From Gracilinema caldarium DSM 7334 (GTDB lineage Bacteria > Spirochaetota > Spirochaetia > Treponematales > Breznakiellaceae), in contig NC_015732.1 of assembly GCF_000219725.1 (NCBI RefSeq), positions 1,302,001 through 1,366,000 on the forward strand: a DNA stretch of 64,000 bases, given 5' to 3'. The notes below the pieces were generated by a model. It saw only the letters and a list, made by a program, of their open reading frames with translations, searched no databases and had not been told where the DNA came from. The translations under genes and the position numbers were made by a program. The first letter of the stretch is position 1. Every line of letters begins with the position of its first letter. Shown here piece by piece: positions 1-64,000 of the stretch.

Positions 1-1
1 C

Positions 2-199
2 GGTGTAGGGATAGAAATGGTGGTTCTCGATGCGTTAAGTCTCAGGGCTGGAATCGCCGATGCCTTGCCTGCCCTTGGGTTTGGAATAGACTTTTCGGTG
101 ATGCAGTTTGATTTTGCTATGCGAGGTGTTGAGCTCGGCCTTGATCCAGGGGTACAGACAACCTATGCGGTGGATCTGGGACTTATTTTTAGGTATTAA
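2..199 (+). CDS. C-terminal end of an outer-membrane beta-barrel protein (partial)
   Basis: The gene is cut by the left edge and the open frame runs from base 2 to the TAA at 197-199, giving about 65 residues. They show alternating hydrophobic and polar strands (for example FGIDFSVMQFDFAM) and end in an aromatic residue (LIFRY), as is typical of the last strand of outer-membrane barrels recognised by BamA. It could belong to the spirochaetal UPF0164/PorV-like group, but that cannot be settled from the tail alone. The barrel reading is an inference from strand pattern and C-terminus. Confidence 0.6.
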   Translation, partial: GVGIEMVVLDALSLRAGIADALPALGFGIDFSVMQFDFAMRGVELGLDPGVQTTYAVDLGLIFRY

Positions 200-214
200 A
201 AAATAGAAAACCTA

Positions 215-243
215 TTGACCAAATTTTAGCTTTCGTGTAGTGT
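215..243 (+). promoter_or_regulatory. Putative sigma-70 promoter of tRNA-Lys
   Basis: TTGACC (215-220) is followed after 17 bp by TAGTGT (238-243). The tRNA begins 11 bp downstream, as expected for a stable RNA promoter. The -35 matches five of six consensus bases; the -10 is weaker. Confidence 0.5.
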
Positions 244-253
244 ACCGGAGCAC

Positions 254-326
254 GGGCTGCTAGCTCAGTAGGTAGAGCAACGCCCTTTTAAGGCGTGGGT
301 CACTGGTTCGAATCCAGTGCAGCTCA
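254..326 (+). tRNA. tRNA-Lys(UUU)
   Basis: The sequence folds as a full cloverleaf. The acceptor arms GGGCTGC and GCAGCTC pair with one G-U. The D-arm contains AGTAGGTA, the anticodon stem is ACGCC/GGCGT around loop CTTTTAA (anticodon TTT), and the T-arm ACTGG-TTCGAAT-CCAGT is intact. The discriminator base is A at 326. CCA is not encoded and must be added after transcription. The gene stands alone, with its own promoter and terminator. Confidence 0.97.
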
Positions 327-332
327 TGTAAT

Positions 333-366
333 AAGCCGTCTTACCAATGTAAGACGGCTTTTTTAT
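333..366 (+). terminator. Rho-independent terminator of tRNA-Lys
   Basis: A perfect 12-bp inverted repeat, 333-344 with 349-360, has a 4-base loop (CAAT) and is followed by a T-run through 364. It starts seven bases after the tRNA. The stretch from here to 531 holds no further gene that I can see. Confidence 0.93.
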
Positions 367-493
367 TTTAGAGGTACTTCTATATACTTCATTCTTGGAG
401 GCGTCCTTATAACTTCCCATTAGATGTTTCCCTCAGTCCCCTATCATAACCTAACGCTGAATAAGAGTAATGTAATGATTGCCTATAAGGGTT

Positions 494-499
494 TATAAT
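494..499 (+). promoter_or_regulatory. Possible -10 element upstream of the macrodomain gene
   Basis: A perfect TATAAT lies 32 bp before the ATG. The hexamer 17 bp upstream (TGTAAT, 471-476) is a poor -35, so this is tentative. Confidence 0.35.
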
Positions 500-531
500 G
501 AATCTAAAGACCCGAAAGAGGAGTTTCTGAC

Positions 532-1080
532 ATGTCTACAAACCAGGTGAAAATAATTGAAGTTCTGAAAGGTGATATCACCTCCCTCAAGGTTGATGCG
601 ATCGTAAATGCGGCCAACTCGAGCCTTCTAGGTGGGGGTGGAGTAGACGGAGCTATTCATCGTGCCGCAGGACCTCAATTGCTTGAAGAATGCCGGGTTA
701 TTAACAGAACTCTGGGAGGCTGCCCCACAGGTAAGGCCGTCATCACCGGTGCAGGAAACCTGCCCTGTACCTATGTAATTCATACGGTGGGTCCCGTGTG
801 GTATGGAGGTACGTATAATGAAGCAAATCTTCTAGCTTCCTGTTACCGCGAAAGTCTGCAGCTAGCCGAAGCTCATCACTGTACTAGCATAGCCTTTCCC
901 AACATTAGTACCGGTGTGTATGGGTATCCCAAGCTTCTTGCCGCAGAGGTTGCACTACAAACTGTAAAACATGAATTAATTCGGTACAATTCTCTCAAAA
1001 AACTTGTTTTTATCTGTTATGACGATGAAAACTACCAAATCTATCTGAACTTGCTGGAATCTGATCGAATACACCTCTAA
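532..1080 (+). CDS. Macrodomain protein, O-acetyl-ADP-ribose deacetylase type (YmdB/TM0508-like)
   Basis: The 182-residue protein is one complete macrodomain. Family motifs are plain: [22 protein letters not shown] (about 22-43), where the Asn and Asp next to the glycine run place the ADP-ribose; [13 protein letters not shown] (about 63-75); IHTVGPVW; and the phosphate loop [10 protein letters not shown] (about 124-133). Known members hydrolyse O-acetyl-ADP-ribose or remove ADP-ribose from Asp/Glu. The ATG follows a good ribosome site (AGAGGAG). It is a single-gene unit after the tRNA. Fold and likely chemistry are confident; the physiological substrate is unknown. Confidence 0.95.
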
Positions 1081-1119
1081 CAATGGTTATATAAATAGGC
1101 GCTCTTTATTACTATATTA

Positions 1120-1419
1120 CTATTGATTCAATCCATCAATGCAAGTTTGCAGCGGTCCTAAGGCTTTGAGAGGTAACGCAAGGGTTTTAAGCCGGCTCTT
1201 GTCTCCCGAAACAAGTTTTATATGACTTTTTGAGCAGCCTGCCTTTTTAGCTAAAAAAGCAATGAGTTCTTCATTGGCCTTTCCGTTTTCCGGGGCAGCG
1301 GCTATAGTAATTCGAATTCTATTTTCTGCAAGTCCCTTAATTTCAGTTTTAGATGCCCCTGGTACAGCCTTAATATTAATAAGCGCCATATCATCGTTTA
1401 TTCGATACCAATTATCCAT
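1120..1419 (-). CDS. DUF167/YggU family protein
   Basis: This 99-residue protein has the YggU/DUF167 core: an N-terminal beta hairpin with VKPGASKTEI-type sequence (here AVPGASKTEIKG, about 18-29), then APENGKANEELIAFLAKKAG (about 41-60) and LVSGDKSRLKTLAL (about 69-82). The family is widespread and small; its biochemical role is not established. The start overlaps the end of the upstream minus-strand gene by eight bases, so the two are probably co-transcribed. Confidence 0.9.
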   Translation of the reverse strand: MDNWYRINDDMALINIKAVPGASKTEIKGLAENRIRITIAAAPENGKANEELIAFLAKKAGCSKSHIKLVSGDKSRLKTLALPLKALGPLQTCIDGLNQ

Positions 1420-1960
1420 GATGAGCCATCCAAATGGATTTTCCCAATTCCCAATGTAGTACTATTGATGAATAATTATTTTTCTTTTGCAAGGTAAAGG
1501 CAAGGTTTGCTACTGATCCCTGGCGAAAACGGAAGGGTTTGCTCTCATGATAGAGTTTTTGAGCAAGTGTTAGTGTCTGCTGATGAGCCCCAAGGGCGAG
1601 GATGAGAATAGGTGATGGTAGAACCGCATTGGTGGTGATCTGTGAAAGATTTAAGGAAAGTGGAAGTCCTAGGACTTTACCAACCTCTGGAATAGTAACA
1701 ATAGCAGGGCTCATTCCATCAATATAACCTTGTTTCCCCTCTAAGAGACTCTGTTGACGGATAATCTGAGCAATAGTCTTCCGGGTTTCCTCTCCTACAG
1801 GCTTTTCTACTGAGGTGAGAAAAGCTACTGGTGGTAAAAGTCGGCTTTCACAGATTCCCTGTTGCCAGAGACGGCGCTGCAGTTCTAAGATTGACTTGAG
1901 ACAATCTCGATGAGGGATGAGTACTAGCCAGCGGTGTATGTGATGGTTAGCTACAAACAT
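1412..1960 (-). CDS. Conserved hypothetical protein, possibly a divergent 2H-phosphoesterase-like fold
   Basis: I do not recognise this protein with certainty. I start it at Met MFVANHHIH (1960). An upstream Met at 2032 would make it overlap the divergent gene at 2024, and its N-terminal extension looks non-coding. The resulting 182 residues show alternating strand and helix patterns, an amphipathic helix after LIPHRDCLKS, and a C-terminal FRFRQGSVANLAF strand region. These recall 2'-5' RNA ligase-like proteins, but the paired HxT motifs of active members are not evident. It is followed by the DUF167 gene with an 8-bp overlap. Confidence 0.6.
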   Translation of the reverse strand: MFVANHHIHRWLVLIPHRDCLKSILELQRRLWQQGICESRLLPPVAFLTSVEKPVGEETRKTIAQIIRQQSLLEGKQGYIDGMSPAIVTIPEVGKVLGLPLSLNLSQITTNAVLPSPILILALGAHQQTLTLAQKLYHESKPFRFRQGSVANLAFTLQKKNNYSSIVLHWELGKSIWMAHHG

Positions 1961-2023
1961 ATTTTCAAAACGGTATAAGCATGATACAGTTAATGCATAC
2001 CCTTGTAAAGAAAGGAATGGAAG

Positions 2024-2803
2024 ATGAAACATAAGACCAAGCTCCTTGTGGACAGACTGGTAGGAACAATCTCGAGCTGGCCTACTATAGAATGTATTTC
2101 TTTAAATGAAGCCGCGGCACCGGATACATTGGATCCCTATTTTGCCCTCATTCTTGATGTATATTTCCGAGACCGAATACCCAGTGCGGATGAACGGATT
2201 AAAACTTATGGTGCTGATGTCGTGGCCTTTGAGACTTCAAGCCAATCTAATAAGGACCGGTTTTTAATTGGAGATGTTCCGATTCGTATTGAATATAAGG
2301 ATATCAAAAAAATTGATGAACTGGTAGCTATCGCGGACTCTCAGTTAGATCAGTTATGGCTTATAAAGGATAGTGGTACCTATGGTTTTTATCGGCTTGC
2401 CCATGGTGATATTCTCTATCAAAAGAGTACCTGGATTCAGGATGTACGGAGTCGCTTAAAACATCTTAAAGATAATTTCTGGATTCAGATGCGGGAAGCT
2501 CATCAATCTAAGATGGAGCACTTTTTGAGTGATCTGGGGGCAGCGGTCATACAGGGGGATAATTTCCATTATCTCATTTCTTCAGCGGGTTTTATTAAAA
2601 ATGCCTGTGAGGTGCTTTTTTGTATTAATCACCGTTTTGAACCCTCTCATCGCGGCTTTTATGAACAGGTCGTTCAGCTTCCCCTATTACCTAATGAGTT
2701 TATTGGCCGTTTCGAAAGTTTTTTAGCCAATGATCAGGAGATGACGGCGGAACGAAAATATGCCCTAGCTCAGCTTATTGCTCGCAGTATTATCACCCTA
2801 TAG
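2024..2803 (+). CDS. Conserved hypothetical protein, nucleotidyltransferase-like features
   Basis: The 259-residue soluble protein starts at an ATG preceded by AAGGAATGGAAG. Residues 37-56 (LDPYFALILDVYFRDRIPSA) and a later RIEYKD strand carry spaced acidic residues, as in minimal Pol-beta-type nucleotidyltransferases or DUF4037-like proteins. The canonical GS-x-DxD signature is not visible, so this is only a hint. The C-terminal half is helical. It lies 12 bp upstream of the lipoprotein gene and is probably in the same transcript. Function unknown. Confidence 0.65.
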   Translation: MKHKTKLLVDRLVGTISSWPTIECISLNEAAAPDTLDPYFALILDVYFRDRIPSADERIKTYGADVVAFETSSQSNKDRFLIGDVPIRIEYKDIKKIDELVAIADSQLDQLWLIKDSGTYGFYRLAHGDILYQKSTWIQDVRSRLKHLKDNFWIQMREAHQSKMEHFLSDLGAAVIQGDNFHYLISSAGFIKNACEVLFCINHRFEPSHRGFYEQVVQLPLLPNEFIGRFESFLANDQEMTAERKYALAQLIARSIITL

Positions 2804-2815
2804 AGTATTATTCAC

Positions 2816-4741
2816 ATGGTTAAAGGACTTACTAAGTTTTTTCTATTCCTCTTTGCAACACTGATTGTTATTCTTTCTGGCTGTGCAGTAGAGACAGAAA
2901 CGGCAAATATACCATTTATTGACCAGGCCGGAAAAACATATGTACTAAACACAACAAAAAAGGGCAAACAGGGTCTTTTCCGAGAAGGCAGCCGGTTTCT
3001 TTATAAGCTTGATAACCCACTTAACTCAGGAACCGACCAAGCCCTTTTGGTAACCTACAGGGTTTATTTTGATGTAACAGGGACCACAAGCTCCACTATT
3101 GTTTTTAAAGGGGCACCAACGTCCGAAACAATAGATTCTGGAACAGAAAACGACAGAACCCTGCTTGTATCCTTGCTCAGGGATTCAAAAAAAAGTGAAG
3201 AAGGTCTTGTTTGGTGGCAATTACCCCTTTCGCCTGCTTTTTTAGGTTTTACATTGCGGGAATCTTCTGCATTACCAGAATCTCCGAGAATTACAAAAAC
3301 GCGTACTAACCATAAGATTCTGTATAGGATGCGCTATTCGATTCCCCTGAGTCGGCAGTCTATTTCTGGAATCTTGATAGACTATAAAAAAACTACAGGC
3401 AATTCGGGCTCTCCAGTGGTTATACAACTTGAGGAACTTCGTTTAGAACCACTCTGGTTTGGTTTTTCACTGCAAGAGGGTACCTTAGCTTGCACACCCT
3501 TTGTGAGCTATAAGTCTGAAAGTTATTCCATCAATATCCCTGAGGAGTATGGGGGAACCGGTCCCTGGCAGCTCGATCTTTTGGCTGATGCACCCCTTGG
3601 TTCGCCGGTTATGCTGCATCTTGGTACTCCCGGGAAGGGTGGTATGGGCATCCTTTCATCTACCATTCATCCGCTGGTAGCAGGTTCTCTACCAGCGCTG
3701 CCATTCCCGGTCAGCCTCATCGCAAATAACCCCTACCGAGCATTTATTATAAGACCCTACAACATTCCACCCTTCCCGGGGGATCCTGACCACAAGGTTC
3801 AGACGGCCCAGGTGGCCCCGACAACCCCTGCTAATTCGGCAATCCAGGTAGTCACGGCGAACCTTAGCTCGACAGGGCCCATCCCGGCTGACCCGGCAAG
3901 TATTCTTGAGTACCGGCAGGAGCTCTGGAGGAAGCCGGATTATGAAGTGTTCCAGTGGGACCGATTCCCCCGTATCCTTATCTTTGATACCCGGTCCTAT
4001 GAAGTACAGGACCGTCTTTTTAAACGGCTTGCTTTTTATGTAGAAAAGGCCGGGTTTCGGGGAAGGCTTTCGTCGGATGAAGAAATTGCATCCCTACATG
4101 GCTGGAATGCCCACGATTATTGCAGTAAGGATTTAGCTGCGTTTTTTACAGCCGCAGAAAAGACCAAATTTGCTCTCAATAAGGAAGAGCTCCAACTGCG
4201 GAATATACTGCTTGCCCATGGTATTATAAAGGCTGGCATTGAAGAAGGAAAACAGATTTTTGTTCCCGGTGAGGGGGCAATTATCTCAATATCACGGGAA
4301 TCTGAAGCATATCTGCGCAGGCTTTTTATGGTTCATGAAGCTTTTCATGGCCTCTTTTTTATCGATGCTGATTTTCAAAATTTTGCGCTAGACCGCTGGA
4401 ACCATCTGAATCCTGTAGCCAGGAAGTTCCTTGTAGCTTATTTTAAAAATCGAGGCTATGACACAGCCGATTCCTATCTCATGAAAAATGAACTTATGGC
4501 GTATTGCCTTCAGCAAAGTGTGGCGGGGGCAGCTCTCTATTTCGGGAAAACCTTGCCGGAACGACTTTCAGCGTTTTCCAATCACCGTTCGAGTCTTCCA
4601 GAAAAGGATGAAAAGTCCGGAACCTGGCCGGCCCTGGCTGCTCTCTTCACTGAGGAAGCCCGGGCATTTTCTGATTATGTAACCAAACGGTGGGGCCTTG
4701 AGGCAGGACGGGTATGGGATATACGAAAGAATCCCCTCTAG
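2816..4741 (+). CDS. Putative lipoprotein with HExxH metalloprotease-like motif
   Basis: The 641-residue precursor begins with a hydrophobic signal (FFLFLFATLIVIL) ending in a lipobox, LSGC, so Cys23 should be lipidated and the protein anchored outside the inner membrane. The N-terminal two thirds is beta-rich. Near the C-terminus VHEAFHG supplies an HExxH zinc motif (His507, Glu508, His511), followed by acidic FIDADF. A third ligand is likely downstream but I cannot assign it. Peptidase activity is inferred from the motif only. The ribosome site is weak. Two 13-base repeats cover the stop codon. Confidence 0.75.
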   Translation: MVKGLTKFFLFLFATLIVILSGCAVETETANIPFIDQAGKTYVLNTTKKGKQGLFREGSRFLYKLDNPLNSGTDQALLVTYRVYFDVTGTTSSTIVFKGAPTSETIDSGTENDRTLLVSLLRDSKKSEEGLVWWQLPLSPAFLGFTLRESSALPESPRITKTRTNHKILYRMRYSIPLSRQSISGILIDYKKTTGNSGSPVVIQLEELRLEPLWFGFSLQEGTLACTPFVSYKSESYSINIPEEYGGTGPWQLDLLADAPLGSPVMLHLGTPGKGGMGILSSTIHPLVAGSLPALPFPVSLIANNPYRAFIIRPYNIPPFPGDPDHKVQTAQVAPTTPANSAIQVVTANLSSTGPIPADPASILEYRQELWRKPDYEVFQWDRFPRILIFDTRSYEVQDRLFKRLAFYVEKAGFRGRLSSDEEIASLHGWNAHDYCSKDLAAFFTAAEKTKFALNKEELQLRNILLAHGIIKAGIEEGKQIFVPGEGAIISISRESEAYLRRLFMVHEAFHGLFFIDADFQNFALDRWNHLNPVARKFLVAYFKNRGYDTADSYLMKNELMAYCLQQSVAGAALYFGKTLPERLSAFSNHRSSLPEKDEKSGTWPALAALFTEEARAFSDYVTKRWGLEAGRVWDIRKNPL

Positions 4742-4762
4742 CTTTATAATCTAGCTTTATAA
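4737..4762. repeat. 13-bp tandem duplication over the stop codon
   Basis: TCTAGCTTTATAA occurs twice back to back (4737-4749 and 4750-4762). The first copy contains the TAG stop of the lipoprotein gene. A short A-run follows. It looks like a slippage duplication. Confidence 0.85.
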
Positions 4763-4836
4763 AAAAAATACTGTGAATCCTGCTTGGCTTTAAAAACTCC
4801 TGAGCATCCTTATAAAGCCGGCTTGTGTATCCTCTC

Positions 4837-5547
4837 CTACAGGAATTCCTTAATAAATGCCAACCCCTTATTTGTTACGCTTTGTCTTTTTTCAAAGCCT
4901 GTATTAAAACGACGTTCTGCTTCAAGGGTGGAAGGCGGTCCATGGCCTGGTAAAACCACATAGTTCCCTGGTAAGGATAAAATTTTGCTTCTTAATGAAC
5001 TTATTTCAAGGGCTTCGCCATAGGAACTGTTGGTACTTCCGATGAGCCCTGAGGTAAGGGCATCCCCGGTAAAAAGAAGATGGGCAATCCTGAAAACTGC
5101 AGAATCCGCAGAATGTCCTGGAACAGAAAAGACCTCTACGGTAAAGGGGCCGATTTTAATAACATCTCCATCTTTTATTAGAACCGTTTTATGTTCCGCA
5201 ATTTCATGATTCAGAGCATAAATGGGTACATCGTATATCTTTTTTAAAGTACGCAGTCCATGAACATGATTAAGGTGATCATGGGTAATTACAATACCCC
5301 GCAGGGCATATTCATTACGCTCAATAAATTCAATGATTTTTTCATCTATACAACCAGGATCAATTATAATTGCCTCTTTAAGTTCGAAGGCTTGTGACGA
5401 TTGTGATACAGAATGCTTGGAGTTTGTTGAAGGGAGTGATACGAGATCCAGGTTGAAAGAATTTGTAGCTTGATTATTATTTCCTTCAGTACCAAGAATA
5501 TAGCAGTTGGTGAAGCCATACAGACAATAGTGAAAATATACTTTCAT
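4837..5547 (-). CDS. Metallo-beta-lactamase-fold hydrolase with altered metal motif
   Basis: I start at Met MKVYFHYC (5547), one base after the stop of the upstream pentapeptide gene; the longer open frame overlaps that gene. The 236 residues carry the MBL fold: IIIDPG (about 60-65), THDHLNHVHG (88-97), VPGHSADS, FTGDAL and VLPGHGP. The usual HxHxDH is HDHLNH here, so the Asp that binds the second metal is Asn (residue 93). A 30-35 residue Asn/Ser-rich insertion separates NCYILG from IIIDPG. It resembles glyoxalase II-like thioester or sulphur-metabolism hydrolases. The substrate is unknown. Confidence 0.88.
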   Translation of the reverse strand: MKVYFHYCLYGFTNCYILGTEGNNNQATNSFNLDLVSLPSTNSKHSVSQSSQAFELKEAIIIDPGCIDEKIIEFIERNEYALRGIVITHDHLNHVHGLRTLKKIYDVPIYALNHEIAEHKTVLIKDGDVIKIGPFTVEVFSVPGHSADSAVFRIAHLLFTGDALTSGLIGSTNSSYGEALEISSLRSKILSLPGNYVVLPGHGPPSTLEAERRFNTGFEKRQSVTNKGLAFIKEFL

Positions 5548-5548
5548 G

Positions 5549-6136
5549 CTATTGCTCCAATTCAAACACCGCTTCTGCAGTATTTGAGGACTTGAACGAA
5601 ACCTGTTCCTGTTTACTTGCAATAAAAAAGGTTTTCTTAATATTACAATCAATAAAGTCGGATGCACTAATTTTTGTGTTGATAAAACGGCTGTTATATA
5701 AATTTGAGTCATTAAAAGTTGAATCGGTGATATGGGCTCCGGTAAAATTTACATGGACCAGTTCGGAGCCTTCGAAGGTACAATCCTGAAAGGTACTCCC
5801 CGCAAAGGATGTAAATTGAAAGTCGGTTTTTGAAAAATCACACTCGGTGAATTGTGAAAAATCGAAAAAGTTCATTCTAAAAAATGACTTAGTAAATACG
5901 CAGAGCGTAAAGGTACAGCCGGTAAAATTACAGCCGAAATATCGGCGGTGAGAAAAATCAATGCTGGTAAAATGGAGTCCGCTGCATACCAGATCCTTTA
6001 CACTATGTTGACTTTGAATATAGTGAATCAGTCGGCCCGCTTCAAGGTCTGCATTGGCACTGTGTTGAGCGCAGGTTTTTGCACCGGATAGGCTTGGTTT
6101 TCCACAGCCTGCTGCGCAGGGATACAAGGTGAACAT
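5549..6136 (-). CDS. Pentapeptide-repeat protein with N-terminal Cys/His knuckle
   Basis: The 195-residue protein has about 20 degenerate A(D/N)LxX-type pentapeptides from residue 50 to 170, with Phe at the centre positions (for example CNFTG, CTFTL, CDFSK, STFQD, VNFTG). These build a right-handed quadrilateral beta helix. The N-terminus holds Cys7, Cys11, Cys22 and His25 spaced like a small zinc knuckle. No signal peptide is visible. It sits one base upstream of the MBL-fold gene and is surely co-transcribed with it. Role unknown; the repeat is a protein-binding scaffold in characterised cases. Confidence 0.9.
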   Translation of the reverse strand: MFTLYPCAAGCGKPSLSGAKTCAQHSANADLEAGRLIHYIQSQHSVKDLVCSGLHFTSIDFSHRRYFGCNFTGCTFTLCVFTKSFFRMNFFDFSQFTECDFSKTDFQFTSFAGSTFQDCTFEGSELVHVNFTGAHITDSTFNDSNLYNSRFINTKISASDFIDCNIKKTFFIASKQEQVSFKSSNTAEAVFELEQ

Positions 6137-6190
6137 GGGATAATCATAGGATGTAGCTCGCTCTGATGCAAGGCCCTTGCGCCATTATCT

Positions 6191-6505
6191 ATGGAAAGGT
6201 ATTATAAATGTATGTGTTGGTATTGCGGAAGCCCTATTCTGGAAACTGAACCTCTCGGACGTTCTCTTCAGTGTAAGGATTGTGGTAAGGATCTGCGTTG
6301 CTGCAAAAATTGCAGGTTTTATGTGGTTGGAGCCCGTTCTGACTGTGCAGAACCTAATGCGGAAGTCCCTTCCGATAAAGAACGGGGTAACTTTTGCGAC
6401 TGGTTCCAGGTGAATCCAAAGCTGAAAGTAAAAACAGAAGGAGAAAAGGCACAAGGTTCTGCTAAGGAGCAGGCAAAGTCTGCCTTTGACGCTTTATTTT
6501 CATGA
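6191..6505 (+). CDS. Small zinc-ribbon protein
   Basis: The 104-residue protein opens with CWYCG, CKDCG, CCKNC and later CAEP and NFCDW, so it has several Cys pairs likely to bind zinc. The tail is charged (Lys/Glu/Ala-rich). An alternative Met at 6212 lies just before the first Cys pair. The stop overlaps the murI start by four bases (ATGA), indicating translational coupling. I do not know a function. The Cys-rich head followed by FCDWF recurs in spirochaetal hypothetical proteins. Confidence 0.82.
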   Translation: MERYYKCMCWYCGSPILETEPLGRSLQCKDCGKDLRCCKNCRFYVVGARSDCAEPNAEVPSDKERGNFCDWFQVNPKLKVKTEGEKAQGSAKEQAKSAFDALFS

Positions 6506-7362
6506 AACAGACGCCTGTAATTTTTCTCGATTCAGGAGTAGGGGGCTTGCCCTACTGTAATCATTTTGCAAAGTTAGCTCCGCAGGTCCCACGGGTTTAT
6601 ATAGCTGATAGAAAAAATTTTCCCTATGGCCCCCGGTCGCGGGAGGATCTTGGATCCCTTTTACAAAAGCTTCTTAAAAAAGCCCTTGATCGATGGCCTG
6701 CACAGGTGGTTGTAATAGCCTGTAATACAGCAACTATAGCTGCCATCGATAGACTCAGGGCTTCCTTCCCTGAAATTTCTTTTGTGGGTACCGTTCCGGC
6801 GGTTAAGCCCGCAGTGCTTGCAAGCAAAACCCGTCGGATTGGTGTTATCGCCACTGAACGGACTGTTAAAGAACCTTATATATATGATCTGGCGCAACGT
6901 TTTAATTCTGAGATTAATGTTGTAGGGCTTCCTGCACCGGAATTGGTGGATTTTGTCGAGCATGAATGGTATGCAGCAAACAGGGAAACCAGGTTAGAAA
7001 AAGTTGCTCCCTATATAGAATATTTTAGAAAAGCGGGAGTTGATGGGATAGTACTAGGCTGTACCCACTTTCTCTTTCTTCTGGAAGATTTCAAAGCCCT
7101 CTCTGAACCGGAGATTTCAATTTACCATTCTTTGGAGGGTGTGGGGCGCCGTGTGGTTCAGCTTCTTGAAAACCGGGGGATCTTGGTACAGGAGAGAACA
7201 AGACAGGAGCCTTTAGATGGCTCCTTGTCAGAACAGTCCAGTTGCCAGTATCGTGAGGGAGCTTCTCAAAGCCTGCTTGTGGTAACCGGTTCTGGAGAAA
7301 TTTCCGAAAGCTGGCGTAATTTCAGTTCAACCTCTGGGCTCGCAGTCGAGGTATTGGAATGA
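6502..7362 (+). CDS. murI: Glutamate racemase
   Basis: MurI interconverts L- and D-glutamate for peptidoglycan. The 286-residue protein has the two-domain pattern: DSGVGG (Asp10, Ser11) near the N-terminus, YGPRS, the first catalytic Cys in ACNTAT (Cys74), and the second in GCTHF (Cys187, His189). The C-terminus is about 20 residues longer than usual and Ser-rich. The gene overlaps the zinc-ribbon gene and rsgA by four bases on each side, giving a tightly packed operon with mutS2. Confidence 0.96.
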   Translation: MKQTPVIFLDSGVGGLPYCNHFAKLAPQVPRVYIADRKNFPYGPRSREDLGSLLQKLLKKALDRWPAQVVVIACNTATIAAIDRLRASFPEISFVGTVPAVKPAVLASKTRRIGVIATERTVKEPYIYDLAQRFNSEINVVGLPAPELVDFVEHEWYAANRETRLEKVAPYIEYFRKAGVDGIVLGCTHFLFLLEDFKALSEPEISIYHSLEGVGRRVVQLLENRGILVQERTRQEPLDGSLSEQSSCQYREGASQSLLVVTGSGEISESWRNFSSTSGLAVEVLE

Positions 7363-8366
7363 CAGCACTTGTTATCCGTGGTTCTAATAATATATTTTTT
7401 GTTCGCCCGATCAAGTTGGGTGCCATCAATGAGAAGCTACAGGCTGGCGTAGAACTTCATCAACATGCTCAACCTGAGGTGCGCTTTCGTTTTACCGGTG
7501 AAGAAGAACTGGAATGTCGCATCAAAGGTAAGGTGCTCAAGGGGGTCGAGGGATATTACAATCCCCTTGCACCCGGAGATATCGTTTATATTGAGCTTGA
7601 TCCCCACCATCCGGGTAGAGCCCTGATTACGGAATTAGTCGAACGGACAACCGCCTTTACCCGATTTAATCAGAAAGGTATGGCCCCACAACTACTTGCT
7701 TCCAATGTGGATCTCCTTCTCTGTGTAACTACCCCTGCAGCTCCTCCCTTTCGCCCACGTTTCCTCGATCGGGTTCTGGTGCAAGCTGAGCAAGCCCAAA
7801 TTCCGGCGATCATCATCTTTAACAAATGGGATTTACAGAAAGATGATTATGATGTGAATGAACGGCTCGAAGATTACCGTCGCATCGGGTATCGGGTTCT
7901 CCCTGTATCTGCAAAAACGGGAGAGGGTCTTGAAGAACTGCGGGCCCTTCTCACCCGCAGGTTATCGGTCATGGTAGGCCAGTCCGGTGTGGGCAAATCG
8001 AGCCTCATAAACCAGCTTGCGCCCCATGCCGCGCTCAAAGTAGGCGCTCTCTGTGAAAAATATGAACGGGGTAGTCATACCACCACCATGTCCCGTCTGA
8101 TACAACTGGAAGGTTCTGCTGAATCAGGGTATATTATCGATACTCCAGGGGTCCGCCGGCTTATGCCCTATGGGGTAGGTCCAGAGAACGTAGCCCTATA
8201 TTTCAGAGAGTTTGCACCCCTCATTGGTCAATGTACCTATGGATTATCCTGTTCCCATCGCATTGAACCGGGATGCAAAATAATGGAAGCCGTTGCTGCA
8301 GGGGTCATTCATGAGGACCGCTATGAAAGTTTCCTGCGGCTCAAGGATGAATTAGAAGCGTTATAG
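7359..8366 (+). CDS. rsgA: Ribosome small-subunit-dependent GTPase A
   Basis: RsgA is a late 30S assembly factor. The 335-residue protein has an N-terminal OB-fold and then a circularly permuted GTPase with motifs in order G4 (NKWD, 155-158), G1 (GQSGVGKS, 207-214) and G3 (DTPG, 261-264). A C-terminal zinc site has Cys292, Cys298, His300 and Cys306. All catalytic and metal residues are present. It lies in the murI-rsgA-mutS2 run and overlaps both neighbours. Confidence 0.97.
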   Translation: MTALVIRGSNNIFFVRPIKLGAINEKLQAGVELHQHAQPEVRFRFTGEEELECRIKGKVLKGVEGYYNPLAPGDIVYIELDPHHPGRALITELVERTTAFTRFNQKGMAPQLLASNVDLLLCVTTPAAPPFRPRFLDRVLVQAEQAQIPAIIIFNKWDLQKDDYDVNERLEDYRRIGYRVLPVSAKTGEGLEELRALLTRRLSVMVGQSGVGKSSLINQLAPHAALKVGALCEKYERGSHTTTMSRLIQLEGSAESGYIIDTPGVRRLMPYGVGPENVALYFREFAPLIGQCTYGLSCSHRIEPGCKIMEAVAAGVIHEDRYESFLRLKDELEAL

Positions 8367-10834
8367 TGATGAATGAACGAAGCCTGCGTTTACTAGAGTT
8401 TGATGAAATTCGCAGCCGGGTCGCATCCCGCGCTTTAAGCGATGAAGCGGCCCAGCACATTCTCTCCGACTTCCCACAGCTTAATACCCTTGAAGTGAAA
8501 ACCCTCAAGGGCCTTGTAGTCGAACTACATGATACGTATAGCCGGCCTGTAGAAGAACCCCGGGAATATCTGCCTACCATTGGTCCTGTAGTCGAAAAGC
8601 TAAAGGTCGAAGGCACTTCCCTCGATATGGATGAAGCCTACGCCCTTGGACTCTTTATACAGCGAAGCCGGCATCTTATTCAATGGCTTAAGGGGTCAAA
8701 ATCCAATCGTGCAGCTCAATCTGAAATGTCCGAAAGTCCGCTTCAGAGCCTCCTTACGGCATTACCGGATTGTACCCCTGTAGAAACAGAAATCTTTTCT
8801 ATACTCGACAGGGATGGAAATCTTAGAGATTTGCCTGAACTGCGGGAAATTCGAAGCAGATTACAATCCCTGCATAAGGAACTGGATGTCATTACCAGCC
8901 GTTACACCACCAACGAAGAAAGTCGTAAAATGCTACAATCTGAGGTCCCCTCCCAGCGGGATGGACGGATTGTACTGGCAGTTAAGGCAAATTTTAAGGG
9001 TCGGATTAAGGGGATTGTCCATGAGGTTTCCAGTACGGGGCAGACTATTTTTATTGAACCCGAAGATATCATCGAGAAGAACAATGAAATTGTTGTTCAG
9101 GAACAGCGGCTCGCTGCTGAGGTTGCCCGTATTCTACGGGAACTGACGAGCCGTATAGCGGTACATCGGGAATCGTTAGTAGCATTTCATACCCAGATTA
9201 TCTATTTAGAAACCCTTCGGGCCCGTTCTCGTTATAGCTGGGAATCTCGCGGAACCTTTGCAATCGATATAACCGGTGAACATCAGGGCCCCTTACAGAT
9301 TATTCAGGGGCGACATCCTCTTTTAGGGAGCAAGGCAGTTCCCATTGATCTTTCCATGGACAGTGAAACTCGAACGGTTATTATTACGGGGCCAAACACA
9401 GGTGGTAAAACCGTAACTCTTAAGACCGTCGGGCTCTTTATATTGATGAACCAATTTGGTCTTGCAGTCCCTGCCGCTGAAGGGACATCATTACCCCTGG
9501 TGGATGGAGTTTATGCGGATATTGGCGATGAACAGTCTATAAGCCAATCCTTGTCTACCTTTTCCAGTCACATGACTAATATTGCTTCAATAATTGCTGC
9601 AGCTACTTCCCATAGCCTGGTGCTGCTCGATGAATTAGGTTCAGGAACTGATCCGGAAGAGGGAAGTGCTATTGCTATGGCGTTGCTAGATCATTTTATT
9701 GAAACCGGGGCTCGTGTCCTTGTTACAACCCATCACAGCATTCTAAAAAATTATGGGTATACGAAGCCTAACGTCCAGAATGCCTCGGTCGATTTTGATA
9801 GCAGGACCTTATCCCCCACCTACCACATCATCATGGGGATCCCCGGTGAAAGCAGGGCTCTGGAAATCGCATCGCGAAATGGACTTCCACAGTCTATACT
9901 TGATCGGGCCCGGAGTTATCTTGATGAAGAGCGGACCGATGTGTCAGCCCTCATCATTGGACTTAAGGAAAAACATCGGGAACTGGATAGGGCTGTCCGG
10001 GACAAGGAACAGGAAGAGCGGCGTCTCAGGGAAGAACGACGGAAAGCAGATCTCCGTGAATTGCGGCTCAGGCAAAAAGAATTAGAACTGAAACAGCAGG
10101 GCATGGGAGAATTGAGAACGCTCCTCCTGGAAAGCCGGAAAAAACTGGAAAATTTAGTTCGAGAGATTCGGGAAGGAGAGCTTACCCGGGAGAAAACCCT
10201 GGCGGTCAAGGATTTCATTTCCAGTCTGGAATCGGCAGTGAAGGATGTTGGTTCAACCCTCGAAGCTGAAGCCCTGCAGATCCGGGAAACTGGTGCCCGG
10301 CTTGCATCTGAAGTTGAGAGCGAAGAGTATGTGCGAGACCATAACAAGGGAGTTCTGAAAACAAGGCCAGTAAAGGCTCTCGAATTCCTTCCCGGTGCGG
10401 AGGTTCTCTATGGTCCGGCAAAACGACGGGGTAAGCTGGTCCGTCAGGCTAAAAAAGGATATTGGATAGTAGAACTAGGTGCAATTAAAATGACCTTACC
10501 GGAGACAGAACTCCAGCTCCTGAGTTCACAGAAAAAAACAGAACCTCAAGTGTTTACACAGGTTGATCTCGCCCAAACCGCAGCACCGGCCCTTGCATTA
10601 AATGTGAGGGGGTACCGGCTGGAAGATGCTCTGGAAGCCTTACGTAAGCAAATTGATGGGGCCGCCCTTTCTGGTCTCTATGAGTTCTCGGTTATTCATG
10701 GTAAAGGGGATGGTATATTACAACGGGGGGTTCATGAATATCTAAAACAACATCCCCTTGTGGCCGACTATTATTTTGCCCGTCCTGAAGAAGGCGGGTT
10801 CGGAAAAACCCTTGTTTTCCTGAAACGTTCCTGA
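8366..10834 (+). CDS. mutS2: Endonuclease MutS2 (ribosome rescue / anti-recombination ATPase)
   Basis: The 822-residue protein has the MutS core and clamp without the mismatch-reading domain. It has a Walker A GPNTGGKT (about 341-348), Walker B with LLDELGSGTDPEEG (about 419-432), a long Arg/Glu-rich coiled coil (about 510-640) and a C-terminal Smr domain (about 742-822) with NVRGYR and VIHGKGDG. Family members suppress recombination or split collided ribosomes. Translation begins at GTG 8366 or ATG 8369, sharing one base with the rsgA stop. Confidence 0.97.
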   Translation: MMNERSLRLLEFDEIRSRVASRALSDEAAQHILSDFPQLNTLEVKTLKGLVVELHDTYSRPVEEPREYLPTIGPVVEKLKVEGTSLDMDEAYALGLFIQRSRHLIQWLKGSKSNRAAQSEMSESPLQSLLTALPDCTPVETEIFSILDRDGNLRDLPELREIRSRLQSLHKELDVITSRYTTNEESRKMLQSEVPSQRDGRIVLAVKANFKGRIKGIVHEVSSTGQTIFIEPEDIIEKNNEIVVQEQRLAAEVARILRELTSRIAVHRESLVAFHTQIIYLETLRARSRYSWESRGTFAIDITGEHQGPLQIIQGRHPLLGSKAVPIDLSMDSETRTVIITGPNTGGKTVTLKTVGLFILMNQFGLAVPAAEGTSLPLVDGVYADIGDEQSISQSLSTFSSHMTNIASIIAAATSHSLVLLDELGSGTDPEEGSAIAMALLDHFIETGARVLVTTHHSILKNYGYTKPNVQNASVDFDSRTLSPTYHIIMGIPGESRALEIASRNGLPQSILDRARSYLDEERTDVSALIIGLKEKHRELDRAVRDKEQEERRLREERRKADLRELRLRQKELELKQQGMGELRTLLLESRKKLENLVREIREGELTREKTLAVKDFISSLESAVKDVGSTLEAEALQIRETGARLASEVESEEYVRDHNKGVLKTRPVKALEFLPGAEVLYGPAKRRGKLVRQAKKGYWIVELGAIKMTLPETELQLLSSQKKTEPQVFTQVDLAQTAAPALALNVRGYRLEDALEALRKQIDGAALSGLYEFSVIHGKGDGILQRGVHEYLKQHPLVADYYFARPEEGGFGKTLVFLKRS

Positions 10835-10891
10835 TCGAACAGATACACCGCAGGGCGGGGCAGGGCACTCCTGCACTATGCTGAAGGTATG

Positions 10892-11401
10892 TTAAAAATC
10901 CTCAAGGGGCGCATCGGAATCCATAAACTCTGGAAAGGTATACACAAGGGTGCCTGTTTTTCGGACCCTGAGCTCTGCATACCCCTGGTCCACCAGTTTT
11001 TCCAGGGCCTTTTTGGCTTCATCAATAGAAATGCTACCCTCCAGGGCAAGTTCGCTGGCGGTAACTACACCCTTGTTTTGTTTTGCAAGCCGCAAAATCG
11101 TTCGTTCAATGGAATCCTTGGAAACATAATTGGTTTGGGCGTCCTCTGCATAACGCCAGTTCAAATTTTGTTGTGTGTAGCGGGGGCCATGTATAGAATT
11201 TTGTAATTCAACCCGTAAATTAGCCTCCGCAACCTGGCGGGGCAGTGTAAAGAAATCATATACAGCGCCAAACATGCCTAATCCGCCAGTACACATCCAC
11301 AGAATGCCTGTTGGAATTTTACCCAGATAAAAGCGATGAAATCCCAGGGCTCCAAAACCGGATATAAACCAGAGCATGTATGCAATAAAAAGATTGTACA
11401 C
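10892..11401 (-). CDS. TM2-domain membrane protein with winged-helix-like C-terminal domain
   Basis: The GTG start at 11401 has a strong GGGAGG five bases upstream. Residues 1-60 hold two hydrophobic segments joined by GALGFHRFYLGK, the TM2 signature (Gly-Phe-His-Arg-Phe-Tyr-Leu-Gly). Residues about 100-165 read as a three-helix, two-strand unit (IERTILRLAKQNKG, ISIDEAKKALEKLVDQGYAEL, TLVYTFPEF), close to a winged helix. The protein is thus a membrane-tethered possible DNA- or protein-binding module of unknown role. It lies 23 bp downstream of fapA on the same strand. Confidence 0.85.
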   Translation of the reverse strand: MYNLFIAYMLWFISGFGALGFHRFYLGKIPTGILWMCTGGLGMFGAVYDFFTLPRQVAEANLRVELQNSIHGPRYTQQNLNWRYAEDAQTNYVSKDSIERTILRLAKQNKGVVTASELALEGSISIDEAKKALEKLVDQGYAELRVRKTGTLVYTFPEFMDSDAPLEDF

Positions 11402-11424
11402 CGGTGCCTCCCGTTACAAACATA

Positions 11425-12867
11425 TCATTTTATTGCATCCCAGACAAGTTTTCCCTGAGCCTTATCCAAATGGATCTGTACTTTTCGGATGGGCTTATCG
11501 ATAAAGAGGGCTACGTGGCAAATTTCGATGAGGGTTCCTTTCGCAATTTCACCTAGGCAGCTGACCGATGCATTTTCATCAGCGTTCAATTTTGGTAGCA
11601 GATCAGTGAGCTTATTCGAAATAAGGAGCATCTGTGCATCAATCTGTTTTTTGAAGTCTTCGAGTTTTTGTTTTTTCCCAGCTTCCAGTGAAGCATCTTG
11701 CAGTAATTTTTGCAGCTTTTCCCTTTTTTGACTTAAAACCCTGAATTGTTCATTAAGTTTGTCCAGTTCCTGTTGAACCGTAAAATCTACCCCGCAATGA
11801 ATCCGGGTTGTTTTTCCTGTTTCTGAACCGATACTGGCTGCCTTTAAACCATGGATGGTAAAAATCTCTCCGCCGATGATTCTTCCCTTGTCCCCAAGGT
11901 CCAAAGCATCCAACGTATAGATGGTGGAATTCACAATAGCACTGCTCACCTGAATAGGCCCGCGGGAAGCAAGCCGACAGTTCTGGATGAACTTTGCCTT
12001 GACCATCCCTCCAACCTTAATCGTATTTTGTCCTCTTCCGATGATGCCTCCTGCAACAATTAAATCTTTTTTAGCAATCACATCGGTAGCATCAAAGGTT
12101 TGCTTGGCTATGATAGAGGCTCCTGAATACACTTTAAAGCCATCGGCTACATTCCCATCTAGAATGACGTCTCCGGGAAATATGATGTGTCCCGTACCAT
12201 AGCCTACTGAGCCTTTAACCTCAAGAATTTCATCAACAATCAATTCATGGTCGTTTATAACAAGCCTGCCGTCACAGGCTGCTAGAATAGCATCCTCGGT
12301 TTTTATGGTGTTTTTTCCCGCTGTGTAGGTTTCATGCCGTTGAATTGGTGCTGGAATTATCACTCCCTGGATGGTTTTCCCTTCTATACCGGTGATTCGT
12401 TCCTTCCGGTGGGCTAATTGCTGATTCTTTTTAACAACAATATAGGATGCGATGCTCCGGTAGTCGATTCTCTGGGCGTCCTTATCGATTGTTTTTGCTG
12501 CTGACTGCAAAGTATCTTCCAATTCATAATATTCGGGAATTTCAGCGGTAGGATTGTCACCCTTTGCAATGAGGACGTCCTTAATCACTTTATGGTTCAG
12601 ATTGCACTCTAGGGCTGCTTCCTGTATAGCGTTCCAATCTACCCCATAGGAAATTTGCAGGGTATCAAGCATAGAAGCGATGTAGTCAGGTGTTAACGGT
12701 TTGCCATCTCCAATGGGCGGATAAAAATCGGCCCGGGCACTCAACTTAGCTTCATCGATGGTAATGATGATTTTCCCATCATGTTCATGCTGGCCCGTGA
12801 TCGTGGTCTTCTCAGGTCCCACTTGAGGTTTTTCTTCTCTTTTGCTAGTATCCTCTTCCCGTTCCAT
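11425..12867 (-). CDS. FapA family protein (DUF342)
   Basis: The 480-residue protein matches the FapA/DUF342 layout. An N-terminal alpha/beta region is followed by a right-handed beta-helix of Gly- and Val-rich turns (about 200-345, for example KGSVGYGTGHI, VAGGIIGRGQNTIKVGG), then a coiled coil (about 357-420) and a short beta C-terminus. Members are linked to flagellar assembly or polar localisation in Vibrio and to polymer or cell-surface functions in Firmicutes; the role here is open. It heads a two-gene unit with the TM2 gene and is divergent from argR. Confidence 0.88.
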   Translation of the reverse strand: MEREEDTSKREEKPQVGPEKTTITGQHEHDGKIIITIDEAKLSARADFYPPIGDGKPLTPDYIASMLDTLQISYGVDWNAIQEAALECNLNHKVIKDVLIAKGDNPTAEIPEYYELEDTLQSAAKTIDKDAQRIDYRSIASYIVVKKNQQLAHRKERITGIEGKTIQGVIIPAPIQRHETYTAGKNTIKTEDAILAACDGRLVINDHELIVDEILEVKGSVGYGTGHIIFPGDVILDGNVADGFKVYSGASIIAKQTFDATDVIAKKDLIVAGGIIGRGQNTIKVGGMVKAKFIQNCRLASRGPIQVSSAIVNSTIYTLDALDLGDKGRIIGGEIFTIHGLKAASIGSETGKTTRIHCGVDFTVQQELDKLNEQFRVLSQKREKLQKLLQDASLEAGKKQKLEDFKKQIDAQMLLISNKLTDLLPKLNADENASVSCLGEIAKGTLIEICHVALFIDKPIRKVQIHLDKAQGKLVWDAIK

Positions 12868-12940
12868 GGATATTATTATTACATCTTTCGGCAGGAATGC
12901 GAACTTTTGTTACACAAATTCATGTACTATCGAAAAGGGC

Positions 12941-12969
12941 TTGCACATTTACCCGCAACAATGTATCTT
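12941..12969 (+). promoter_or_regulatory. Putative argR promoter
   Basis: TTGCAC (12941-12946) and TATCTT (12964-12969) are 17 bp apart. A TATAAT also occurs at 12985-12990 but without a good -35. The inverted repeat at 12960-12977 would cover the first -10. Confidence 0.4.
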
Positions 12970-12977
12970 TATACATA
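12960..12977 (+). promoter_or_regulatory. Putative ARG box (ArgR operator)
   Basis: The 18-bp site contains a perfect inverted repeat, ATGTAT-CTTT-ATACAT, and agrees with the ARG-box pattern WNTGAATWWWWATTCANW at 15 of 18 positions. It lies 40 bp before the argR start and over a candidate -10 element, so ArgR bound here would block its own transcription. Operator identity is inferred from position and sequence. Confidence 0.6.
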
Positions 12978-13016
12978 GAATTAGTATAATTATTCGGTAA
13001 CGAAGCGGAGAAATCG

Positions 13017-13490
13017 GTGAAAGAACGACTGGCCCGTCTGAAAGCAATTCGTAAATTGATAAAAACCTATCGAATAGAATCACAGGAAATCCTCCTCGGT
13101 CATCTTCAGAAAGAAGGTTTCATGGTTACCCAGGCTACCCTGTCCAGGGATTTAAAACTTCTCAAGGTTGGAAAAATTTCTGATGGACATAATGGCTATG
13201 TGTACACCCTGCCCGGTGAAGATGACCGGCAGGAGCATGAACGTACCTATGTACATGATTTTCTTCGGGGCTATGTGTCTATCGATTGGTCAGGAAATAT
13301 GGTGGTTATTCGAACCTATAGCGGGCACTCTGACTCTGTTGCCCTGGCGGTGGACAATCTTGCTCTGGATGATGTGCTGGGAACCATTGCAGGCCGGGAT
13401 AATACGGTCTTTGTCTGCCTTCGTGAGGGTATAACCGGTGAAGATTTTATGGCTCAGATGAGAGAAAAAATACCTGAACTAGAAGATTAA
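13017..13490 (+). CDS. argR: Arginine repressor
   Basis: The 157-residue ArgR-family protein has an N-terminal winged helix with SQEILLGHLQKEGF and TQATLSRDLKLL (the Ser-Arg recognition helix), and a C-terminal arginine-binding/trimerisation domain ending with LGTIAGRDNTVFVCL, close to the family GTIAGDDT loop. Translation starts at GTG with AGCGGAG upstream. No arginine pathway gene is in the window. The next gene, pgi, begins 11 bp downstream, so pgi may be read from the same ArgR-controlled promoter. Confidence 0.93.
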   Translation: MKERLARLKAIRKLIKTYRIESQEILLGHLQKEGFMVTQATLSRDLKLLKVGKISDGHNGYVYTLPGEDDRQEHERTYVHDFLRGYVSIDWSGNMVVIRTYSGHSDSVALAVDNLALDDVLGTIAGRDNTVFVCLREGITGEDFMAQMREKIPELED

Positions 13491-13501
13491 GAGGAGTTTG
13501 T

Positions 13502-15085
13502 ATGGTACAGTTTACTAATCTTGATGCAACAGAAGCGTATAAAAAACTGCTCGCTTTGGCGCCCCACGGGAAGTCCTTTAATTTTAAGCAGGAACTACAG
13601 GCTGAACGGGTTAAGGCCTATCAGGTCCCCATGGCTGGGGGGCTCACCTATTCCTATGCCGCAAAAGCGGTGGATGAATCGATTTTGAAGGTTCTTCAGG
13701 AACTTGCGGATGAACAGGAACTGGTTGCAAAATACAAGCTCCTCCTCGATGGGGAAGTGATGAACACCGGTGAAAAGCGAAAAGTGCTTCACCACCTTGT
13801 TCGGGGTCAGCTTGGCCAAAAGGTACTGCATGAAGGCAAGGATCTGGGTGCTTTTTATGCCCAGGAGTTACAGCGTTTCTGTGCCTTTGCTGAAAAGGTT
13901 CATCAAGGTCACTACCGTGGTACGAAGGGGACAGCCTTTGATACGGTCGTGCAGATTGGTATCGGCGGATCCGATCTTGGTCCCCGGGCTCTGTATCTTG
14001 CCTTAGAAAATTGGGCAGATAGGCAGGGCAAACGGAACATGAAGGCCGCCTTTATTTCCAACGTGGATCCCGATGATGGTTCCCAGGTGCTTTCTGGTTT
14101 AAATCTGGAAAGCACCCTCTTTGTACTGGTCTCTAAAAGCGGTATTACCCAGGAAACCCTGGCAAATGAACTCTTTGTCAAGGCAAAATTGCGTGCTGCG
14201 GGCCTGGATCCTGCCAAGCATATGGTAGCTGTCACCAGTGAAACCAGTCCCTTAGCTCATAACAGCGAGTACCTTGATTCATTTTATATTGATGACTTTA
14301 TCGGAGGCCGGTATTCCTCCACCTCTGCTGTAGGGGGCGTCATTCTTTCGCTGGCCTTTGGTCCTGAGACCTTTAAGGCGATCCTTTCCGGTGCCCATGA
14401 GGCAGATACAACCGCCCTTGAAAGGGATATTCGCAAAAATCCTGCTCTCCTCGATGCCCTGATTGGTGTTTGGGAACGAAACATGCTGGATTATCCTTCG
14501 ACTGCAATTTTACCCTACAGCCAGGCCCTATCTCGTTTCCCTGCCCATCTTCAGCAGCTGGATATGGAATCGAACGGTAAAAGGGTAAATCGTTTCGGAG
14601 AAGTGCTCAATTATGCTACGGGACCGGTGGTATTCGGCGAACCCGGTACCAATGGCCAGCATTCGTTCTATCAGCTCCTGCACCAGGGTACCGATATAGT
14701 TCCCCTGCAGTTTATTGGTTTTGCAGAGAGCCAGCGGAAGGACGATGTAGAGGTTGATGGCTCTACGAGCCAGAACAAGCTCAAAGCAAACCTCATTGCC
14801 CAAATTGTAGCCTTTGCCAAGGGTAAGGACGATCAGAATAAAAACAAGGAATTCCCTGGCGGCAGGCCCTCAAGTCTTATCTATGGGAAGACCCTCACAC
14901 CTGAGGCTTTGGGAGCCCTCTTGGCTCATTTTGAGAATAAGGTTATGTTCCAGGGTTTTATCTGGAATCTGAATAGTTTTGATCAGGAAGGTGTTCAGCT
15001 TGGCAAGGTGCTTACCAAGCAGGTTCTGGCAAAGAACTCTGGGGACAGTGCCCTTGAGGCCTATGCAGCATTGCTTTCAATTTAA
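13502..15085 (+). CDS. pgi: Glucose-6-phosphate isomerase
   Basis: The enzyme converts glucose 6-phosphate to fructose 6-phosphate. The 527-residue protein shows GIGGSDLGPRA (about 152-162), SKSGITQETLAN (about 211-222), GGRYSSTSAVG, and the late GTNGQHSFYQLLHQGT segment with the catalytic His/Lys region. The ATG has AAGAGGAG nine bases upstream. A strong terminator follows, so argR-pgi is likely one transcription unit. Confidence 0.97.
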   Translation: MVQFTNLDATEAYKKLLALAPHGKSFNFKQELQAERVKAYQVPMAGGLTYSYAAKAVDESILKVLQELADEQELVAKYKLLLDGEVMNTGEKRKVLHHLVRGQLGQKVLHEGKDLGAFYAQELQRFCAFAEKVHQGHYRGTKGTAFDTVVQIGIGGSDLGPRALYLALENWADRQGKRNMKAAFISNVDPDDGSQVLSGLNLESTLFVLVSKSGITQETLANELFVKAKLRAAGLDPAKHMVAVTSETSPLAHNSEYLDSFYIDDFIGGRYSSTSAVGGVILSLAFGPETFKAILSGAHEADTTALERDIRKNPALLDALIGVWERNMLDYPSTAILPYSQALSRFPAHLQQLDMESNGKRVNRFGEVLNYATGPVVFGEPGTNGQHSFYQLLHQGTDIVPLQFIGFAESQRKDDVEVDGSTSQNKLKANLIAQIVAFAKGKDDQNKNKEFPGGRPSSLIYGKTLTPEALGALLAHFENKVMFQGFIWNLNSFDQEGVQLGKVLTKQVLAKNSGDSALEAYAALLSI

Positions 15086-15162
15086 AGCATTTATACCGTA
15101 TTTTTTTGAGGGCTGTTTAAGTTAAAACACTGCTCTCAATAGCCGACCTATGATGGTTGCTA

Positions 15163-15198
15163 AGCTGTCCAGGGATTCAATCTGGACAGTTTTTTTTT
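15163..15198 (+). terminator. Rho-independent terminator after pgi
   Basis: CTGTCCAG (15165-15172) pairs with CTGGACAG (15182-15189) around a 9-base loop and is followed by nine T. Flanking A-T pairs extend the stem. Confidence 0.93.
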
Positions 15199-15246
15199 GC
15201 ATAATCCTATTGGTGGAACTATACTTTTACTTAATGAGAGGTTCCT

Positions 15247-17085
15247 ATGAAGAATGATCGCCGAGTGAGTATTGCTGTTAGACTGATCGGGCTTATTTCA
15301 TTACTATTGGTCGTCGCAATCTTAGCAATTTCGACCCTGGTGTATGTGCTCTTTAAGAATAACCTTGACAAGGAATTGCAGGACAAGTCGCTACTTACCA
15401 TCAGACTTATCGAACAGGAAATTAACACATGGATGGAAGGAAAACGGGCACTTCTGTATAACCTGGAGCCTGTATTTGCCTATGGGAATCTGAATGAGGC
15501 TACTTCGATTTCTGTGCTGAAGGCTTTAAAAAAGGCGGATCCGGATCTTTCATCAATCTTTTTAATGGATATGGTACCTTATAAGAATGGAGGCTTTGTT
15601 TATGAGGCGACGGGCTGGAAACCTCCGGCGGATTATGATCAACTCTCGAGGCCCTGGTTCCAGCAGGCCCTAGCCGCAACAGGTGTAACATTTACCGAGC
15701 CCTATCTGGACCTTATTACGGGGAAACTGGTTGTAACCGCTGCATTAAAAATAAAATATCCTAATGACAGAGATTTAGGTGTTCTTGGTCTTGATATGGT
15801 TATTGATCAGGTTTCTACCATAATTGGTTCAAAAAAAGTTTCCGATCATGGAAAAAGCTATTTAGTGAACAAGGATGGGGTCTTTATTACCCACGAAAAG
15901 AGCGAGGAGGTATTAAAGAGCAACCTGTTTGATGCGACTGGACTTGCTTCATTCAAACAAAATGTCCTATCAAAAGACGAATGGTATGGTTTAAATACGA
16001 AGACTGGTACCTATCTTACGTCCTGTATTGTTCCGGGGACTACCTGGCGGATTGTCAGTTTCGGCCCCCTTTCGGACATTTATTATATATTAACCCGATT
16101 CTCCCTCCTCCTGGTTCTCGTAAGCGTACTGGGTTTAATAATTTCATTTATTCTTACCCTCCTTATTGCCCGGTCTTTTACCCGGCCCATTCTTAAGGCT
16201 GCCGACTATGCCTCCGAAATTGCTCAGGGGCATTTGTTTATCACTGTCGATGAAGCATCTCTGCGGAGGGGCGACGAGATAGGAGATCTGGCCCGGTCCA
16301 TGGAAACCATGAAGGACAATTTGGTCCGTATCATCGGCGGTATCAGGGAATCGACGAAACAGGTTGCTTCAGGAAGTGGAGAAATCAGTAATACGGCACA
16401 GGAATTGAGCCAAGGGGCAACTGAGCAGGCTTCGAGTGCCGAGGAAATTTCTTCTTCCATGGAACAGATGAATTCAACGGTGCGTCAGAATGCGGATAAC
16501 TCTATGCAGACCGAAGCAATTGCTCAGCGCACTGCTCAGGATGCCCAGAATGGTGGTGAGGCGGTACAGCGGACCGTACAGGCCATGAAACAGATTGCGG
16601 AAAAAATCGGGATTATCGAAGAAATCGCCCGGCAGACCAACTTGCTTGCTTTAAATGCAGCCATAGAAGCAGCCCGGGCGGGTGAATCAGGGAAGGGTTT
16701 TGCCGTTGTTGCCGGTGAAGTTCGAAAGCTTGCAGAACGGAGCCAGCAGGCTGCTGCAGAAATCAGTGCTCTGTCGCAAAAAAGTGTGGCTACCGCCGAT
16801 GAAGCTGGAGTAGTCATCAGCCGGATTGTTCCGGATATCCGGAAGACCGCCGAACTGGTTCAGGAAATCAGCGCTTCCAGCCGGGAACAGAACAGCGGTA
16901 TTGAACAGATTAATAAGGCCATACTACAGCTGGACCAGGTTATTCAGCATAATGCAGCAGCATCGGAAGAGCTTGCTTCCATGGCAGAAGAGTTATCAGC
17001 CCAATCCAGACAGCTCGAAGAGGAGATATCCTTCTTTATTACCGAAGCGGCAGCGGCTGAAAAGGCTCTGGTGGTAAAAAAATAA
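15247..17085 (+). CDS. Methyl-accepting chemotaxis protein (Cache sensor type)
   Basis: The 612-residue receptor has TM1 at about 13-35, an extracytoplasmic region (about 36-282) with Cache features ([22 protein letters not shown]), TM2 at about 283-308, a HAMP domain, and a long cytoplasmic signalling coiled coil. The conserved hairpin tip is at about 456-499 ([20 protein letters not shown] and [16 protein letters not shown]). It relays ligand binding to CheA/CheW; the ligand is unknown. The gene stands alone after the pgi terminator, with GAGAGG before the ATG. Confidence 0.95.
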
Positions 17086-17250
17086 AACAGAGCGATTCTC
17101 TCTTGGCCGAAAGCTGGGCCGTTTCGTCGAAGCGGTGTGGGCGGGAATAGGAATAGGACTGTCGCATTAACAGGCAGCCGAACAGAGCCGTTATGTTGGC
17201 GGGAAACTACCAGAAGGGCCCCTAGGTTGGGATGAGAACGAGAAGAAACC

Positions 17251-18144
17251 TTAGAGGGATGAAGCTCCGCAAAGGGCGCAGGCAAGAGCTGGAATAAGGT
17301 CAAAACCTTCCCTGGTAAGGGTTTCCCGTGTATCCTCAGGGGAGTTCATGAGCTGCCAAGTCTTAATAAGGGGTTGTACAGTGGTTCCGCTTCGATGCTG
17401 TAAAAGTAGCTGTGCTTCATCTTCAGGTAAAATGGTTATGGTCTGGGCTGTAAGTCCTGCGGTCAGAAAACCTAGATCATCGGAAAAGGGTGTCGGTGCA
17501 AGCAGTACTTTTCTCATGTTGAGTGAACGGGCAATAGTAAGGGCTTGGGTCCTCAGTTTTCTGGTTTGGGTAATTCGGTCAGCTAGTGCATTCGATTCAG
17601 TATGTTTTGCAAGCATTTCCAGGGCGGTTGAAAATATGAGGGTATCCCCCCTCCCACAGGCATCGAAAATATAACAGTGAGCTTTATTTAGGCCGATTGA
17701 TATAAAGCCCTGGGCCAAATAGAAGGAACCCTGGGACGTTATTGATGAACCTCTTGCTCGTTCTTCCTTGTCAGTAAACAGAATATACCAGTTGGGAATA
17801 TGTGCCTGGTATAATAATTTGGCTGCCAAAATAAGTTGAAGTACCGCTGCAGCATTATCGTTAGCACCTGGGCTGCCAGGTACACAATCGTAATGGGCGA
17901 TGAGAACTTTGGGGATTCCTCCCTTATTCGTTGTATGGTGAGCACTAAGAAGTATATGGCGGGTATGGGCCAATGTTATCGATTGGGGCGCGAATTCAGA
18001 TGCTGCAAGGAAGTTCCACAGGATGGTATATCGATCTGCATAGGGTTCAGTGAAACGATGAAAAAATTGCTGTTCTGTTTCATTCATTACAGACTGTATC
18101 GGAAGATATCCTTCTTGACTGAACAGAATGGAAAGGGTATCCAT
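17251..18144 (-). CDS. M28-family zinc peptidase-like protein
   Basis: The 297-residue protein has the M28 aminopeptidase ligands in order: AHYD (His84, Asp86), GANDNAAA with the bridging Asp96, and DKEE (Glu127, Glu128) with the general base. No signal peptide is evident, so it is probably cytoplasmic. The first Met (18144) leaves only five bases to the divergent hslO start. Met20 at 18087 (MNETEQQ) is an alternative that frees promoter space. The peptide specificity is unknown. The 165-bp stretch between it and the MCP gene (17086-17250) shows nothing I can name. Confidence 0.82.
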   Translation of the reverse strand: MDTLSILFSQEGYLPIQSVMNETEQQFFHRFTEPYADRYTILWNFLAASEFAPQSITLAHTRHILLSAHHTTNKGGIPKVLIAHYDCVPGSPGANDNAAAVLQLILAAKLLYQAHIPNWYILFTDKEERARGSSITSQGSFYLAQGFISIGLNKAHCYIFDACGRGDTLIFSTALEMLAKHTESNALADRITQTRKLRTQALTIARSLNMRKVLLAPTPFSDDLGFLTAGLTAQTITILPEDEAQLLLQHRSGTTVQPLIKTWQLMNSPEDTRETLTREGFDLIPALACALCGASSL

Positions 18145-18149
18145 AGGGC

Positions 18150-19079
18150 ATGATTATTGCACCAATAACCGATCCTGTTGCACAGGAACATCTCGCCAAT
18201 ATCAGTCCCGATGGCATTACCCGATTTACCATGCTGCAGGGCACCATTAAGGGTGCCATCCTGTCGGGCACCAGGCTTGTGTCCCAAGCGAGGGCAAATC
18301 ATCAACTGGGAATTATTGAAAGCCTCGCCCTGGGGCAAGCCCTCGTAAGTGCGGGTTTGCTTTCAACAACTATTAAGGAAGGAACGAGACTGGGTATTCA
18401 GATACATTGTACCGGTCCTCTTAAGGGCCTTTCCGTGGATACTACCTGGAATGGAAATGTTAGAGGCTATGTGTTTAATGATTCAGTTCTCATTGATAAG
18501 CCCCTGGAAAGCTTTGATCTCCAACCTTTTATTGGGAGCGGCACCTTAAGTGTCATCAGGAAGGATGAACGGGGTGAACCCTATACAGGGCATATACAGC
18601 TGGTCCATGGCAGAATCGCAGAGGATCTTACCGAATATTTTCTCCGCTCAGAGCAAACCAAAACAGCCCTTGCTGTAAGTGTCCGTTTCGATAAGGAAGG
18701 CCGGGTGTCCGGGGCAGGGGGGCTTTTCTTTCAGGCAATGCCAGGGGCTCAGGATCTGGATATGGAAGATACGGAAGATCGGATCCGGGAAATGCCATCC
18801 TTGGGAACCTGGTTCGCTTCAGGGAAAAGCCGTCATGGGCTTCTCGATGAGTGGTTTCGGGCTTTTGAAATTGATCATGTCCATGACAGTCCAGTTCAAT
18901 TCTATTGTACCTGTTCTCGGGAACGTTTTTTACAATTCCTCCGCTCAATGGGCAAAGCTGAGCTGGAACATATGTTAGAAACCGGTCCCTGGCCTATGGA
19001 AATTCACTGTCACCATTGTGGCAGCCGCTATCACTTCCCCAGAGAAGAAATCGAATTGCTCATCGGAAGAAACGCTTAA
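18150..19079 (+). CDS. hslO: Redox-regulated chaperone Hsp33
   Basis: Hsp33 is a holdase activated by disulphide formation. The 309-residue protein has the N-terminal core (ITRFTMLQGTIKGAILSGTR, GLLSTTIKEGTRL) and the C-terminal redox switch with Cys253-x-Cys255 and Cys287-x-x-Cys290, which bind zinc when reduced. All four cysteines are present. Its 3' end overlaps the convergent ParB-like gene by 20 bp, and its 5' end nearly abuts the divergent M28 gene. Confidence 0.96.
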   Translation: MIIAPITDPVAQEHLANISPDGITRFTMLQGTIKGAILSGTRLVSQARANHQLGIIESLALGQALVSAGLLSTTIKEGTRLGIQIHCTGPLKGLSVDTTWNGNVRGYVFNDSVLIDKPLESFDLQPFIGSGTLSVIRKDERGEPYTGHIQLVHGRIAEDLTEYFLRSEQTKTALAVSVRFDKEGRVSGAGGLFFQAMPGAQDLDMEDTEDRIREMPSLGTWFASGKSRHGLLDEWFRAFEIDHVHDSPVQFYCTCSRERFLQFLRSMGKAELEHMLETGPWPMEIHCHHCGSRYHFPREEIELLIGRNA

Positions 19080-19974
19080 AGGCAATGTGGATATAATCCC
19101 ACAGGGTAAGTCGTTTTTTGCCATATTTTGTTGCAAAATCCTTTGCTGCCTCTGACATGGAATAGTGTACTCCATATTTCTTTTTCAGAAAATCCCAATG
19201 TTTCACAATCCAAACATATAGATCGCTGGGTGTTCTGCCAGGAAAACGAGCATCCAGATCTTCTTCCTGGATGATATCAATGATTGGTTTGTACACATTG
19301 TTGTACCAGGAAACGAGGGCATCGGCAAAGGAAATTTCACTGGTGGCATGTTCATTAAGGTAATATTTGTGTACCAGAATATGATTGTAAATGACATCGT
19401 AACGACCGGGGTCGGAAAAATCCAAATCATTACAACCGGTAAGTTCATAGAAACGAGTCTTTTCATAAAAGAGTTTCTTTTCATAATCAATGACCGCCTG
19501 TTTAAGCTGTTCTGTGGTCATGGCAGGATCGATTTTTATTTCGCTGGAGAGACTAATTACCTCCGCATCTATGGACCCGCTGCCCTGGGATCGTGCAACA
19601 GAAACACGATGGTTGCCATCCCTTACAAAATACACGCCCCCGATTTCATAGAGTTGTATGGGTGGGAGAATAATGTCCTTAAGTCGTGCCATGTCTACCC
19701 GTTCCCAACGCTGACGTAAATGTTCTGATCGGGGTAAGAAATATTTGTTGAAATCCCGATATCTGCCTTCACTGCCTACGATGAGTTCCAGAGGAACTAC
19801 CTGCATGCCCTTATAGGTTTCATTTCGGGGTTTGAGAATTTCTTTAACGTCGTTAAACGAAAGCAGTTTATCCTTATCGGGATTCATGAAATTTTGAATT
19901 CGAGAAAGTATAGCCTTGCCACGGGCACGGGAAAAATCCTCCGATGCTTGAATGCTATGGATGTCTTCGCTCAT
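19060..19974 (-). CDS. ParB/sulfiredoxin-like domain protein
   Basis: The 304-residue protein carries a ParB/Srx-like core: VVPLELIVGSEGRY (about 58-71), an intervening region, then LPPIQLYEIGGVYFVRDGNHRVSVAR (about 102-127). DGNHR is the catalytic or CTP-binding-type motif seen where ParB proteins have G-E-R-R. The C-terminal half is helical and unlike ParB, with no helix-turn-helix visible. It is the last gene of a three-gene operon, overlapping the phosphoesterase gene by four bases. It could be a nucleotide-hydrolysing regulator, a nuclease, or neither. Confidence 0.75.
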   Translation of the reverse strand: MSEDIHSIQASEDFSRARGKAILSRIQNFMNPDKDKLLSFNDVKEILKPRNETYKGMQVVPLELIVGSEGRYRDFNKYFLPRSEHLRQRWERVDMARLKDIILPPIQLYEIGGVYFVRDGNHRVSVARSQGSGSIDAEVISLSSEIKIDPAMTTEQLKQAVIDYEKKLFYEKTRFYELTGCNDLDFSDPGRYDVIYNHILVHKYYLNEHATSEISFADALVSWYNNVYKPIIDIIQEEDLDARFPGRTPSDLYVWIVKHWDFLKKKYGVHYSMSEAAKDFATKYGKKRLTLWDYIHIAFKRFFR

Positions 19975-20645
19975 GGGTTTGCTCCTGTTTCAATGACATA
20001 ATGGCTGTATGCATTTATTACCTGAGTATCATGATAAATTGTAGTACGCACATCCTGCAGGTCATAGAGATGAATATGACCGTGTATCAGGTAACGGGGT
20101 TTAAACATACGCATAAACCAAAGAAAGGCCTTAAAGCCTCGATGACAGGGGTCTTCCTTGTCATGGATCCCGAGGGGTGGTGCATGGGTTAAGAGTATAT
20201 CCAAAAAACGACCATGAAAAAGTCTATTAAATAAAAGTCGCGGTATGAGCTTACATATTTCATAATTCATTTGTTTATTGGTAAACTGATTAGGCCCATT
20301 ATTATAGCGCAGAGACCCGCCCAATCCCATAATAATAAGGTTACCTTCCTTATGAACTTTCGATCCTACATGTATGGCCCCTGAGGTTAGGGCATCCCGC
20401 TCTTCCTGGGGAGAGTGAATCCGAAAGCGATCTTCAAAGGATGGTCTATAATAGGGTAGTTCCTTCAGGTTGTGGTTACCAAATACGAAGAGAACTGGTT
20501 TATTCAGGGTGGTGACAATAAACTCAAGATAATCTAGAGGCAGATCTCCCGCACTCAGTACCAGATCTATGTCGGAAAATCTATCCTTTATGGTGTTGCT
20601 GTAGATGAGTGGATCTATTTGGTCGGAAACACAGAGAATTTTCAT
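19971..20645 (-). CDS. Calcineurin-like metallophosphoesterase
   Basis: The 224-residue protein has the metallophosphoesterase motifs: CVSDQID near the N-terminus, SAGDLP (GD), FVFGNHN (GNH), LTHAPP (second His) and HGHIH (GHxH) at the C-terminus. The His of the usual DxH is Ile here, as in several short members. It overlaps both neighbours by four bases and is therefore coupled to the TPR/Mrr-like and ParB-like proteins. The substrate (nucleotide, phosphoprotein or RNA end) is unknown. Confidence 0.88.
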   Translation of the reverse strand: MKILCVSDQIDPLIYSNTIKDRFSDIDLVLSAGDLPLDYLEFIVTTLNKPVLFVFGNHNLKELPYYRPSFEDRFRIHSPQEERDALTSGAIHVGSKVHKEGNLIIMGLGGSLRYNNGPNQFTNKQMNYEICKLIPRLLFNRLFHGRFLDILLTHAPPLGIHDKEDPCHRGFKAFLWFMRMFKPRYLIHGHIHLYDLQDVRTTIYHDTQVINAYSHYVIETGANP

Positions 20646-22027
20646 GATCCTTTCGCATTTCCATAGATATCGGTTTTATTTAATAGATCCTGTAGCTGAT
20701 CCTTGTTAAAGAGTTCGACAGGACGTGAATCGGCAAACTCCTGGGCTGATCGGGTAAAACCAGAACTGGTTACGATGACTGCCCGGGTCATATTGAGTTT
20801 TTTCATCTGTTCCATGAGGATTCGTACTGCATTATCATCAATCAGCTCAGGTTTCCGATAAAACCGGATAAGACGGGGAAGTTTTCTTACATTACGCCAT
20901 TTTGCAGCATCACCTTCAACTGCGATGATGTCACAGCCATGTTGAAATTCGGTGACATCCCGAACCTGTAAGGACATTCCTTGGGATACCAGGGCTTTGC
21001 ATATCTCCATAAACTCGTTTTGTCCCGAAGTAAGGTAATCCTTCATCTTATCATCGGTGCGGAATTCCTGGTATTGTGATAATTTTTCTGCCACGTCTCT
21101 GAAATTTGGCTTTTTTGTGTAAATTTTTTCCCACTGTTCAATCGCACGGTCTAATTCCCGGTTTTTTTCGTAACACATTGCAAGGAAATACCGGGCATAG
21201 AGGGTTTCCTGGCTCGATTCATCGGTGGCAGCTTTTATTGCGCGCTCAAGTTCAGGAATAGCCTTGTCAATGGCATTCATGCTCATATAACAGCCGCCCC
21301 GTTCTACCAGGGCCTTTACCTTAAGATCCGTATCCCGCTGGGCTTTTTCAAAGGATAGCAGGGCGGCCACATAATCATGGGCTTCTTTTTGGAGTTTGCC
21401 GAGAATGTAGTACGCCTGTGGGTTATCACCCTGCAGTTTCAAAGCCGCTTCCAGTTCTGCCTTTGCCTCGACCGGCCGTTTTTCACGGTATAAAAGGAGC
21501 CCTAGTTCATAGTGGGCCTTGCTATGCCGTGGGTCCAGCTCAACCGCTTTCCTGAGGTAATTCATTGCCATATCGGAACGGTTTCGTTCGGCAAACAATT
21601 TGCCTGCCCAATAGTAATGATCAGCCTGATAGGCTTCCATTTTAATAAGCAGGATATATTCCTTGAGAGCCTCTTCGATCTGGTTAAATTTAACGAAAAG
21701 CTGGGCTATCTGCTGTCGAAATTCATTTTCAGGGATATGGGGGCCAAAAACACCAATCTGGTTCACTGCCTTAAATTCCATCAGGGCAAGTTCGCTTTTA
21801 TTATCTGCTAAATAGGCTTTACCTAACATATAATGGGCGTCTGCATTACGCGGATCCTGGTTAATGAGACTACGGGCTGCCCGGATTGCAGTTTGCACTT
21901 TTCCCTGCTTAATGAGATTGTGGATAGACTCTATCCGTTTTGGGATAAATATAGATTTAAAGAGAAAATAAGATAGAAATCCGATGCCTGTACCGAAAAT
22001 GATGATGCCAATAACCACTATGGTCAT
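20642..22027 (-). CDS. Membrane-anchored TPR protein with C-terminal Mrr-like endonuclease-fold domain
   Basis: The 461-residue protein has one N-terminal membrane helix (about 2-24) and six or more tetratricopeptide repeats (about 38-325). The C-terminal domain (about 335-455) contains GCDIIAVEG and VIVTSSGFTRSAQEFA ahead of VELFNKDQLQDLL, the pattern of Mrr-type restriction-endonuclease folds. The Asp is kept, but the following Q/E-x-K appears as RFYRK, so nuclease activity is doubtful. It heads the operon with the phosphoesterase and ParB-like genes. TPR call firm; Mrr-like call by motif resemblance. Confidence 0.82.
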   Translation of the reverse strand: MTIVVIGIIIFGTGIGFLSYFLFKSIFIPKRIESIHNLIKQGKVQTAIRAARSLINQDPRNADAHYMLGKAYLADNKSELALMEFKAVNQIGVFGPHIPENEFRQQIAQLFVKFNQIEEALKEYILLIKMEAYQADHYYWAGKLFAERNRSDMAMNYLRKAVELDPRHSKAHYELGLLLYREKRPVEAKAELEAALKLQGDNPQAYYILGKLQKEAHDYVAALLSFEKAQRDTDLKVKALVERGGCYMSMNAIDKAIPELERAIKAATDESSQETLYARYFLAMCYEKNRELDRAIEQWEKIYTKKPNFRDVAEKLSQYQEFRTDDKMKDYLTSGQNEFMEICKALVSQGMSLQVRDVTEFQHGCDIIAVEGDAAKWRNVRKLPRLIRFYRKPELIDDNAVRILMEQMKKLNMTRAVIVTSSGFTRSAQEFADSRPVELFNKDQLQDLLNKTDIYGNAKGS

Positions 22028-22139
22028 GACGCGTACCGCCTCTTTGTGGTATCCTTATCTATAGACAAGAGTAATTATTTTCATCTTGCCTGTCAAACCA
22101 TGTACCCCTATAGTAACGTCGGGGGATAAGGGGGATAAC

Positions 22140-22874
22140 TTGAATACTTATAGTTTGATGAAATTCAATACAGTTTTCATGCTGTTTTTTACATATTGTT
22201 ATCTTTCTGTAGGTATTCTGTATGCCCAGGATACCCAAACAAATTTTGCCAGGGCTGAAGATACCTTTCTCAGAAATAAACCTCAGGAAGCTATCCCCAT
22301 GCTGGAATCGGTTTTAACTGCAGATCCTGCTAATATCAAAGCGGCAATGTATCTTGGGATAGCCTATCAGCAGATGAAACGCTGGGATGATGCGATTGCG
22401 CTCTATAAGAAGCTCTTAAACCGCGCCGGTGTTGATACCGCTCAGGTAGCCTATAATCTCGGTAATGTGTATTTTGCCCGGGGAAGCGCAGCCTTTGCAG
22501 AAGAATACTACAGTCTTGCCATTCAGAAAAATGAATCCTATAGTTCAGCCTATCTGAACAGGGCTAATGCCCGGATAAAAGTGGGGAATTTAGCCGATGC
22601 GGTAAAAGACTATACTACCTATCTGAGTCTGGAGCCCGCATCTCCTAAACGTCCGCAGATTGAACAGCTTTTAGCCCTCATTCAGGCACAGGTTGCTGCG
22701 GAGGAACAGAAAAAATTGGAAGCCGAAGCTGCCGCAAAGGCTGAAGAAGAGCGCAGACGGCGGCTTCTTGAAGAAGTCTCGGCATCTTTACAGGCCGCTT
22801 CTGAAGAAACGAAGGGACTGCAGGCCTCATCTGAGCAAGTGCAGTCCTATGACGGTGAATTTGTTTTAGAATAA
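22140..22874 (+). CDS. Exported TPR protein
   Basis: I start at TTG 22140 because AAGGGGG lies seven bases upstream; ATG 22158 (MKFNTVF) is the alternative, and the longer frame from 22086 lacks a ribosome site. The N-terminus is a signal peptide ending near LYAQ. Three or four TPRs follow (about 35-170), then an Ala/Glu/Arg-rich helix and a short tail. It is divergent from the TPR/Mrr gene and 18 bp upstream of the next TPR gene, so it probably works with it in the periplasm. Confidence 0.82.
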   Translation: MNTYSLMKFNTVFMLFFTYCYLSVGILYAQDTQTNFARAEDTFLRNKPQEAIPMLESVLTADPANIKAAMYLGIAYQQMKRWDDAIALYKKLLNRAGVDTAQVAYNLGNVYFARGSAAFAEEYYSLAIQKNESYSSAYLNRANARIKVGNLADAVKDYTTYLSLEPASPKRPQIEQLLALIQAQVAAEEQKKLEAEAAAKAEEERRRRLLEEVSASLQAASEETKGLQASSEQVQSYDGEFVLE

Positions 22875-22892
22875 AAAGGTTATGGAGGAGCT

Positions 22893-24914
22893 ATGAGTGT
22901 TGATCAAAAAAAAGAAAAAAAACATACCCTGCTCATAGGCGGGATTGTTCTTGCTGTCTTACTGATTGGTGGCGGTATTGCTCTCTATGTTGGTATTACC
23001 GGTGCTGCCGAAAACGCCCGACGAAATACCCTTTCTCTTGCCCAGGATTATATTGATGGTGGTGAGTATCAGCGGGCGCTGGATCTCTTAGACACCCTGT
23101 TAATAAAAAATGCCTCTGACCATGAGGCCCGGGGACTGCGGGCAAGGGTACTGGAACTACTTAAACAGGCAGGAATAGGATCAGAAAAGGCTGCTTCAGA
23201 AAGGGGTTCTCAGGATACAGAACAGATTTCCTCAGCCTTAAAAGAAGTAAGCAAGGCTGTGGAGACCGTGGCAAAGGTTGCTTCACAAACAAAAGCTCCG
23301 CCTGTTCAGGATACGGCGGCGGCAAAGGCGGAGGAAGAGCGGCGGAAAGCCGCAGAGGCTGAAAAGGCGAAGGCTGAGGCCGCCGCCGCTGCGGCTGCTG
23401 AGAAAAAAGCTGCAGAAGAAGCAGAAGCAGCCCGCAGAAAGGCTCAGGAAGAGGAGCTGGCAAAAAAATCGAAGGAACTCCAGGATAAGATGCGCCTGAT
23501 CAACGATATGATTGCTCAAGGCCGCAGTGCTATACAGAAAAATGATTATGCTACAGCCCAGCAGGTTTTTTCCGATGCCCTTTCCCGTATGCCTGAAGGG
23601 GAAAACCGCTTTCAGTCTCAGAAACTGGCCGAGATTGCCGATGCCTACTATGAGGGTTTTACGAAGGACCGGAATGGAGAATCGGGGCAGCAGGCCCTAA
23701 AGGATGCAATCCGCTATGCCCGGGATTCTATAAAAGCAGACTCAACCCAGGCTATGCCCCACTTTACCCTGGGAAAAATCAATGCTGATCTAAAACAATG
23801 GGATAATGCGGTGACCGAGCTTAAGGAAGCAAACCGGCTGGACCCAAAGAATTATCTCTATTCCTTTGAACTCGGGAAAGCCCTTTTTAATGCCCGGAAA
23901 TTTCCCGAAGCCCGTCAGGCCTTTGAGACCACTACGGCTCTGAAAAACGATTTCGAACCTGCATGGTATAATCTGGGGGGTACCCTCCGGGTGTTGGGAA
24001 AACCAGATGAGGCTTTGCAGGCATATCGAAAGGCTATTGCACTAAAAAGCGATTATGCTTCGGCGTACCGTGAAATTGGTCGTATTCTTGCCCAGAAAGG
24101 GGACTATAAGGGGGCGGTCGATGCATTTACTACAGCTTTAAAGTATATCCCCGATGATGTGGCTTCCCTACGTGAATTAGGCGCTGTTCAAAGTACTATG
24201 GGTAACTATACCGCTGCAGAACAATCCTTCGCGAAGGCCCTGGTGATTGATGGTAAGGATCCGCTAACGAACTATAACATGGCTATTGTAAAACAGAAAT
24301 TGAACAAACCATCTGATGCTTTACTGTATGCCAAGCGGGCTGTGGAAGGGGCCGAATCCAATGCGGTGTATCAATTTACCTTAGGAGAAGCTCTGGAAGC
24401 CAACAAAGATACCGATAGTGCCATAACAGCTTACATCAAATCTGCCACATTGGATAAGAAATATAGTAAGCCCCGTATTAACTTGGGGGCTATTTATCTT
24501 GCCAACGGATTCCCTGATAAAGCCCTGGATTATTTACTTGAAGCCTATGCGGTAGATTCTCGATCCTTCGAAGTAAACAATAATCTTGGATCTGCCTATG
24601 CCCGCAAGGAATTATGGGATAAAAGCATTGAACACTTTGAGAAAGCCCTTATCGTGGAACCAAAGAATGGTATTGCCAGAATCAATCTGGCCCGGGCCTA
24701 TGTGGGCTCGGGGCGTTTGGATAAGGCCAGAGATACCTATATTGAATTGCTGAAACTGGAACCGAATAACTGGGATGCCCTGTTTGAGCTGGGTAAAACC
24801 TATGCAAGTTTGGGAGATACGGCCAATGCAAAACAGCGGCTTTCAGATCTTATTAAACGGAATCCTGGTTATGAACGACGAGCTGAGGCTGAAAAGATTT
24901 TAGCCGGACTCTAA
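22893..24914 (+). CDS. Large membrane-anchored TPR protein with TolA-like Ala/Lys/Glu helix
   Basis: The 673-residue protein has a short Lys-rich cytoplasmic head, one membrane helix (about 14-36), a TPR pair, then an alanine/lysine/glutamate helix (about 125-205) of TolA type. About ten consecutive TPRs follow (about 215-670) with the pattern W.LG...Y..A...P. Most of it should lie in the periplasm. GGAGG precedes the ATG. It forms an operon with the exported TPR gene and perhaps the permease gene 12 bp downstream. It is probably a scaffold for envelope complexes. Confidence 0.88.
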   Translation: MSVDQKKEKKHTLLIGGIVLAVLLIGGGIALYVGITGAAENARRNTLSLAQDYIDGGEYQRALDLLDTLLIKNASDHEARGLRARVLELLKQAGIGSEKAASERGSQDTEQISSALKEVSKAVETVAKVASQTKAPPVQDTAAAKAEEERRKAAEAEKAKAEAAAAAAAEKKAAEEAEAARRKAQEEELAKKSKELQDKMRLINDMIAQGRSAIQKNDYATAQQVFSDALSRMPEGENRFQSQKLAEIADAYYEGFTKDRNGESGQQALKDAIRYARDSIKADSTQAMPHFTLGKINADLKQWDNAVTELKEANRLDPKNYLYSFELGKALFNARKFPEARQAFETTTALKNDFEPAWYNLGGTLRVLGKPDEALQAYRKAIALKSDYASAYREIGRILAQKGDYKGAVDAFTTALKYIPDDVASLRELGAVQSTMGNYTAAEQSFAKALVIDGKDPLTNYNMAIVKQKLNKPSDALLYAKRAVEGAESNAVYQFTLGEALEANKDTDSAITAYIKSATLDKKYSKPRINLGAIYLANGFPDKALDYLLEAYAVDSRSFEVNNNLGSAYARKELWDKSIEHFEKALIVEPKNGIARINLARAYVGSGRLDKARDTYIELLKLEPNNWDALFELGKTYASLGDTANAKQRLSDLIKRNPGYERRAEAEKILAGL

Positions 24915-24926
24915 TGCAGGTGCTAT

Positions 24927-26039
24927 ATGAATGGTAAAACAATTCAGACCGGTTTTTTCTTTCTAGTATTTATATTACTCCTTGTTGGTGTTATACGTAT
25001 ATTTTCTCCTTTCTTTACGGTTTTTCTCTGGGCAAGTTTACTTTATATACTAGTAAGTCCTTTATATATTGCTGTTGTGAAGGTGCTTCCCCCAAATAGT
25101 CGTTTTAATGGACTGGTACGTAATGTTTTTGCAGCAATTTTGGCAATTCTAACTGTACTCATTATTATTTCGCTCATTATTTGGATAAGTATTCAGCTCT
25201 ATCATCAACTGTATAGTATTTTAAAAAACCTGCGGGCCTATATATCTGAAAATCCTAATTTTTTAAATCGAGAATTCAGCCAACTTTCTAATTTTATAAA
25301 GGATGTTTCTTTAGGACAAATTGATCTAGAAACCCTCAATGTAAAAAGTCAGGTGTTGAGTCTTCTTGGTAACAGCAGTCAGCGGCTCTTACAATATTCT
25401 ACTTCTCTGGTAAAGAATGTGGGATCCTTTCTTGCAGGTCTTGCGTTTCTTGTTTTTACCCTCTTTTTCTTTTTAATAGATGGGTCATACCTCTTTAATT
25501 TACTGGTTAGGGTGATTCCGATTAAAAAGGACTATATCATGCAGCTGGCAGTGAAATTTAAAGAGATAACCCAGAACCTATTTATGGGGTATATCCTGGT
25601 TGCCCTGGTACAGGCTACGATTGCTTTTATTTTGTTTTCTCTTTTTCGAGTTCAAGGTTCATTGGTATTTTCGATTATTCTCTTTTTCTGTACCTTTATT
25701 CCCATTATCGGTGCAGGTGCTATCTGGGGGCCTATCGGGATATTCAAGATTATAACTGGTGATGTGTTTGGGGGCATTCTCTTTCTTGTTTTATCGGGCT
25801 TGCTTATTTCTACCCTGGATAACCTCCTCAGGCCTTTGTTTCTTAAGGATCGGATAAAGCTGCATCCACTCATCATTTTTTTCGCAATTCTTGGGGGGGT
25901 GAGCATTTTTGGGCTTAACGGGCTGGTACTAGGCCCTATGATTGTTATATTATTCCTCACTGTTCTGGATCTTTTCTTTGTTGAACATGGAATACATCCG
26001 GAACGGGATGAAACACATACAACAGGAGTAATGAAATGA
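24927..26039 (+). CDS. AI-2E family transporter (PerM/YhhT-like permease)
   Basis: The 370-residue protein has seven or eight membrane helices, with the typical paired N-terminal helices, a central amphipathic region (about 95-160) and the C-terminal GAGAIWGPIGIF and LDNLLRPLFL...KLHPLIIFFAILGGVSIFGLNGLVLGP signature parts. Members have been linked to AI-2 export, Na+/H+ exchange or other solutes; the substrate here is unknown. The gene is more AT-rich than its neighbours. Its stop overlaps the ACT gene by four bases. Confidence 0.92.
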   Translation: MNGKTIQTGFFFLVFILLLVGVIRIFSPFFTVFLWASLLYILVSPLYIAVVKVLPPNSRFNGLVRNVFAAILAILTVLIIISLIIWISIQLYHQLYSILKNLRAYISENPNFLNREFSQLSNFIKDVSLGQIDLETLNVKSQVLSLLGNSSQRLLQYSTSLVKNVGSFLAGLAFLVFTLFFFLIDGSYLFNLLVRVIPIKKDYIMQLAVKFKEITQNLFMGYILVALVQATIAFILFSLFRVQGSLVFSIILFFCTFIPIIGAGAIWGPIGIFKIITGDVFGGILFLVLSGLLISTLDNLLRPLFLKDRIKLHPLIIFFAILGGVSIFGLNGLVLGPMIVILFLTVLDLFFVEHGIHPERDETHTTGVMK

Positions 26040-26305
26040 ATGCCATAATCACCGTGGTGGGCAACGATAAGGTTGGCATTATTGCCCGGGTCAGTGCCTT
26101 TCTGGCAGAACGGAACATCAATATAGAAGATATAAGTCAGACCGTTCTTTCGGGGAACTTTGTTATGATGATGATGGTGGACCTGTCTCAAAGTTCTAAA
26201 CCGCTTCCAACAGTAAAGGAAGAATTGGAAACCTTAGGTGAACAGATGGGTGTATCAATCAGTGTGATGCACGAAAAAGTCTTCAGCGCCATGCACCGGA
26301 TTTAA
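26036..26305 (+). CDS. ACT-domain protein (UPF0237)
   Basis: The 89-residue protein is a single ACT domain starting [23 protein letters not shown], with [12 protein letters not shown] and [11 protein letters not shown] strands. The family binds small ligands such as amino acids. It is nearly always encoded before a PFL/UPF0210 gene, as here with a 2-bp gap, so it probably regulates or partners that protein. Confidence 0.94.
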
Positions 26306-26307
26306 TC

Positions 26308-27669
26308 ATGCTGTTTACACCCTATGAAATTAAAGAAACGGTGGACATGTTCCTCCGGTATAAACTTGATATCCGTGCAATTACCCTGGGAATATCGCTT
26401 TTAGATTGTGTTTCTGCTTCGGGAACTGAAACACGGCGGCGTATACGGGAAAAAATACTTCGAGTTGCGGGTAATCTGGTTAAGGTGGGACAGGATATCG
26501 AGATTGAGTATGGTATTCCCATAATCAACAAGCGAATTGCTGTAACTCCTATTGCACTGATTGCCGGGGCTACGGAGGATACCAATTACAGGGCCTATGC
26601 TCAGACCCTGGATGAGGTAGCCCGTGAATTGGGTATCGATTTTGTGGGCGGTTTTTCTGCCCTGGTTCACAAAGGATTTACCCAGGGAGATGAGCAGCTC
26701 ATTTCGTCTATACCCGAGGCGCTTGCTTCCACCGAGCGGGTCTGTAGTTCCGTAAATGTGGCTACCACCAAGAGCGGTATCAATATGGATGCGGTCCGCC
26801 TTATGGGAAGGGTTATAAAGGATGCAGCCGAGCTTACTGCCCAGAAGGACGGCCTTGCCTGTGCAAAACTGGTAGTCTTCTGTAATGCCCCTGAGGATAA
26901 TCCTTTTATGGCCGGGGCCTTTCACGGTCCCGGCGAAGGGGAATCTACGTTGAATGTTGGTGTATCAGGCCCCGGGGTTGTTAAGGCCGCTCTGGAGAAC
27001 CATAAAGGTGCCAGTTTTGATGAAATTGCAGATGTCATTAAAAAGACAGCCTTTAAAATTACCCGGATGGGCCAGCTGGTGGGTATGGAGGCAGCCCGGC
27101 GTCTTAAGGTCCCCTTTGGTATTCTTGACCTCTCTCTGGCTCCAACCCCTGAGGTTGGAGACTCGGTTGCCCGAATTCTGGAAGAGATAGGACTTGAGTC
27201 CGCAGGGACCCATGGTACTACCGCTGCTTTAGCGATGTTGACCGATATGGTGAAAAAGGGCGGGGTAATGGCGTCTACCCATGTGGGCGGCCTTTCGGGA
27301 GCCTTTATTCCTGTTTCTGAAGATGAAGGTATGGTCGCTGCAGTTCGTGCTGGTTCTCTTTCCCTGGATAAACTCGAAGCAATGACCACTGTTTGTTCCG
27401 TCGGGCTTGATATGATTGCCATCCCCGGCGACACGAGTGCCGCTACCATTTCAGCCATTATTGCCGATGAAATGGCCATTGGTATGGTGAACAGCAAGAC
27501 CACTGCAGTCCGCATCATTCCCGTACCGGGTAAAAAAGCAGGCGATTGGGCCGAATTCGGTGGCTTACTCGGGGGCGCGCCGATTATGCCGGTCCATAAT
27601 TTTGGCAGCGAAGCCTTCATTGCCCGGGGCGGCCGTATTCCTGCGCCGATTCACAGTTTCAGGAACTAG
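26308..27669 (+). CDS. PFL family protein (UPF0210/DUF711)
   Basis: The 453-residue protein matches the UPF0210 family across its length: [14 protein letters not shown] at the start, [43 protein letters not shown], and a glycine-rich C-terminal end ([13 protein letters not shown]). The fold is related to glycyl-radical enzymes, but no glycyl-radical motif of the activated type is evident and the reaction is unknown. It is coupled to the ACT gene. Confidence 0.94.
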
Positions 27670-27721
27670 GCTGACAAGACAGGCAGTTCTCATAACAATT
27701 GTCTGGTGGCTACCTGGGATA

Positions 27722-28396
27722 TCAGCGGACTTGCCCGGAGCAGTCTGAAATTGCTCTGGAAATTACCTCGATGCCTACTTTTGGGCAATTGGATGATAAG
27801 GGGCATGCAGTGCATTGAGGCTTTCGGGCTGTGCATACTCTTCTGCCATGCTGATTTAAGCAATGCCCTATGGTAATCCACTGGTTTTCCTGGTAAAGCA
27901 GGGCCAGTGCTGCTTCAACCTTGTCCGGATCCCTTGTGGTGGTAAATCCGAGTCTGAGGCAGATTCTACTCACATGGGTGTCTACGATCAGGGCTGGTTT
28001 ATTATAGCAGGCTGAAAGAATAACACTGGCTGTTTTCCGACCCACACCACGCAGTCTAGTCAGCTCTTCCATGGTATCGGGTACGTGGCCACCATAGTCT
28101 CTGAGGATGGACCTGGATAGGTCTAGTAAGGCTCGAGCTTTATCGTGATAAAAACCCGTTGAATAGATAAGGCTTTCCACTTCAACCTTATCGGCCTTTG
28201 CCATCAATTCTGGGCTGGGGAACCGTTCGAACAGGGCAGGGGTTACCTGGTTTACCCGCTCATCGGTACACTGGGCAGAAAGTACCGTAGCCACGAGAAG
28301 TTGGAAGGGATTTGTAAAATAAAGTGCCGGTCGAATGTCAGGATATAAAGGTGCCAGGGTGTTATATACGAATTGGGCCATTGTCTCACGATGCAT
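27722..28396 (-). CDS. nth: Endonuclease III
   Basis: Nth is a base-excision repair glycosylase/AP lyase for oxidised pyrimidines. The 224-residue protein has the helix-hairpin-helix LRGVGRKTA with catalytic Lys121, the catalytic Asp139 in VDTHVSR, and a [4Fe-4S] cluster motif with Cys188, Cys195, Cys198 and Cys204 (spacing 6-2-5). All key residues are present. It is divergent from ileS. Confidence 0.96.
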   Translation of the reverse strand: MHRETMAQFVYNTLAPLYPDIRPALYFTNPFQLLVATVLSAQCTDERVNQVTPALFERFPSPELMAKADKVEVESLIYSTGFYHDKARALLDLSRSILRDYGGHVPDTMEELTRLRGVGRKTASVILSACYNKPALIVDTHVSRICLRLGFTTTRDPDKVEAALALLYQENQWITIGHCLNQHGRRVCTARKPQCTACPLSSNCPKVGIEVISRAISDCSGQVR

Positions 28397-28513
28397 GGAG
28401 CCATTCTACTATCCTCATGGTTCTTCCACAAGTAAATGTCCGAGAACCACTGGAAAAAGAACGCCAGAATATGGCATAGTATGTTACATGTTGCTTCAGA
28501 GGGAGGCCCTAAA

Positions 28514-31500
28514 GTGTATAAAAGCGTAGATCCCAAGGTTGAATTTCCAAAAATGGAAGAGGAAATTCTAGCATTTTGGGAAAAAAATGACATTTTTAAT
28601 AAATCGATTGCGCAGCGAGATGGGAAGGATGAATTTGTTTTTTATGATGGTCCTCCCTTCGCAACTGGGTTACCCCATTTTGGGCATTTTGTTCCCGGGA
28701 CCATAAAGGACATTATTCCCCGCTATCAGACCATGAAGGGGAAGAAAGTAGAACGTCGATTTGGTTGGGATTGCCATGGCCTGCCGGTAGAAAATCTTAT
28801 TGAAAAAGAATTAGGTCTTAACTCAAAGACTGATATCGAGAAATTCGGGGTAGCAAATTTTAACGAAGCCTGCCGTTCTTCTGTATTACGTTATGTTTCC
28901 GAATGGCGCCGTATTGTAACCCGCCTTGGCCGCTGGGTTGATTTTGACAATGATTATAAAACCATGGATCCAGATTACATGGAATCCATCTGGTGGGTTA
29001 TGAAAACGCTCTGGGAAAAGGGGCTCCTCTATGAAGGGTACTATATTCTGCCCTATTGTCCCCGCTGTTCTACGGTACTTTCTAACCATGAGCTTAATCT
29101 GGGGGGCTACAAGGATGTCCATGATCCGGCAATAACCATAAAGTTTAAAGTGACCGGTATCATTGCATCGAGTCCTGCAGAAAAAGCAACACTTCGAGAC
29201 CTTGCCGATGATCATACCTTCCTCCTTGCCTGGACCACAACTCCCTGGACTCTACCCTCCAACCTGGCCCTCGCTGTAGGCCCTGATATTGATTATGTCC
29301 TTGTTCAGGATGGCCAGGAGCGGTACATCATGGCTGAGGCTCGTTTATCAGCCTATTACAAGAAGCCCGAAGAGTACCAGATTCTCTGGAAAAAGAAGGG
29401 ATCTGAGCTTGTCGGTATTACCTATGAACCGCTGTTTCCCTACTTTGCAGCAACAAAGGAGCAAAATGCTTTCCGTACCTATCCCGGTGATTATGTCTCT
29501 ACCGAAGATGGTACTGGTATTGTTCACATAGCTCCCGGTTTTGGTGAGGATGACCAGCGGATACTGAAAGGAACCGGTGTCCCCACCATCTGCCCGGTCG
29601 ATGCGGAATGCCGCTTTACCGATGAAGTGCCCGACTATAAAGGCCTCTTTGTTAAGGATGCGGATAAGGCAATTATTGAACGGCTTAAAACAGAGGGAAA
29701 ACTGGTAAAACGGGAACAGATTCTCCATGCCTATCCCCACTGCTGGCGCTGTTCAAGCCCCCTCATTTACCGTGCGGTAAGTTCCTGGTTTGTGAATGTT
29801 ACCAAGATAAAGCAGGATATGCTGGATGCAAACCAAGAAATCCATTGGGTCCCAGACCATATTCGGGATGGCCGTTTTGGTAAATGGCTCGAAGGTGCCC
29901 GGGACTGGGCTATCAGCCGGAACCGCTACTGGGGTAACCCCTTGCCCATCTGGAAGTGCCCCGATTGCGGAAAGACCATCTGCGTCGGCAGCCGTAAGGA
30001 ATTGCAGGATCTTTCTGGAGTAGAGGTAACCGATCTGCACAAGCACTTTGTCGATGAAATCACCATCCCCTGTTCCTGTGGCGGGACGATGAAGCGAATT
30101 CCCGAAGTGCTCGACTGCTGGTTTGAATCCGGGGCCATGCCCTATGCTCAAAACCACTATCCCTTTGAACACAAGGAATTCTTTGAGTCCCACTTCCCTG
30201 CGGACTTTATCAGCGAAGGACTCGATCAGACCCGAGGATGGTTTTACACGTTAACAATCCTCGGAGCTGCCCTCTTTAAGCGGCCAGCCTTTAAGAACTG
30301 TGTGGTCAACGGCCTCGTTCTTGCTGAGGATGGCAAAAAAATGTCTAAGAGCCTGCGGAACTATACGGATCCCATGGATGTTATCAATACCTTTGGGGCC
30401 GATGCCCTGCGGATTTTCCTTATGCACTCTGCAGTTGTTAAGGCCGATGACCTCCGCTACAGCGATGAAGGGGTTAAGGAAGTCCTTAAGAGTATTATTA
30501 TTCCCCTCTGGAACTCTTATAGCTTCTTTGTGACCTACGCCAATATTGATGGCATGAAACCCACTGGAGCACCGGACAATCCTTCCAATCCCTTGGATAA
30601 ATGGATTCTGTCAGTTGCCGAATCGATGGTAGAAAAGGTTACCGCCGCCCTCGATGGGTATGATATGAACCGTGCGATTGATCCAATCGTAGAATTTATC
30701 GATCTCCTTAATAATTGGTACATCCGCCGCTCCCGGCGCCGCTTCTGGAGAAGCGAGAACGATTCTGACAAGGCAGAAGCCTATGGCACGCTGTATAGTG
30801 TTCTTAAAAAACTGAGCCTTGTCGCTGCCCCCATTATGCCCTATACCACTGAGGCTATCTGGCAGAACCTCCGGCTAAATCAGGACCCTATTTCGGTTCA
30901 CCTTGCGGATTACCCGGTGGCTGAAATCAAACGAAAAGACCCAGCCCTTGAATATAAGATGTCTGTGGTCCAGCATGCAGTATCTATGGGTCGGGCCCTC
31001 CGCTACCAGTATAATATTAAGGTCCGTCAGCCCCTGCGGTCGGTTGAATTGGTGACCCGAAATCCTGAAGAGAAAAAGGTTCTTCTTGAAATGGAAGAAA
31101 TTGTCCGGGAAGAATTGAATGTTAAAAATGTTATTTTCCGGGAAAATGAGGAAGACCTAGTCGAATATCAGGCAAAAGCAAATTTTCGAGTCCTTGGTAA
31201 GGAACTGGGAAAGGATATGAAGGCCGCTGCTGAACGGATCGAAGCCTTAAGCCAGCATGAAATCCAGGGACTTCTGGAAGGGGCCACCCTCTCTATCGAA
31301 GTAAATGGAAAGAATGTGGACTTGACCGCTGACAAGCTCGATATCCGCCGTATTGAGAAGGCTCAGGTGAAGGTTCTCAATGAAGGAACCCTTACGGTTG
31401 GATTAGATACAGAGGTTACTGAAGAACTAGCCCAGGAAGGAGATGTCCGTGACCTTGTTCGGGGGATTCAGAACCTCAGAAAGGAAAGCGGCCTCGATGT

Positions 31501-31681
31501 AACCGACCGAATTAACTTATTCCTCTTTGGTTCAGATAAGCTCAAAGCAGCCTTTAAGTCCTTTACAGATTATATAGCCCAAGAAACCCTGGCTGTCAGT
31601 ATCGAATGGAAGGAAACTTCCCCCATGACTGAGGTAGAAGCCGGTGATGAATCTTGGAAAGTAGCCCTCACAAAGGTATAA
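28514..31681 (+). CDS. ileS: Isoleucyl-tRNA synthetase, eukaryotic-like type
   Basis: I start at GTG 28514, which has GGGAGG seven bases upstream and gives the usual V/MYKxVDPKVxFPKMEEE beginning; a longer frame from 28436 has no ribosome site. The 1055-residue enzyme has HFGH (55-58) as its HIGH motif, a CP1 editing domain (TTPWTLPSN), a zinc region (HCWRC), and KMSKS near 609. Layout and the WFVNVTKIK and GRFGKWLEGARDWAISRNRYWG segments resemble type 2, eukaryotic-like IleRS, which is known for mupirocin resistance in other bacteria. No T-box is seen upstream. Confidence 0.96.
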   Translation: MYKSVDPKVEFPKMEEEILAFWEKNDIFNKSIAQRDGKDEFVFYDGPPFATGLPHFGHFVPGTIKDIIPRYQTMKGKKVERRFGWDCHGLPVENLIEKELGLNSKTDIEKFGVANFNEACRSSVLRYVSEWRRIVTRLGRWVDFDNDYKTMDPDYMESIWWVMKTLWEKGLLYEGYYILPYCPRCSTVLSNHELNLGGYKDVHDPAITIKFKVTGIIASSPAEKATLRDLADDHTFLLAWTTTPWTLPSNLALAVGPDIDYVLVQDGQERYIMAEARLSAYYKKPEEYQILWKKKGSELVGITYEPLFPYFAATKEQNAFRTYPGDYVSTEDGTGIVHIAPGFGEDDQRILKGTGVPTICPVDAECRFTDEVPDYKGLFVKDADKAIIERLKTEGKLVKREQILHAYPHCWRCSSPLIYRAVSSWFVNVTKIKQDMLDANQEIHWVPDHIRDGRFGKWLEGARDWAISRNRYWGNPLPIWKCPDCGKTICVGSRKELQDLSGVEVTDLHKHFVDEITIPCSCGGTMKRIPEVLDCWFESGAMPYAQNHYPFEHKEFFESHFPADFISEGLDQTRGWFYTLTILGAALFKRPAFKNCVVNGLVLAEDGKKMSKSLRNYTDPMDVINTFGADALRIFLMHSAVVKADDLRYSDEGVKEVLKSIIIPLWNSYSFFVTYANIDGMKPTGAPDNPSNPLDKWILSVAESMVEKVTAALDGYDMNRAIDPIVEFIDLLNNWYIRRSRRRFWRSENDSDKAEAYGTLYSVLKKLSLVAAPIMPYTTEAIWQNLRLNQDPISVHLADYPVAEIKRKDPALEYKMSVVQHAVSMGRALRYQYNIKVRQPLRSVELVTRNPEEKKVLLEMEEIVREELNVKNVIFRENEEDLVEYQAKANFRVLGKELGKDMKAAAERIEALSQHEIQGLLEGATLSIEVNGKNVDLTADKLDIRRIEKAQVKVLNEGTLTVGLDTEVTEELAQEGDVRDLVRGIQNLRKESGLDVTDRINLFLFGSDKLKAAFKSFTDYIAQETLAVSIEWKETSPMTEVEAGDESWKVALTKV

Positions 31682-31696
31682 ACGAGGGACTTCAGG

Positions 31697-32731
31697 TTGA
31701 TGAACCGCAGGGCGTTTTGGGTACCTTTACTACGTTTCCTCAGCAGTGCTATGCTTGGCATAGCACTGCTCAGTTTGTTCTCCTGTGCGACCGTTTCTTC
31801 TGGTCCTTCATCTGCTGCTTCTGCCACAGATCGTGCTCTTCTCCTAAACCCCTTTGCAAAGCTTCCGTCGGGGGCGTCCCTTTATGTGTATGGAGATATT
31901 GAGAAGACTCGTAATCTAATAAATGGGTTATATCGCTTAGGTCCAGTGAAAGCTTTACAAAGAATTCCCGAAAAGAGCCTTGCCAAAGTAGGGACGGTCT
32001 ATGGGGCACTCTATAATGAAGAGGAGCCTCAGCGGTTTTATATCCTGGTTTCGGGCCGTTTCCCTGTTGTTCGGACCTTTCTATCCTTGACATTCAGTCC
32101 TGATTGGAAACAAAAACGTACCGAAGGCTTTTCCTATTGGCGTTCAGAAAAGGATGGCCTATCTCTTCATATCGATTCAAAACAGATGGTCATTACCGAT
32201 GGAATACCGCTGAAAGGTTCTTCTGAAGAAAGGCCTTTAAAGTCAGGATCATTGCAAAACAACGTTAATGGTGAAGCAGGGGGAGAGCCTGCGGACCTTA
32301 TAGCTGGTACCAATTTTTTTCTGATGTTCAATAAGCCCAGGACAATAATTCAATCTTTTATAAGCGGATTGGGGCCTTTGGGTGAGAGTTTTAACATCCC
32401 TGTAGAAAAGGTTATCTTCAGGGTCTATCCATCAGCAAAGCCGGGAATTTATGAAGTACAGGCCAACCTGGTAACCTCAAGCCCAACCTATGGGAAAGCC
32501 TTGGGAGCCCTGATCTCATTGGTTACCCGATTTATGCCACCCGTAAGTGATAGCATGGACTCATCCCAGCCTGAGCAGGTTATACAACGGATGGCGGTAT
32601 TACTTCTTTCAGAACGACCGGTGGTCGAAGGCCCTTTGGTAAATCTGAGCAGTAAACCTATTACTGAGGCAGAGCTTACTTTACTTTTGCATAGCTTATT
32701 AGTATATTCTGAACAAAACAAACTATTTTGA
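31697..32731 (+). CDS. Putative lipoprotein of unknown function
   Basis: Translation begins at TTG 31697 or ATG 31700. The N-terminus has Arg residues, a hydrophobic stretch and a lipobox LFSC, so the protein should be lipid-anchored. The mature part (about 315 residues) is rich in beta strands and has no domain I recognise. It starts 15 bp after ileS and may be on its transcript. Confidence 0.75.
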   Translation: MMNRRAFWVPLLRFLSSAMLGIALLSLFSCATVSSGPSSAASATDRALLLNPFAKLPSGASLYVYGDIEKTRNLINGLYRLGPVKALQRIPEKSLAKVGTVYGALYNEEEPQRFYILVSGRFPVVRTFLSLTFSPDWKQKRTEGFSYWRSEKDGLSLHIDSKQMVITDGIPLKGSSEERPLKSGSLQNNVNGEAGGEPADLIAGTNFFLMFNKPRTIIQSFISGLGPLGESFNIPVEKVIFRVYPSAKPGIYEVQANLVTSSPTYGKALGALISLVTRFMPPVSDSMDSSQPEQVIQRMAVLLLSERPVVEGPLVNLSSKPITEAELTLLLHSLLVYSEQNKLF

Positions 32732-32753
32732 TACATACGGAGAGGTGCATAAA

Positions 32754-33023
32754 ATGCCAACCTATGAATATGAATGCAAAACCTGTGGACACAACTTTGA
32801 AGTATTTCAGAACATGAGCGACCCCGCACTAACATCCTGTCCTGAATGTGGTAATGAGGTGCGCCGGCTCATTAATGGCGGTACGGGTATCATTTTCAAA
32901 GGATCGGGCTTCTATGTAACCGACAAGGGCAGTTCTAAATCTTCATCTTCTTCAAGTTCTGCTTCCTGCTCTGCCTGTAGTGCTTCCGATTCCGGAACCT
33001 GTGCGTCTAAAACCGCTGTCTAA
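32754..33023 (+). CDS. FmdB-type zinc-ribbon protein with Ser/Cys-rich tail
   Basis: I start at MPTYEYEC (ATG 32754), preceded by GGAGAGG. The 89-residue protein has the FmdB regulatory domain: YECKTCGHNFEV, then SCPECGNEVRRLINGG and FKGSGFYVTD, with two CxxC pairs for zinc. The tail is a serine run followed by CSAC and a lone Cys. The family was first seen near formamidase genes; its general role is unknown. Confidence 0.93.
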   Translation: MPTYEYECKTCGHNFEVFQNMSDPALTSCPECGNEVRRLINGGTGIIFKGSGFYVTDKGSSKSSSSSSSASCSACSASDSGTCASKTAV

Positions 33024-33032
33024 TGTAACAAT

Positions 33033-33548
33033 ATGGCCTTGCCGCTTCGATTGTCTTTGCGGTACCATCCGCTTTTTTTAGAGTTGGGGCGGCATATTCA
33101 AAAACAGACCTGGGGAGCCTTACGGGGGGCCGAACTGCAGGGTATGGTTGCTGACCCATCTCAAGCAAGGGAGCTTATTGCCTTGTTTTGTTATATCCTG
33201 GGCGTACCAAAACAAAAGGTAGCAAACTTCCAAGGTTCAGTCATTCATATCATTTTGTTATATCCTTCATGTTCCCTTCAGGTTTTACTTTCCCTTGTTC
33301 CTTATAAGGTTGTAAATCCTACCCTCTGGGGAAGTCTTTCCTTTTCAACAGAACAAATGGTCGAATTTCGGTATGGCCAGGAATATTTTATAGCCTGTGC
33401 CCCCAGGGAAGGAACCTTCTACCATGTAGCATTACCAGAAGGAAGTCCTGAGTATTATCGGGCCTTAGATGTAAGTCGGGGAAGCCTGGTTTTGCCCAAG
33501 GAACTTGAACTTGAGGTAGATGATTTTATACAATCCCTTTCATTATGA
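33033..33548 (+). CDS. Hypothetical protein
   Basis: This 171-residue protein is not one I recognise. It has no signal peptide or membrane helix. The N-terminus is basic, a central segment (VIHIILLYPSCSLQVLLSLVPY) is strongly hydrophobic, and the C-terminus is acidic (ELELEVDDFIQ). It lies 9 bp after the FmdB-type gene and overlaps the next gene by four bases, so it is part of a three-gene unit of small proteins. Confidence 0.7.
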   Translation: MALPLRLSLRYHPLFLELGRHIQKQTWGALRGAELQGMVADPSQARELIALFCYILGVPKQKVANFQGSVIHIILLYPSCSLQVLLSLVPYKVVNPTLWGSLSFSTEQMVEFRYGQEYFIACAPREGTFYHVALPEGSPEYYRALDVSRGSLVLPKELELEVDDFIQSLSL

Positions 33549-33886
33549 AAGGTTTATCAAAAGGACCCCTCTTTTTTTGCGAAAACTGTGGATCTCCGGT
33601 ACCCAAGGATGCAAAAAAATGTCCTACCTGTGGACGCTTTTTTGCTCATGTTCGTTGTCCCTCATGTAACTTTACCGGTCCTGAATCTCTCTTCTCTGAG
33701 GGCTGTCCAATGTGTGGTTATTCTAGCCCTCAAACTCAGCATACTTCTGTACGAAAGGACTCCTGTTTTATGCATTCAGGTACGAGCCACGGCTCTGTTA
33801 CGCCGCTTCCATGGTGGGTGTATGGTATAACCTTCCTTGCCTTTATTGCAGTGATCCTAACAGCCGTGATGACCTTAATAAAATAA
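33545..33886 (+). CDS. Double zinc-ribbon membrane protein
   Basis: The 113-residue protein has four CxxC knuckles (CENCG, CPTCG, CPSC, CPMCG) forming two zinc ribbons, then a linker and one C-terminal membrane helix (WWVYGITFLAFIAVILTAVM). The ribbons should face the cytoplasm on a tail anchor. Function unknown. It is translationally coupled to the preceding gene. Confidence 0.82.
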   Translation: MKGLSKGPLFFCENCGSPVPKDAKKCPTCGRFFAHVRCPSCNFTGPESLFSEGCPMCGYSSPQTQHTSVRKDSCFMHSGTSHGSVTPLPWWVYGITFLAFIAVILTAVMTLIK

Positions 33887-33936
33887 TGAAATAAGTATGT
33901 ACAGGCTTTAGGCTTGTCTCATTACTTTCTGAGCCC

Positions 33937-34953
33937 TTAATACCTAAAGGGTGTTGATTTTCCGCAATGGTTGCAGAAATAACTGAGTGACTCCTGGCTA
34001 AACGCAAGGTGGGGTTGTGAAACCATATATCCATGTCGCTCTACAAGGGGTTTTCCGCAGTATCTACAAAGGGTGCTGTTATCTTCTCCCCAGACATTAC
34101 CCATATAGACGAAGGAAAGTCGTCCCCGAACCATATTTTTAATCTCTTGTAAAAGAGCTGGTTTGGTTGCCGGTTCATGCCATTTGTATGCGGGGTGATA
34201 TGCCGATAGATGCCAGGGAATGTCCGGTGAAAGCCCGGCAAGGAATTCAACTATACCTTCTGCTTCTGCAAGAGAATCATTCATACCAGTTACAATAAGG
34301 GTCGTAATCTCCAGATGTACGCCCATTTCGTAGGCCAATTCCAAGAATCTGCATACCGTTGGAAGATCCCCTCCCAGTTTTTGTTGATAGGTTTCAGCTT
34401 TAAAACTTTTAAGGTCTATATTGGCAGCATCGGTCAGCGCCAGTACATCTCTGGCCGGTTGTTCCAAAATACAGCCATTTGAAACAAGTACGTTAGCGAG
34501 TCCCTGTTTTCTTGCTTCCTGCATGGCCTCGAGGATATATTCGATGTGCACCAGTGGTTCCGAATAGGTATAGGCGATAGCTCCAGTTCCGGAATTGACT
34601 GCAAGCTGAATCAGTGCTTCCGGTTCTAAGGTTCGGAACAGTATATCCGTTTCCTGGGATATTTCCCAGTTCTGGCAGAAAGGACAATGGAAATTACATC
34701 CCAGAAAACCGACGGAAAGAATAGATGAACCAGGCCGGAAATGGTACAGGGGCTTTTTTTCTATGGGGTCTATGGAAATACTGCTGATACTGCCAAAAAA
34801 GGGGAGGTTAACACCTCCCTTGGCGCCTTGCCGTACTTTACATCTTCCGAAACTACCCGGTTTTAGAGCACAGTGATGGGGACATAATTCGCAATGTACC
34901 AGGGACGGTGTTTCAGTACTTGTACTGAAATAGTGCCCCTGACTGATGTTCAT
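33937..34953 (-). CDS. AmrS-like radical SAM protein (pyruvate formate-lyase-activating-enzyme family)
   Basis: The 338-residue protein has a radical SAM cluster motif GCNFHCPFCQN (Cys86, Cys90, Cys93) and an N-terminal cysteine set (Cys21, Cys24, Cys28, Cys38; CELCPHHC), as in the AmmeMemoRadiSam system enzyme AmrS. Unlike short members it ends with a zinc-ribbon-like tail (CRYCG, CNHCG). AmrA and AmrB are not adjacent. It overlaps the upstream 126-residue gene by four bases. The substrate is unknown; assignment to the family is firm. Confidence 0.9.
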   Translation of the reverse strand: MNISQGHYFSTSTETPSLVHCELCPHHCALKPGSFGRCKVRQGAKGGVNLPFFGSISSISIDPIEKKPLYHFRPGSSILSVGFLGCNFHCPFCQNWEISQETDILFRTLEPEALIQLAVNSGTGAIAYTYSEPLVHIEYILEAMQEARKQGLANVLVSNGCILEQPARDVLALTDAANIDLKSFKAETYQQKLGGDLPTVCRFLELAYEMGVHLEITTLIVTGMNDSLAEAEGIVEFLAGLSPDIPWHLSAYHPAYKWHEPATKPALLQEIKNMVRGRLSFVYMGNVWGEDNSTLCRYCGKPLVERHGYMVSQPHLAFSQESLSYFCNHCGKSTPFRY

Positions 34954-35327
34954 TTGTTCAGGCTCCGTAGGAGTCGCTCATGTAAGGATCGAGATGTATT
35001 GATAAATTGCAGTGTATCCTGCACCTCAAAGGGTTCATGAATAACCCCATAGGCGCCTTTCCGGACCCATATTTTTACAATTCTCAGACTTTCACCGGTT
35101 TCGGTAACCACTGAAGGCTGGTCTTCTACAAAGAGAATATCACAGAGCTTAAATTCCATGATGATGGGATTCGTTCCCAGTGGATCATAAACAAAAATGA
35201 GCTTTTCAGGTTCAAAGGGATGTTGGCGAGGATAACCGGAAAAAACCACACCATCCTTTGGAGGGTTGCCTGAGTATTTAGTAATTTCAAACAAAGGGGC
35301 TGTTTCAAGATAGGTTGAAATGCTCAT
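34950..35327 (-). CDS. Hypothetical protein, co-transcribed with the AmrS-like gene
   Basis: The start at 35327 (MSISTYLETAP) is fixed by GGGAGGA six bases upstream; a longer frame to 35372 has none. The 125-residue protein is soluble, with alternating beta strands (VVFSGYP, KLIFVYDPLG, SLRIVKIWVRKG) and a C-terminal helix. I do not recognise it. It is coupled to the radical SAM gene by a 4-bp overlap. Confidence 0.75.
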   Translation of the reverse strand: MSISTYLETAPLFEITKYSGNPPKDGVVFSGYPRQHPFEPEKLIFVYDPLGTNPIIMEFKLCDILFVEDQPSVVTETGESLRIVKIWVRKGAYGVIHEPFEVQDTLQFINTSRSLHERLLRSLNK

Positions 35328-35388
35328 AATTCCTCCCATATAAACTATACGAATATTTATAAAGGAGGGCAAGTTTTTATAGCAGATC

Positions 35389-36018
35389 TTATTTTATCAG
35401 ACTGTTAATTGGCAGCCCCAATTTATCCAGTTTTGGAGCAATCACAACCCTGCAATACCCTGCATAGGGATGTCGTTCATAGTAATTCTGATGATAATCC
35501 TCTGCAGGCCAGAAGATCTTGAGGGGTTCAACCTTGGTTACTATGGGTTTAGTATAAACCTTACGGTTTGTTAGGTTTGTTATAAAGTCCATGACCTGTT
35601 TTTTTTGTTCATCATTTGTGTAAAGAATAATTGACCGGTATTGGGTACCCACATCAGCACCCTGTCTGTTTTCTGAGGTAGGGTCGTGGGCTTTAAAAAA
35701 TATGTCTAATATTTCTATGAGGGTTATTTTTATTGGGTCAAATTCGATCTTAACCACCTCTGCATGTCCGGTGAGACCTGTACATACCTGCTCATAGGTA
35801 GGATATTCTGTTGTGCCCCCAGCATAGCCGGAAATGGCAGATTCTATGCCATGTATTCGTTCATAAACCGCTTCGATACACCAAAAACATCCCCCGCCAA
35901 GGACGATTGTTTCTTTATGAGCAATAGGTTCCATACCGTTTGTTCCTCCCAGGGATACAAGGCTCAGAATACTGATCAAAAGTCCCCTCCGAAGCCATTG
36001 CATATCTCTATATTTCAT
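35389..36018 (-). CDS. msrA: Peptide methionine sulfoxide reductase MsrA, probably exported
   Basis: MsrA reduces methionine-S-sulfoxide in proteins. The catalytic GCFWC is present (Cys44, Cys47), with GYAGGTTEYPTYEQVCTGLTGHAEVV and YRSIILY. The first 28 residues (basic head, then LLISILSLVSLGG) look like a signal peptide or anchor, suggesting action in the envelope. A resolving Cys near the C-terminus (YCRVV) exists. It is upstream of the 126-residue and radical SAM genes on the same strand, 61 bp apart. Confidence 0.94.
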   Translation of the reverse strand: MKYRDMQWLRRGLLISILSLVSLGGTNGMEPIAHKETIVLGGGCFWCIEAVYERIHGIESAISGYAGGTTEYPTYEQVCTGLTGHAEVVKIEFDPIKITLIEILDIFFKAHDPTSENRQGADVGTQYRSIILYTNDEQKKQVMDFITNLTNRKVYTKPIVTKVEPLKIFWPAEDYHQNYYERHPYAGYCRVVIAPKLDKLGLPINSLIK

Positions 36019-36101
36019 ACTAATAAAGTAATATATATTTCTTTAAAAGAAAACAAACTTAGGAGTAGGATCCCTCTTTATCATTGACCCGAAGGTCTTT
36101 A

Positions 36102-36944
36102 ATGACTATGGTGTACCTTATGAATCAGCAAAATGACCGATGGTTTATTTTCCGAGAGGGAGAACTGTTAATGCCACAGGATGAGGATGTTTCATCAGCA
36201 GTCTGTGGACTTGAGCTGCATCTTGGTGAGCCTTTCATCAATATGAAAGAACACTTTGTGGTATCCGAAGAAATGGGCCCTTTTCATGTGCTTTATGTAG
36301 ATGCCGATAGGGATGTTCCTGAATTACTGCAATGGCAGACTGTACCAATCAGAACCTTGCTGGGAGCATTGAATGCGCCATTGCTGACTGGTTCTGCATG
36401 GGAGCATCTATCCCGTTTTCTTAAAGCCTTTCATGTAGCCCAGTGGCGACAGGCTTCTCGGTTCTGTGGATATTGTGGGTCCCCCCAGGAAGACACTGTT
36501 GACGAGCTTGCCCGTCAATGTGTCCGATGCGGCAGGCGGGAGTATCCACGGATTGCTCCTGCGGTTATTGTAGCGATTACGGACCAGTACAATCGGCTCC
36601 TGCTTGCCCATAACAGCAAATTTAAAAATACTATGTATGCCCTCGTTGCAGGTTTTGTCGAAGCCGGTGAACGGCTCGAGGACACGGTACACCGGGAAAT
36701 TAAGGAAGAGGTTGGTATTGAGGTTGAATCGGTCTCGTATGTAGCATCTCAGCCCTGGCCATTTCCTGGTTCACTCATGCTAGCTTTTGAGGCACAATAC
36801 CTCAGGGGAGATATCCGTTGTGACGGAAAGGAAATCATAGATGCCCGCTGGGTTACTCCGGATACGTTGCCTGAAATTCCCGGTCCCGGTTCTATTTCCC
36901 GCTTTCTTATCGATCGCTGGCTTGCCCGGTGGGCATCCCGATAG
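36102..36944 (+). CDS. nudC: NADH pyrophosphatase NudC
   Basis: NudC cleaves NAD(H) to NMN(H) and AMP and removes NAD caps from RNA. I start at ATG 36102, after GAAGG; TTG 36084 is also in frame. In numbering from 36084, a zinc ribbon has Cys128, Cys131, Cys146 and Cys149, the Nudix box is GFVEAGERLEDTVHREIKEEVG (190-211), and the NADH-specific SQPWPFPGS is at 222-230. Its end overlaps the convergent fumarase gene by 38 bp. Confidence 0.95.
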   Translation: MTMVYLMNQQNDRWFIFREGELLMPQDEDVSSAVCGLELHLGEPFINMKEHFVVSEEMGPFHVLYVDADRDVPELLQWQTVPIRTLLGALNAPLLTGSAWEHLSRFLKAFHVAQWRQASRFCGYCGSPQEDTVDELARQCVRCGRREYPRIAPAVIVAITDQYNRLLLAHNSKFKNTMYALVAGFVEAGERLEDTVHREIKEEVGIEVESVSYVASQPWPFPGSLMLAFEAQYLRGDIRCDGKEIIDARWVTPDTLPEIPGPGSISRFLIDRWLARWASR

Positions 36945-38673
36945 GATTGTATAGGTCACGGCCCTGGTCATCGATAATGACAAAGGCAAGAAGGTCCTGC
37001 ACTCTAATACGCCGAACTGCTTCCATGCCAAGTTCCGGATAATCGAGAATTTCGCTTTCCAGGATATTTTCCTCCGCGATAAGGGCGGCCGCTCCGCCAA
37101 TGGTGCCCAGATAAAAGCCACCATAGGTTTTGCATGCCTCTGCCCAGGCTTTCGTTCGATTGCCTTTTGCTAAGGTTATGAGGCTTGCACCCCGACTCAT
37201 GAGTTCCTCCGCATAAGAATCCATTCGCTGGGCTGTGGTGGGGCCGAAACTGCCAATAACCTTGCCTCGAGGGGTAGCCGCAGGGCCTGCGTAATAAATG
37301 GGATGTTTAGTAAGATACTCCGGTAAGGTTTCTCCCCGTAGGAGTGCTTCGTGCCATTTCAGGTGGGCCGCATCACGGGCAACGAGGAGGTATCCCGAAA
37401 GGAGCAGCCGATCCCCAGCACGGGTTCCTCGGAGAGCTTCGAGGGCAGGCTTTATTCCCTGATCCAGGTTGATGTGCCGTATTGATATGCTGGCAACGGG
37501 ATGAGCTGAGATTTGCAGATTTTCACTGGCCAGCGCTATGTTAATTGAACTGCCCTGTCCTTTTGTCTTGAGTTCTTTTTTGTACTGAAATGCTTCTGCC
37601 AGTTTTGCTGAAGCGCCGCCCTCCTGTTTCAGAAACTCCAGCGGATGATATTCCAGTTTTTCAAGCCAGAGCCCCTGACTGTTTATTTTCGCGAGCATGT
37701 TGCGGTGGGCTGAACAGGAGACACCGATGGAAACGGGGCAGGATCCCGCATGGCGGGGCAGGCGGATAAGCCGGGCATCCAAAGCAAGCAGACTGCCGCC
37801 GAACTGGGCACCAAGGCCGCTTTCCCGGGTTATATTCATCAATATGGATTCCCATTCAGTATCCCGATACAGCCAATGTGATCCGTTGTTTTTGAAGGCT
37901 GATTCCATCCTAGGGGCTGTATCCAATAGTTCAGTCGTTGCAAGTTTCAGGATGCTCAAATTTTCTTCCGGGCTGGTTCCCCCAACTACTACCGCAAGCC
38001 GGTAGGGTGGGCAGGCGGCGGTTCCTAGGGCAGCAATCTTTTCCTTGAGAAATGCCTTAAATGTCTCCGGTTCTAGAAGTGCCTTGGTCATCTGGAACAG
38101 TGCAGTTTTATTGGCCGAACCTCCTCCTTTGGCGATAAAGAGAAAGCGGTATTCAGGACCTTCGCTGTTGTCCCGGACTGCTTCTATATGGATCTGGGCA
38201 GGGAGGTTGTTTCCTGTATCAAATTCGTCAAAAAGGCTACGAAACCCGACCTGACTTGCACGAAGGGGATGTCCCGTATAGGCTTGCAGGACTCCGTTGC
38301 TTAAGGCTTCCCCATCCTCTGCCCCTGTGCGAACCGATTCTTCTTTCCAGCCGATAATAGTTGCGGTTCCCGTATCCTGACAGAGGGGGAGCTTGCCTTC
38401 GGCGGAAATAAGGGCATTCTTTAAAAGGGTTTCGAGAACCAGGCGGTCATTGGCTGTGAGGGTGTTTGAGTTGAGCTGTTCTGACCACAGTTTGAGGTGG
38501 CTTGGCCGAAGATAATAGGAGATGCGCACAAAGGCTTCTTCTGCAAGTTTTGTGAGGACCGATGGTTCAATATAGAGAGAGCTCTGATCATTGCGCAAGA
38601 AACGGGGCTCCAAGGGTATCTTTTCGAATTGGGTTTTTGCAAAAGTAGCATCAATAATCGGACGAATCGTCAT
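36907..38673 (-). CDS. fum: Fumarate hydratase, class I (fused alpha and beta parts)
   Basis: The enzyme interconverts fumarate and malate with a [4Fe-4S] cluster. I start at MTIRPIIDATF (38673), where GAGGAG is seven bases upstream. The 588-residue chain carries the cluster cysteines at about 98 (LPLCQDTGTA), 221 (AACPPYRLAVVVGG) and 320 (SCSAHRN), with spacing close to E. coli FumA. The C-terminal swivel domain (about 420-588) has GKVIGSFGPTTAQRMDSY. It follows the P-loop gene by four bases, so the two are coupled. Confidence 0.94.
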   Translation of the reverse strand: MTIRPIIDATFAKTQFEKIPLEPRFLRNDQSSLYIEPSVLTKLAEEAFVRISYYLRPSHLKLWSEQLNSNTLTANDRLVLETLLKNALISAEGKLPLCQDTGTATIIGWKEESVRTGAEDGEALSNGVLQAYTGHPLRASQVGFRSLFDEFDTGNNLPAQIHIEAVRDNSEGPEYRFLFIAKGGGSANKTALFQMTKALLEPETFKAFLKEKIAALGTAACPPYRLAVVVGGTSPEENLSILKLATTELLDTAPRMESAFKNNGSHWLYRDTEWESILMNITRESGLGAQFGGSLLALDARLIRLPRHAGSCPVSIGVSCSAHRNMLAKINSQGLWLEKLEYHPLEFLKQEGGASAKLAEAFQYKKELKTKGQGSSINIALASENLQISAHPVASISIRHINLDQGIKPALEALRGTRAGDRLLLSGYLLVARDAAHLKWHEALLRGETLPEYLTKHPIYYAGPAATPRGKVIGSFGPTTAQRMDSYAEELMSRGASLITLAKGNRTKAWAEACKTYGGFYLGTIGGAAALIAEENILESEILDYPELGMEAVRRIRVQDLLAFVIIDDQGRDLYNPIGMPTGQASDR

Positions 38674-38677
38674 GGAC

Positions 38678-39664
38678 TTACTCCTCACCAATGGTGTTTA
38701 AGATTTGATCGTAACCGGAGTTTTCTTCATAGCCAACCCGGCCAATCAGCATATATTCCTGAAAAATAGGATGATAGCGGAATTGTTTTACCAGGCGAAA
38801 ATTTTCTATCTGCCCTGAATACTGTACATGGGTTCGTATACCGGTGCAAAAAATACTTGCCTCTCCAATTTGGATATGGTCCGCTCCAACAGGCATTATG
38901 GGTATGTTTTGGGCAATAATATCCTTTACTTTTTGTTCAAGTTCAGGAATGTTAATGTCCGGTTTTTCTGGAAAGTTAATGACAAAGCCATGTTTTACAT
39001 CTGAATGAAGCACCCGCCGTCTGAGGTTATAGTCCCGCTCTAGAATCATGGTGGTAATATCCTCTGCCGAATGAGCCATAAGGCGGAATTTGATGGTCCG
39101 GTTTACAATATCCCGGATTGCTTCTGGGAAGGGACCAAAAACACTAGGCCTGGTTACTATGACTTCCTCTCCAATGCCAAAAATAATCTGGGCATTATAT
39201 CCCAGGGTTTCCCAGATAAGGTCGAAGTGTTCAATAATTACCCTGCGTCCATGGGAAATGGCGTGGGATATGGCATCGGCAATCTCCCATTTCTGTCTGA
39301 AACCCAGTTCGTAATGAACATCAATATGGAAGGTGTGGGGTGCAAAAAAGTCTTCCGGATCAAAGTCGTAGATAAGGGCCTGACGAACATTGGTGCCCTC
39401 ATCGTCGTTGGTAAGCTCCAAGCCCGGGAACAATCCCCGGACCAGGGTGGATTTCCCAGAGCCGGGGGCACCAATAATGCCGATGATGAGGTCGTTGGCA
39501 TACAGATAGCGGTGGGATAGCTCATTACCCAGCATGTAAAGCCGTTGGCGGCCCCGGGGCGCATAATAGGTTGCATAGATAAGGGTTTCGTAGGTATGGG
39601 GCCGGTAGTCGAAGAGCGGCATCGGTACCGGATCAGGCATTTTTCTGTTGTTGTCCCTATTCAT
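38678..39664 (-). CDS. P-loop kinase-like protein with possible tRNA-SAD-like C-terminal region
   Basis: I start at MNRDNNRKMP (39664), because the upstream 15 hydrophobic residues of the longer frame look non-coding; no ribosome site is evident. The protein (about 328 residues) has a Walker A GAPGSGKST (about 65-73), then DDEGTNVRQAL, IEHFDLIWE and other uridine-kinase-like pieces. The C-terminal third (HGFVINFP, IPELEQKVKDIIAQNIPI) resembles the second additional domain of Ala/Thr-tRNA synthetases, without its HxxxH. Both readings are inferred from motifs. It is co-transcribed with fumarase. Confidence 0.75.
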   Translation of the reverse strand: MNRDNNRKMPDPVPMPLFDYRPHTYETLIYATYYAPRGRQRLYMLGNELSHRYLYANDLIIGIIGAPGSGKSTLVRGLFPGLELTNDDEGTNVRQALIYDFDPEDFFAPHTFHIDVHYELGFRQKWEIADAISHAISHGRRVIIEHFDLIWETLGYNAQIIFGIGEEVIVTRPSVFGPFPEAIRDIVNRTIKFRLMAHSAEDITTMILERDYNLRRRVLHSDVKHGFVINFPEKPDINIPELEQKVKDIIAQNIPIMPVGADHIQIGEASIFCTGIRTHVQYSGQIENFRLVKQFRYHPIFQEYMLIGRVGYEENSGYDQILNTIGEE

Positions 39665-39728
39665 TATATTGAGCATATACAACAGAAAGAAATAGCGCAA
39701 CAGCAACAAAATGGTATATAGTTAGCCT

Positions 39729-41003
39729 ATGATACATCAATTAAACCGGCGTTCAGAAACTGCCGCAGCCATGGCTCTTTTAGGTCTTATTGCTCTGCTT
39801 GCCCTGGGTGGTATTTTTGTAGCGGTGGTACAGGAACGGCAGAGACAGCAACTTATCGCTGAATACCGAGCCTTTCAGCTTGCGGCCGAATTACAGCAAG
39901 CCTTTGACCGGGGTTCCTTGAGTAGTTTTGAAAAATATCCCAACCTTCTAGCCTTTGGAATCTATACAGTCCGTGGAACCTCCTTATACCGATATGGAAA
40001 TGCTCCGGATTATATACATCCTGAGGCTCCTCAAAATCCTCCTGTTATTTCAGGAGATGTTATATCCCTGGTTCGTCCCTTCGGTGGTGGAGGTGCTATG
40101 CGGGGGCGAATAGGTAATTTCAGACCAAATCAGGATATGTTCGAAATGATAAATCCTCCGCCAATGGCTATGGGGATGACTAGGCTGGTGTTTGTGTCCT
40201 ATAGGCTCTCTGCATTCCGGAGAGGCCTCTATATATTGTACGGGGCGGCAATACTCATAGCCTCCGCTCTTTTCGGTGCCTTTGCCCTGCTTGTACGGCT
40301 TGCCAAAAGTCTTGATCAATTCAGGTTGCAGGAAGCCCGTAATCGTGAACTCGTTGCCTTAGGTGAGGCTGCACGGACCCTCTCCCATGAGATTAAAAAT
40401 CCCCTGGGAGTACTCAAAATTCAAACGGCCCTGCTTCAAAAACAATTATCGGATTCAGAACTTGTGAAGAATGTGAGGATTATGGAAGAGGAAATTGACC
40501 GTCTGGGAGTACTTACAGACCGGCTCAGACAATTCCTTTCCGGCTCAGAGGGAGATCCGGAACCCATCAATTTGAACCAGTTTCTTTCCGATTTTTGCTT
40601 GAGATATGACAAACGGCTCGCACTTGCCCCGCTATCCACACCACCGGTGTTTATCAGAATCGATAGGACCCATTTGAATCAAGTATTGGACAATCTGGTT
40701 CAGAATGGTCTAGAAAGCATGGCTAGAGCTGAAGGGGCAACGGTAGAACTTGAGCTAAAACAGGTTCATCCCGCCAGGGTCCACATTCTGGTATCTGATC
40801 GGGGATCTGGTATACCAGAATCACTTAGGGAACGGGTCTATGATCTCTTTTATACCACAAAAACGACTGGTTCAGGTCTCGGGCTTTCGATTAGCCGCCG
40901 TTATGTTGAACTTGCCGGTGGCCGCTTGTTTCATCAGAATCGTGAAGGAGGTGGTACAACCTTTATTGTTGAGCTGCCCCTCGCTGCAGAACAAGGAGTA
41001 TAA
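39729..41003 (+). CDS. Sensor histidine kinase (NtrB/ZraS-like)
   Basis: The 424-residue kinase has TM1 (about 12-34), a short extracytoplasmic loop (about 35-163) rich in Pro and Gly, TM2 (about 165-187), a HisKA domain with phospho-acceptor His220 in TLSHEIKNPL, and an HATPase domain with N box (NLVQNGLESM), DRGSGIP and TGSGLGLSISRRYVEL. All ATP motifs are intact. It lies 5 bp before its response regulator. The signal is unknown. No ribosome site is obvious upstream of the ATG. Confidence 0.95.
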   Translation: MIHQLNRRSETAAAMALLGLIALLALGGIFVAVVQERQRQQLIAEYRAFQLAAELQQAFDRGSLSSFEKYPNLLAFGIYTVRGTSLYRYGNAPDYIHPEAPQNPPVISGDVISLVRPFGGGGAMRGRIGNFRPNQDMFEMINPPPMAMGMTRLVFVSYRLSAFRRGLYILYGAAILIASALFGAFALLVRLAKSLDQFRLQEARNRELVALGEAARTLSHEIKNPLGVLKIQTALLQKQLSDSELVKNVRIMEEEIDRLGVLTDRLRQFLSGSEGDPEPINLNQFLSDFCLRYDKRLALAPLSTPPVFIRIDRTHLNQVLDNLVQNGLESMARAEGATVELELKQVHPARVHILVSDRGSGIPESLRERVYDLFYTTKTTGSGLGLSISRRYVELAGGRLFHQNREGGGTTFIVELPLAAEQGV

Positions 41004-41008
41004 ACGCT

Positions 41009-42421
41009 ATGCCTCACTATCCTGAAACACAACAAGCTTTTAAAATTCTCATCATTGATGATGAAAAAAATCTACGGGATTCTATTGCTGCATACCTTGA
41101 GTCAGAGGGTATGGAAGCCCAGACTGCTGCCTCCGGAGAAGCGGGGAAACTGCTTATGGAAACCGAGCGCTTCGATGCGGTGGTGGTGGACTTAAAAATG
41201 CCCGGAATGTCAGGCCTCGATTTTCTCAGTTGGCTTAAAGATGGCGGCCCCCTTATCCCGGCGATTATGATCAGTGCCCATGGGGATATTAAGGATGCGG
41301 TAGAGGCCATGAAACGGGGTGCAGCGGATTATCTGGTGAAACCCTTTAATCCCGATGAGCTTGTGGTTCGTCTCAGAATGGTTGTTGGGAATGCACGGCT
41401 TGTGGCTACAGCCTCGGCAATGCAAACCGTTGCGGATAAGAAAAACCGAAAAAGTCTGTCAGGTGTAGACCCTGACTGGATTGGTTCGAGCCCTGCTATG
41501 CAGGAAGTACGGTCCCTGGTGGAACGGGTTGCACCGACTGATTCTACCGTTCTTGTAACTGGGGAAAGTGGAACCGGTAAAGAGGTGGTAGCCCGGCTCA
41601 TTCACCGGCTCAGTAAACGGGCCGATGGCCCCTTTATTCCTATCAATATGGGGGGTATCCCGGAAAACCTTATCGAAAGTGAGCTCTTTGGCTATGAAAA
41701 GGGAGCCTTTACCGGGGCTGATTCCCGGAAAACCGGACTCTGCGAACTTGCCAGCGGAGGAACGCTTTTTTTAGATGAGGTCGGGGATATGCCCCTGCCG
41801 CTACAGGTAAAGATCCTCAGGATGCTTCAGGAAAAGAAAATCATGCGCCTTGGGGGGAGCCGCCAGATCCCTATCGATGTGCGGATTATTGCAGCCACCA
41901 ACAAGGACTTGGAACAGGCGGTAAAACAGGGCGTATTCAGGGAAGACCTTTTCTACCGGCTTGCGGTCATTCGACTGCGTCTTCCGCCGTTGAGGGATCG
42001 CCGGGAGGATATCCCGATTCTGGCCCAGTTATTTGTAGACCGGTATGCTGCTGAAATGGGCCGGCCGTCCCTCAAACTGGGTACTGATGCTCTTGAACTG
42101 CTTTCCCGCTATAGTTTCCCGGGCAATGTCCGGGAACTGGAAAATGCGGTGGAGCGGGCGGTGATACTCTGTGAAGGTTCTGAGCTTCACAGCAGAGATT
42201 TTTCTTTCGCCGGTTCCGCCATGGATAAAGCACCACCCCCTGGTTCATTTGCAGGGGATGCTCTAGCTGGTGAAGTTAAGACCCTGGAGGAACTTGAGCG
42301 GGCAGCCATTCTCAGGACCCTGGCGCTGTACCAGGGGCACCGGGAAAAGACTGCCCAGGCCCTGGGGATAACCCGCAGAACCCTGCTCAATAAACTCAAG
42401 GAATATCAGATTGAGGGTTGA
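41009..42421 (+). CDS. Sigma-54-dependent response regulator (NtrC family)
   Basis: The 470-residue protein has a receiver domain with Asp61 (VVVDLKMPG), an AAA+ domain with GESGTGKE, the sigma-54 loop GAFTGA, and Walker B GGTLFLDEVGD, and a Fis-type helix-turn-helix at the C-terminus (EKTAQALGITRRTLLNKLKEY). Activation of RNA polymerase with sigma-54 follows from the GAFTGA loop. Targets cannot be told from the sequence. It pairs with the kinase upstream, and its end overlaps the convergent pseudokinase gene by 26 bp. Confidence 0.97.
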   Translation: MPHYPETQQAFKILIIDDEKNLRDSIAAYLESEGMEAQTAASGEAGKLLMETERFDAVVVDLKMPGMSGLDFLSWLKDGGPLIPAIMISAHGDIKDAVEAMKRGAADYLVKPFNPDELVVRLRMVVGNARLVATASAMQTVADKKNRKSLSGVDPDWIGSSPAMQEVRSLVERVAPTDSTVLVTGESGTGKEVVARLIHRLSKRADGPFIPINMGGIPENLIESELFGYEKGAFTGADSRKTGLCELASGGTLFLDEVGDMPLPLQVKILRMLQEKKIMRLGGSRQIPIDVRIIAATNKDLEQAVKQGVFREDLFYRLAVIRLRLPPLRDRREDIPILAQLFVDRYAAEMGRPSLKLGTDALELLSRYSFPGNVRELENAVERAVILCEGSELHSRDFSFAGSAMDKAPPPGSFAGDALAGEVKTLEELERAAILRTLALYQGHREKTAQALGITRRTLLNKLKEYQIEG

Positions 42422-43883
42422 TGAGCGTCCGATCGATTGCAGTAATTTTCCAGCTTTTTTTACTCCAGATGAGGGTAAGGATATCTTTCCGGATTTCTTG
42501 TTTCGGCGTACTTGGTATCTGATTCTGAATTGTTTGGGATTCTGATGGGATGGAGTCGGCCATCTTTGATTCAGGGTAGTAAAAAGTATAAGTTGCCTCA
42601 ATACTACAATACTCTCCCTCAACAGGCATGATGGGAATTGGTGTAAGAACCTTGAGGCTTAGATCAGTAATGCCGAATATTGTCACGTCTGTCGGTTTCG
42701 CCCCTTCAGCGTTCCAGGTTTCCGGATCTATTACGGTTGCTTTTCGTTCGTAGGCTTCCCGAACCTTGGAAATGACAAAAAGGTTTATAACTGCTTCTAT
42801 ATCACCCTTGCTAACCCCTTTTTGTACACAGGCTTCCATCCACTGGTGATCGAGGGTGTTAAAGGCGTTATAGTAGGTTTTTACAACTTCGGGGGGTGTC
42901 ATACCTTTGGTTGTAGGCCTATCTTTCTGTCCTTCCAGGATATTCCAGAGGATCAGTGCCAGGGCTAGAGCCGAACCAAGGCCGGCCAGCATAACATATC
43001 GATAGATTCTGAAAAAACGCTGTATCTTGATAGACCGTTCCCGCTTTTTAAATTCCCGTTGCAGTAAAGTTGTGCTGATGTTTGCTGCTTCAGATGCATT
43101 AAAAAGATCGGTTAGTTTTTTCTTTCCCGGTTCTCCAAGAATTCGAATAAAATCTTCGAGATCCCTGTTTGTCTTACCTTTAACTGGTTCCAATATGCTA
43201 TCTAAGAGGTCCGTAAGCTCTAGATCAATTCTGGGTTTAAGGAGAGATGCGGGTTTATAGAATCCGTCTCGTATATCTTGATTCAGGATGCGTTGAGCCC
43301 GTTCAAGTTCTGATGAACGGGAAATCGAAAAGGGAGCACATCCGGTTACTAATGTATAGGTAATACAGGCCGCTGTGAAAACCGCGGCATTTATACCGGT
43401 TTTATCAGGATGAAGCCATCGCAGGACCTTGCTGATATAGTATTCCGGATCCTGATACTCATAAAATCGTTTTGCCAGGACTGCGGGGGCAAAAAAAACT
43501 GTTCCGTCCCTGTGTATCAATACCCCGGCAGGAAAGAAACTGATCGTATCGAAAAAACGGCTATCGAATTCTGCAATATGTTTGAGGGCCTTTATGTACC
43601 ACTGAAGGGCAAGGAGAGACGTATCATCACCGCGACTCAGGAGGACTTCCAGGCTTTCTCCGGTGAAATTTTTGCCGTATAACAAAATATGCCCCTGATG
43701 TTCCACAGTCCCTTCAGGTTTCCAGGGATGAACCGTCGAATCAACAATAAGCCCTTCACTATTCAGTAAATTCCCCAACCGGGCCTTTACAAAGGCCTGA
43801 GGTGGTAAGCCGGTATCAAAGCCAAGGACCTGGCGGCCCTCGACTTCACAGCGAATGATTCCATCCTTACAAGTTCCATCCAT
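42396..43883 (-). CDS. Membrane-anchored pseudokinase with extracytoplasmic NTF2-like domain
   Basis: The 495-residue protein has an N-terminal region of degenerate Ser/Thr kinase type. GVLIHRDGTVFFAP (about 129-142) corresponds to the NILI-DG-VKL strand, and NAAVFTAACITYTLVTGCAPF (about 180-200) to the kinase alpha-F helix. The HRD loop, DFG and a glycine loop are missing. A membrane helix (about 305-327) follows, then an outside domain (about 340-490) of NTF2-like pattern (VVKTYYNAFNTLDHQWMEACV). It is the third gene after hflK and hflC, five bases apart. The kinase reading is inferred from motif order. Confidence 0.72.
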   Translation of the reverse strand: MDGTCKDGIIRCEVEGRQVLGFDTGLPPQAFVKARLGNLLNSEGLIVDSTVHPWKPEGTVEHQGHILLYGKNFTGESLEVLLSRGDDTSLLALQWYIKALKHIAEFDSRFFDTISFFPAGVLIHRDGTVFFAPAVLAKRFYEYQDPEYYISKVLRWLHPDKTGINAAVFTAACITYTLVTGCAPFSISRSSELERAQRILNQDIRDGFYKPASLLKPRIDLELTDLLDSILEPVKGKTNRDLEDFIRILGEPGKKKLTDLFNASEAANISTTLLQREFKKRERSIKIQRFFRIYRYVMLAGLGSALALALILWNILEGQKDRPTTKGMTPPEVVKTYYNAFNTLDHQWMEACVQKGVSKGDIEAVINLFVISKVREAYERKATVIDPETWNAEGAKPTDVTIFGITDLSLKVLTPIPIMPVEGEYCSIEATYTFYYPESKMADSIPSESQTIQNQIPSTPKQEIRKDILTLIWSKKSWKITAIDRTLINPQSDIP

Positions 43884-43888
43884 ACTGA

Positions 43889-44872
43889 TTAGCGACCTCG
43901 GGGTGAATAGAGATAACGAAAGTAGTCCATATCGGTGGAAAGGGTCTTATTGAATTTGGGCAACGTGTTTTTGTAGGATTCGGTACTCCGCCAAAATTCA
44001 AAGAACTCAGGGTCCCTGCTGTAAGCCTGGGCATAAATTCTCGTTGCTTCCGCATCGGCATCTCCCTTAATCTTCTCTGCCTTTTCATAAGCTGCAGAGA
44101 GGAGACTCCGCCGTTCATTTTCAAGTTTCCCTTCCCATTCAGCCTTTTTACCTTCGCCAAAGGATCGGAACGCCTGGGCAATCTGGCTCCGTTCCTTAAT
44201 CATCCGGTTATACACACTCTGGGTAAGCTCATCAGAATATTTAATTTGCCGGGGCACCACATCAATGAGCTCAATGCCATATTCAGGAACCAGTTTTCGG
44301 GACAGGTTCAGCATTTCCTCAGCGAGTTTTCTGCGGCCTTTCTGAACCTCCTCATAGGTCACATCGGTTCTGGTAAAGGCAGAAAGCTGGCCCGCATCCT
44401 GGTCACTGCCAACCTCGAAATTTTCTGTAGCTCCTTTATTTTCACGAATGATGTTCGAATTTCGAACTGTTTCCCGAAGCCAATTTTCAGCAATAATGGT
44501 ACGGACCGCTGAGTCGATAACATCTCCAAGACGGGCATAGGCCGACTCAAGGTTTCCGATAGATTCATAAAATTTTTTAGGATCCGAAATCCTCCAGCGA
44601 GCAATCGTGTCCACCCAGATAAACTGGTTTTCCTTGGTGGGAATACGCTGTTTTTCACCATCCCAGCTCATAATTTTTTTAGGATATTTAATCACATCAT
44701 CCAGGAAGGGGCTTTTAACATGAAGCCCTGCATCCTGTTGTACCGCTATTATTTGACCGAGCCTCACCACGACAGCCTGTTCCCCCTCATTAAGGGTGTA
44801 AAAGGGACCAGCCACAAGAACCGCGATGAGGATTACGGCGATAATAACTAAAAATGTAATAAGACGTTTCAT
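43889..44872 (-). CDS. hflC: HflC, SPFH/band-7 protein
   Basis: HflC with HflK forms the periplasmic complex that cages or modulates FtsH. The 327-residue protein has an N-terminal membrane helix (about 5-24), NEGEQAVVVRLGQI, the SPFH domain, RSQIAQAFRSFGEGKKAEWEG, and the family C-terminus DPEFFEFWRSTESYKNTL. It shares one base with the hflK stop (TAATG), indicating coupling. Confidence 0.96.
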   Translation of the reverse strand: MKRLITFLVIIAVILIAVLVAGPFYTLNEGEQAVVVRLGQIIAVQQDAGLHVKSPFLDDVIKYPKKIMSWDGEKQRIPTKENQFIWVDTIARWRISDPKKFYESIGNLESAYARLGDVIDSAVRTIIAENWLRETVRNSNIIRENKGATENFEVGSDQDAGQLSAFTRTDVTYEEVQKGRRKLAEEMLNLSRKLVPEYGIELIDVVPRQIKYSDELTQSVYNRMIKERSQIAQAFRSFGEGKKAEWEGKLENERRSLLSAAYEKAEKIKGDADAEATRIYAQAYSRDPEFFEFWRSTESYKNTLPKFNKTLSTDMDYFRYLYSPRGR

Positions 44873-45864
44873 TATCGTCCTCCTTGGGTGTTCCCGGTGC
44901 TGGGTTTAGAATTATCCAGGTTCATCATGGGTAGAAAATTCAGGAAACGACGGTCAATCAGGGTAGTGCCGCTTTCATCCTTAAAGACATTTTCGACCAT
45001 TTCGTAATAGAGGCGCCGCCGGGTAATATCAGGGGCTTTCCGGTATTCTTCATAGACCGCATTAAAACGGGCCACATCACCCCGGGCCACATTCACCCGT
45101 TCTGCGGCGTACCCTTGGGCAATCTGTAGAATCTTATCAGCCTCACCCTGAGCCTTGGGAATTTCCTTATTATAGACTTCTTTCCCCTCATTGATGAGCC
45201 GGTTCATATCCTGAATGGCCTTATTGACATCTTCAAAAGCTGTCTGAACCCCTTCGGGTGGAACGATATTCTGCAGTTTTACCGCGATGACTTCGATACC
45301 CAGCCCATACTGCTTAAAGGTATCATTCATGATCTGAATTGCTTCCACTTCTATGGTGGTCCGCTGGGACCCGATCACATCCAGTATGGCCCGATCGCCG
45401 ACCAGCATATTGATGACCGACCGGGATACATCCCGTATGGTATCGGTTCGGTCTTTTACATTAAACAGCCATGCCCGGGGATCCACAATGCGGTACTGGA
45501 TAATCCATTCCACATCAACAATATTGAGGTCTCCAGTGAGCATAGTCGATTCATCGGGAAACTTTTGGTCAGAATAGATGGTACTGACCCCCGCTTTCAC
45601 CGTCCTGAACCCGAACTGCTCAGTTTGTACAACCTTTGTTTTTACCTGATATTGTTTATCAATTCCGAAGGGTAGTTTATAGTGCATACCGGGACCATTG
45701 GTGGTCAAATATTTTCCAAACCGGGTGACCACTGCTTCTTCGGTTTGGTCCACGATATAGAAGCTGGTACTTAAAAAAATGATAGCTCCAATCACAATGA
45801 TAGCCAGGACAATGGTGGTAGGTCCCAGCCAATTTGGAACTGACCGAGGGGTAGCGTTTCGCAT
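44872..45864 (-). CDS. hflK: HflK, SPFH/band-7 protein
   Basis: The 330-residue protein has an N-terminal membrane helix (about 15-36), VDQTEEAVVTRFGKY, an SPFH domain and a coiled C-terminal region with DVNKAIQDMNRLINEGKEVYN. It is the first gene of the hflK-hflC-pseudokinase unit, and lies divergent from the omega-like gene. FtsH itself is not in the window. Confidence 0.95.
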   Translation of the reverse strand: MRNATPRSVPNWLGPTTIVLAIIVIGAIIFLSTSFYIVDQTEEAVVTRFGKYLTTNGPGMHYKLPFGIDKQYQVKTKVVQTEQFGFRTVKAGVSTIYSDQKFPDESTMLTGDLNIVDVEWIIQYRIVDPRAWLFNVKDRTDTIRDVSRSVINMLVGDRAILDVIGSQRTTIEVEAIQIMNDTFKQYGLGIEVIAVKLQNIVPPEGVQTAFEDVNKAIQDMNRLINEGKEVYNKEIPKAQGEADKILQIAQGYAAERVNVARGDVARFNAVYEEYRKAPDITRRRLYYEMVENVFKDESGTTLIDRRFLNFLPMMNLDNSKPSTGNTQGGR

Positions 45865-46004
45865 TCAAAGCCTCCTCTTCATAGTAATCATCTGCCGGTT
45901 GTTGTAGGTTTCTTTTTAGTATTCGAACAACCTGAAGATAGATCATTTCAAAAAGGTACCCTCTCTAGTCAGCTTAGTCAAGGAAAAAGGTGTAAAAAGG
46001 GGAC

Positions 46005-46038
46005 TTTACATTACAGGTAATATTTTGTATTGTATTAT
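46005..46038 (+). promoter_or_regulatory. Putative promoter for the omega-like gene and miaA
   Basis: TTTACA (46005-46010) with a 17-bp spacer precedes TATTGT (46028-46033), and TATTAT (46033-46038) is an overlapping better -10. Either would start an RNA just before the ribosome site at 46044-46049. Confidence 0.42.
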
Positions 46039-46056
46039 CACTCAAGGAGTAAGCCC

Positions 46057-46248
46057 ATGGTATTTCCCCTGGAACAATTAGTAGAATATGATGGAAATAT
46101 GTACGAAATCACCTGTGCGGCGTCCCGGCGGGCGTACCAGCTTTCTATGATGAAGGATCCTGAAATAGAAAAAAATGATGGCAAGGTCGTATCCCTTGCG
46201 GCCCGTCAGGTATTTACCCACCAAATTGAATTCCGTCTGGAAGCATAG
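46057..46248 (+). CDS. rpoZ: Omega-like RNA polymerase subunit (RpoZ-like)
   Basis: I start at ATG 46057, seven bases after AAGGAG. The 63-residue protein has the omega pattern: a Leu/Val opening, MYEITCAASRRAYQLSM matching the family YxLxxxASKRAxQL helix, then KVVSLAARQVFTHQIEF in place of KPVxxALxEI. It is close to a divergent omega subunit, which stabilises beta-prime. The match rests on the two helices only. It lies 6 bp before miaA. Confidence 0.68.
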   Translation: MVFPLEQLVEYDGNMYEITCAASRRAYQLSMMKDPEIEKNDGKVVSLAARQVFTHQIEFRLEA

Positions 46249-46254
46249 GAACCG

Positions 46255-47250
46255 ATGAATCCGGTCCGGATTAAGGATGCACCGGCAATTCCGGTGGTCC
46301 TGCTCTTCGGTCCTACTGCCTCCGGAAAAACTGCCCTTCTGGAAGAACTTTTTGCAGACCATAATGCACCTATCCCTGCAGAAATAGTCTCTGCCGATTC
46401 CATGCAGGTCTATCGGGGCATGGATATCGGTACTGCAAAACCATCCCACGAACTTCGTACCCGTCTGCCCCATCATCTCATCGATATATGTGATATTAAA
46501 GAGCAATTTACGGTTGGAGACTTTGTCCGACATGCGGATGAGGCCTGCAGGGATATTTTCAGTCGAGGAAAACTGCCGGTAGTATCGGGTGGTACGGGTT
46601 TTTATCTCAAGAACTTTGTGCTTGGTCTGCCTGCAGCTCCGCCATCGGATCTGGATATACGAAACACCCTTAAGGAAGAACTTGCCGAATACGGTGTTGA
46701 GCCTCTTATTAGGGAACTTCGTGCAGCAGATCCGGTAAGTGCAGAACGGATTCACCCTAACGATACCTACCGGCTTCTCCGGGCCCTGGAAGTATATCGT
46801 CTGACCGGACGGCCTTTAAGCAGTTTTCCCACTTCCGGAACCTCCGGGCAGGAAGGTGCTCCGGAGCGACCAGCCTACCGGTTTTTACTCATTGGTTTAG
46901 AACGGGATCGGACTTCCCTCTATGACCGCATCAATCGGCGGACCCATCAGATGTTTCTCGAAGGACTTCCTGAGGAAGTATCTGGCCTCGTTGCCCGGGG
47001 CTACAAACGAGAAGACCCGGGAATGAGGGCAATCGGTTACCAGGAGTTTTTTCTTGAAGATGGCAGTCTCTCCCACGACCTGACCCTTGTGGAGGAATTG
47101 GTTGCCCGTAATAGCCGCCGATATGCAAAGCGGCAAATCACCTTTTTTGCTTCTCTTCCGGAGGTCACCTGGATAGCCGCTGAAAAGGAAGGTAACCTGC
47201 CAGCGCAGATTAAAAAGCTCATATCCAGCTGGTTCAGCCAAACCCCTTGA
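46255..47250 (+). CDS. miaA: tRNA dimethylallyltransferase
   Basis: MiaA adds dimethylallyl to A37 of tRNAs reading UNN codons. The 331-residue protein has GPTASGKTALLEEL (P-loop, about 16-30), SADSMQVYRGMDIGTAKP, GGTGFYLKNFVLGLP, and RRYAKRQITFF near the C-terminus. All signature motifs are present. The gene follows the omega-like gene, and its stop overlaps a candidate promoter for the next small gene. Confidence 0.97.
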   Translation: MNPVRIKDAPAIPVVLLFGPTASGKTALLEELFADHNAPIPAEIVSADSMQVYRGMDIGTAKPSHELRTRLPHHLIDICDIKEQFTVGDFVRHADEACRDIFSRGKLPVVSGGTGFYLKNFVLGLPAAPPSDLDIRNTLKEELAEYGVEPLIRELRAADPVSAERIHPNDTYRLLRALEVYRLTGRPLSSFPTSGTSGQEGAPERPAYRFLLIGLERDRTSLYDRINRRTHQMFLEGLPEEVSGLVARGYKREDPGMRAIGYQEFFLEDGSLSHDLTLVEELVARNSRRYAKRQITFFASLPEVTWIAAEKEGNLPAQIKKLISSWFSQTP

Positions 47251-47275
47251 CCTTTTATCGTCTCTCATTCATACT
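47247..47275 (+). promoter_or_regulatory. Putative promoter of the bS22-like microprotein gene
   Basis: TTGACC (47247-47252, over the miaA stop) and CATACT (47270-47275) are 17 bp apart. It would give an 80-base leader before the GTG at 47360. That leader contains two CCACCTG copies and a possible short stem. Confidence 0.5.
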
Positions 47276-47359
47276 ATATAAAGGTTTGTTGCCACCTGGC
47301 TACGAGGTACCACCTGTTCGGTTCGACGGGATTCATCTTACTGCAAAGGAGACTCTGAA

Positions 47360-47449
47360 GTGCCCTGCGGAAGAAAGCGGAAGTTAAAGAAGATCGCTAC
47401 CCACAAGCGGAAGAAGAAGCTCAGAAAGAATCGGCATAAGAATAAATAA
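47360..47449 (+). CDS. Tiny AURKAIP1/COX24-type basic protein (bS22-like)
   Basis: This 29-residue gene starts at GTG with AAAGGAG eight bases upstream. The product is almost entirely Lys/Arg/His, beginning MPCGRKRK and containing IATHKRKKKLRKNRH, which I recall as the conserved core of bacterial AURKAIP1/COX24-domain microproteins such as mycobacterial bS22 and the near-identical proteins of Bacteroidetes. It likely binds the 30S ribosome. It has its own promoter and terminator. The gene is easily missed because of its size. Confidence 0.85.
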   Translation: MPCGRKRKLKKIATHKRKKKLRKNRHKNK

Positions 47450-47483
47450 TTAGCCCTTCTGAGTGTGTATGGTCTTTTGTGAG

Positions 47484-47520
47484 AACCGCGGGTACTAAGT
47501 ACCGACGCGGTTTTTTTTTT
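47484..47520 (+). terminator. Strong rho-independent terminator after the bS22-like gene
   Basis: AACCGCG (47484-47490) pairs with CGCGGTT (47506-47512), and an inner stem GGTAC/GTACC (47491-47503) stacks on it with loop TAA. A run of ten T follows from 47511. It isolates the microprotein gene from dxs. Confidence 0.93.
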
Positions 47521-47582
47521 ATTTTTAGACGCCCTTTTCTAAAGGATAAGGGAACCTCCCATTTCGGTATTGAGATACTAGC

Positions 47583-47611
47583 TGGAAAGAGATAAGAAAA
47601 AGCAGTATACT
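47583..47611 (+). promoter_or_regulatory. Putative promoter of the dxs operon
   Basis: TGGAAA (47583-47588) and TATACT (47606-47611) are 17 bp apart. The ATG of dxs is only 10 bases after the -10 and no ribosome site lies between, so the mRNA may be almost leaderless. Confidence 0.45.
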
Positions 47612-47621
47612 GTTACTAATT

Positions 47622-49550
47622 ATGCAAAAGCACGCCTATACCGTTCTGGAGACGATTCAGGATCCAGGACAATTAAAAACTTTAAACCATTCGGAATTAT
47701 TGGAATTAGCTAAAGAAATTCGGCATGTCATTATCCACACCGTAAGTAAAAATGGCGGACACCTGGCAAGCAATCTGGGAATTGTCGAACTTACCATTGC
47801 CCTTCATCGGGTGTTTCAGAGTCCAGAGGACAAGATTGTATTTGATGTAGGACATCAGTGTTATCCCCATAAGCTTCTCACAGGCCGCTATAAACATTTT
47901 CATACCATACGAAAAAACAAGGGTATTTCCGGCTTTCCGAAACGGTCAGAAAGTGTACATGATGCCTTTGATACGGGACATGCATCCACATCCATTTCGG
48001 CAGCCCTCGGTCTACTGGCCGGTGAAACCTTGCTTGGAGGGAATAATCATGTCATTGCAGTTATCGGGGATGGCGCCTTAACCGGAGGCCTTGCCTACGA
48101 AGCTCTGTCCCATGCAGGACACCTGCAATTACCGCTTATTGTAATATTGAATGATAATAAAATGTCGATTAGTCCCAATGTTGGAGCCCTGTCAAAACAT
48201 TTGAGCAGGCTCACCATGACCGGGAGCTATCAACGGATACGAACAAAAATTGACCGGCTGATAAAAAAAATACCCATCTTTGGAAATCAGCTCTATAACC
48301 TCGTAGTTCGGCTTAAACGAAGTATTAAGGTGCTTTTTTATCCGCAAAATTTCTTTATTGAAATGGGTTTTGAATATGTGGGCCCCATCGATGGCCATAA
48401 TCTTTCCATGCTCGAAGATGTCCTTCAGGATGTGAAAGCTCTGAACAAGCCCGTTGTCGTACATGTTATTACCCAAAAGGGAAGAGGATATAATCAGGCG
48501 GAAAAGGACCCATCAAAATTTCATGGTATTGGGCCCTTCTCTGTAGAAGATGGGCTTGTCGAAAAAAGCTCTGGTCCCGCTTTTACCGATGCATTCGGAA
48601 ATGCCCTTGTTGCTATCGCTCAAAAGAATCCTTCGGTTATAGCTATTACCGCCGCCATGGAAAAGGGTACCGGCCTTGCCCAGTTCCATGAACAATTTCC
48701 TGACCGGTTCTTTGATGTAGGTATTGCAGAAGCCCATGCAGTTACCTTTGCTGCAGGTCTTGCGGCTCGGGGATTAAAGCCCGTGGTAGCAATCTATTCA
48801 TCATTTATACAGCGTTCTGTCGATTCGGTTATCCACGATGTGGCAATACAGAATCTGCCCGTAACCTTTGCTTTTGACCGGGCCGGATTTGTGCCCGATG
48901 ATGGGGAAACCCACCAGGGCCTCTTTGATATAGCCCTGTTCCGTTCTGTGCCTCATCTTGCCTTGCTGGCTCCTGCCTCAGCACAGGAGCTGGATCTCAT
49001 GCTCCAATGGTCTATCGAATCAGGAAAACCTTCCCTGATCCGGTATCCAAAAGCCGCTTGCCCATCTGAACACAGCGCTTTTTCTACGCCTCTTATAGAG
49101 GGGCGGGGTGTCTTTGTACATCAGAATTATGCTGAAACCTGTATTATGTTTACTGGTAGCCTCTATCCACAGGTTGAAGAAGCCCTTGAGTTACTTGCAA
49201 TAGATGGGTATTTCTGTGATAGCTATAATATTCGTTTTATAAAACCTTTAGATGAAACATATCTTATCTCAGTGATGCGAATTTATAAACAGATTGTGGT
49301 TGTAGAGGAAGGTATGAAAAATGGTGGAATTGGTGAACATCTGGGAATCATACTGTCCCATCATCTATCAACCATTGCTTTTCTACATCTTGGTAGTTGC
49401 GATACGTTCCATTCGCAAGCTACGAGAAAAGAATTATTGGCACAGAATGAGCTTGATGCCATAGGTCTTACAAAACGGATCAAAACATTTCTTAACAAAA
49501 CTATACAGAGCAAATTGTATTCAAATAGTTTAAGGGTTGTTGGAAAATGA
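47622..49550 (+). CDS. dxs: 1-deoxy-D-xylulose-5-phosphate synthase
   Basis: DXS condenses pyruvate and glyceraldehyde 3-phosphate with thiamine diphosphate, the first step of the MEP isoprenoid route. The 642-residue protein has GGHLASNLGIVELT, DVGHQCYPHKLLTGR, GDGALTGGLAYEAL (TPP-binding GDG), and the transketolase C-terminal domain with RAGFVPDDGETHQG. The family start fits the ATG at 47622, although no Shine-Dalgarno is present. It heads a seven-gene plus-strand unit. Confidence 0.96.
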   Translation: MQKHAYTVLETIQDPGQLKTLNHSELLELAKEIRHVIIHTVSKNGGHLASNLGIVELTIALHRVFQSPEDKIVFDVGHQCYPHKLLTGRYKHFHTIRKNKGISGFPKRSESVHDAFDTGHASTSISAALGLLAGETLLGGNNHVIAVIGDGALTGGLAYEALSHAGHLQLPLIVILNDNKMSISPNVGALSKHLSRLTMTGSYQRIRTKIDRLIKKIPIFGNQLYNLVVRLKRSIKVLFYPQNFFIEMGFEYVGPIDGHNLSMLEDVLQDVKALNKPVVVHVITQKGRGYNQAEKDPSKFHGIGPFSVEDGLVEKSSGPAFTDAFGNALVAIAQKNPSVIAITAAMEKGTGLAQFHEQFPDRFFDVGIAEAHAVTFAAGLAARGLKPVVAIYSSFIQRSVDSVIHDVAIQNLPVTFAFDRAGFVPDDGETHQGLFDIALFRSVPHLALLAPASAQELDLMLQWSIESGKPSLIRYPKAACPSEHSAFSTPLIEGRGVFVHQNYAETCIMFTGSLYPQVEEALELLAIDGYFCDSYNIRFIKPLDETYLISVMRIYKQIVVVEEGMKNGGIGEHLGIILSHHLSTIAFLHLGSCDTFHSQATRKELLAQNELDAIGLTKRIKTFLNKTIQSKLYSNSLRVVGK

Positions 49551-50392
49551 CAACACAGATATCCCTTCCCAATGGTCAAGTATTAAATCTTGCTGGTCCA
49601 CCGCTGGTGATGGCCATTGTTAATTGTACAGAAGATTCTTTTTATGCACCAAGCCGTGCCCAGGCTCAGCAAGCGGTGGATCGAGCTCTGGAGGCTGTAG
49701 CCGAAGGTGCTGATATAATTGATTTTGGTGCAGAATCCACAAGACCCGGTGCTGAATATGTCGATGAAGAGGAGGAACTAAAACGCGTAGTACCAGTAGT
49801 TCAAGCCTTTTGCCGACAATCTTCCGTACCAGTCTCAGTAGATACCCGGAAGGCCAATGTCGCCCGGGCCGCTCTTGATGCGGGTGCTCAGATAATAAAT
49901 GATATTTCTGCTCTGTATGATGACCCTAACATGGCCCCACTCTGTGCACAAGCTAAAGTTCCCGTGGTTCTTATGCATAAAAAGGGCATCCCTGCTACCA
50001 TGCAGCATCAACCCTATTATGATGACGTGGTTAGGGAAGTTAATGAATTTCTTATAAAAGCTGCAAAGAATGCAGAACAGGCTGGAATTGAACATGATTC
50101 CATTATTCTCGATCCTGGTATAGGGTTCGGTAAGCGACTTGAAGACAATTTAGATTTGCTAGCCCATCTTGCGGATATTGGAAATAGGGATTATCCTATA
50201 TTGATTGGTCTATCAAGAAAATCCTTTTTGGGCGCCATAACAGGAAGAGGTCCAGAAGAACGATTAGCAGGTACCCTTGCAGCCCATGCAGCAGTATTCT
50301 ACCAAGGTGCAAAAATTTTCAGGGTTCATGATGTTAAAGAGACAGTTGATCTTATCAAAGTATTGAATGCTATTGAACAGCGAAAAGGATAA
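49547..50392 (+). CDS. folP: Dihydropteroate synthase
   Basis: FolP joins p-aminobenzoate to dihydropterin pyrophosphate; it is the sulfonamide target. The 281-residue protein has VNCTEDSF near the N-terminus (family NxTxDSF), IIDFGAESTRPGAE, INDISA, VLMHKKGIP, and LDPGIGFGKRLEDN. The usual SDGG after DSF is replaced by YAPSR. Its ATG overlaps the dxs stop by four bases. It is coupled to dxs and cdaA. Confidence 0.95.
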   Translation: MTTQISLPNGQVLNLAGPPLVMAIVNCTEDSFYAPSRAQAQQAVDRALEAVAEGADIIDFGAESTRPGAEYVDEEEELKRVVPVVQAFCRQSSVPVSVDTRKANVARAALDAGAQIINDISALYDDPNMAPLCAQAKVPVVLMHKKGIPATMQHQPYYDDVVREVNEFLIKAAKNAEQAGIEHDSIILDPGIGFGKRLEDNLDLLAHLADIGNRDYPILIGLSRKSFLGAITGRGPEERLAGTLAAHAAVFYQGAKIFRVHDVKETVDLIKVLNAIEQRKG

Positions 50393-50397
50393 TCTCG

Positions 50398-51222
50398 GTG
50401 GAAATTATACATGGTCTCAGTACAATCTATAACATCCTTCGTCCAATTTTAGATATACTTATTTTAGCCTTTCTTGTTTATAAGGGATATGAATTATTAG
50501 TAAAAACTCAGGCTATACAACTAGTAAAAGGGGCTGGCCTTTTAGTATTGCTCTTTGGTTTTGCCTATTTCTTTAAGTTAAGTACCTTGCAATGGATTTT
50601 AAATTTGATTGCTCCTGGGCTTTTTATTGCATTGGCGATTGTATTTCAGCCTGAACTAAGAAAGATAATTATGCGATTGGGTCAGACCGAGTTGTTTCAT
50701 ATCAATGCTAAACAACAAATGAGCCAGATTGATGCAGCAGTTACTGCTGCCGATCTGCTTTCCAAACAAAAACGGGGAGCCTTGATGGTTTTCCCTCGAA
50801 AAATAAATATTAAAAATATTATAGATACCGGTACTCGACTCAATGCTGAACTTTCTACGAGTCTTATAGTTACCATTTTTGCCTATGATGGTCCTCTTCA
50901 CGATGGTGCTATTATTATTCAAAATGGTCATATCCTTGCTGCAGGTACATTCTTACCTTTATCAGAACAACAGGATATACGAAAAAGTTTTGGAACCCGA
51001 CATCGTGCCGCGTTAGGAATTTCTGAACATTCTGATGCGGTTGTTCTTATTGTATCTGAAGAGACCGGTGCAATTAGTTTAGCCTATGAAGGTCGTCTTT
51101 ATTATGATCTTCCTTTAATTGAAATTCTTAATAGTTTAAAGAAACTTCTAGGAGATCAGAATCCATTGTTACAAGAAGGTCTGGAAAAGGAAGGCGAACA
51201 TGGGATCCTGGAAGTTAGATAG
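50398..51222 (+). CDS. cdaA: Diadenylate cyclase CdaA
   Basis: CdaA makes cyclic di-AMP from two ATP. The 274-residue protein begins at GTG, has three membrane helices (about 12-33, 39-61, 65-83), then the DAC domain with DGALHDGAIII-like DGPLHDGAIIIQNG and the RHRAALGISE motif; both DGA and RHR are present. The region is AT-rich. The next gene, CdaR, overlaps its end by 23 bp, as in many c-di-AMP operons, but glmM does not follow. Confidence 0.96.
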   Translation: MEIIHGLSTIYNILRPILDILILAFLVYKGYELLVKTQAIQLVKGAGLLVLLFGFAYFFKLSTLQWILNLIAPGLFIALAIVFQPELRKIIMRLGQTELFHINAKQQMSQIDAAVTAADLLSKQKRGALMVFPRKINIKNIIDTGTRLNAELSTSLIVTIFAYDGPLHDGAIIIQNGHILAAGTFLPLSEQQDIRKSFGTRHRAALGISEHSDAVVLIVSEETGAISLAYEGRLYYDLPLIEILNSLKKLLGDQNPLLQEGLEKEGEHGILEVR

Positions 51223-52165
51223 ATTAATCAATAAATTAATTGAAAATTGGCCTGCAAAGGTATTATCGTTAGCAGTGGCACTGCTTCTTTCGATGTTTCA
51301 TAAAATAAGCATACTTGAGGAACGATACTTTTCAGTTCCCCTCAAAGTTGAAACTTCTGGTGAACTTTTACCATCAGGACCATATCCAAGAATTGTTAAA
51401 ATTATGATAAAAGGTGAATCAAATTCGCTATATCTCCTGCAAGAATCTGATATAGAGGCTTACGTTGATCTCTCGAAGTATAAAACTCCTGGTCTCTATC
51501 GGGCTCCTATCCAGATTAAAAATAAAAGTACTATTGCAGAAACATCTAATCTTGAAATACAAATAGATCCGATAGAGGTCTTAATTCCATTAGATCAAAG
51601 CATGACTAAAATAGTGCCGATTACACCAAGTTTTCGTGGATATCTAGAAAGCGGATATGAACTAAGTAGTTATACTCTGGAGCCAAATCAAGTAACCATT
51701 TTGGGGCCAGTTAATATCGTAAATAGTATTAACGATGTTACGACAGATTTTATTGAACTTACAGGACGAAAAGAGAATTTTAGCGTTGTAACAAAGATTA
51801 ACAACAAAGAAAGTCTTATTAAAATTGAGGGTTCTCTTTCTGTAACTTTTTCCGCATCTATTCAACAATCTATAGCTATAAGGACCTTCGAAAAGATTCC
51901 GATTATTGTTTCTGGTCTTCATAATACATTGCTTGCCAGACCTCAAATTAATTATGGCACCATCAAATTACAGGGAAGTCAACTTGATTTAGATAGTTAC
52001 ACACCTGACTCATCGATTCTTTCAGTAGATTGTTCTGATATTGATAAAGAAGGTACCTATCTATTGCCAATAATTGTTAGTGCTCCTCAAAATTTTGTTG
52101 TATTACGATATGAACCAACAGAAATACCTGTAGAAATTGTAAAACAAACAGGTGGTGACTTGTGA
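51200..52165 (+). CDS. cdaR: CdaR, YbbR-domain regulator of CdaA
   Basis: The 321-residue protein has an N-terminal membrane helix (about 17-33) and an outside part of three YbbR-like beta domains (for example VPLKVETSGELL, VTILGPVNIVNSIN, IPIIVSGLHN). YbbR/CdaR modulates diadenylate cyclase in other bacteria. Its start lies inside cdaA with GGAAGG upstream. It ends with a 4-bp overlap with acpS. The N-terminal anchor and extracytoplasmic repeats fit the family well. Confidence 0.9.
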   Translation: MGSWKLDRLINKLIENWPAKVLSLAVALLLSMFHKISILEERYFSVPLKVETSGELLPSGPYPRIVKIMIKGESNSLYLLQESDIEAYVDLSKYKTPGLYRAPIQIKNKSTIAETSNLEIQIDPIEVLIPLDQSMTKIVPITPSFRGYLESGYELSSYTLEPNQVTILGPVNIVNSINDVTTDFIELTGRKENFSVVTKINNKESLIKIEGSLSVTFSASIQQSIAIRTFEKIPIIVSGLHNTLLARPQINYGTIKLQGSQLDLDSYTPDSSILSVDCSDIDKEGTYLLPIIVSAPQNFVVLRYEPTEIPVEIVKQTGGDL

Positions 52166-52563
52166 TTAAAGGAATTGGTGTTGATGTAGTTCATGTGCAT
52201 CGACTTGAACATTGGATAAAGGTTCCTGGACTTTTAGAACGTTATTTTCATCCCTATGAACTTGAAACCGCTCGGTCCCGAGGTCATGGAATGGCGGTTT
52301 CCCTTGCCGCCCGTTTTGCTGCAAAAGAGGCCTTTGGCAAGGCTTTGGGAACGGGTTTAAAAGATATTGTTTTAAAAGATATTATGGTTGTTAATCGTCA
52401 TAATGGCCAACCGGAAATAGAAGTTTTTGGTACAGCCCTGACGGCTTTACAAAAATCTGGGGCAAATAAAATTCATCTTTCATTAACCCATGAACATGAT
52501 AATGCCATTGCTATGATTGTTCTAGAGCAGGTTGATGATGATGTAAATAGGCAGAAGCCATGA
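52162..52563 (+). CDS. acpS: Holo-[acyl-carrier-protein] synthase
   Basis: AcpS transfers phosphopantetheine to ACP. The 133-residue protein has GIGVDVVHVHRLEHW with the metal-binding Asp8 and the RFAAKEAFGKALGTG helix (Glu near 57), both catalytic residues present. It starts at GTG within a GTGA overlap of the CdaR stop and ends with a 4-bp overlap with the DUF2225 gene. Confidence 0.96.
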   Translation: MIKGIGVDVVHVHRLEHWIKVPGLLERYFHPYELETARSRGHGMAVSLAARFAAKEAFGKALGTGLKDIVLKDIMVVNRHNGQPEIEVFGTALTALQKSGANKIHLSLTHEHDNAIAMIVLEQVDDDVNRQKP

Positions 52564-53414
52564 ATGAGAAGGAATTAAAACTTACCTTTTATGCCAAGGA
52601 AACTCTACATTGTCCTGTATGTGATGCCAGTTTTAATCGGGAAGAACTTTTATCCGGTGGAGGCCGCTTAATAGCGGGAACCTTGACTGATGAATTACAC
52701 CGAAAGTATGAACCATCGGCAAAATATGGCGAGGTGTATCCCCTTATTTATCAACCTACAGTATGTCCCGCATGTTGGTTTGCATCCGCTGAGACAGATT
52801 TTTTGCATTTGCCTGATGAATCAAAGGAACGGGCTATGCTAGATCGGGACAACCGAATTGCAGATGTTCAACATATATTCCCCCAGGTAGATTTTTCTAG
52901 TCCCCGGGATCTCTTCTCGGGTACTGCTGCAACCTACCTGGCGCTTCGCTGCTATGATTTATATACAAAGGAATTTTCGCCTACGATAAAACAGGCAATC
53001 CAGGCCATTCGCTGTGGCTGGCTTTTCGATGAATTGCATAGTAAATATCCTGGTCAGCATTATGACTGGCTTGCGTTGCTCTTTAAGAAAAAAGCTCGAT
53101 TTTTTTATCGTCAGGCCATTCTTTTTGAACAGAGCGGCAAGGAACCCCTCTCTGGAATTAAAAATTTCGGCCCAGATACGGATAAAAATTATGCTTATGA
53201 AGGGGCCCTATATCTTACTGCTCTTCTGGAATTAAAATATGGTCCCCGGGAACCTGAGGAAAAACGAATCGAAGCCCTGGGAGCTGCAAAACGGACAATT
53301 GCCAAAATATTTGGACTTGGAAAATCTTCAAAGGCAAAACCTGGACCTCTCTTGGAAAAGGCCCGTAATTTATACGAAGCAATCAACGAAGAATTACATG
53401 AGACCGATGACTGA
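52560..53414 (+). CDS. DUF2225 protein
   Basis: The 284-residue protein opens with a zinc-ribbon pair, CPVCDASF and CPACWFAS, joined by YGEVYPLIYQPTV, the DUF2225 signature. The rest is helical and charged. The family is common in Firmicutes and spirochaetes, and its role is unknown. It overlaps acpS by four bases and truA by 17, so it is made with the operon. Confidence 0.88.
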   Translation: MNEKELKLTFYAKETLHCPVCDASFNREELLSGGGRLIAGTLTDELHRKYEPSAKYGEVYPLIYQPTVCPACWFASAETDFLHLPDESKERAMLDRDNRIADVQHIFPQVDFSSPRDLFSGTAATYLALRCYDLYTKEFSPTIKQAIQAIRCGWLFDELHSKYPGQHYDWLALLFKKKARFFYRQAILFEQSGKEPLSGIKNFGPDTDKNYAYEGALYLTALLELKYGPREPEEKRIEALGAAKRTIAKIFGLGKSSKAKPGPLLEKARNLYEAINEELHETDD

Positions 53415-54159
53415 ACGAAATATCCGGCTGGTGGTAGCCTACGATGGTACTGATTTTTCTGGTTGGCAGCGGCAAGGACCTGATCGATCTGTTCAGGGTG
53501 ATATTGAAGATGCCCTTTTTAAAATGCATAAACATCCGGTACAACTTATTGGTTCAGGTCGAACCGATGCGGGAGTTCATGCCATAGGCCAGGTAGCCAA
53601 TTTTATAACTGATATCTCCCATATTCCTGCTGAACGATTTGTTCCAGCCCTTAACAGTATTTTAAAACGGGATGTTCGTATTCTTCATGCTGAAGAAGCT
53701 TCTCTCGATTTTCATGCTCGTTTTGATGCAAAATCCCGGACTTACCGCTACCATATTATAAGCGGACGGCACGCTATGCCCCACGAATTGCGCTATGCCT
53801 GGCAAATTTGGCGGCAGCCGAACATCTCCTGTTTAAACGCCTATGCTCGGCTCCTTATAGGAGAAACCGATTGTTCTCTCTTTGCAAGTCCCCGGGATCC
53901 TTCTCTGAGCCGCTGCAGATATATTTCACAGGCCCGTTTTTTCGTTGCAGGCACCACATTACTATTTGAGATTACTGCCAATGCCTTTCTGTGGAAAATG
54001 GTGAGAAGTATCGTAGGAAGCTTGCTTTATTATGAAGAACGGGGTTATTCTGTTGAACAGGTACAGAAATTAATGAATTCCAGGGATCATACCTTAGCGG
54101 GACCTACCGCTCCACCTGAAGGGCTTTTTCTTTGGAACATTGATTATTACCGAATGTGA
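53398..54159 (+). CDS. truA: tRNA pseudouridine synthase A
   Basis: TruA makes pseudouridine at positions 38-40 of tRNAs. The catalytic Asp is in GSGRTDAGVHA (about residue 59 of the 254-residue form). RNIRLVVAYDGTDFSGWQRQ is the expected start. I use the ATG at 53398; ATG 53407 is the alternative, and a longer frame to 53239 overlaps DUF2225 out of frame. It is the last gene of the dxs run. A promoter for the B12 genes follows. Confidence 0.96.
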   Translation: MRPMTERNIRLVVAYDGTDFSGWQRQGPDRSVQGDIEDALFKMHKHPVQLIGSGRTDAGVHAIGQVANFITDISHIPAERFVPALNSILKRDVRILHAEEASLDFHARFDAKSRTYRYHIISGRHAMPHELRYAWQIWRQPNISCLNAYARLLIGETDCSLFASPRDPSLSRCRYISQARFFVAGTTLLFEITANAFLWKMVRSIVGSLLYYEERGYSVEQVQKLMNSRDHTLAGPTAPPEGLFLWNIDYYRM

Positions 54160-54169
54160 ACTTCCGAAC

Positions 54170-54199
54170 TTGACCCAGATCAATACTACAGGGTATGAT
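54170..54199 (+). promoter_or_regulatory. Promoter of the cobalamin riboswitch and btuFCD operon
   Basis: TTGACC (54170-54175) and TATGAT (54194-54199) are 18 bp apart. The start site would be near 54206, right where the riboswitch begins. Both hexamers match five of six consensus bases. Confidence 0.72.
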
Positions 54200-54208
54200 A
54201 AAAACGAT

Positions 54209-54392
54209 AGTGGTGCCCACATTTCATTTTGTGCAGGCTGTAAAAGGGAAGCCGGTATATGCCGGCGCGCCCCCAGGCACTGTAAAAGACAAGGACAACA
54301 CGGGGTTCATTATTTGAACCATCACCACGGGGAATGATTTCCTGGAAGGGCGTGTTGAACGCTTGCAGTCTTGAGCCAGGATACCTGCCACT
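54209..54392 (+). ncRNA. Cobalamin (AdoCbl-type) riboswitch
   Basis: The 184-base element has the conserved parts in order: AAAAGGGAAGCCGG (54242-54255), then CCCCCAGGCACTGTAA (54270-54285), an internal stem-loop at 54304-54320, CTGGAAGGGCG (54342-54352), and the B12 box AGCCAGGATACCTGCC (54374-54389). The 64 bases after it end in btuF. B12 binding should reduce expression of the importer. Assignment rests on the ordered motifs. Confidence 0.94.
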
Positions 54393-54422
54393 ATCCTAGG
54401 GCTGTAGAGCTCTGAGATTTTT

Positions 54423-54444
54423 CCCAGTCCTCTGGGCGTAGGAC
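54423..54444 (+). promoter_or_regulatory. Possible expression-platform hairpins before btuF
   Basis: CCCAG-TCCT-CTGGG (54423-54436) is a clean hairpin. The overlapping GTCCT (54427-54431) can instead pair with AGGAC (54440-54444), which is the Shine-Dalgarno side of the btuF start. The two are mutually exclusive, as expected for translational control. Which one forms with B12 is not known. Confidence 0.45.
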
Positions 54445-54455
54445 GAGTGAGTAGT

Positions 54456-55334
54456 ATGAAAAAAAATCTTGCTTCTCTCCTTGTAGTGGTGATGGCCGCT
54501 GCTATTTCCTTACCACTTTTTGCGCAACCACGTTTTACGGATGCCGCAGGTCGCAGTATTACTCTACAGCAAAGTGCAGGTAGAATTGTTAGTCTAACCC
54601 CAGCTGTTACGGAAACGCTTTTTGCTATTGGTGCTGGGGATCAGGTTGTTGGTGTTACTGAATTTTGTAATTATCCTTCGGCTGTCTCAAGCAAAACAAG
54701 GGTCGGTGGATTTTCTGGAGCTACCATTAGCATTGAACAGATTGTAGCATTAAAGCCCGATCTGGTGATTCTGTCTGCAGTTATGCATGCTAAGGTAATT
54801 CCCCTGTTAGATCAGGTAAAAATTCCATGTTTTGCAGTTGAACCAGGATCTTTTGCGGATGTCTATAGGGATATTCTCACTCTTGGAGCCCTCACTGGGC
54901 ATGAAAAGGAAGCCCGCACGGTGGTAACTGCTATGCAAAAACGAATTGCAGCGGTTCAAACTATCCCTACCACAAAAGGTACCCCTCGAGTTTTTTGGGA
55001 ACTTTGGGACGACCCGCTCATGACCGCAGGAGGTCCTACCTTTATTAGTGAAGCGATTGTTCTAGCTGGTGGCAAAAATGTTTTTGCCGATCTACAAGAA
55101 CAGTGGCCGCAGGTAAGTTTTGAAGAGTTACTTGTCAGAAACCCTGATTGGATCTTGTCCGGTACTGATCATGGAGATCGGATGAGGCTTGAGGATATAA
55201 TGAATCGACCCGGATGGTTGAATATTCCCGCAGTGAAAAATGGGAAAATTGCCACTATAGAATCAGATATTATCTATAGAGGGGGGCCCCGCCTGGCCGA
55301 TGCGGTAGAAGCCCTAGCAAAGATTCTTAAATAA
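54456..55334 (+). CDS. btuF: Vitamin B12-type ABC transporter substrate-binding protein
   Basis: The 292-residue precursor has a signal peptide (MKKN then LASLLVVVMAAA, cleaved after LFA). I start at ATG 54456, eight bases after AGGACGAG; GTG 54447 is in frame. It is a class III (FecB/BtuF-like) binding protein, with RIVSLTPAVTETLFAIGAGDQVVGVTEFCNYP and MTAGGPTFISEAI. The upstream cobalamin riboswitch makes B12 or a corrinoid the likely ligand rather than a siderophore. Confidence 0.92.
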   Translation: MKKNLASLLVVVMAAAISLPLFAQPRFTDAAGRSITLQQSAGRIVSLTPAVTETLFAIGAGDQVVGVTEFCNYPSAVSSKTRVGGFSGATISIEQIVALKPDLVILSAVMHAKVIPLLDQVKIPCFAVEPGSFADVYRDILTLGALTGHEKEARTVVTAMQKRIAAVQTIPTTKGTPRVFWELWDDPLMTAGGPTFISEAIVLAGGKNVFADLQEQWPQVSFEELLVRNPDWILSGTDHGDRMRLEDIMNRPGWLNIPAVKNGKIATIESDIIYRGGPRLADAVEALAKILK

Positions 55335-55336
55335 AT

Positions 55337-56356
55337 ATGCCCCGCAGGCGTTATCTTTCTATCATTCTATTACTTTTTATTGTTTTATGTTTTACCGCCC
55401 TGTATGGTGTTGCTGCTGGGGCGGTCACTATCCCTTTGAGGGAAATCGTTGGGGCTATGAGTGTTCTTTTTTCTCATGAGCAAAAGGATACAAATTTTAC
55501 TATTCTCTTTTACCTCAGGCTTCCCCGGGTATTGCTTGCTATGGCTGTAGGTGCATCCCTATCTGTGGCAGGGGCTGGTTTTCAGGGCTTTTTTCGAAAC
55601 CCCTTAGCAGATCCCTATGTTATTGGTGCTTCTTCCGGGGCTGCTCTTGGAGCAGCCCTTGCCATTGTACTCTCTCTTCCTTCAGCAGGTCCGGTTTCTT
55701 CCATCTCTCTTTGTGCCTTTCTTGGAGCCCTGATGGCAACATTTCTAGCCTTTGGATTGTCTCGTTTTGCAGGAGACCCTCCCCCTTCAGTGGCGTTGCT
55801 TTTAGCGGGCACTGCCTTGAGTGCCTTTTTTTCAGCCCTCTTATCTTTAGTTCTTGTCCTTAAGGATAAGGACATGCACCGGGTGTATTATTGGCTTCTC
55901 GGTGGGCTGGGAATGTCATCGTGGACAGAACTAGTAACCATGGTGCCAATTATGATTCTTGGAGCCGGACTTGTTTATCTGGCATCAAGGCCTCTGGATA
56001 TTCTCATTCAAGGGGATGATGTGGCCCATTCCCTGGGGATAGATGTACGGCGTTTACGATTCTTAGTCGCCACGGGGGCCTCTCTGGCTGCTGCTGCGGC
56101 AGTGGCGAGCGCAGGGATTATCGGTTTTGTAGGTCTGATTGCTCCCCATGCCATGCGGATAATTGTGGGACCAAGTCATCGACGTTTATTGCCTGCTGCC
56201 GCTCTAGGAGGGGCACTCTTGGTACTTGTTGCAGATATTGTTGCCCGTAGGATTGCTGCTCCTTTGGAATTACCGATAGGGATCATTACATCAATTATTG
56301 GAGCTCCTTTTTTTATATTGTTATTATTTAAACGAGGGCGCCATCTTGGAAGCTGA
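55337..56356 (+). CDS. btuC: Vitamin B12-type ABC transporter permease
   Basis: The 339-residue protein has nine to ten membrane helices and the FecCD/BtuC signatures: LRLPRVLLAMAVGASLSVAGAGFQGFFRNPLADPYVIG near the N-terminus and IIGFVGLIAPHAMRIIVGPSHRRLLPAAALGG near the C-terminus. It starts two bases after btuF. It forms the membrane channel of the B12 importer. Confidence 0.94.
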   Translation: MPRRRYLSIILLLFIVLCFTALYGVAAGAVTIPLREIVGAMSVLFSHEQKDTNFTILFYLRLPRVLLAMAVGASLSVAGAGFQGFFRNPLADPYVIGASSGAALGAALAIVLSLPSAGPVSSISLCAFLGALMATFLAFGLSRFAGDPPPSVALLLAGTALSAFFSALLSLVLVLKDKDMHRVYYWLLGGLGMSSWTELVTMVPIMILGAGLVYLASRPLDILIQGDDVAHSLGIDVRRLRFLVATGASLAAAAAVASAGIIGFVGLIAPHAMRIIVGPSHRRLLPAAALGGALLVLVADIVARRIAAPLELPIGIITSIIGAPFFILLLFKRGRHLGS

Positions 56357-57137
56357 TGTTCGACTATCGGTAGAACGCCTTACGGTGGGTTACCATGGGA
56401 AAGCTGTTCTTTCAGAAATATGTTTTTCTGTGCATAAGGGTGAGCTTTTTACCCTGGTAGGACCCAATGGATCAGGTAAAACGACATTACTCAAAGCCCT
56501 TGCCGGGCTTACACAACCTATTTCTGGGACTATTTTACTGGATTCCAAACCAATAACATCCTATTTGTCCTATGAGAGGGCGTCAAAAATCGGTTATGTA
56601 GCTCAGGCTAGCAGTATCCACTGGCCCTTTACGGTCTATGAACTTGTATCTCAAGGTCGCTTTCCCAGTCGCGGCTGGTTTGGGAATGAACGGCAAGAGG
56701 ACCGGATAGCAGTGGAAGAAGCCCTGGAAATTACCGATCTCTCGGGGTATCGTGAACGACTTGTAACAGAGCTTTCAGGCGGAGAATTGCAACGGGTGCT
56801 GATTGCCCGCTCTTTAGCCCAGAAACCGGAATTGTTGATACTCGATGAGCCCATATCTCATCTAGATATTCGTTATCAGATTACTACCATGGAACTACTG
56901 CAAAAGCTCATATCTCAGGGCTTATCTGCTGTTATCAGTCTCCATGATCTCAATCTGGCAAGTCTTTATGCTTCAACAATGAGTCTTGTGGCCAAGGGAT
57001 GCATCGTAAAGCATGGTACTGTACAGGAGGTGCTTCGTCCTGAAATATTGCAAGAAGCCTATACTATCGATGTGGAAGTTACTCCCCATCCGGAGCATCC
57101 AAACCTGCCTATGATTTATTACCATCGTCAGCGGTAA
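56346..57137 (+). CDS. btuD: Vitamin B12-type ABC transporter ATP-binding protein
   Basis: I start at TTG 56346, eight bases after GAGGG; the start overlaps the btuC end by 11 bp. The 263-residue ATPase has Walker A GPNGSGKT (about 40-47), signature LSGGELQR, Walker B LLILDEPISHLD and the H-loop in SLHDLNLA. It energises the riboswitch-controlled importer. Its end overlaps the convergent aminotransferase gene by 29 bp. Confidence 0.95.
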   Translation: MEADVRLSVERLTVGYHGKAVLSEICFSVHKGELFTLVGPNGSGKTTLLKALAGLTQPISGTILLDSKPITSYLSYERASKIGYVAQASSIHWPFTVYELVSQGRFPSRGWFGNERQEDRIAVEEALEITDLSGYRERLVTELSGGELQRVLIARSLAQKPELLILDEPISHLDIRYQITTMELLQKLISQGLSAVISLHDLNLASLYASTMSLVAKGCIVKHGTVQEVLRPEILQEAYTIDVEVTPHPEHPNLPMIYYHRQR

Positions 57138-58008
57138 CATCCTTTACCAGTCGATCGAAAGCTTTTTGAAGTGTTTTCGTAAGTGGACCTGGAGCACCTG
57201 TTCCAATAGTATAGTGATAGGCTCTGTTCTCAGCATCTATTGTTGTTACCGTTCTGATGGGCATTATTTCGGTGGTGGTTCCACAAATAAATGCTTCATC
57301 TGCTGCAAACAGTTCATCGACTGTATAAGTTACCTCTTTACAAGCCAACTTAGCTTCAGCGGCAAGCCTGAAAATTTCTAACCGGGTAATACCATTCAAG
57401 ATAAGATTGTTGGCGGGATGGGTGAGTAGTTCACCCCGTGATACGATAAAGAGGTTTGAAGAACTTCCTTCGGTTAGGATCCCCGCTCGCTCAAGAATAG
57501 CCTCATAACACCCCCGTTCTTTTGCTTGCTGCTTGCTGAGTACTGCCCCAAGAAGATTTAAGCTTTTAATATCATTTCTGAGCCATCGAATATCAGGTAA
57601 AAGGAGTACTTCGATGCCCTGGTCCATGTAACTAAAGGGTCGGGGGAGTGAGCTTGCGGAACCGGTAAAAATAGGGATTGTAGCAGAACTTGGAAATTGA
57701 TGCACCCGTGGAGCTATACCACGACTAATTTGTAGATAAACGATGCCATCAACGATACCTTCAGCTTCTACTAACATCTGGGCCCCTTTCAGAACCCGTT
57801 TTGTACAATCAGGAAAGGGAATGCGTAACTCCTTAAGGCTTCGTTCCATCCGCTTAGCATGGGCTTCGGCAAGAAAAAGTTTACCATTATAAACCCGTAT
57901 GACTTCGTATACCCCATCTCCAAACTGATACCCCCGGTCTTCAATATCTATTTTGGCATCCTGTCGTGGAATAAGTGTATCTTGATAAAGTGCCCAATTA
58001 CCTGACAT
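57109..58008 (-). CDS. Class IV aminotransferase, D-amino-acid transaminase-like
   Basis: The PLP enzyme has the class IV layout: EDRGYQFGDGVYEVIRV, PLP-lysine in NDIKSLNLL (Lys148 of this form), CYEAILERAG, and LTEGSSSNLFIV. The combination is closest to D-alanine aminotransferase (Dat); a branched-chain aminotransferase is less likely. I start at Met 58008, six bases after AGAGGT, rather than 58014. It lies 11 bp after the class V aminotransferase gene and is co-transcribed with it. D-amino acids for the cell wall would fit. Confidence 0.9.
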   Translation of the reverse strand: MSGNWALYQDTLIPRQDAKIDIEDRGYQFGDGVYEVIRVYNGKLFLAEAHAKRMERSLKELRIPFPDCTKRVLKGAQMLVEAEGIVDGIVYLQISRGIAPRVHQFPSSATIPIFTGSASSLPRPFSYMDQGIEVLLLPDIRWLRNDIKSLNLLGAVLSKQQAKERGCYEAILERAGILTEGSSSNLFIVSRGELLTHPANNLILNGITRLEIFRLAAEAKLACKEVTYTVDELFAADEAFICGTTTEIMPIRTVTTIDAENRAYHYTIGTGAPGPLTKTLQKAFDRLVKDVTADDGNKS

Positions 58009-58019
58009 GTTCATACCTC

Positions 58020-59132
58020 TTAACGATGTAACATAGATTGCAAAGCACTAATAAGTTTGTCAACATTTTCTGCCTGGGCAGTATATCCCATAAGGCCGAT
58101 ACGCCAGATCTTTCCTTCCAGCGGTCCAAGACCCGCACCAATTTCAATATCATAGGATTCAAGCAGCACCTTTCGTACCCGCCCTTCATCCACACCCTCT
58201 GGGACGGTTACCGCGTTTAGCATGGGAAGCCGATAGGGTTCTGCCACTGGTAATTCAAGTCCTATCGAGGTAAGCCCCTGAACAAGCCTTTCGTGCATCT
58301 TCAGGTGCCGTACATAGGAGTTTTGTAAACCCTCTTCGAGAAGTACAGACAGCGCTGCATGGAGACCATACAGCATATTGATGGGGGCTGTATGATGATA
58401 AGCCCGTCTTGCTCCTTGCCAATAATCGATAATCATAGAAAGGTCTAAATACCAGTTGGGTACCTTGGTGGATCTGTTCTTTAGTTTTTCAATAGCCCGC
58501 TCTCCTATAGTAAGCGGTGCGAGTCCTGGTGGACAGGAGAGACATTTTTGGGTCCCCGAATAACAAAGGTCAGCACCGATTGCGTCTACCTCTACCGGAA
58601 TACCTCCAAGACTTGTTACTGCATCGACAATATAGAGAGCTCCTACCTCATGTACCAGGGGACCAAGCTTTTCCACGGGATTTCTTACACCTGTAGAAGT
58701 TTCTGCATGAACAATGGCTACTATCTGCCACTTTTTCTCCCGTATTTTTTTCTCCGCCACATTGGGATCAACCGGAGTACCCCAGGTAAATTCACACTCT
58801 TCTACTTCTGCACCCAAGCGGCGGGCAACCTCAGCCATTCGTTTGCCAAACACCCCATTAACCAGCACCAGGACTTTGTCACCGGGCTCCACAAGGTTAA
58901 CAAAGGCTGCCTCCATTCCCGCAGAACCGGTTCCTGACATGGGCAGGGTTATTTCGTTTTTTGTACCCATGACTTCCCGGAGCATAACTTTAATTTCGTC
59001 CATTATCGTGATAAACCTAGGGTCTAAGTGTCCAATCGTTGGCATTGATAGGGCTTCATATACTTTAGGATGCACACAGGAAGGTCCTGGTCCCATTAAG
59101 GTAGTTTTCGTAATGAGTTGTAATCCATTCAT
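58020..59132 (-). CDS. Class V aminotransferase (alanine--glyoxylate/serine--pyruvate type)
   Basis: The 370-residue PLP protein has MGPGPSCVHPKVYEAL, SGTGSAGMEAAF, VHAETSTGV, VDAVTSLGG and the PLP-lysine in YSGTQKCLSCPPGL (Lys196). The family accepts alanine, serine or related donors with glyoxylate. GGAGG lies upstream of the ATG. It is the first of a two-gene unit with the class IV aminotransferase. The exact substrate is not fixed by the sequence. Confidence 0.93.
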   Translation of the reverse strand: MNGLQLITKTTLMGPGPSCVHPKVYEALSMPTIGHLDPRFITIMDEIKVMLREVMGTKNEITLPMSGTGSAGMEAAFVNLVEPGDKVLVLVNGVFGKRMAEVARRLGAEVEECEFTWGTPVDPNVAEKKIREKKWQIVAIVHAETSTGVRNPVEKLGPLVHEVGALYIVDAVTSLGGIPVEVDAIGADLCYSGTQKCLSCPPGLAPLTIGERAIEKLKNRSTKVPNWYLDLSMIIDYWQGARRAYHHTAPINMLYGLHAALSVLLEEGLQNSYVRHLKMHERLVQGLTSIGLELPVAEPYRLPMLNAVTVPEGVDEGRVRKVLLESYDIEIGAGLGPLEGKIWRIGLMGYTAQAENVDKLISALQSMLHR

Positions 59133-59200
59133 ATGCGGTCCTCCTGCTCTATGGTACCACGCTTGACCTGATCCGCCAAGGCAGGGTACACCAGAAACCT

Positions 59201-59962
59201 ATGGAAAATGCTCATCAAGAACTGGATCCTCTTATTATTGCCGCAGAAACAGGACGACGTATCCTTGAGGCCGGTGGAGAAACGTATCGTGCGGAGGATG
59301 CCATTGTTCGGCTGTGTAAAGCATGGGGTTATACTGATGTAGAAGCCTTTGCTACTCCCACAGGCATAATGGCCTCTATCGTGGACCGAGATAACCGAAG
59401 CAGGGCAGTGGTACGACGAATTACCCGGCGGGTAGTCGATTTACATCGAATTAGCAGGCTCGATATGCTTGTCAGTATAACAGAACAAGAAGGATTAAGT
59501 GTAAATGCTGCAGAAGCGCGGCTTATAGAAATTGATCGTGAAAAACCCTATGCTACTTTGATAACTTTGTTAGCCGCTGCTTTGAGTGCATCACTCTTTA
59601 CACTTTTGTTTCATGGAAGTCTTCGTGATGCCATTGGCGCTTTTATAGTTGGTCTTGGCATAAAAACATTCGCATACATGTTGCAACGCTGGCATTTTCC
59701 TGATTTTATCACCACTATCATTGGTGGTGCCATTGCTGCACTGCTTTCCATAATTACCCTGCGAATCTGTATAGTAGAGCATATGGATAAAACCATAATA
59801 GGTTCTATCATGTTACTCGTTCCAGGGCTCGCCACCGTCAATGCAATCCGGGATACTATCGCAGGAGATCTGGTAGCTGGTATTGCCCGGCTTACCGATG
59901 CGTTTATTACTGCCGCAGCCCTGGCCATAGGAGCAGGGACGGTATTTTCACTTCTGAGGTAA
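59201..59962 (+). CDS. Threonine/serine exporter ThrE, N-terminal part
   Basis: The 253-residue protein is the ThrE_N/DUF1212 half: AETGRRILEAGGETYRAED at the start, then LDMLVSITEQEGL, and five membrane helices in the C-terminal 130 residues. Fused ThrE exports threonine and serine. Here the C-terminal half is a separate gene two bases downstream. The two should form one permease. Confidence 0.93.
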   Translation: MENAHQELDPLIIAAETGRRILEAGGETYRAEDAIVRLCKAWGYTDVEAFATPTGIMASIVDRDNRSRAVVRRITRRVVDLHRISRLDMLVSITEQEGLSVNAAEARLIEIDREKPYATLITLLAAALSASLFTLLFHGSLRDAIGAFIVGLGIKTFAYMLQRWHFPDFITTIIGGAIAALLSIITLRICIVEHMDKTIIGSIMLLVPGLATVNAIRDTIAGDLVAGIARLTDAFITAAALAIGAGTVFSLLR

Positions 59963-59964
59963 TT

Positions 59965-60378
59965 ATGGATATACTTTGGGCTTCCTTGGCATCGGGCACC
60001 TTCGCAATTGTTTTTAATGTACGGGGCAGACATATTCCCCTCGCAGCCCTTGGAGGAGGTCTTGGCTGGGCTGTTTATCAATTTTCAAGCACCGTTGTAG
60101 CCTCATCAGGGGTATCTTATTTTCTTTCCTCAATAGGGATTGCTCTTTATGCAGAGATCATATCGGGCTTATTCAAGCGGCCTGCAACGACCTATCTTGT
60201 GTGTGCTCTTATTCCCCTAGTCCCTGGAGGAGGAATGTACTATACCCTTGCCCATTCACTCCAAGGAGACCTGCAGGGGACCCTTTCTACCGGATTTGAA
60301 ACGCTCACTATTGCAGGGGCTATTGCCGCCGGTGTTGCAATCGGTTCCGCAATTGCCCGTTTAAGTAAGCGGCTCTGA
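59965..60378 (+). CDS. Threonine/serine exporter ThrE, C-terminal part (DUF3815)
   Basis: The 137-residue protein has four or five membrane helices with FNVRGRHIPLAALGGGLGW, YFLSSIGIALYAEI and LIPLVPGGGMYYT, the DUF3815/ThrE_2 pattern. It is made with the N-terminal half. Its end overlaps the convergent gene by 18 bp. Confidence 0.93.
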   Translation: MDILWASLASGTFAIVFNVRGRHIPLAALGGGLGWAVYQFSSTVVASSGVSYFLSSIGIALYAEIISGLFKRPATTYLVCALIPLVPGGGMYYTLAHSLQGDLQGTLSTGFETLTIAGAIAAGVAIGSAIARLSKRL

Positions 60379-61689
60379 ACTATCTTGGGACTTTTGAGGC
60401 TTTTGTACAATGACCTTATCGATACGGTTACCATCCATATCAACAATTTCGAAGGTATATCCATTCCAGTTATAGGTTGTCCCGGTTTTTGGAATTTCAC
60501 CGGCAATTTCTAGAATAAAGCCCGCTAAGGTGTTAAATTCGTGGTGATCCTTAATAAGAGCTCCAAAGCCGAGCAGCTCTGCCGCTTCATCAATATTGAC
60601 TGCTCCGCCGAGCAGGTAAGAACCATCCTCTCGGCGAATAATATCTTCCATGTCACGATCGGGTCTTGAAATTTGGCCAATTATTTCTTCAACCAGGTCC
60701 TGGATAGCAAGGGTTCCTGAAAACCCGCCATATTCATCCATTATCAGAATATATTCTGCCTGTTCTCTTTTAAAAACATCAAAGGCCTTAAGGGCTGACA
60801 TGGTCTCAGGGACTAAGATCGGTTTTTTCATGATCGATTTCAGCGGTTTTTTACTATCTAAAAGAATTTGTGTTAAAAGATCTTCTTTTGAAACGATACC
60901 AACCACCTCATCTGGTGTTTCATGACATACGGGATAATATTTTGGACTATCTGGTCTAAGAAGCATCGGTTTAAGACTGAGCAGATCCACCGTACTGTTA
61001 AGCCATGCCACTTCAGAACGGTAGGTCATAAAGGTTTTTACCGGCCGATCCCCAAGATAAAAAATGCCCTCTACCATAGTACGCTCAGATTCCTTTACAA
61101 TCCCCGATTGCTGACCTTCTTGAAGGGCTATATGCAGCTCCTCTTCAGTCATAGTATGGCTTGGAGCTACTCGGATATGAAAGATTTTAAGCAGAATTGA
61201 AGTGGAAAGAGCAAGGAATCCTACCAAGGGCTTAAAGATATGTGCAATGGCGTCCAGTATTGGCATAACAAATGAAGCAATTGACTCTGGTTTTGATAAC
61301 GCTACCTGTTTCGGAACCAGTTCCCCTAGTACGATGGAAAAATAGGTTATACCAATAACCACAATGGCTACTGCGATGCCCTCTGCATAAGGAACAAACA
61401 TGGGAACCTTTATTATAATCTTCAGCAAAGGTTCGGTCAGGGTTGAACCACCAAACGCACCAGCAAGAATGCCTATCAATGTAATGCCGATTTGAATTGT
61501 TGAAAGAAATCTTCCCGGTTCTTCCTTTGCAGCAAGGGCTCGTTTATAGGATTTTTTACCGTTCTTTGCCTTTGCGAGAAGCCGTGCCTTTTGAGAAGAT
61601 ACAAGGGACATTTCCGATAAAGAAAAAAAACCATTAATGAGAATGAGTATAAAAATAATGAGTATGTCTCTGAGGGCTGGAGATTCCAT
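60361..61689 (-). CDS. CNNM/CorC-type protein (DUF21, CBS pair, CorC_HlyC)
   Basis: The 442-residue protein has an N-terminal DUF21/CNNM domain with four membrane helices (for example ILIIFILILINGFFSLSEMSL, VPYAEGIAVAIVVIGITYFSIVLGELVPK), a CBS pair (about 205-330), and a C-terminal CorC_HlyC domain (about 345-430). Members are Mg2+/divalent-cation transporters or haemolysin-like. The start follows the HD-GYP stop by one base, so they are one transcript. Confidence 0.94.
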   Translation of the reverse strand: MESPALRDILIIFILILINGFFSLSEMSLVSSQKARLLAKAKNGKKSYKRALAAKEEPGRFLSTIQIGITLIGILAGAFGGSTLTEPLLKIIIKVPMFVPYAEGIAVAIVVIGITYFSIVLGELVPKQVALSKPESIASFVMPILDAIAHIFKPLVGFLALSTSILLKIFHIRVAPSHTMTEEELHIALQEGQQSGIVKESERTMVEGIFYLGDRPVKTFMTYRSEVAWLNSTVDLLSLKPMLLRPDSPKYYPVCHETPDEVVGIVSKEDLLTQILLDSKKPLKSIMKKPILVPETMSALKAFDVFKREQAEYILIMDEYGGFSGTLAIQDLVEEIIGQISRPDRDMEDIIRREDGSYLLGGAVNIDEAAELLGFGALIKDHHEFNTLAGFILEIAGEIPKTGTTYNWNGYTFEIVDMDGNRIDKVIVQKPQKSQDSSEPLT

Positions 61690-61690
61690 A

Positions 61691-62842
61691 TTATTCTTGA
61701 ATAGTTTCCACTTCTTCCTTAATTAAAGGCCGAACAATATGAACGCCATCATGGGATGTTTCAATGGTTTTATTTTTTCCATCCGGTGTTTTTTCTCCAA
61801 ATATTTGCACAATTGGATATCGCGGATTTTCTGGATTCACGTCTACCACCTGACCGTGTTTATTATTAGAAAGCAAAACATATAATCCAATAGGATAGAT
61901 GGAGAGGGAGTATACAAGAGCTCTGACGATGGTGTCATCATATTGTTGGCCTACATTTTTTAGAAGATCGATCATGCCGGTATAGCCATCCTTCGCATCT
62001 TTATAAGGTCTTAAAGCAGTGAGGGCTTCGTAGGAACAAGCTACAGAAATGATTTTTGCATAAAGGCTGATGCGTTCTCCCTTCAATTTTTGAGGATATC
62101 CCTCACCATTCTGACGTTCGTGATGCTCAAGGACTCCTACACAAATAGAAAGAGGAAAATCCAGGCTTTTTAAAATGTTATAGCTTAGAATGGGGTGGGT
62201 TAAAATAGCCTTGCGCTCTTGGGGACTTAAGGGCCGGTTGGACATATACAGTTGAGGTGGAAGTTTCAGCATACCAATCTCATGGAGCAATGCGGCTACT
62301 CCCAACTCTATAAGCCGATGATTCGGTAATTTTAAATAAGTTCCGATAATGACAGCGATAATAGTAGATTTTACCGTATGATTAGCCAGAAAATTCTGAT
62401 TTTTAGATAGGGGAATCTCTACTCGAAGTAAAAAACGGCGATCTTCTTTTACAACATCACATACTTCTTTAATCTTATCCGCCACTTCTTTAAAGTTAAT
62501 CTCGTTTTTTGTAGTATATCGAGTAAACAAGTTTTCAACATACAACAAGAATTTCTGATAAAATTCTATCGCCTGTTTAAGTCTTTCACTATCATTGTTA
62601 TTTTTAATTTCAACTTCTTTAATTTCTTCTCTTTCCTGTATGTTTGCAGTTGTCGTATCAGAATATTCCTCTTGAGGGATTCCATCGGATTGAACTTCTC
62701 TGAATTCCCAGTCTAAAAGAGCTTTTTTTAAAGCATTTGTGAAGGGCATTTCTGGTGTCGTCAGAATAAACCGTCCATCTAAATAAGCAGGTTTGGTAAA
62801 ATAACTGTCCTGCGGAATATCTTTAATGGGAAAGGATTGCAT
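61691..62842 (-). CDS. HD-GYP domain protein with altered HD motif
   Basis: The 383-residue protein has an N-terminal DUF3391-like region, a charged linker (about 55-90) and an HD-GYP domain (about 140-320). Metal-site candidates are His155, His187, His216, His240 and His241, with GYP at 248-250. The HD pair is His187-Glu188 and the usual HDIGK is HEIGM. Classical members cleave c-di-GMP; whether this one does is uncertain. It lies one base upstream of the CorC-type gene. Confidence 0.9.
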   Translation of the reverse strand: MQSFPIKDIPQDSYFTKPAYLDGRFILTTPEMPFTNALKKALLDWEFREVQSDGIPQEEYSDTTTANIQEREEIKEVEIKNNNDSERLKQAIEFYQKFLLYVENLFTRYTTKNEINFKEVADKIKEVCDVVKEDRRFLLRVEIPLSKNQNFLANHTVKSTIIAVIIGTYLKLPNHRLIELGVAALLHEIGMLKLPPQLYMSNRPLSPQERKAILTHPILSYNILKSLDFPLSICVGVLEHHERQNGEGYPQKLKGERISLYAKIISVACSYEALTALRPYKDAKDGYTGMIDLLKNVGQQYDDTIVRALVYSLSIYPIGLYVLLSNNKHGQVVDVNPENPRYPIVQIFGEKTPDGKNKTIETSHDGVHIVRPLIKEEVETIQE

Positions 62843-62912
62843 TATGTATACCCCTGTTGACCCGTGCCATACTTTTCTCTATCATTTTCGGCAATTATAA
62901 AGGAGAACACCA

Positions 62913-63752
62913 TTGAAATTCAAATCTATTTTTATTCTTTTTAATGCCGTAATTCTTCTCTCCTTTTGTTTTGTCTTTGCTATGCCCTTTTTTGCCCTTG
63001 GCGCAGAGTTTGCTCTCTCGTTCTGGAAAACCAGCTGGCCCTTAGGTCTCTTATTACTTATAATTCTAACAGGTTTTGACGTTTTTTTCATGACCAATGT
63101 TAAACTTTTTGAGCTTCTTGAACGGGAGGACTGGCCTGCCTTGGTGCAATATTTAGAAGATAGGGTTCTAAAACAGCATCGGTATACTCAGCGGCTTGTG
63201 AAACTACTCATCCATAGTTATCTTGTGATGTCGGATCCTCAAAGTGTGATTACGCTGGAAGTAAAGCTAAAAAAGGAAAACCCTAAACTACTTCGTAAAA
63301 ATACTCTTCTTTTTGGGCTCTCCCATGTACTTAAGGGTGATCATGTCGGTGCAGTCACATTATTTTTAGAACAAGAAAAAAACAGCAACCATGCCAATGA
63401 CTGGGAACAGTGGTATCTCTGTTTCGCCCTCCTGTTACAGCAAAAATTCACCGATGCCGCCGATCGGCTCATTGTCCTAGCTCAGCATAGCAAGGATTCC
63501 CTTGTTTGTGCTTTATCAGCTCTTTTTTTACAGGATACCATTGTTAAAGCCGTCCCCGAAAAGGCTATAGAGGCGAAACAGGCTGCTGAAACAGCAAAAC
63601 AGCGGATTAAGCGCGCTTTGCCTGACCTGAAAGCCTGGAATAAAGAACTGGGAAAAGCTCAGGGTGAGATTCATGTCATTATTTTGGCAAAGTCTCTGGA
63701 AGATGCAGCTCGATATATCTACGAGGAGGAACCGCACCATGCGCATGTTTAA
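62913..63752 (+). CDS. Membrane protein with TPR-like cytoplasmic region
   Basis: Translation starts at TTG with AAAGGAG seven to eight bases upstream. The 279-residue protein has two membrane helices (about 5-30 and 40-60), then helical pairs with weak TPR pattern (about 75-210) and a Lys/Ala-rich helix (about 210-250). I do not recognise it. Its stop is inside the start of the next gene by 14 bases. Confidence 0.78.
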   Translation: MKFKSIFILFNAVILLSFCFVFAMPFFALGAEFALSFWKTSWPLGLLLLIILTGFDVFFMTNVKLFELLEREDWPALVQYLEDRVLKQHRYTQRLVKLLIHSYLVMSDPQSVITLEVKLKKENPKLLRKNTLLFGLSHVLKGDHVGAVTLFLEQEKNSNHANDWEQWYLCFALLLQQKFTDAADRLIVLAQHSKDSLVCALSALFLQDTIVKAVPEKAIEAKQAAETAKQRIKRALPDLKAWNKELGKAQGEIHVIILAKSLEDAARYIYEEEPHHAHV

Positions 63753-64000
63753 TAAGTCCCATAAACTTGACAATGTCTGTTACGATATTCGCGGGCCCGT
63801 CATGAAAGAGGCAAAACGGATTGAGGCAGAGGGCTTTCGGGTCCTTAAGTTAAATATTGGTAATCCTGCGGCCTTTGGTTTTAATGCCCCCGATGAAATT
63901 TTACATGATATTATCGTCAATCTTCAGAATGCCCAGGGGTATTCGGACTCTCAGGGTATTTTTGTGGCCCGCAAGGCTATTATGCAGGAATTTCAGTCTA
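63739..64000 (+). CDS. Class I/II PLP aminotransferase, N-terminal part (partial)
   Basis: The gene runs off the right edge; 87 residues are present. I start at ATG 63739, seven to nine bases after GAGGAGG, within the end of the upstream gene; ATG 63745 is the alternative. The fragment contains NIGNPAAFGFNAPDEI and YSDSQGIFVARKAIM, which match the N-terminal part of alanine transaminase (AlaA)-like aminotransferases. The PLP-lysine lies beyond the window. Confidence 0.85.
   Translation, partial: MRMFNKSHKLDNVCYDIRGPVMKEAKRIEAEGFRVLKLNIGNPAAFGFNAPDEILHDIIVNLQNAQGYSDSQGIFVARKAIMQEFQS

Follow-up and report, generated by a model that had tools for sequence, protein, structure and literature searches.

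Two questions are raised by a short open reading frame on the forward strand of the Gracilinema caldarium genome: what is its 29-residue product, and why does it start with GUG behind a promoter and a ribosome site that are otherwise strong? All coordinates at this locus refer to the window, i.e., the whole 64,000-nucleotide stretch of DNA that was analyzed.

Architecture of the locus

The gene occupies positions 47360-47449 (+), running from a GTG (47360..47362, +) that is retained across class Spirochaetia to a TAA stop, and its product, MPCGRKRKLKKIATHKRKKKLRKNRHKNK, is strongly basic (Lys/Arg-rich), with a length of 29 residues in a family that ranges from about 28 to 33. The first-pass annotation had credited this frame with a strong ribosome site, a promoter and a terminator of its own, and a conserved core. 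Its ribosome site is confirmed at exact coordinates as a Shine-Dalgarno sequence AAAGGAG (47345-47351, +) placed 8 nt before the GTG, and the core is present as claimed, reading THKRKKKLRKNRH. No in-frame ATG, GTG, or TTG occurs upstream of this GTG before the stop codon at 47279. The promoter (47247-47275, +) comprises a -35 element TTGACC, a spacer of 17 nt and a -10 element CATACT, and overlaps the stop codon of the upstream gene; the 84 nt that separate the -10 box from the start codon (47276..47359, +) contain the 5' leader. Downstream lies a strong intrinsic terminator (about 47484-47520, +), a hairpin of the form AACCGCGGGTAC..GTACC..CGCGGTT with a T run and a folding energy of -18.6 kcal/mol (RNAfold), which was not listed by a simple terminator scan of the sequence. 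The upstream neighbor is a 331-aa frame (46255..47250, +) that we take to be miaA (tRNA dimethylallyltransferase) from its sequence character and the earlier annotation, and the downstream neighbor a 642-aa frame (47622..49550, +) that is presumably dxs (1-deoxyxylulose-5-phosphate synthase). Matches to the small gene in the G. caldarium genome amount to a single copy.

The product is ribosomal protein bS22

A phmmer search of solved structures with the 29-residue protein recovered as its best match the bS22 chain 8fmw_V (E = 4.1e-10; 26 of 27 aligned residues identical or similar), followed by the bS22 chain 7jil_5 (E = 3.7e-6) and by 9i5v_10, a chain called an AURKAIP1/COX24 domain protein (E = 7.2e-6). 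A profile built from 16 homologs retrieved the same three chains at 1e-13 to 2e-11 and, beyond them, only the mS38 chain 8a22_BC (E = 0.96 over 17 positions). We take 8fmw_V to be from Borrelia burgdorferi and 7jil_5 from Flavobacterium, the source organisms being drawn in part from PMC10618245. A homolog at 867605-867691 of one further genome (G231) starts exactly where that paper places the start of the B. burgdorferi bS22 gene.

Curated domain models are silent on this family: Pfam and NCBIfam gave no match for the 29-residue protein, and the cut-off of Pfam COX24_C (PF08213) was not reached, with 5 of the 16 homologs matching it weakly (best E = 0.17), so that the sequence link of the G. 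caldarium protein to mS38/COX24_C is weak. This silence, together with a composition of low complexity, is what might speak for a spurious frame or for a basic nucleic-acid-binding peptide unconnected with the ribosome; given the near identity to a modeled ribosomal chain and conservation throughout the phylum, we regard such readings as highly improbable, and in practice they are refuted by the phmmer match to the Borrelia chain. The gene thus almost certainly encodes the small-subunit ribosomal protein bS22, and judging from these sequence matches there is no reasonable doubt left about its identity as a member of a known family, whose GUG start was already known for Borrelia. The first-pass reading of a bS22-like, likely ribosomal protein is thereby supported.

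Predicted placement on the ribosome

The Borrelia protein was modeled in cryo-EM density, its gene being unannotated and starting with GUG, and PMC10618245 describes it as an analog of mS38 and eL41 and as an essential candidate. It sits in a pocket formed by the 16S helices h2, h27, h44, and h45 and contacts 23S H68; the same pocket is occupied by Mycobacterium bS22, mitochondrial mS38/AURKAIP1, and eukaryotic eL41 (PMC10618245). Mass spectrometry of purified Borrelia ribosomes detected every ribosomal protein except bS22 (PMC10618245), and the identification there therefore rests on density and sequence. By extension from Borrelia, the G. caldarium protein would likewise form a lysine/arginine-rich bent helix in the 30S RNA pocket of h2, h27, h44, and h45 and touch H68 upon subunit joining, thereby linking the decoding helix, at its base, with the neck and with the intersubunit face. 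The 16S and 23S nucleotides lining the pocket are expected to be conserved among bacteria at large and would therefore say little about the placement.

The B. burgdorferi gene (bb0822; 8FMW chain V) resembles that of G. caldarium in sequence over the 27 aligned residues, in length, in its GUG start, and in having miaA directly upstream (L073). The two differ by the substitutions A13S and L21R within the alignment and by a C-terminal end that is somewhat longer in Borrelia. The Flavobacterium johnsoniae protein (7JIL chain 5) is homologous over all 29 residues, although only about two thirds to three quarters of them are identical.

Phyletic distribution and gene neighborhood

Conservation between related genomes, the lack of which the first-pass annotation had named as grounds for abandoning its reading, is borne out: 52 of 58 near relatives give a match at E<=1 (for 51 of these E is no higher than 3.1e-8), and so do 360 of the 389 sampled phylum genomes at E<=0.01. 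All 40 genomes of another search carry it as well, these having been chosen among already positive ones. The 29 phylum genomes lacking a match at that threshold are, for most of those listed, drafts, and when 23 genomes that had initially given no match were searched with a profile, 3 came up at E<=1, 2 of them at E<0.001. One genome of another class (G079; a single contig, 99% complete) remained negative even in the profile search, and for this reason bS22 is probably dispensable in some lineages. In this genome, as in some other nearly complete ones from other classes of the phylum, bS22 is seemingly absent and bS21 present. A pattern scan of named genomes extended the family, among the matches listed, to records titled Bacteroidota, Chlorobiota, Ignavibacteria, Omnitrophota, Neomarinimicrobiota, Cloacimonadota, WOR-3, Fibrimonas, and the PVC group.

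The signals around the gene were compared over 98 loci of class Spirochaetia, a non-random set made up of the 50 best-scoring matches, 40 loci picked by hand, mostly one per genus, and 8 from a further search. Of the 98, 56 carry a strict promoter pattern (TTGACn-16..18-YATANT) in the 150 nt before the gene, against a shuffled mean of 0.125 (maximum 2) and none in a control region taken downstream. Equally many, 56, are followed within 150 nt by a terminator-like hairpin, against 4 in a control region. The -10 boxes of these 56 promoters are mostly CATAAT or CATACT, with C rather than T as the first base. The first-pass expectation of a flanking miaA holds in part: the link is real, with miaA directly upstream in at least 27 of the 98 loci, and is not universal; dxs lies downstream in at least 51, and at least 65 have one or the other, all three counts being lower bounds from tblastn of the window proteins against short flanks.

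An AGGAG/GGAG-type Shine-Dalgarno sequence precedes nearly all of the listed homologs in the class. The leaders upstream of it match no Rfam family, and across the class they differ in length and fold, with no shared structure seen; regulation of bS22 by a leader RNA was rejected on these grounds. The motif CATCTTA in the leader recurs in only part of one family (f1). A stretch GGATTCATCTT, at 47316-47340 of the window, returns in the bS22 leader of part of the family (loci L005, L006, L013, L015, L017, and L026), where in some cases it can base-pair with codons near the start of the gene; this is not a class-wide property.

The GUG start is conserved across Spirochaetia

Among the 98 class loci the start codon of bS22 is GTG in 83, ATG in 14, and TTG in 1, and GTG is the majority start in 19 of 24 families. 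Loci in other classes of the phylum start with ATG in 18 of 20 cases, one row (L116) having been dropped from an initial 21. The pattern scan of named genomes, a second sample that overlaps in part with the class loci and could accept ATG or GTG starts only, points the same way among the matches listed: of 116 loci counted (118 before L172 and L237 were dropped), 97 begin with ATG and 19 with GTG, the latter in 18 of 20 records titled spirochaete, Treponema, or Borreliella and in only 1 of 96 with other titles, the remaining 95 having AUG.

Might this pattern reflect no more than a GUG fixed once in the ancestor of the class and kept by inertia? The kinship of the sampled genomes and a family with ATG at both of its loci (f19) are in keeping with that. 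On the other hand, A-to-G is a one-step transition and both codons are present within seven families (f1, f3, f7, f8, f10, f12, and f13), yet GTG has stayed the majority in 19 of 24; we judge inertia a rather unlikely explanation.

The comparison with other ribosomal protein genes was made in 41 chosen genomes, with start codons of each control family read at its 30 best-scoring loci. bS22 in these genomes has GTG in 32, TTG in 1, and ATG in 8. The controls keep ATG in 30 of 30 (uS15, read by eye), 30 of 30 (bL36), and 26 of 30 (bL34; 22 directly and 4 via a short N-terminal extension that starts with ATG). Fisher tests of non-AUG starts in bS22 against uS15, bL36, and bL34 gave 5e-13, 5e-13, and 1e-8, values that are too small since related genomes were treated as independent, for which reason the family count is the safer measure.

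Given that the promoter and ribosome site are otherwise strong, the conserved GUG might either hold bS22 synthesis down or let it respond to the condition of the 30S subunit. Under the first of these alternatives the codon would merely tune the amount: with promoter and ribosome site both strong, so short an mRNA would yield too much of a sticky, basic peptide, and a weaker start would bring output to one bS22 per 30S with no feedback. The strong Shine-Dalgarno sequence of most class loci and the promoter found in over half of them fit this account, as do the Bacteroidota loci, which, unlike those of Spirochaetia, mostly have a weak or no Shine-Dalgarno sequence and use AUG. Against it stands bL36, about as short as bS22 and with AUG throughout the 30 best loci, although its genomic setting differs. 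We hold simple tuning to be a credible account, if one that falls somewhat short of probable.

Weak starts on bS20 and IF3

Weak starts in Spirochaetia extend to other genes whose products act on the 30S subunit. At the best 30 loci of the 41 genomes, read by eye, bS20 starts with TTG in 18, GTG in 8, and ATG in 3, one being unread (L301-L330), and IF3 with TTG in 26, CTG in 1, and ATG in 3 (L391-L420), 2 of the 26 TTG cases having an ATG directly upstream. G. caldarium itself has GTG on bS21, TTG on bS20 and IF3, and ATG on uS15, bL34, and bL36. E. coli infC, which has an AUU start and is controlled by IF3, is a case in which autoregulation through the start codon has been shown. A parallel to bS22 is gamma-proteobacterial rpsT: it too is a single gene for a 30S protein (bS20) in contact with h44, and its weak UUG/GUG start is specific to certain clades (PMC10931766). 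The two proteins are unrelated, and the autoregulation of rpsT is itself debated, its weak start being believed to serve that end with compelling proof lacking, according to PMC10931766.

AUC and AUA at the start position of bS21

The conserved start position of bS21 (rpsU) in Spirochaetia shows ATC in 14, ATA in 11, ATT in 1, ATG in 6, TTG in 4, and GTG in 3 of 39 genes (L331-L360, L451-L459); this looser reading covers 39 of 40 genes, a stricter filter leaving 5 of the 40 unread. Of the 35 strictly read genes, 33 have an extended Shine-Dalgarno sequence, GG[A/G/T]GGTGA or GGGGTGA, ending 4-8 nt before that position. Three genes (L344, L359, and L456) have no ATG, GTG, or TTG within 30 codons upstream in frame, and another (L333) has stop codons immediately before the start position. 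For most others the nearest alternative is a GTG within the Shine-Dalgarno sequence itself, usually in frame, which is too close to be served by that same Shine-Dalgarno sequence. With isoleucine codons from the interior of these genes as reference, the start position holds an excess of ATA (p = 0.001) and a deficit of ATT (p = 0.002), kinship being ignored in both tests. The bS21 loci of other classes, of which 11 of 30 were readable by eye (17 unread, 2 misaligned), have ATG in 7, TTG in 3, and GTG in 1. This arrangement suggests that initiation of a ribosomal protein gene at AUC/AUA is likely a class-wide feature of Spirochaetia.

The extended Shine-Dalgarno sequence is shared with Flavobacterium rpsU, for which there is evidence of autoregulation through it (PMC9976891). 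The AUC/AUA starts are an addition in Spirochaetia, which the available text of PMC9976891 mentions only for extra Borrelia bS21 copies.

A candidate start-codon-controlled set

Since weak starts are shared by genes whose products set 30S initiation, these genes may sense initiation stringency. More specifically, 30S subunits without bS22, bS20, bS21, or IF3 might initiate more readily at weak starts, such that a shortage of any of these would boost its own gene in an autoregulation via the start codon. The contrast between bS22 (33 of 41 non-AUG) and the controls (non-AUG in 0 of 30, 0 of 30, and 4 of 30) is consistent with such sensing, as are the mostly weak starts of bS20 (26 of 29 UUG/GUG), IF3 (about 26 of 30 UUG), and bS21 (26 of 39 AUC/AUA/AUU), and the precedent proposed for rpsT. 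Arguing the other way are the leaders without shared structure, the ATG at 14 of the 98 class loci of bS22, and a choice of weak codon that differs from gene to gene. We consider sensing through the GUG possible but doubtful.

On that footing we tentatively propose that bS20, bS21, bS22, and IF3 of Spirochaetia could constitute a start-codon-controlled set, with main starts of UUG/GUG, AUC/AUA, GUG, and UUG, respectively, uS15, bL34, and bL36 keeping AUG; subunits lacking one of the four would translate these messages better, and bS21 would be the class-wide AUC/AUA case. Neither the class-wide conservation of GUG on bS22 nor its weak-start companions turned up in the literature searched, and both look new.

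Implications

As curated Pfam and NCBIfam models miss bS22, inventories of the spirochaete ribosome and lists of essential genes are likely incomplete, and as the GTG inside the bS21 Shine-Dalgarno sequence is usually in frame, annotated bS21 N-termini in many spirochaetes may be wrong. Beyond an annotation nuisance, the conserved weak starts offer a testable idea on how spirochaetes may balance their initiation factors.
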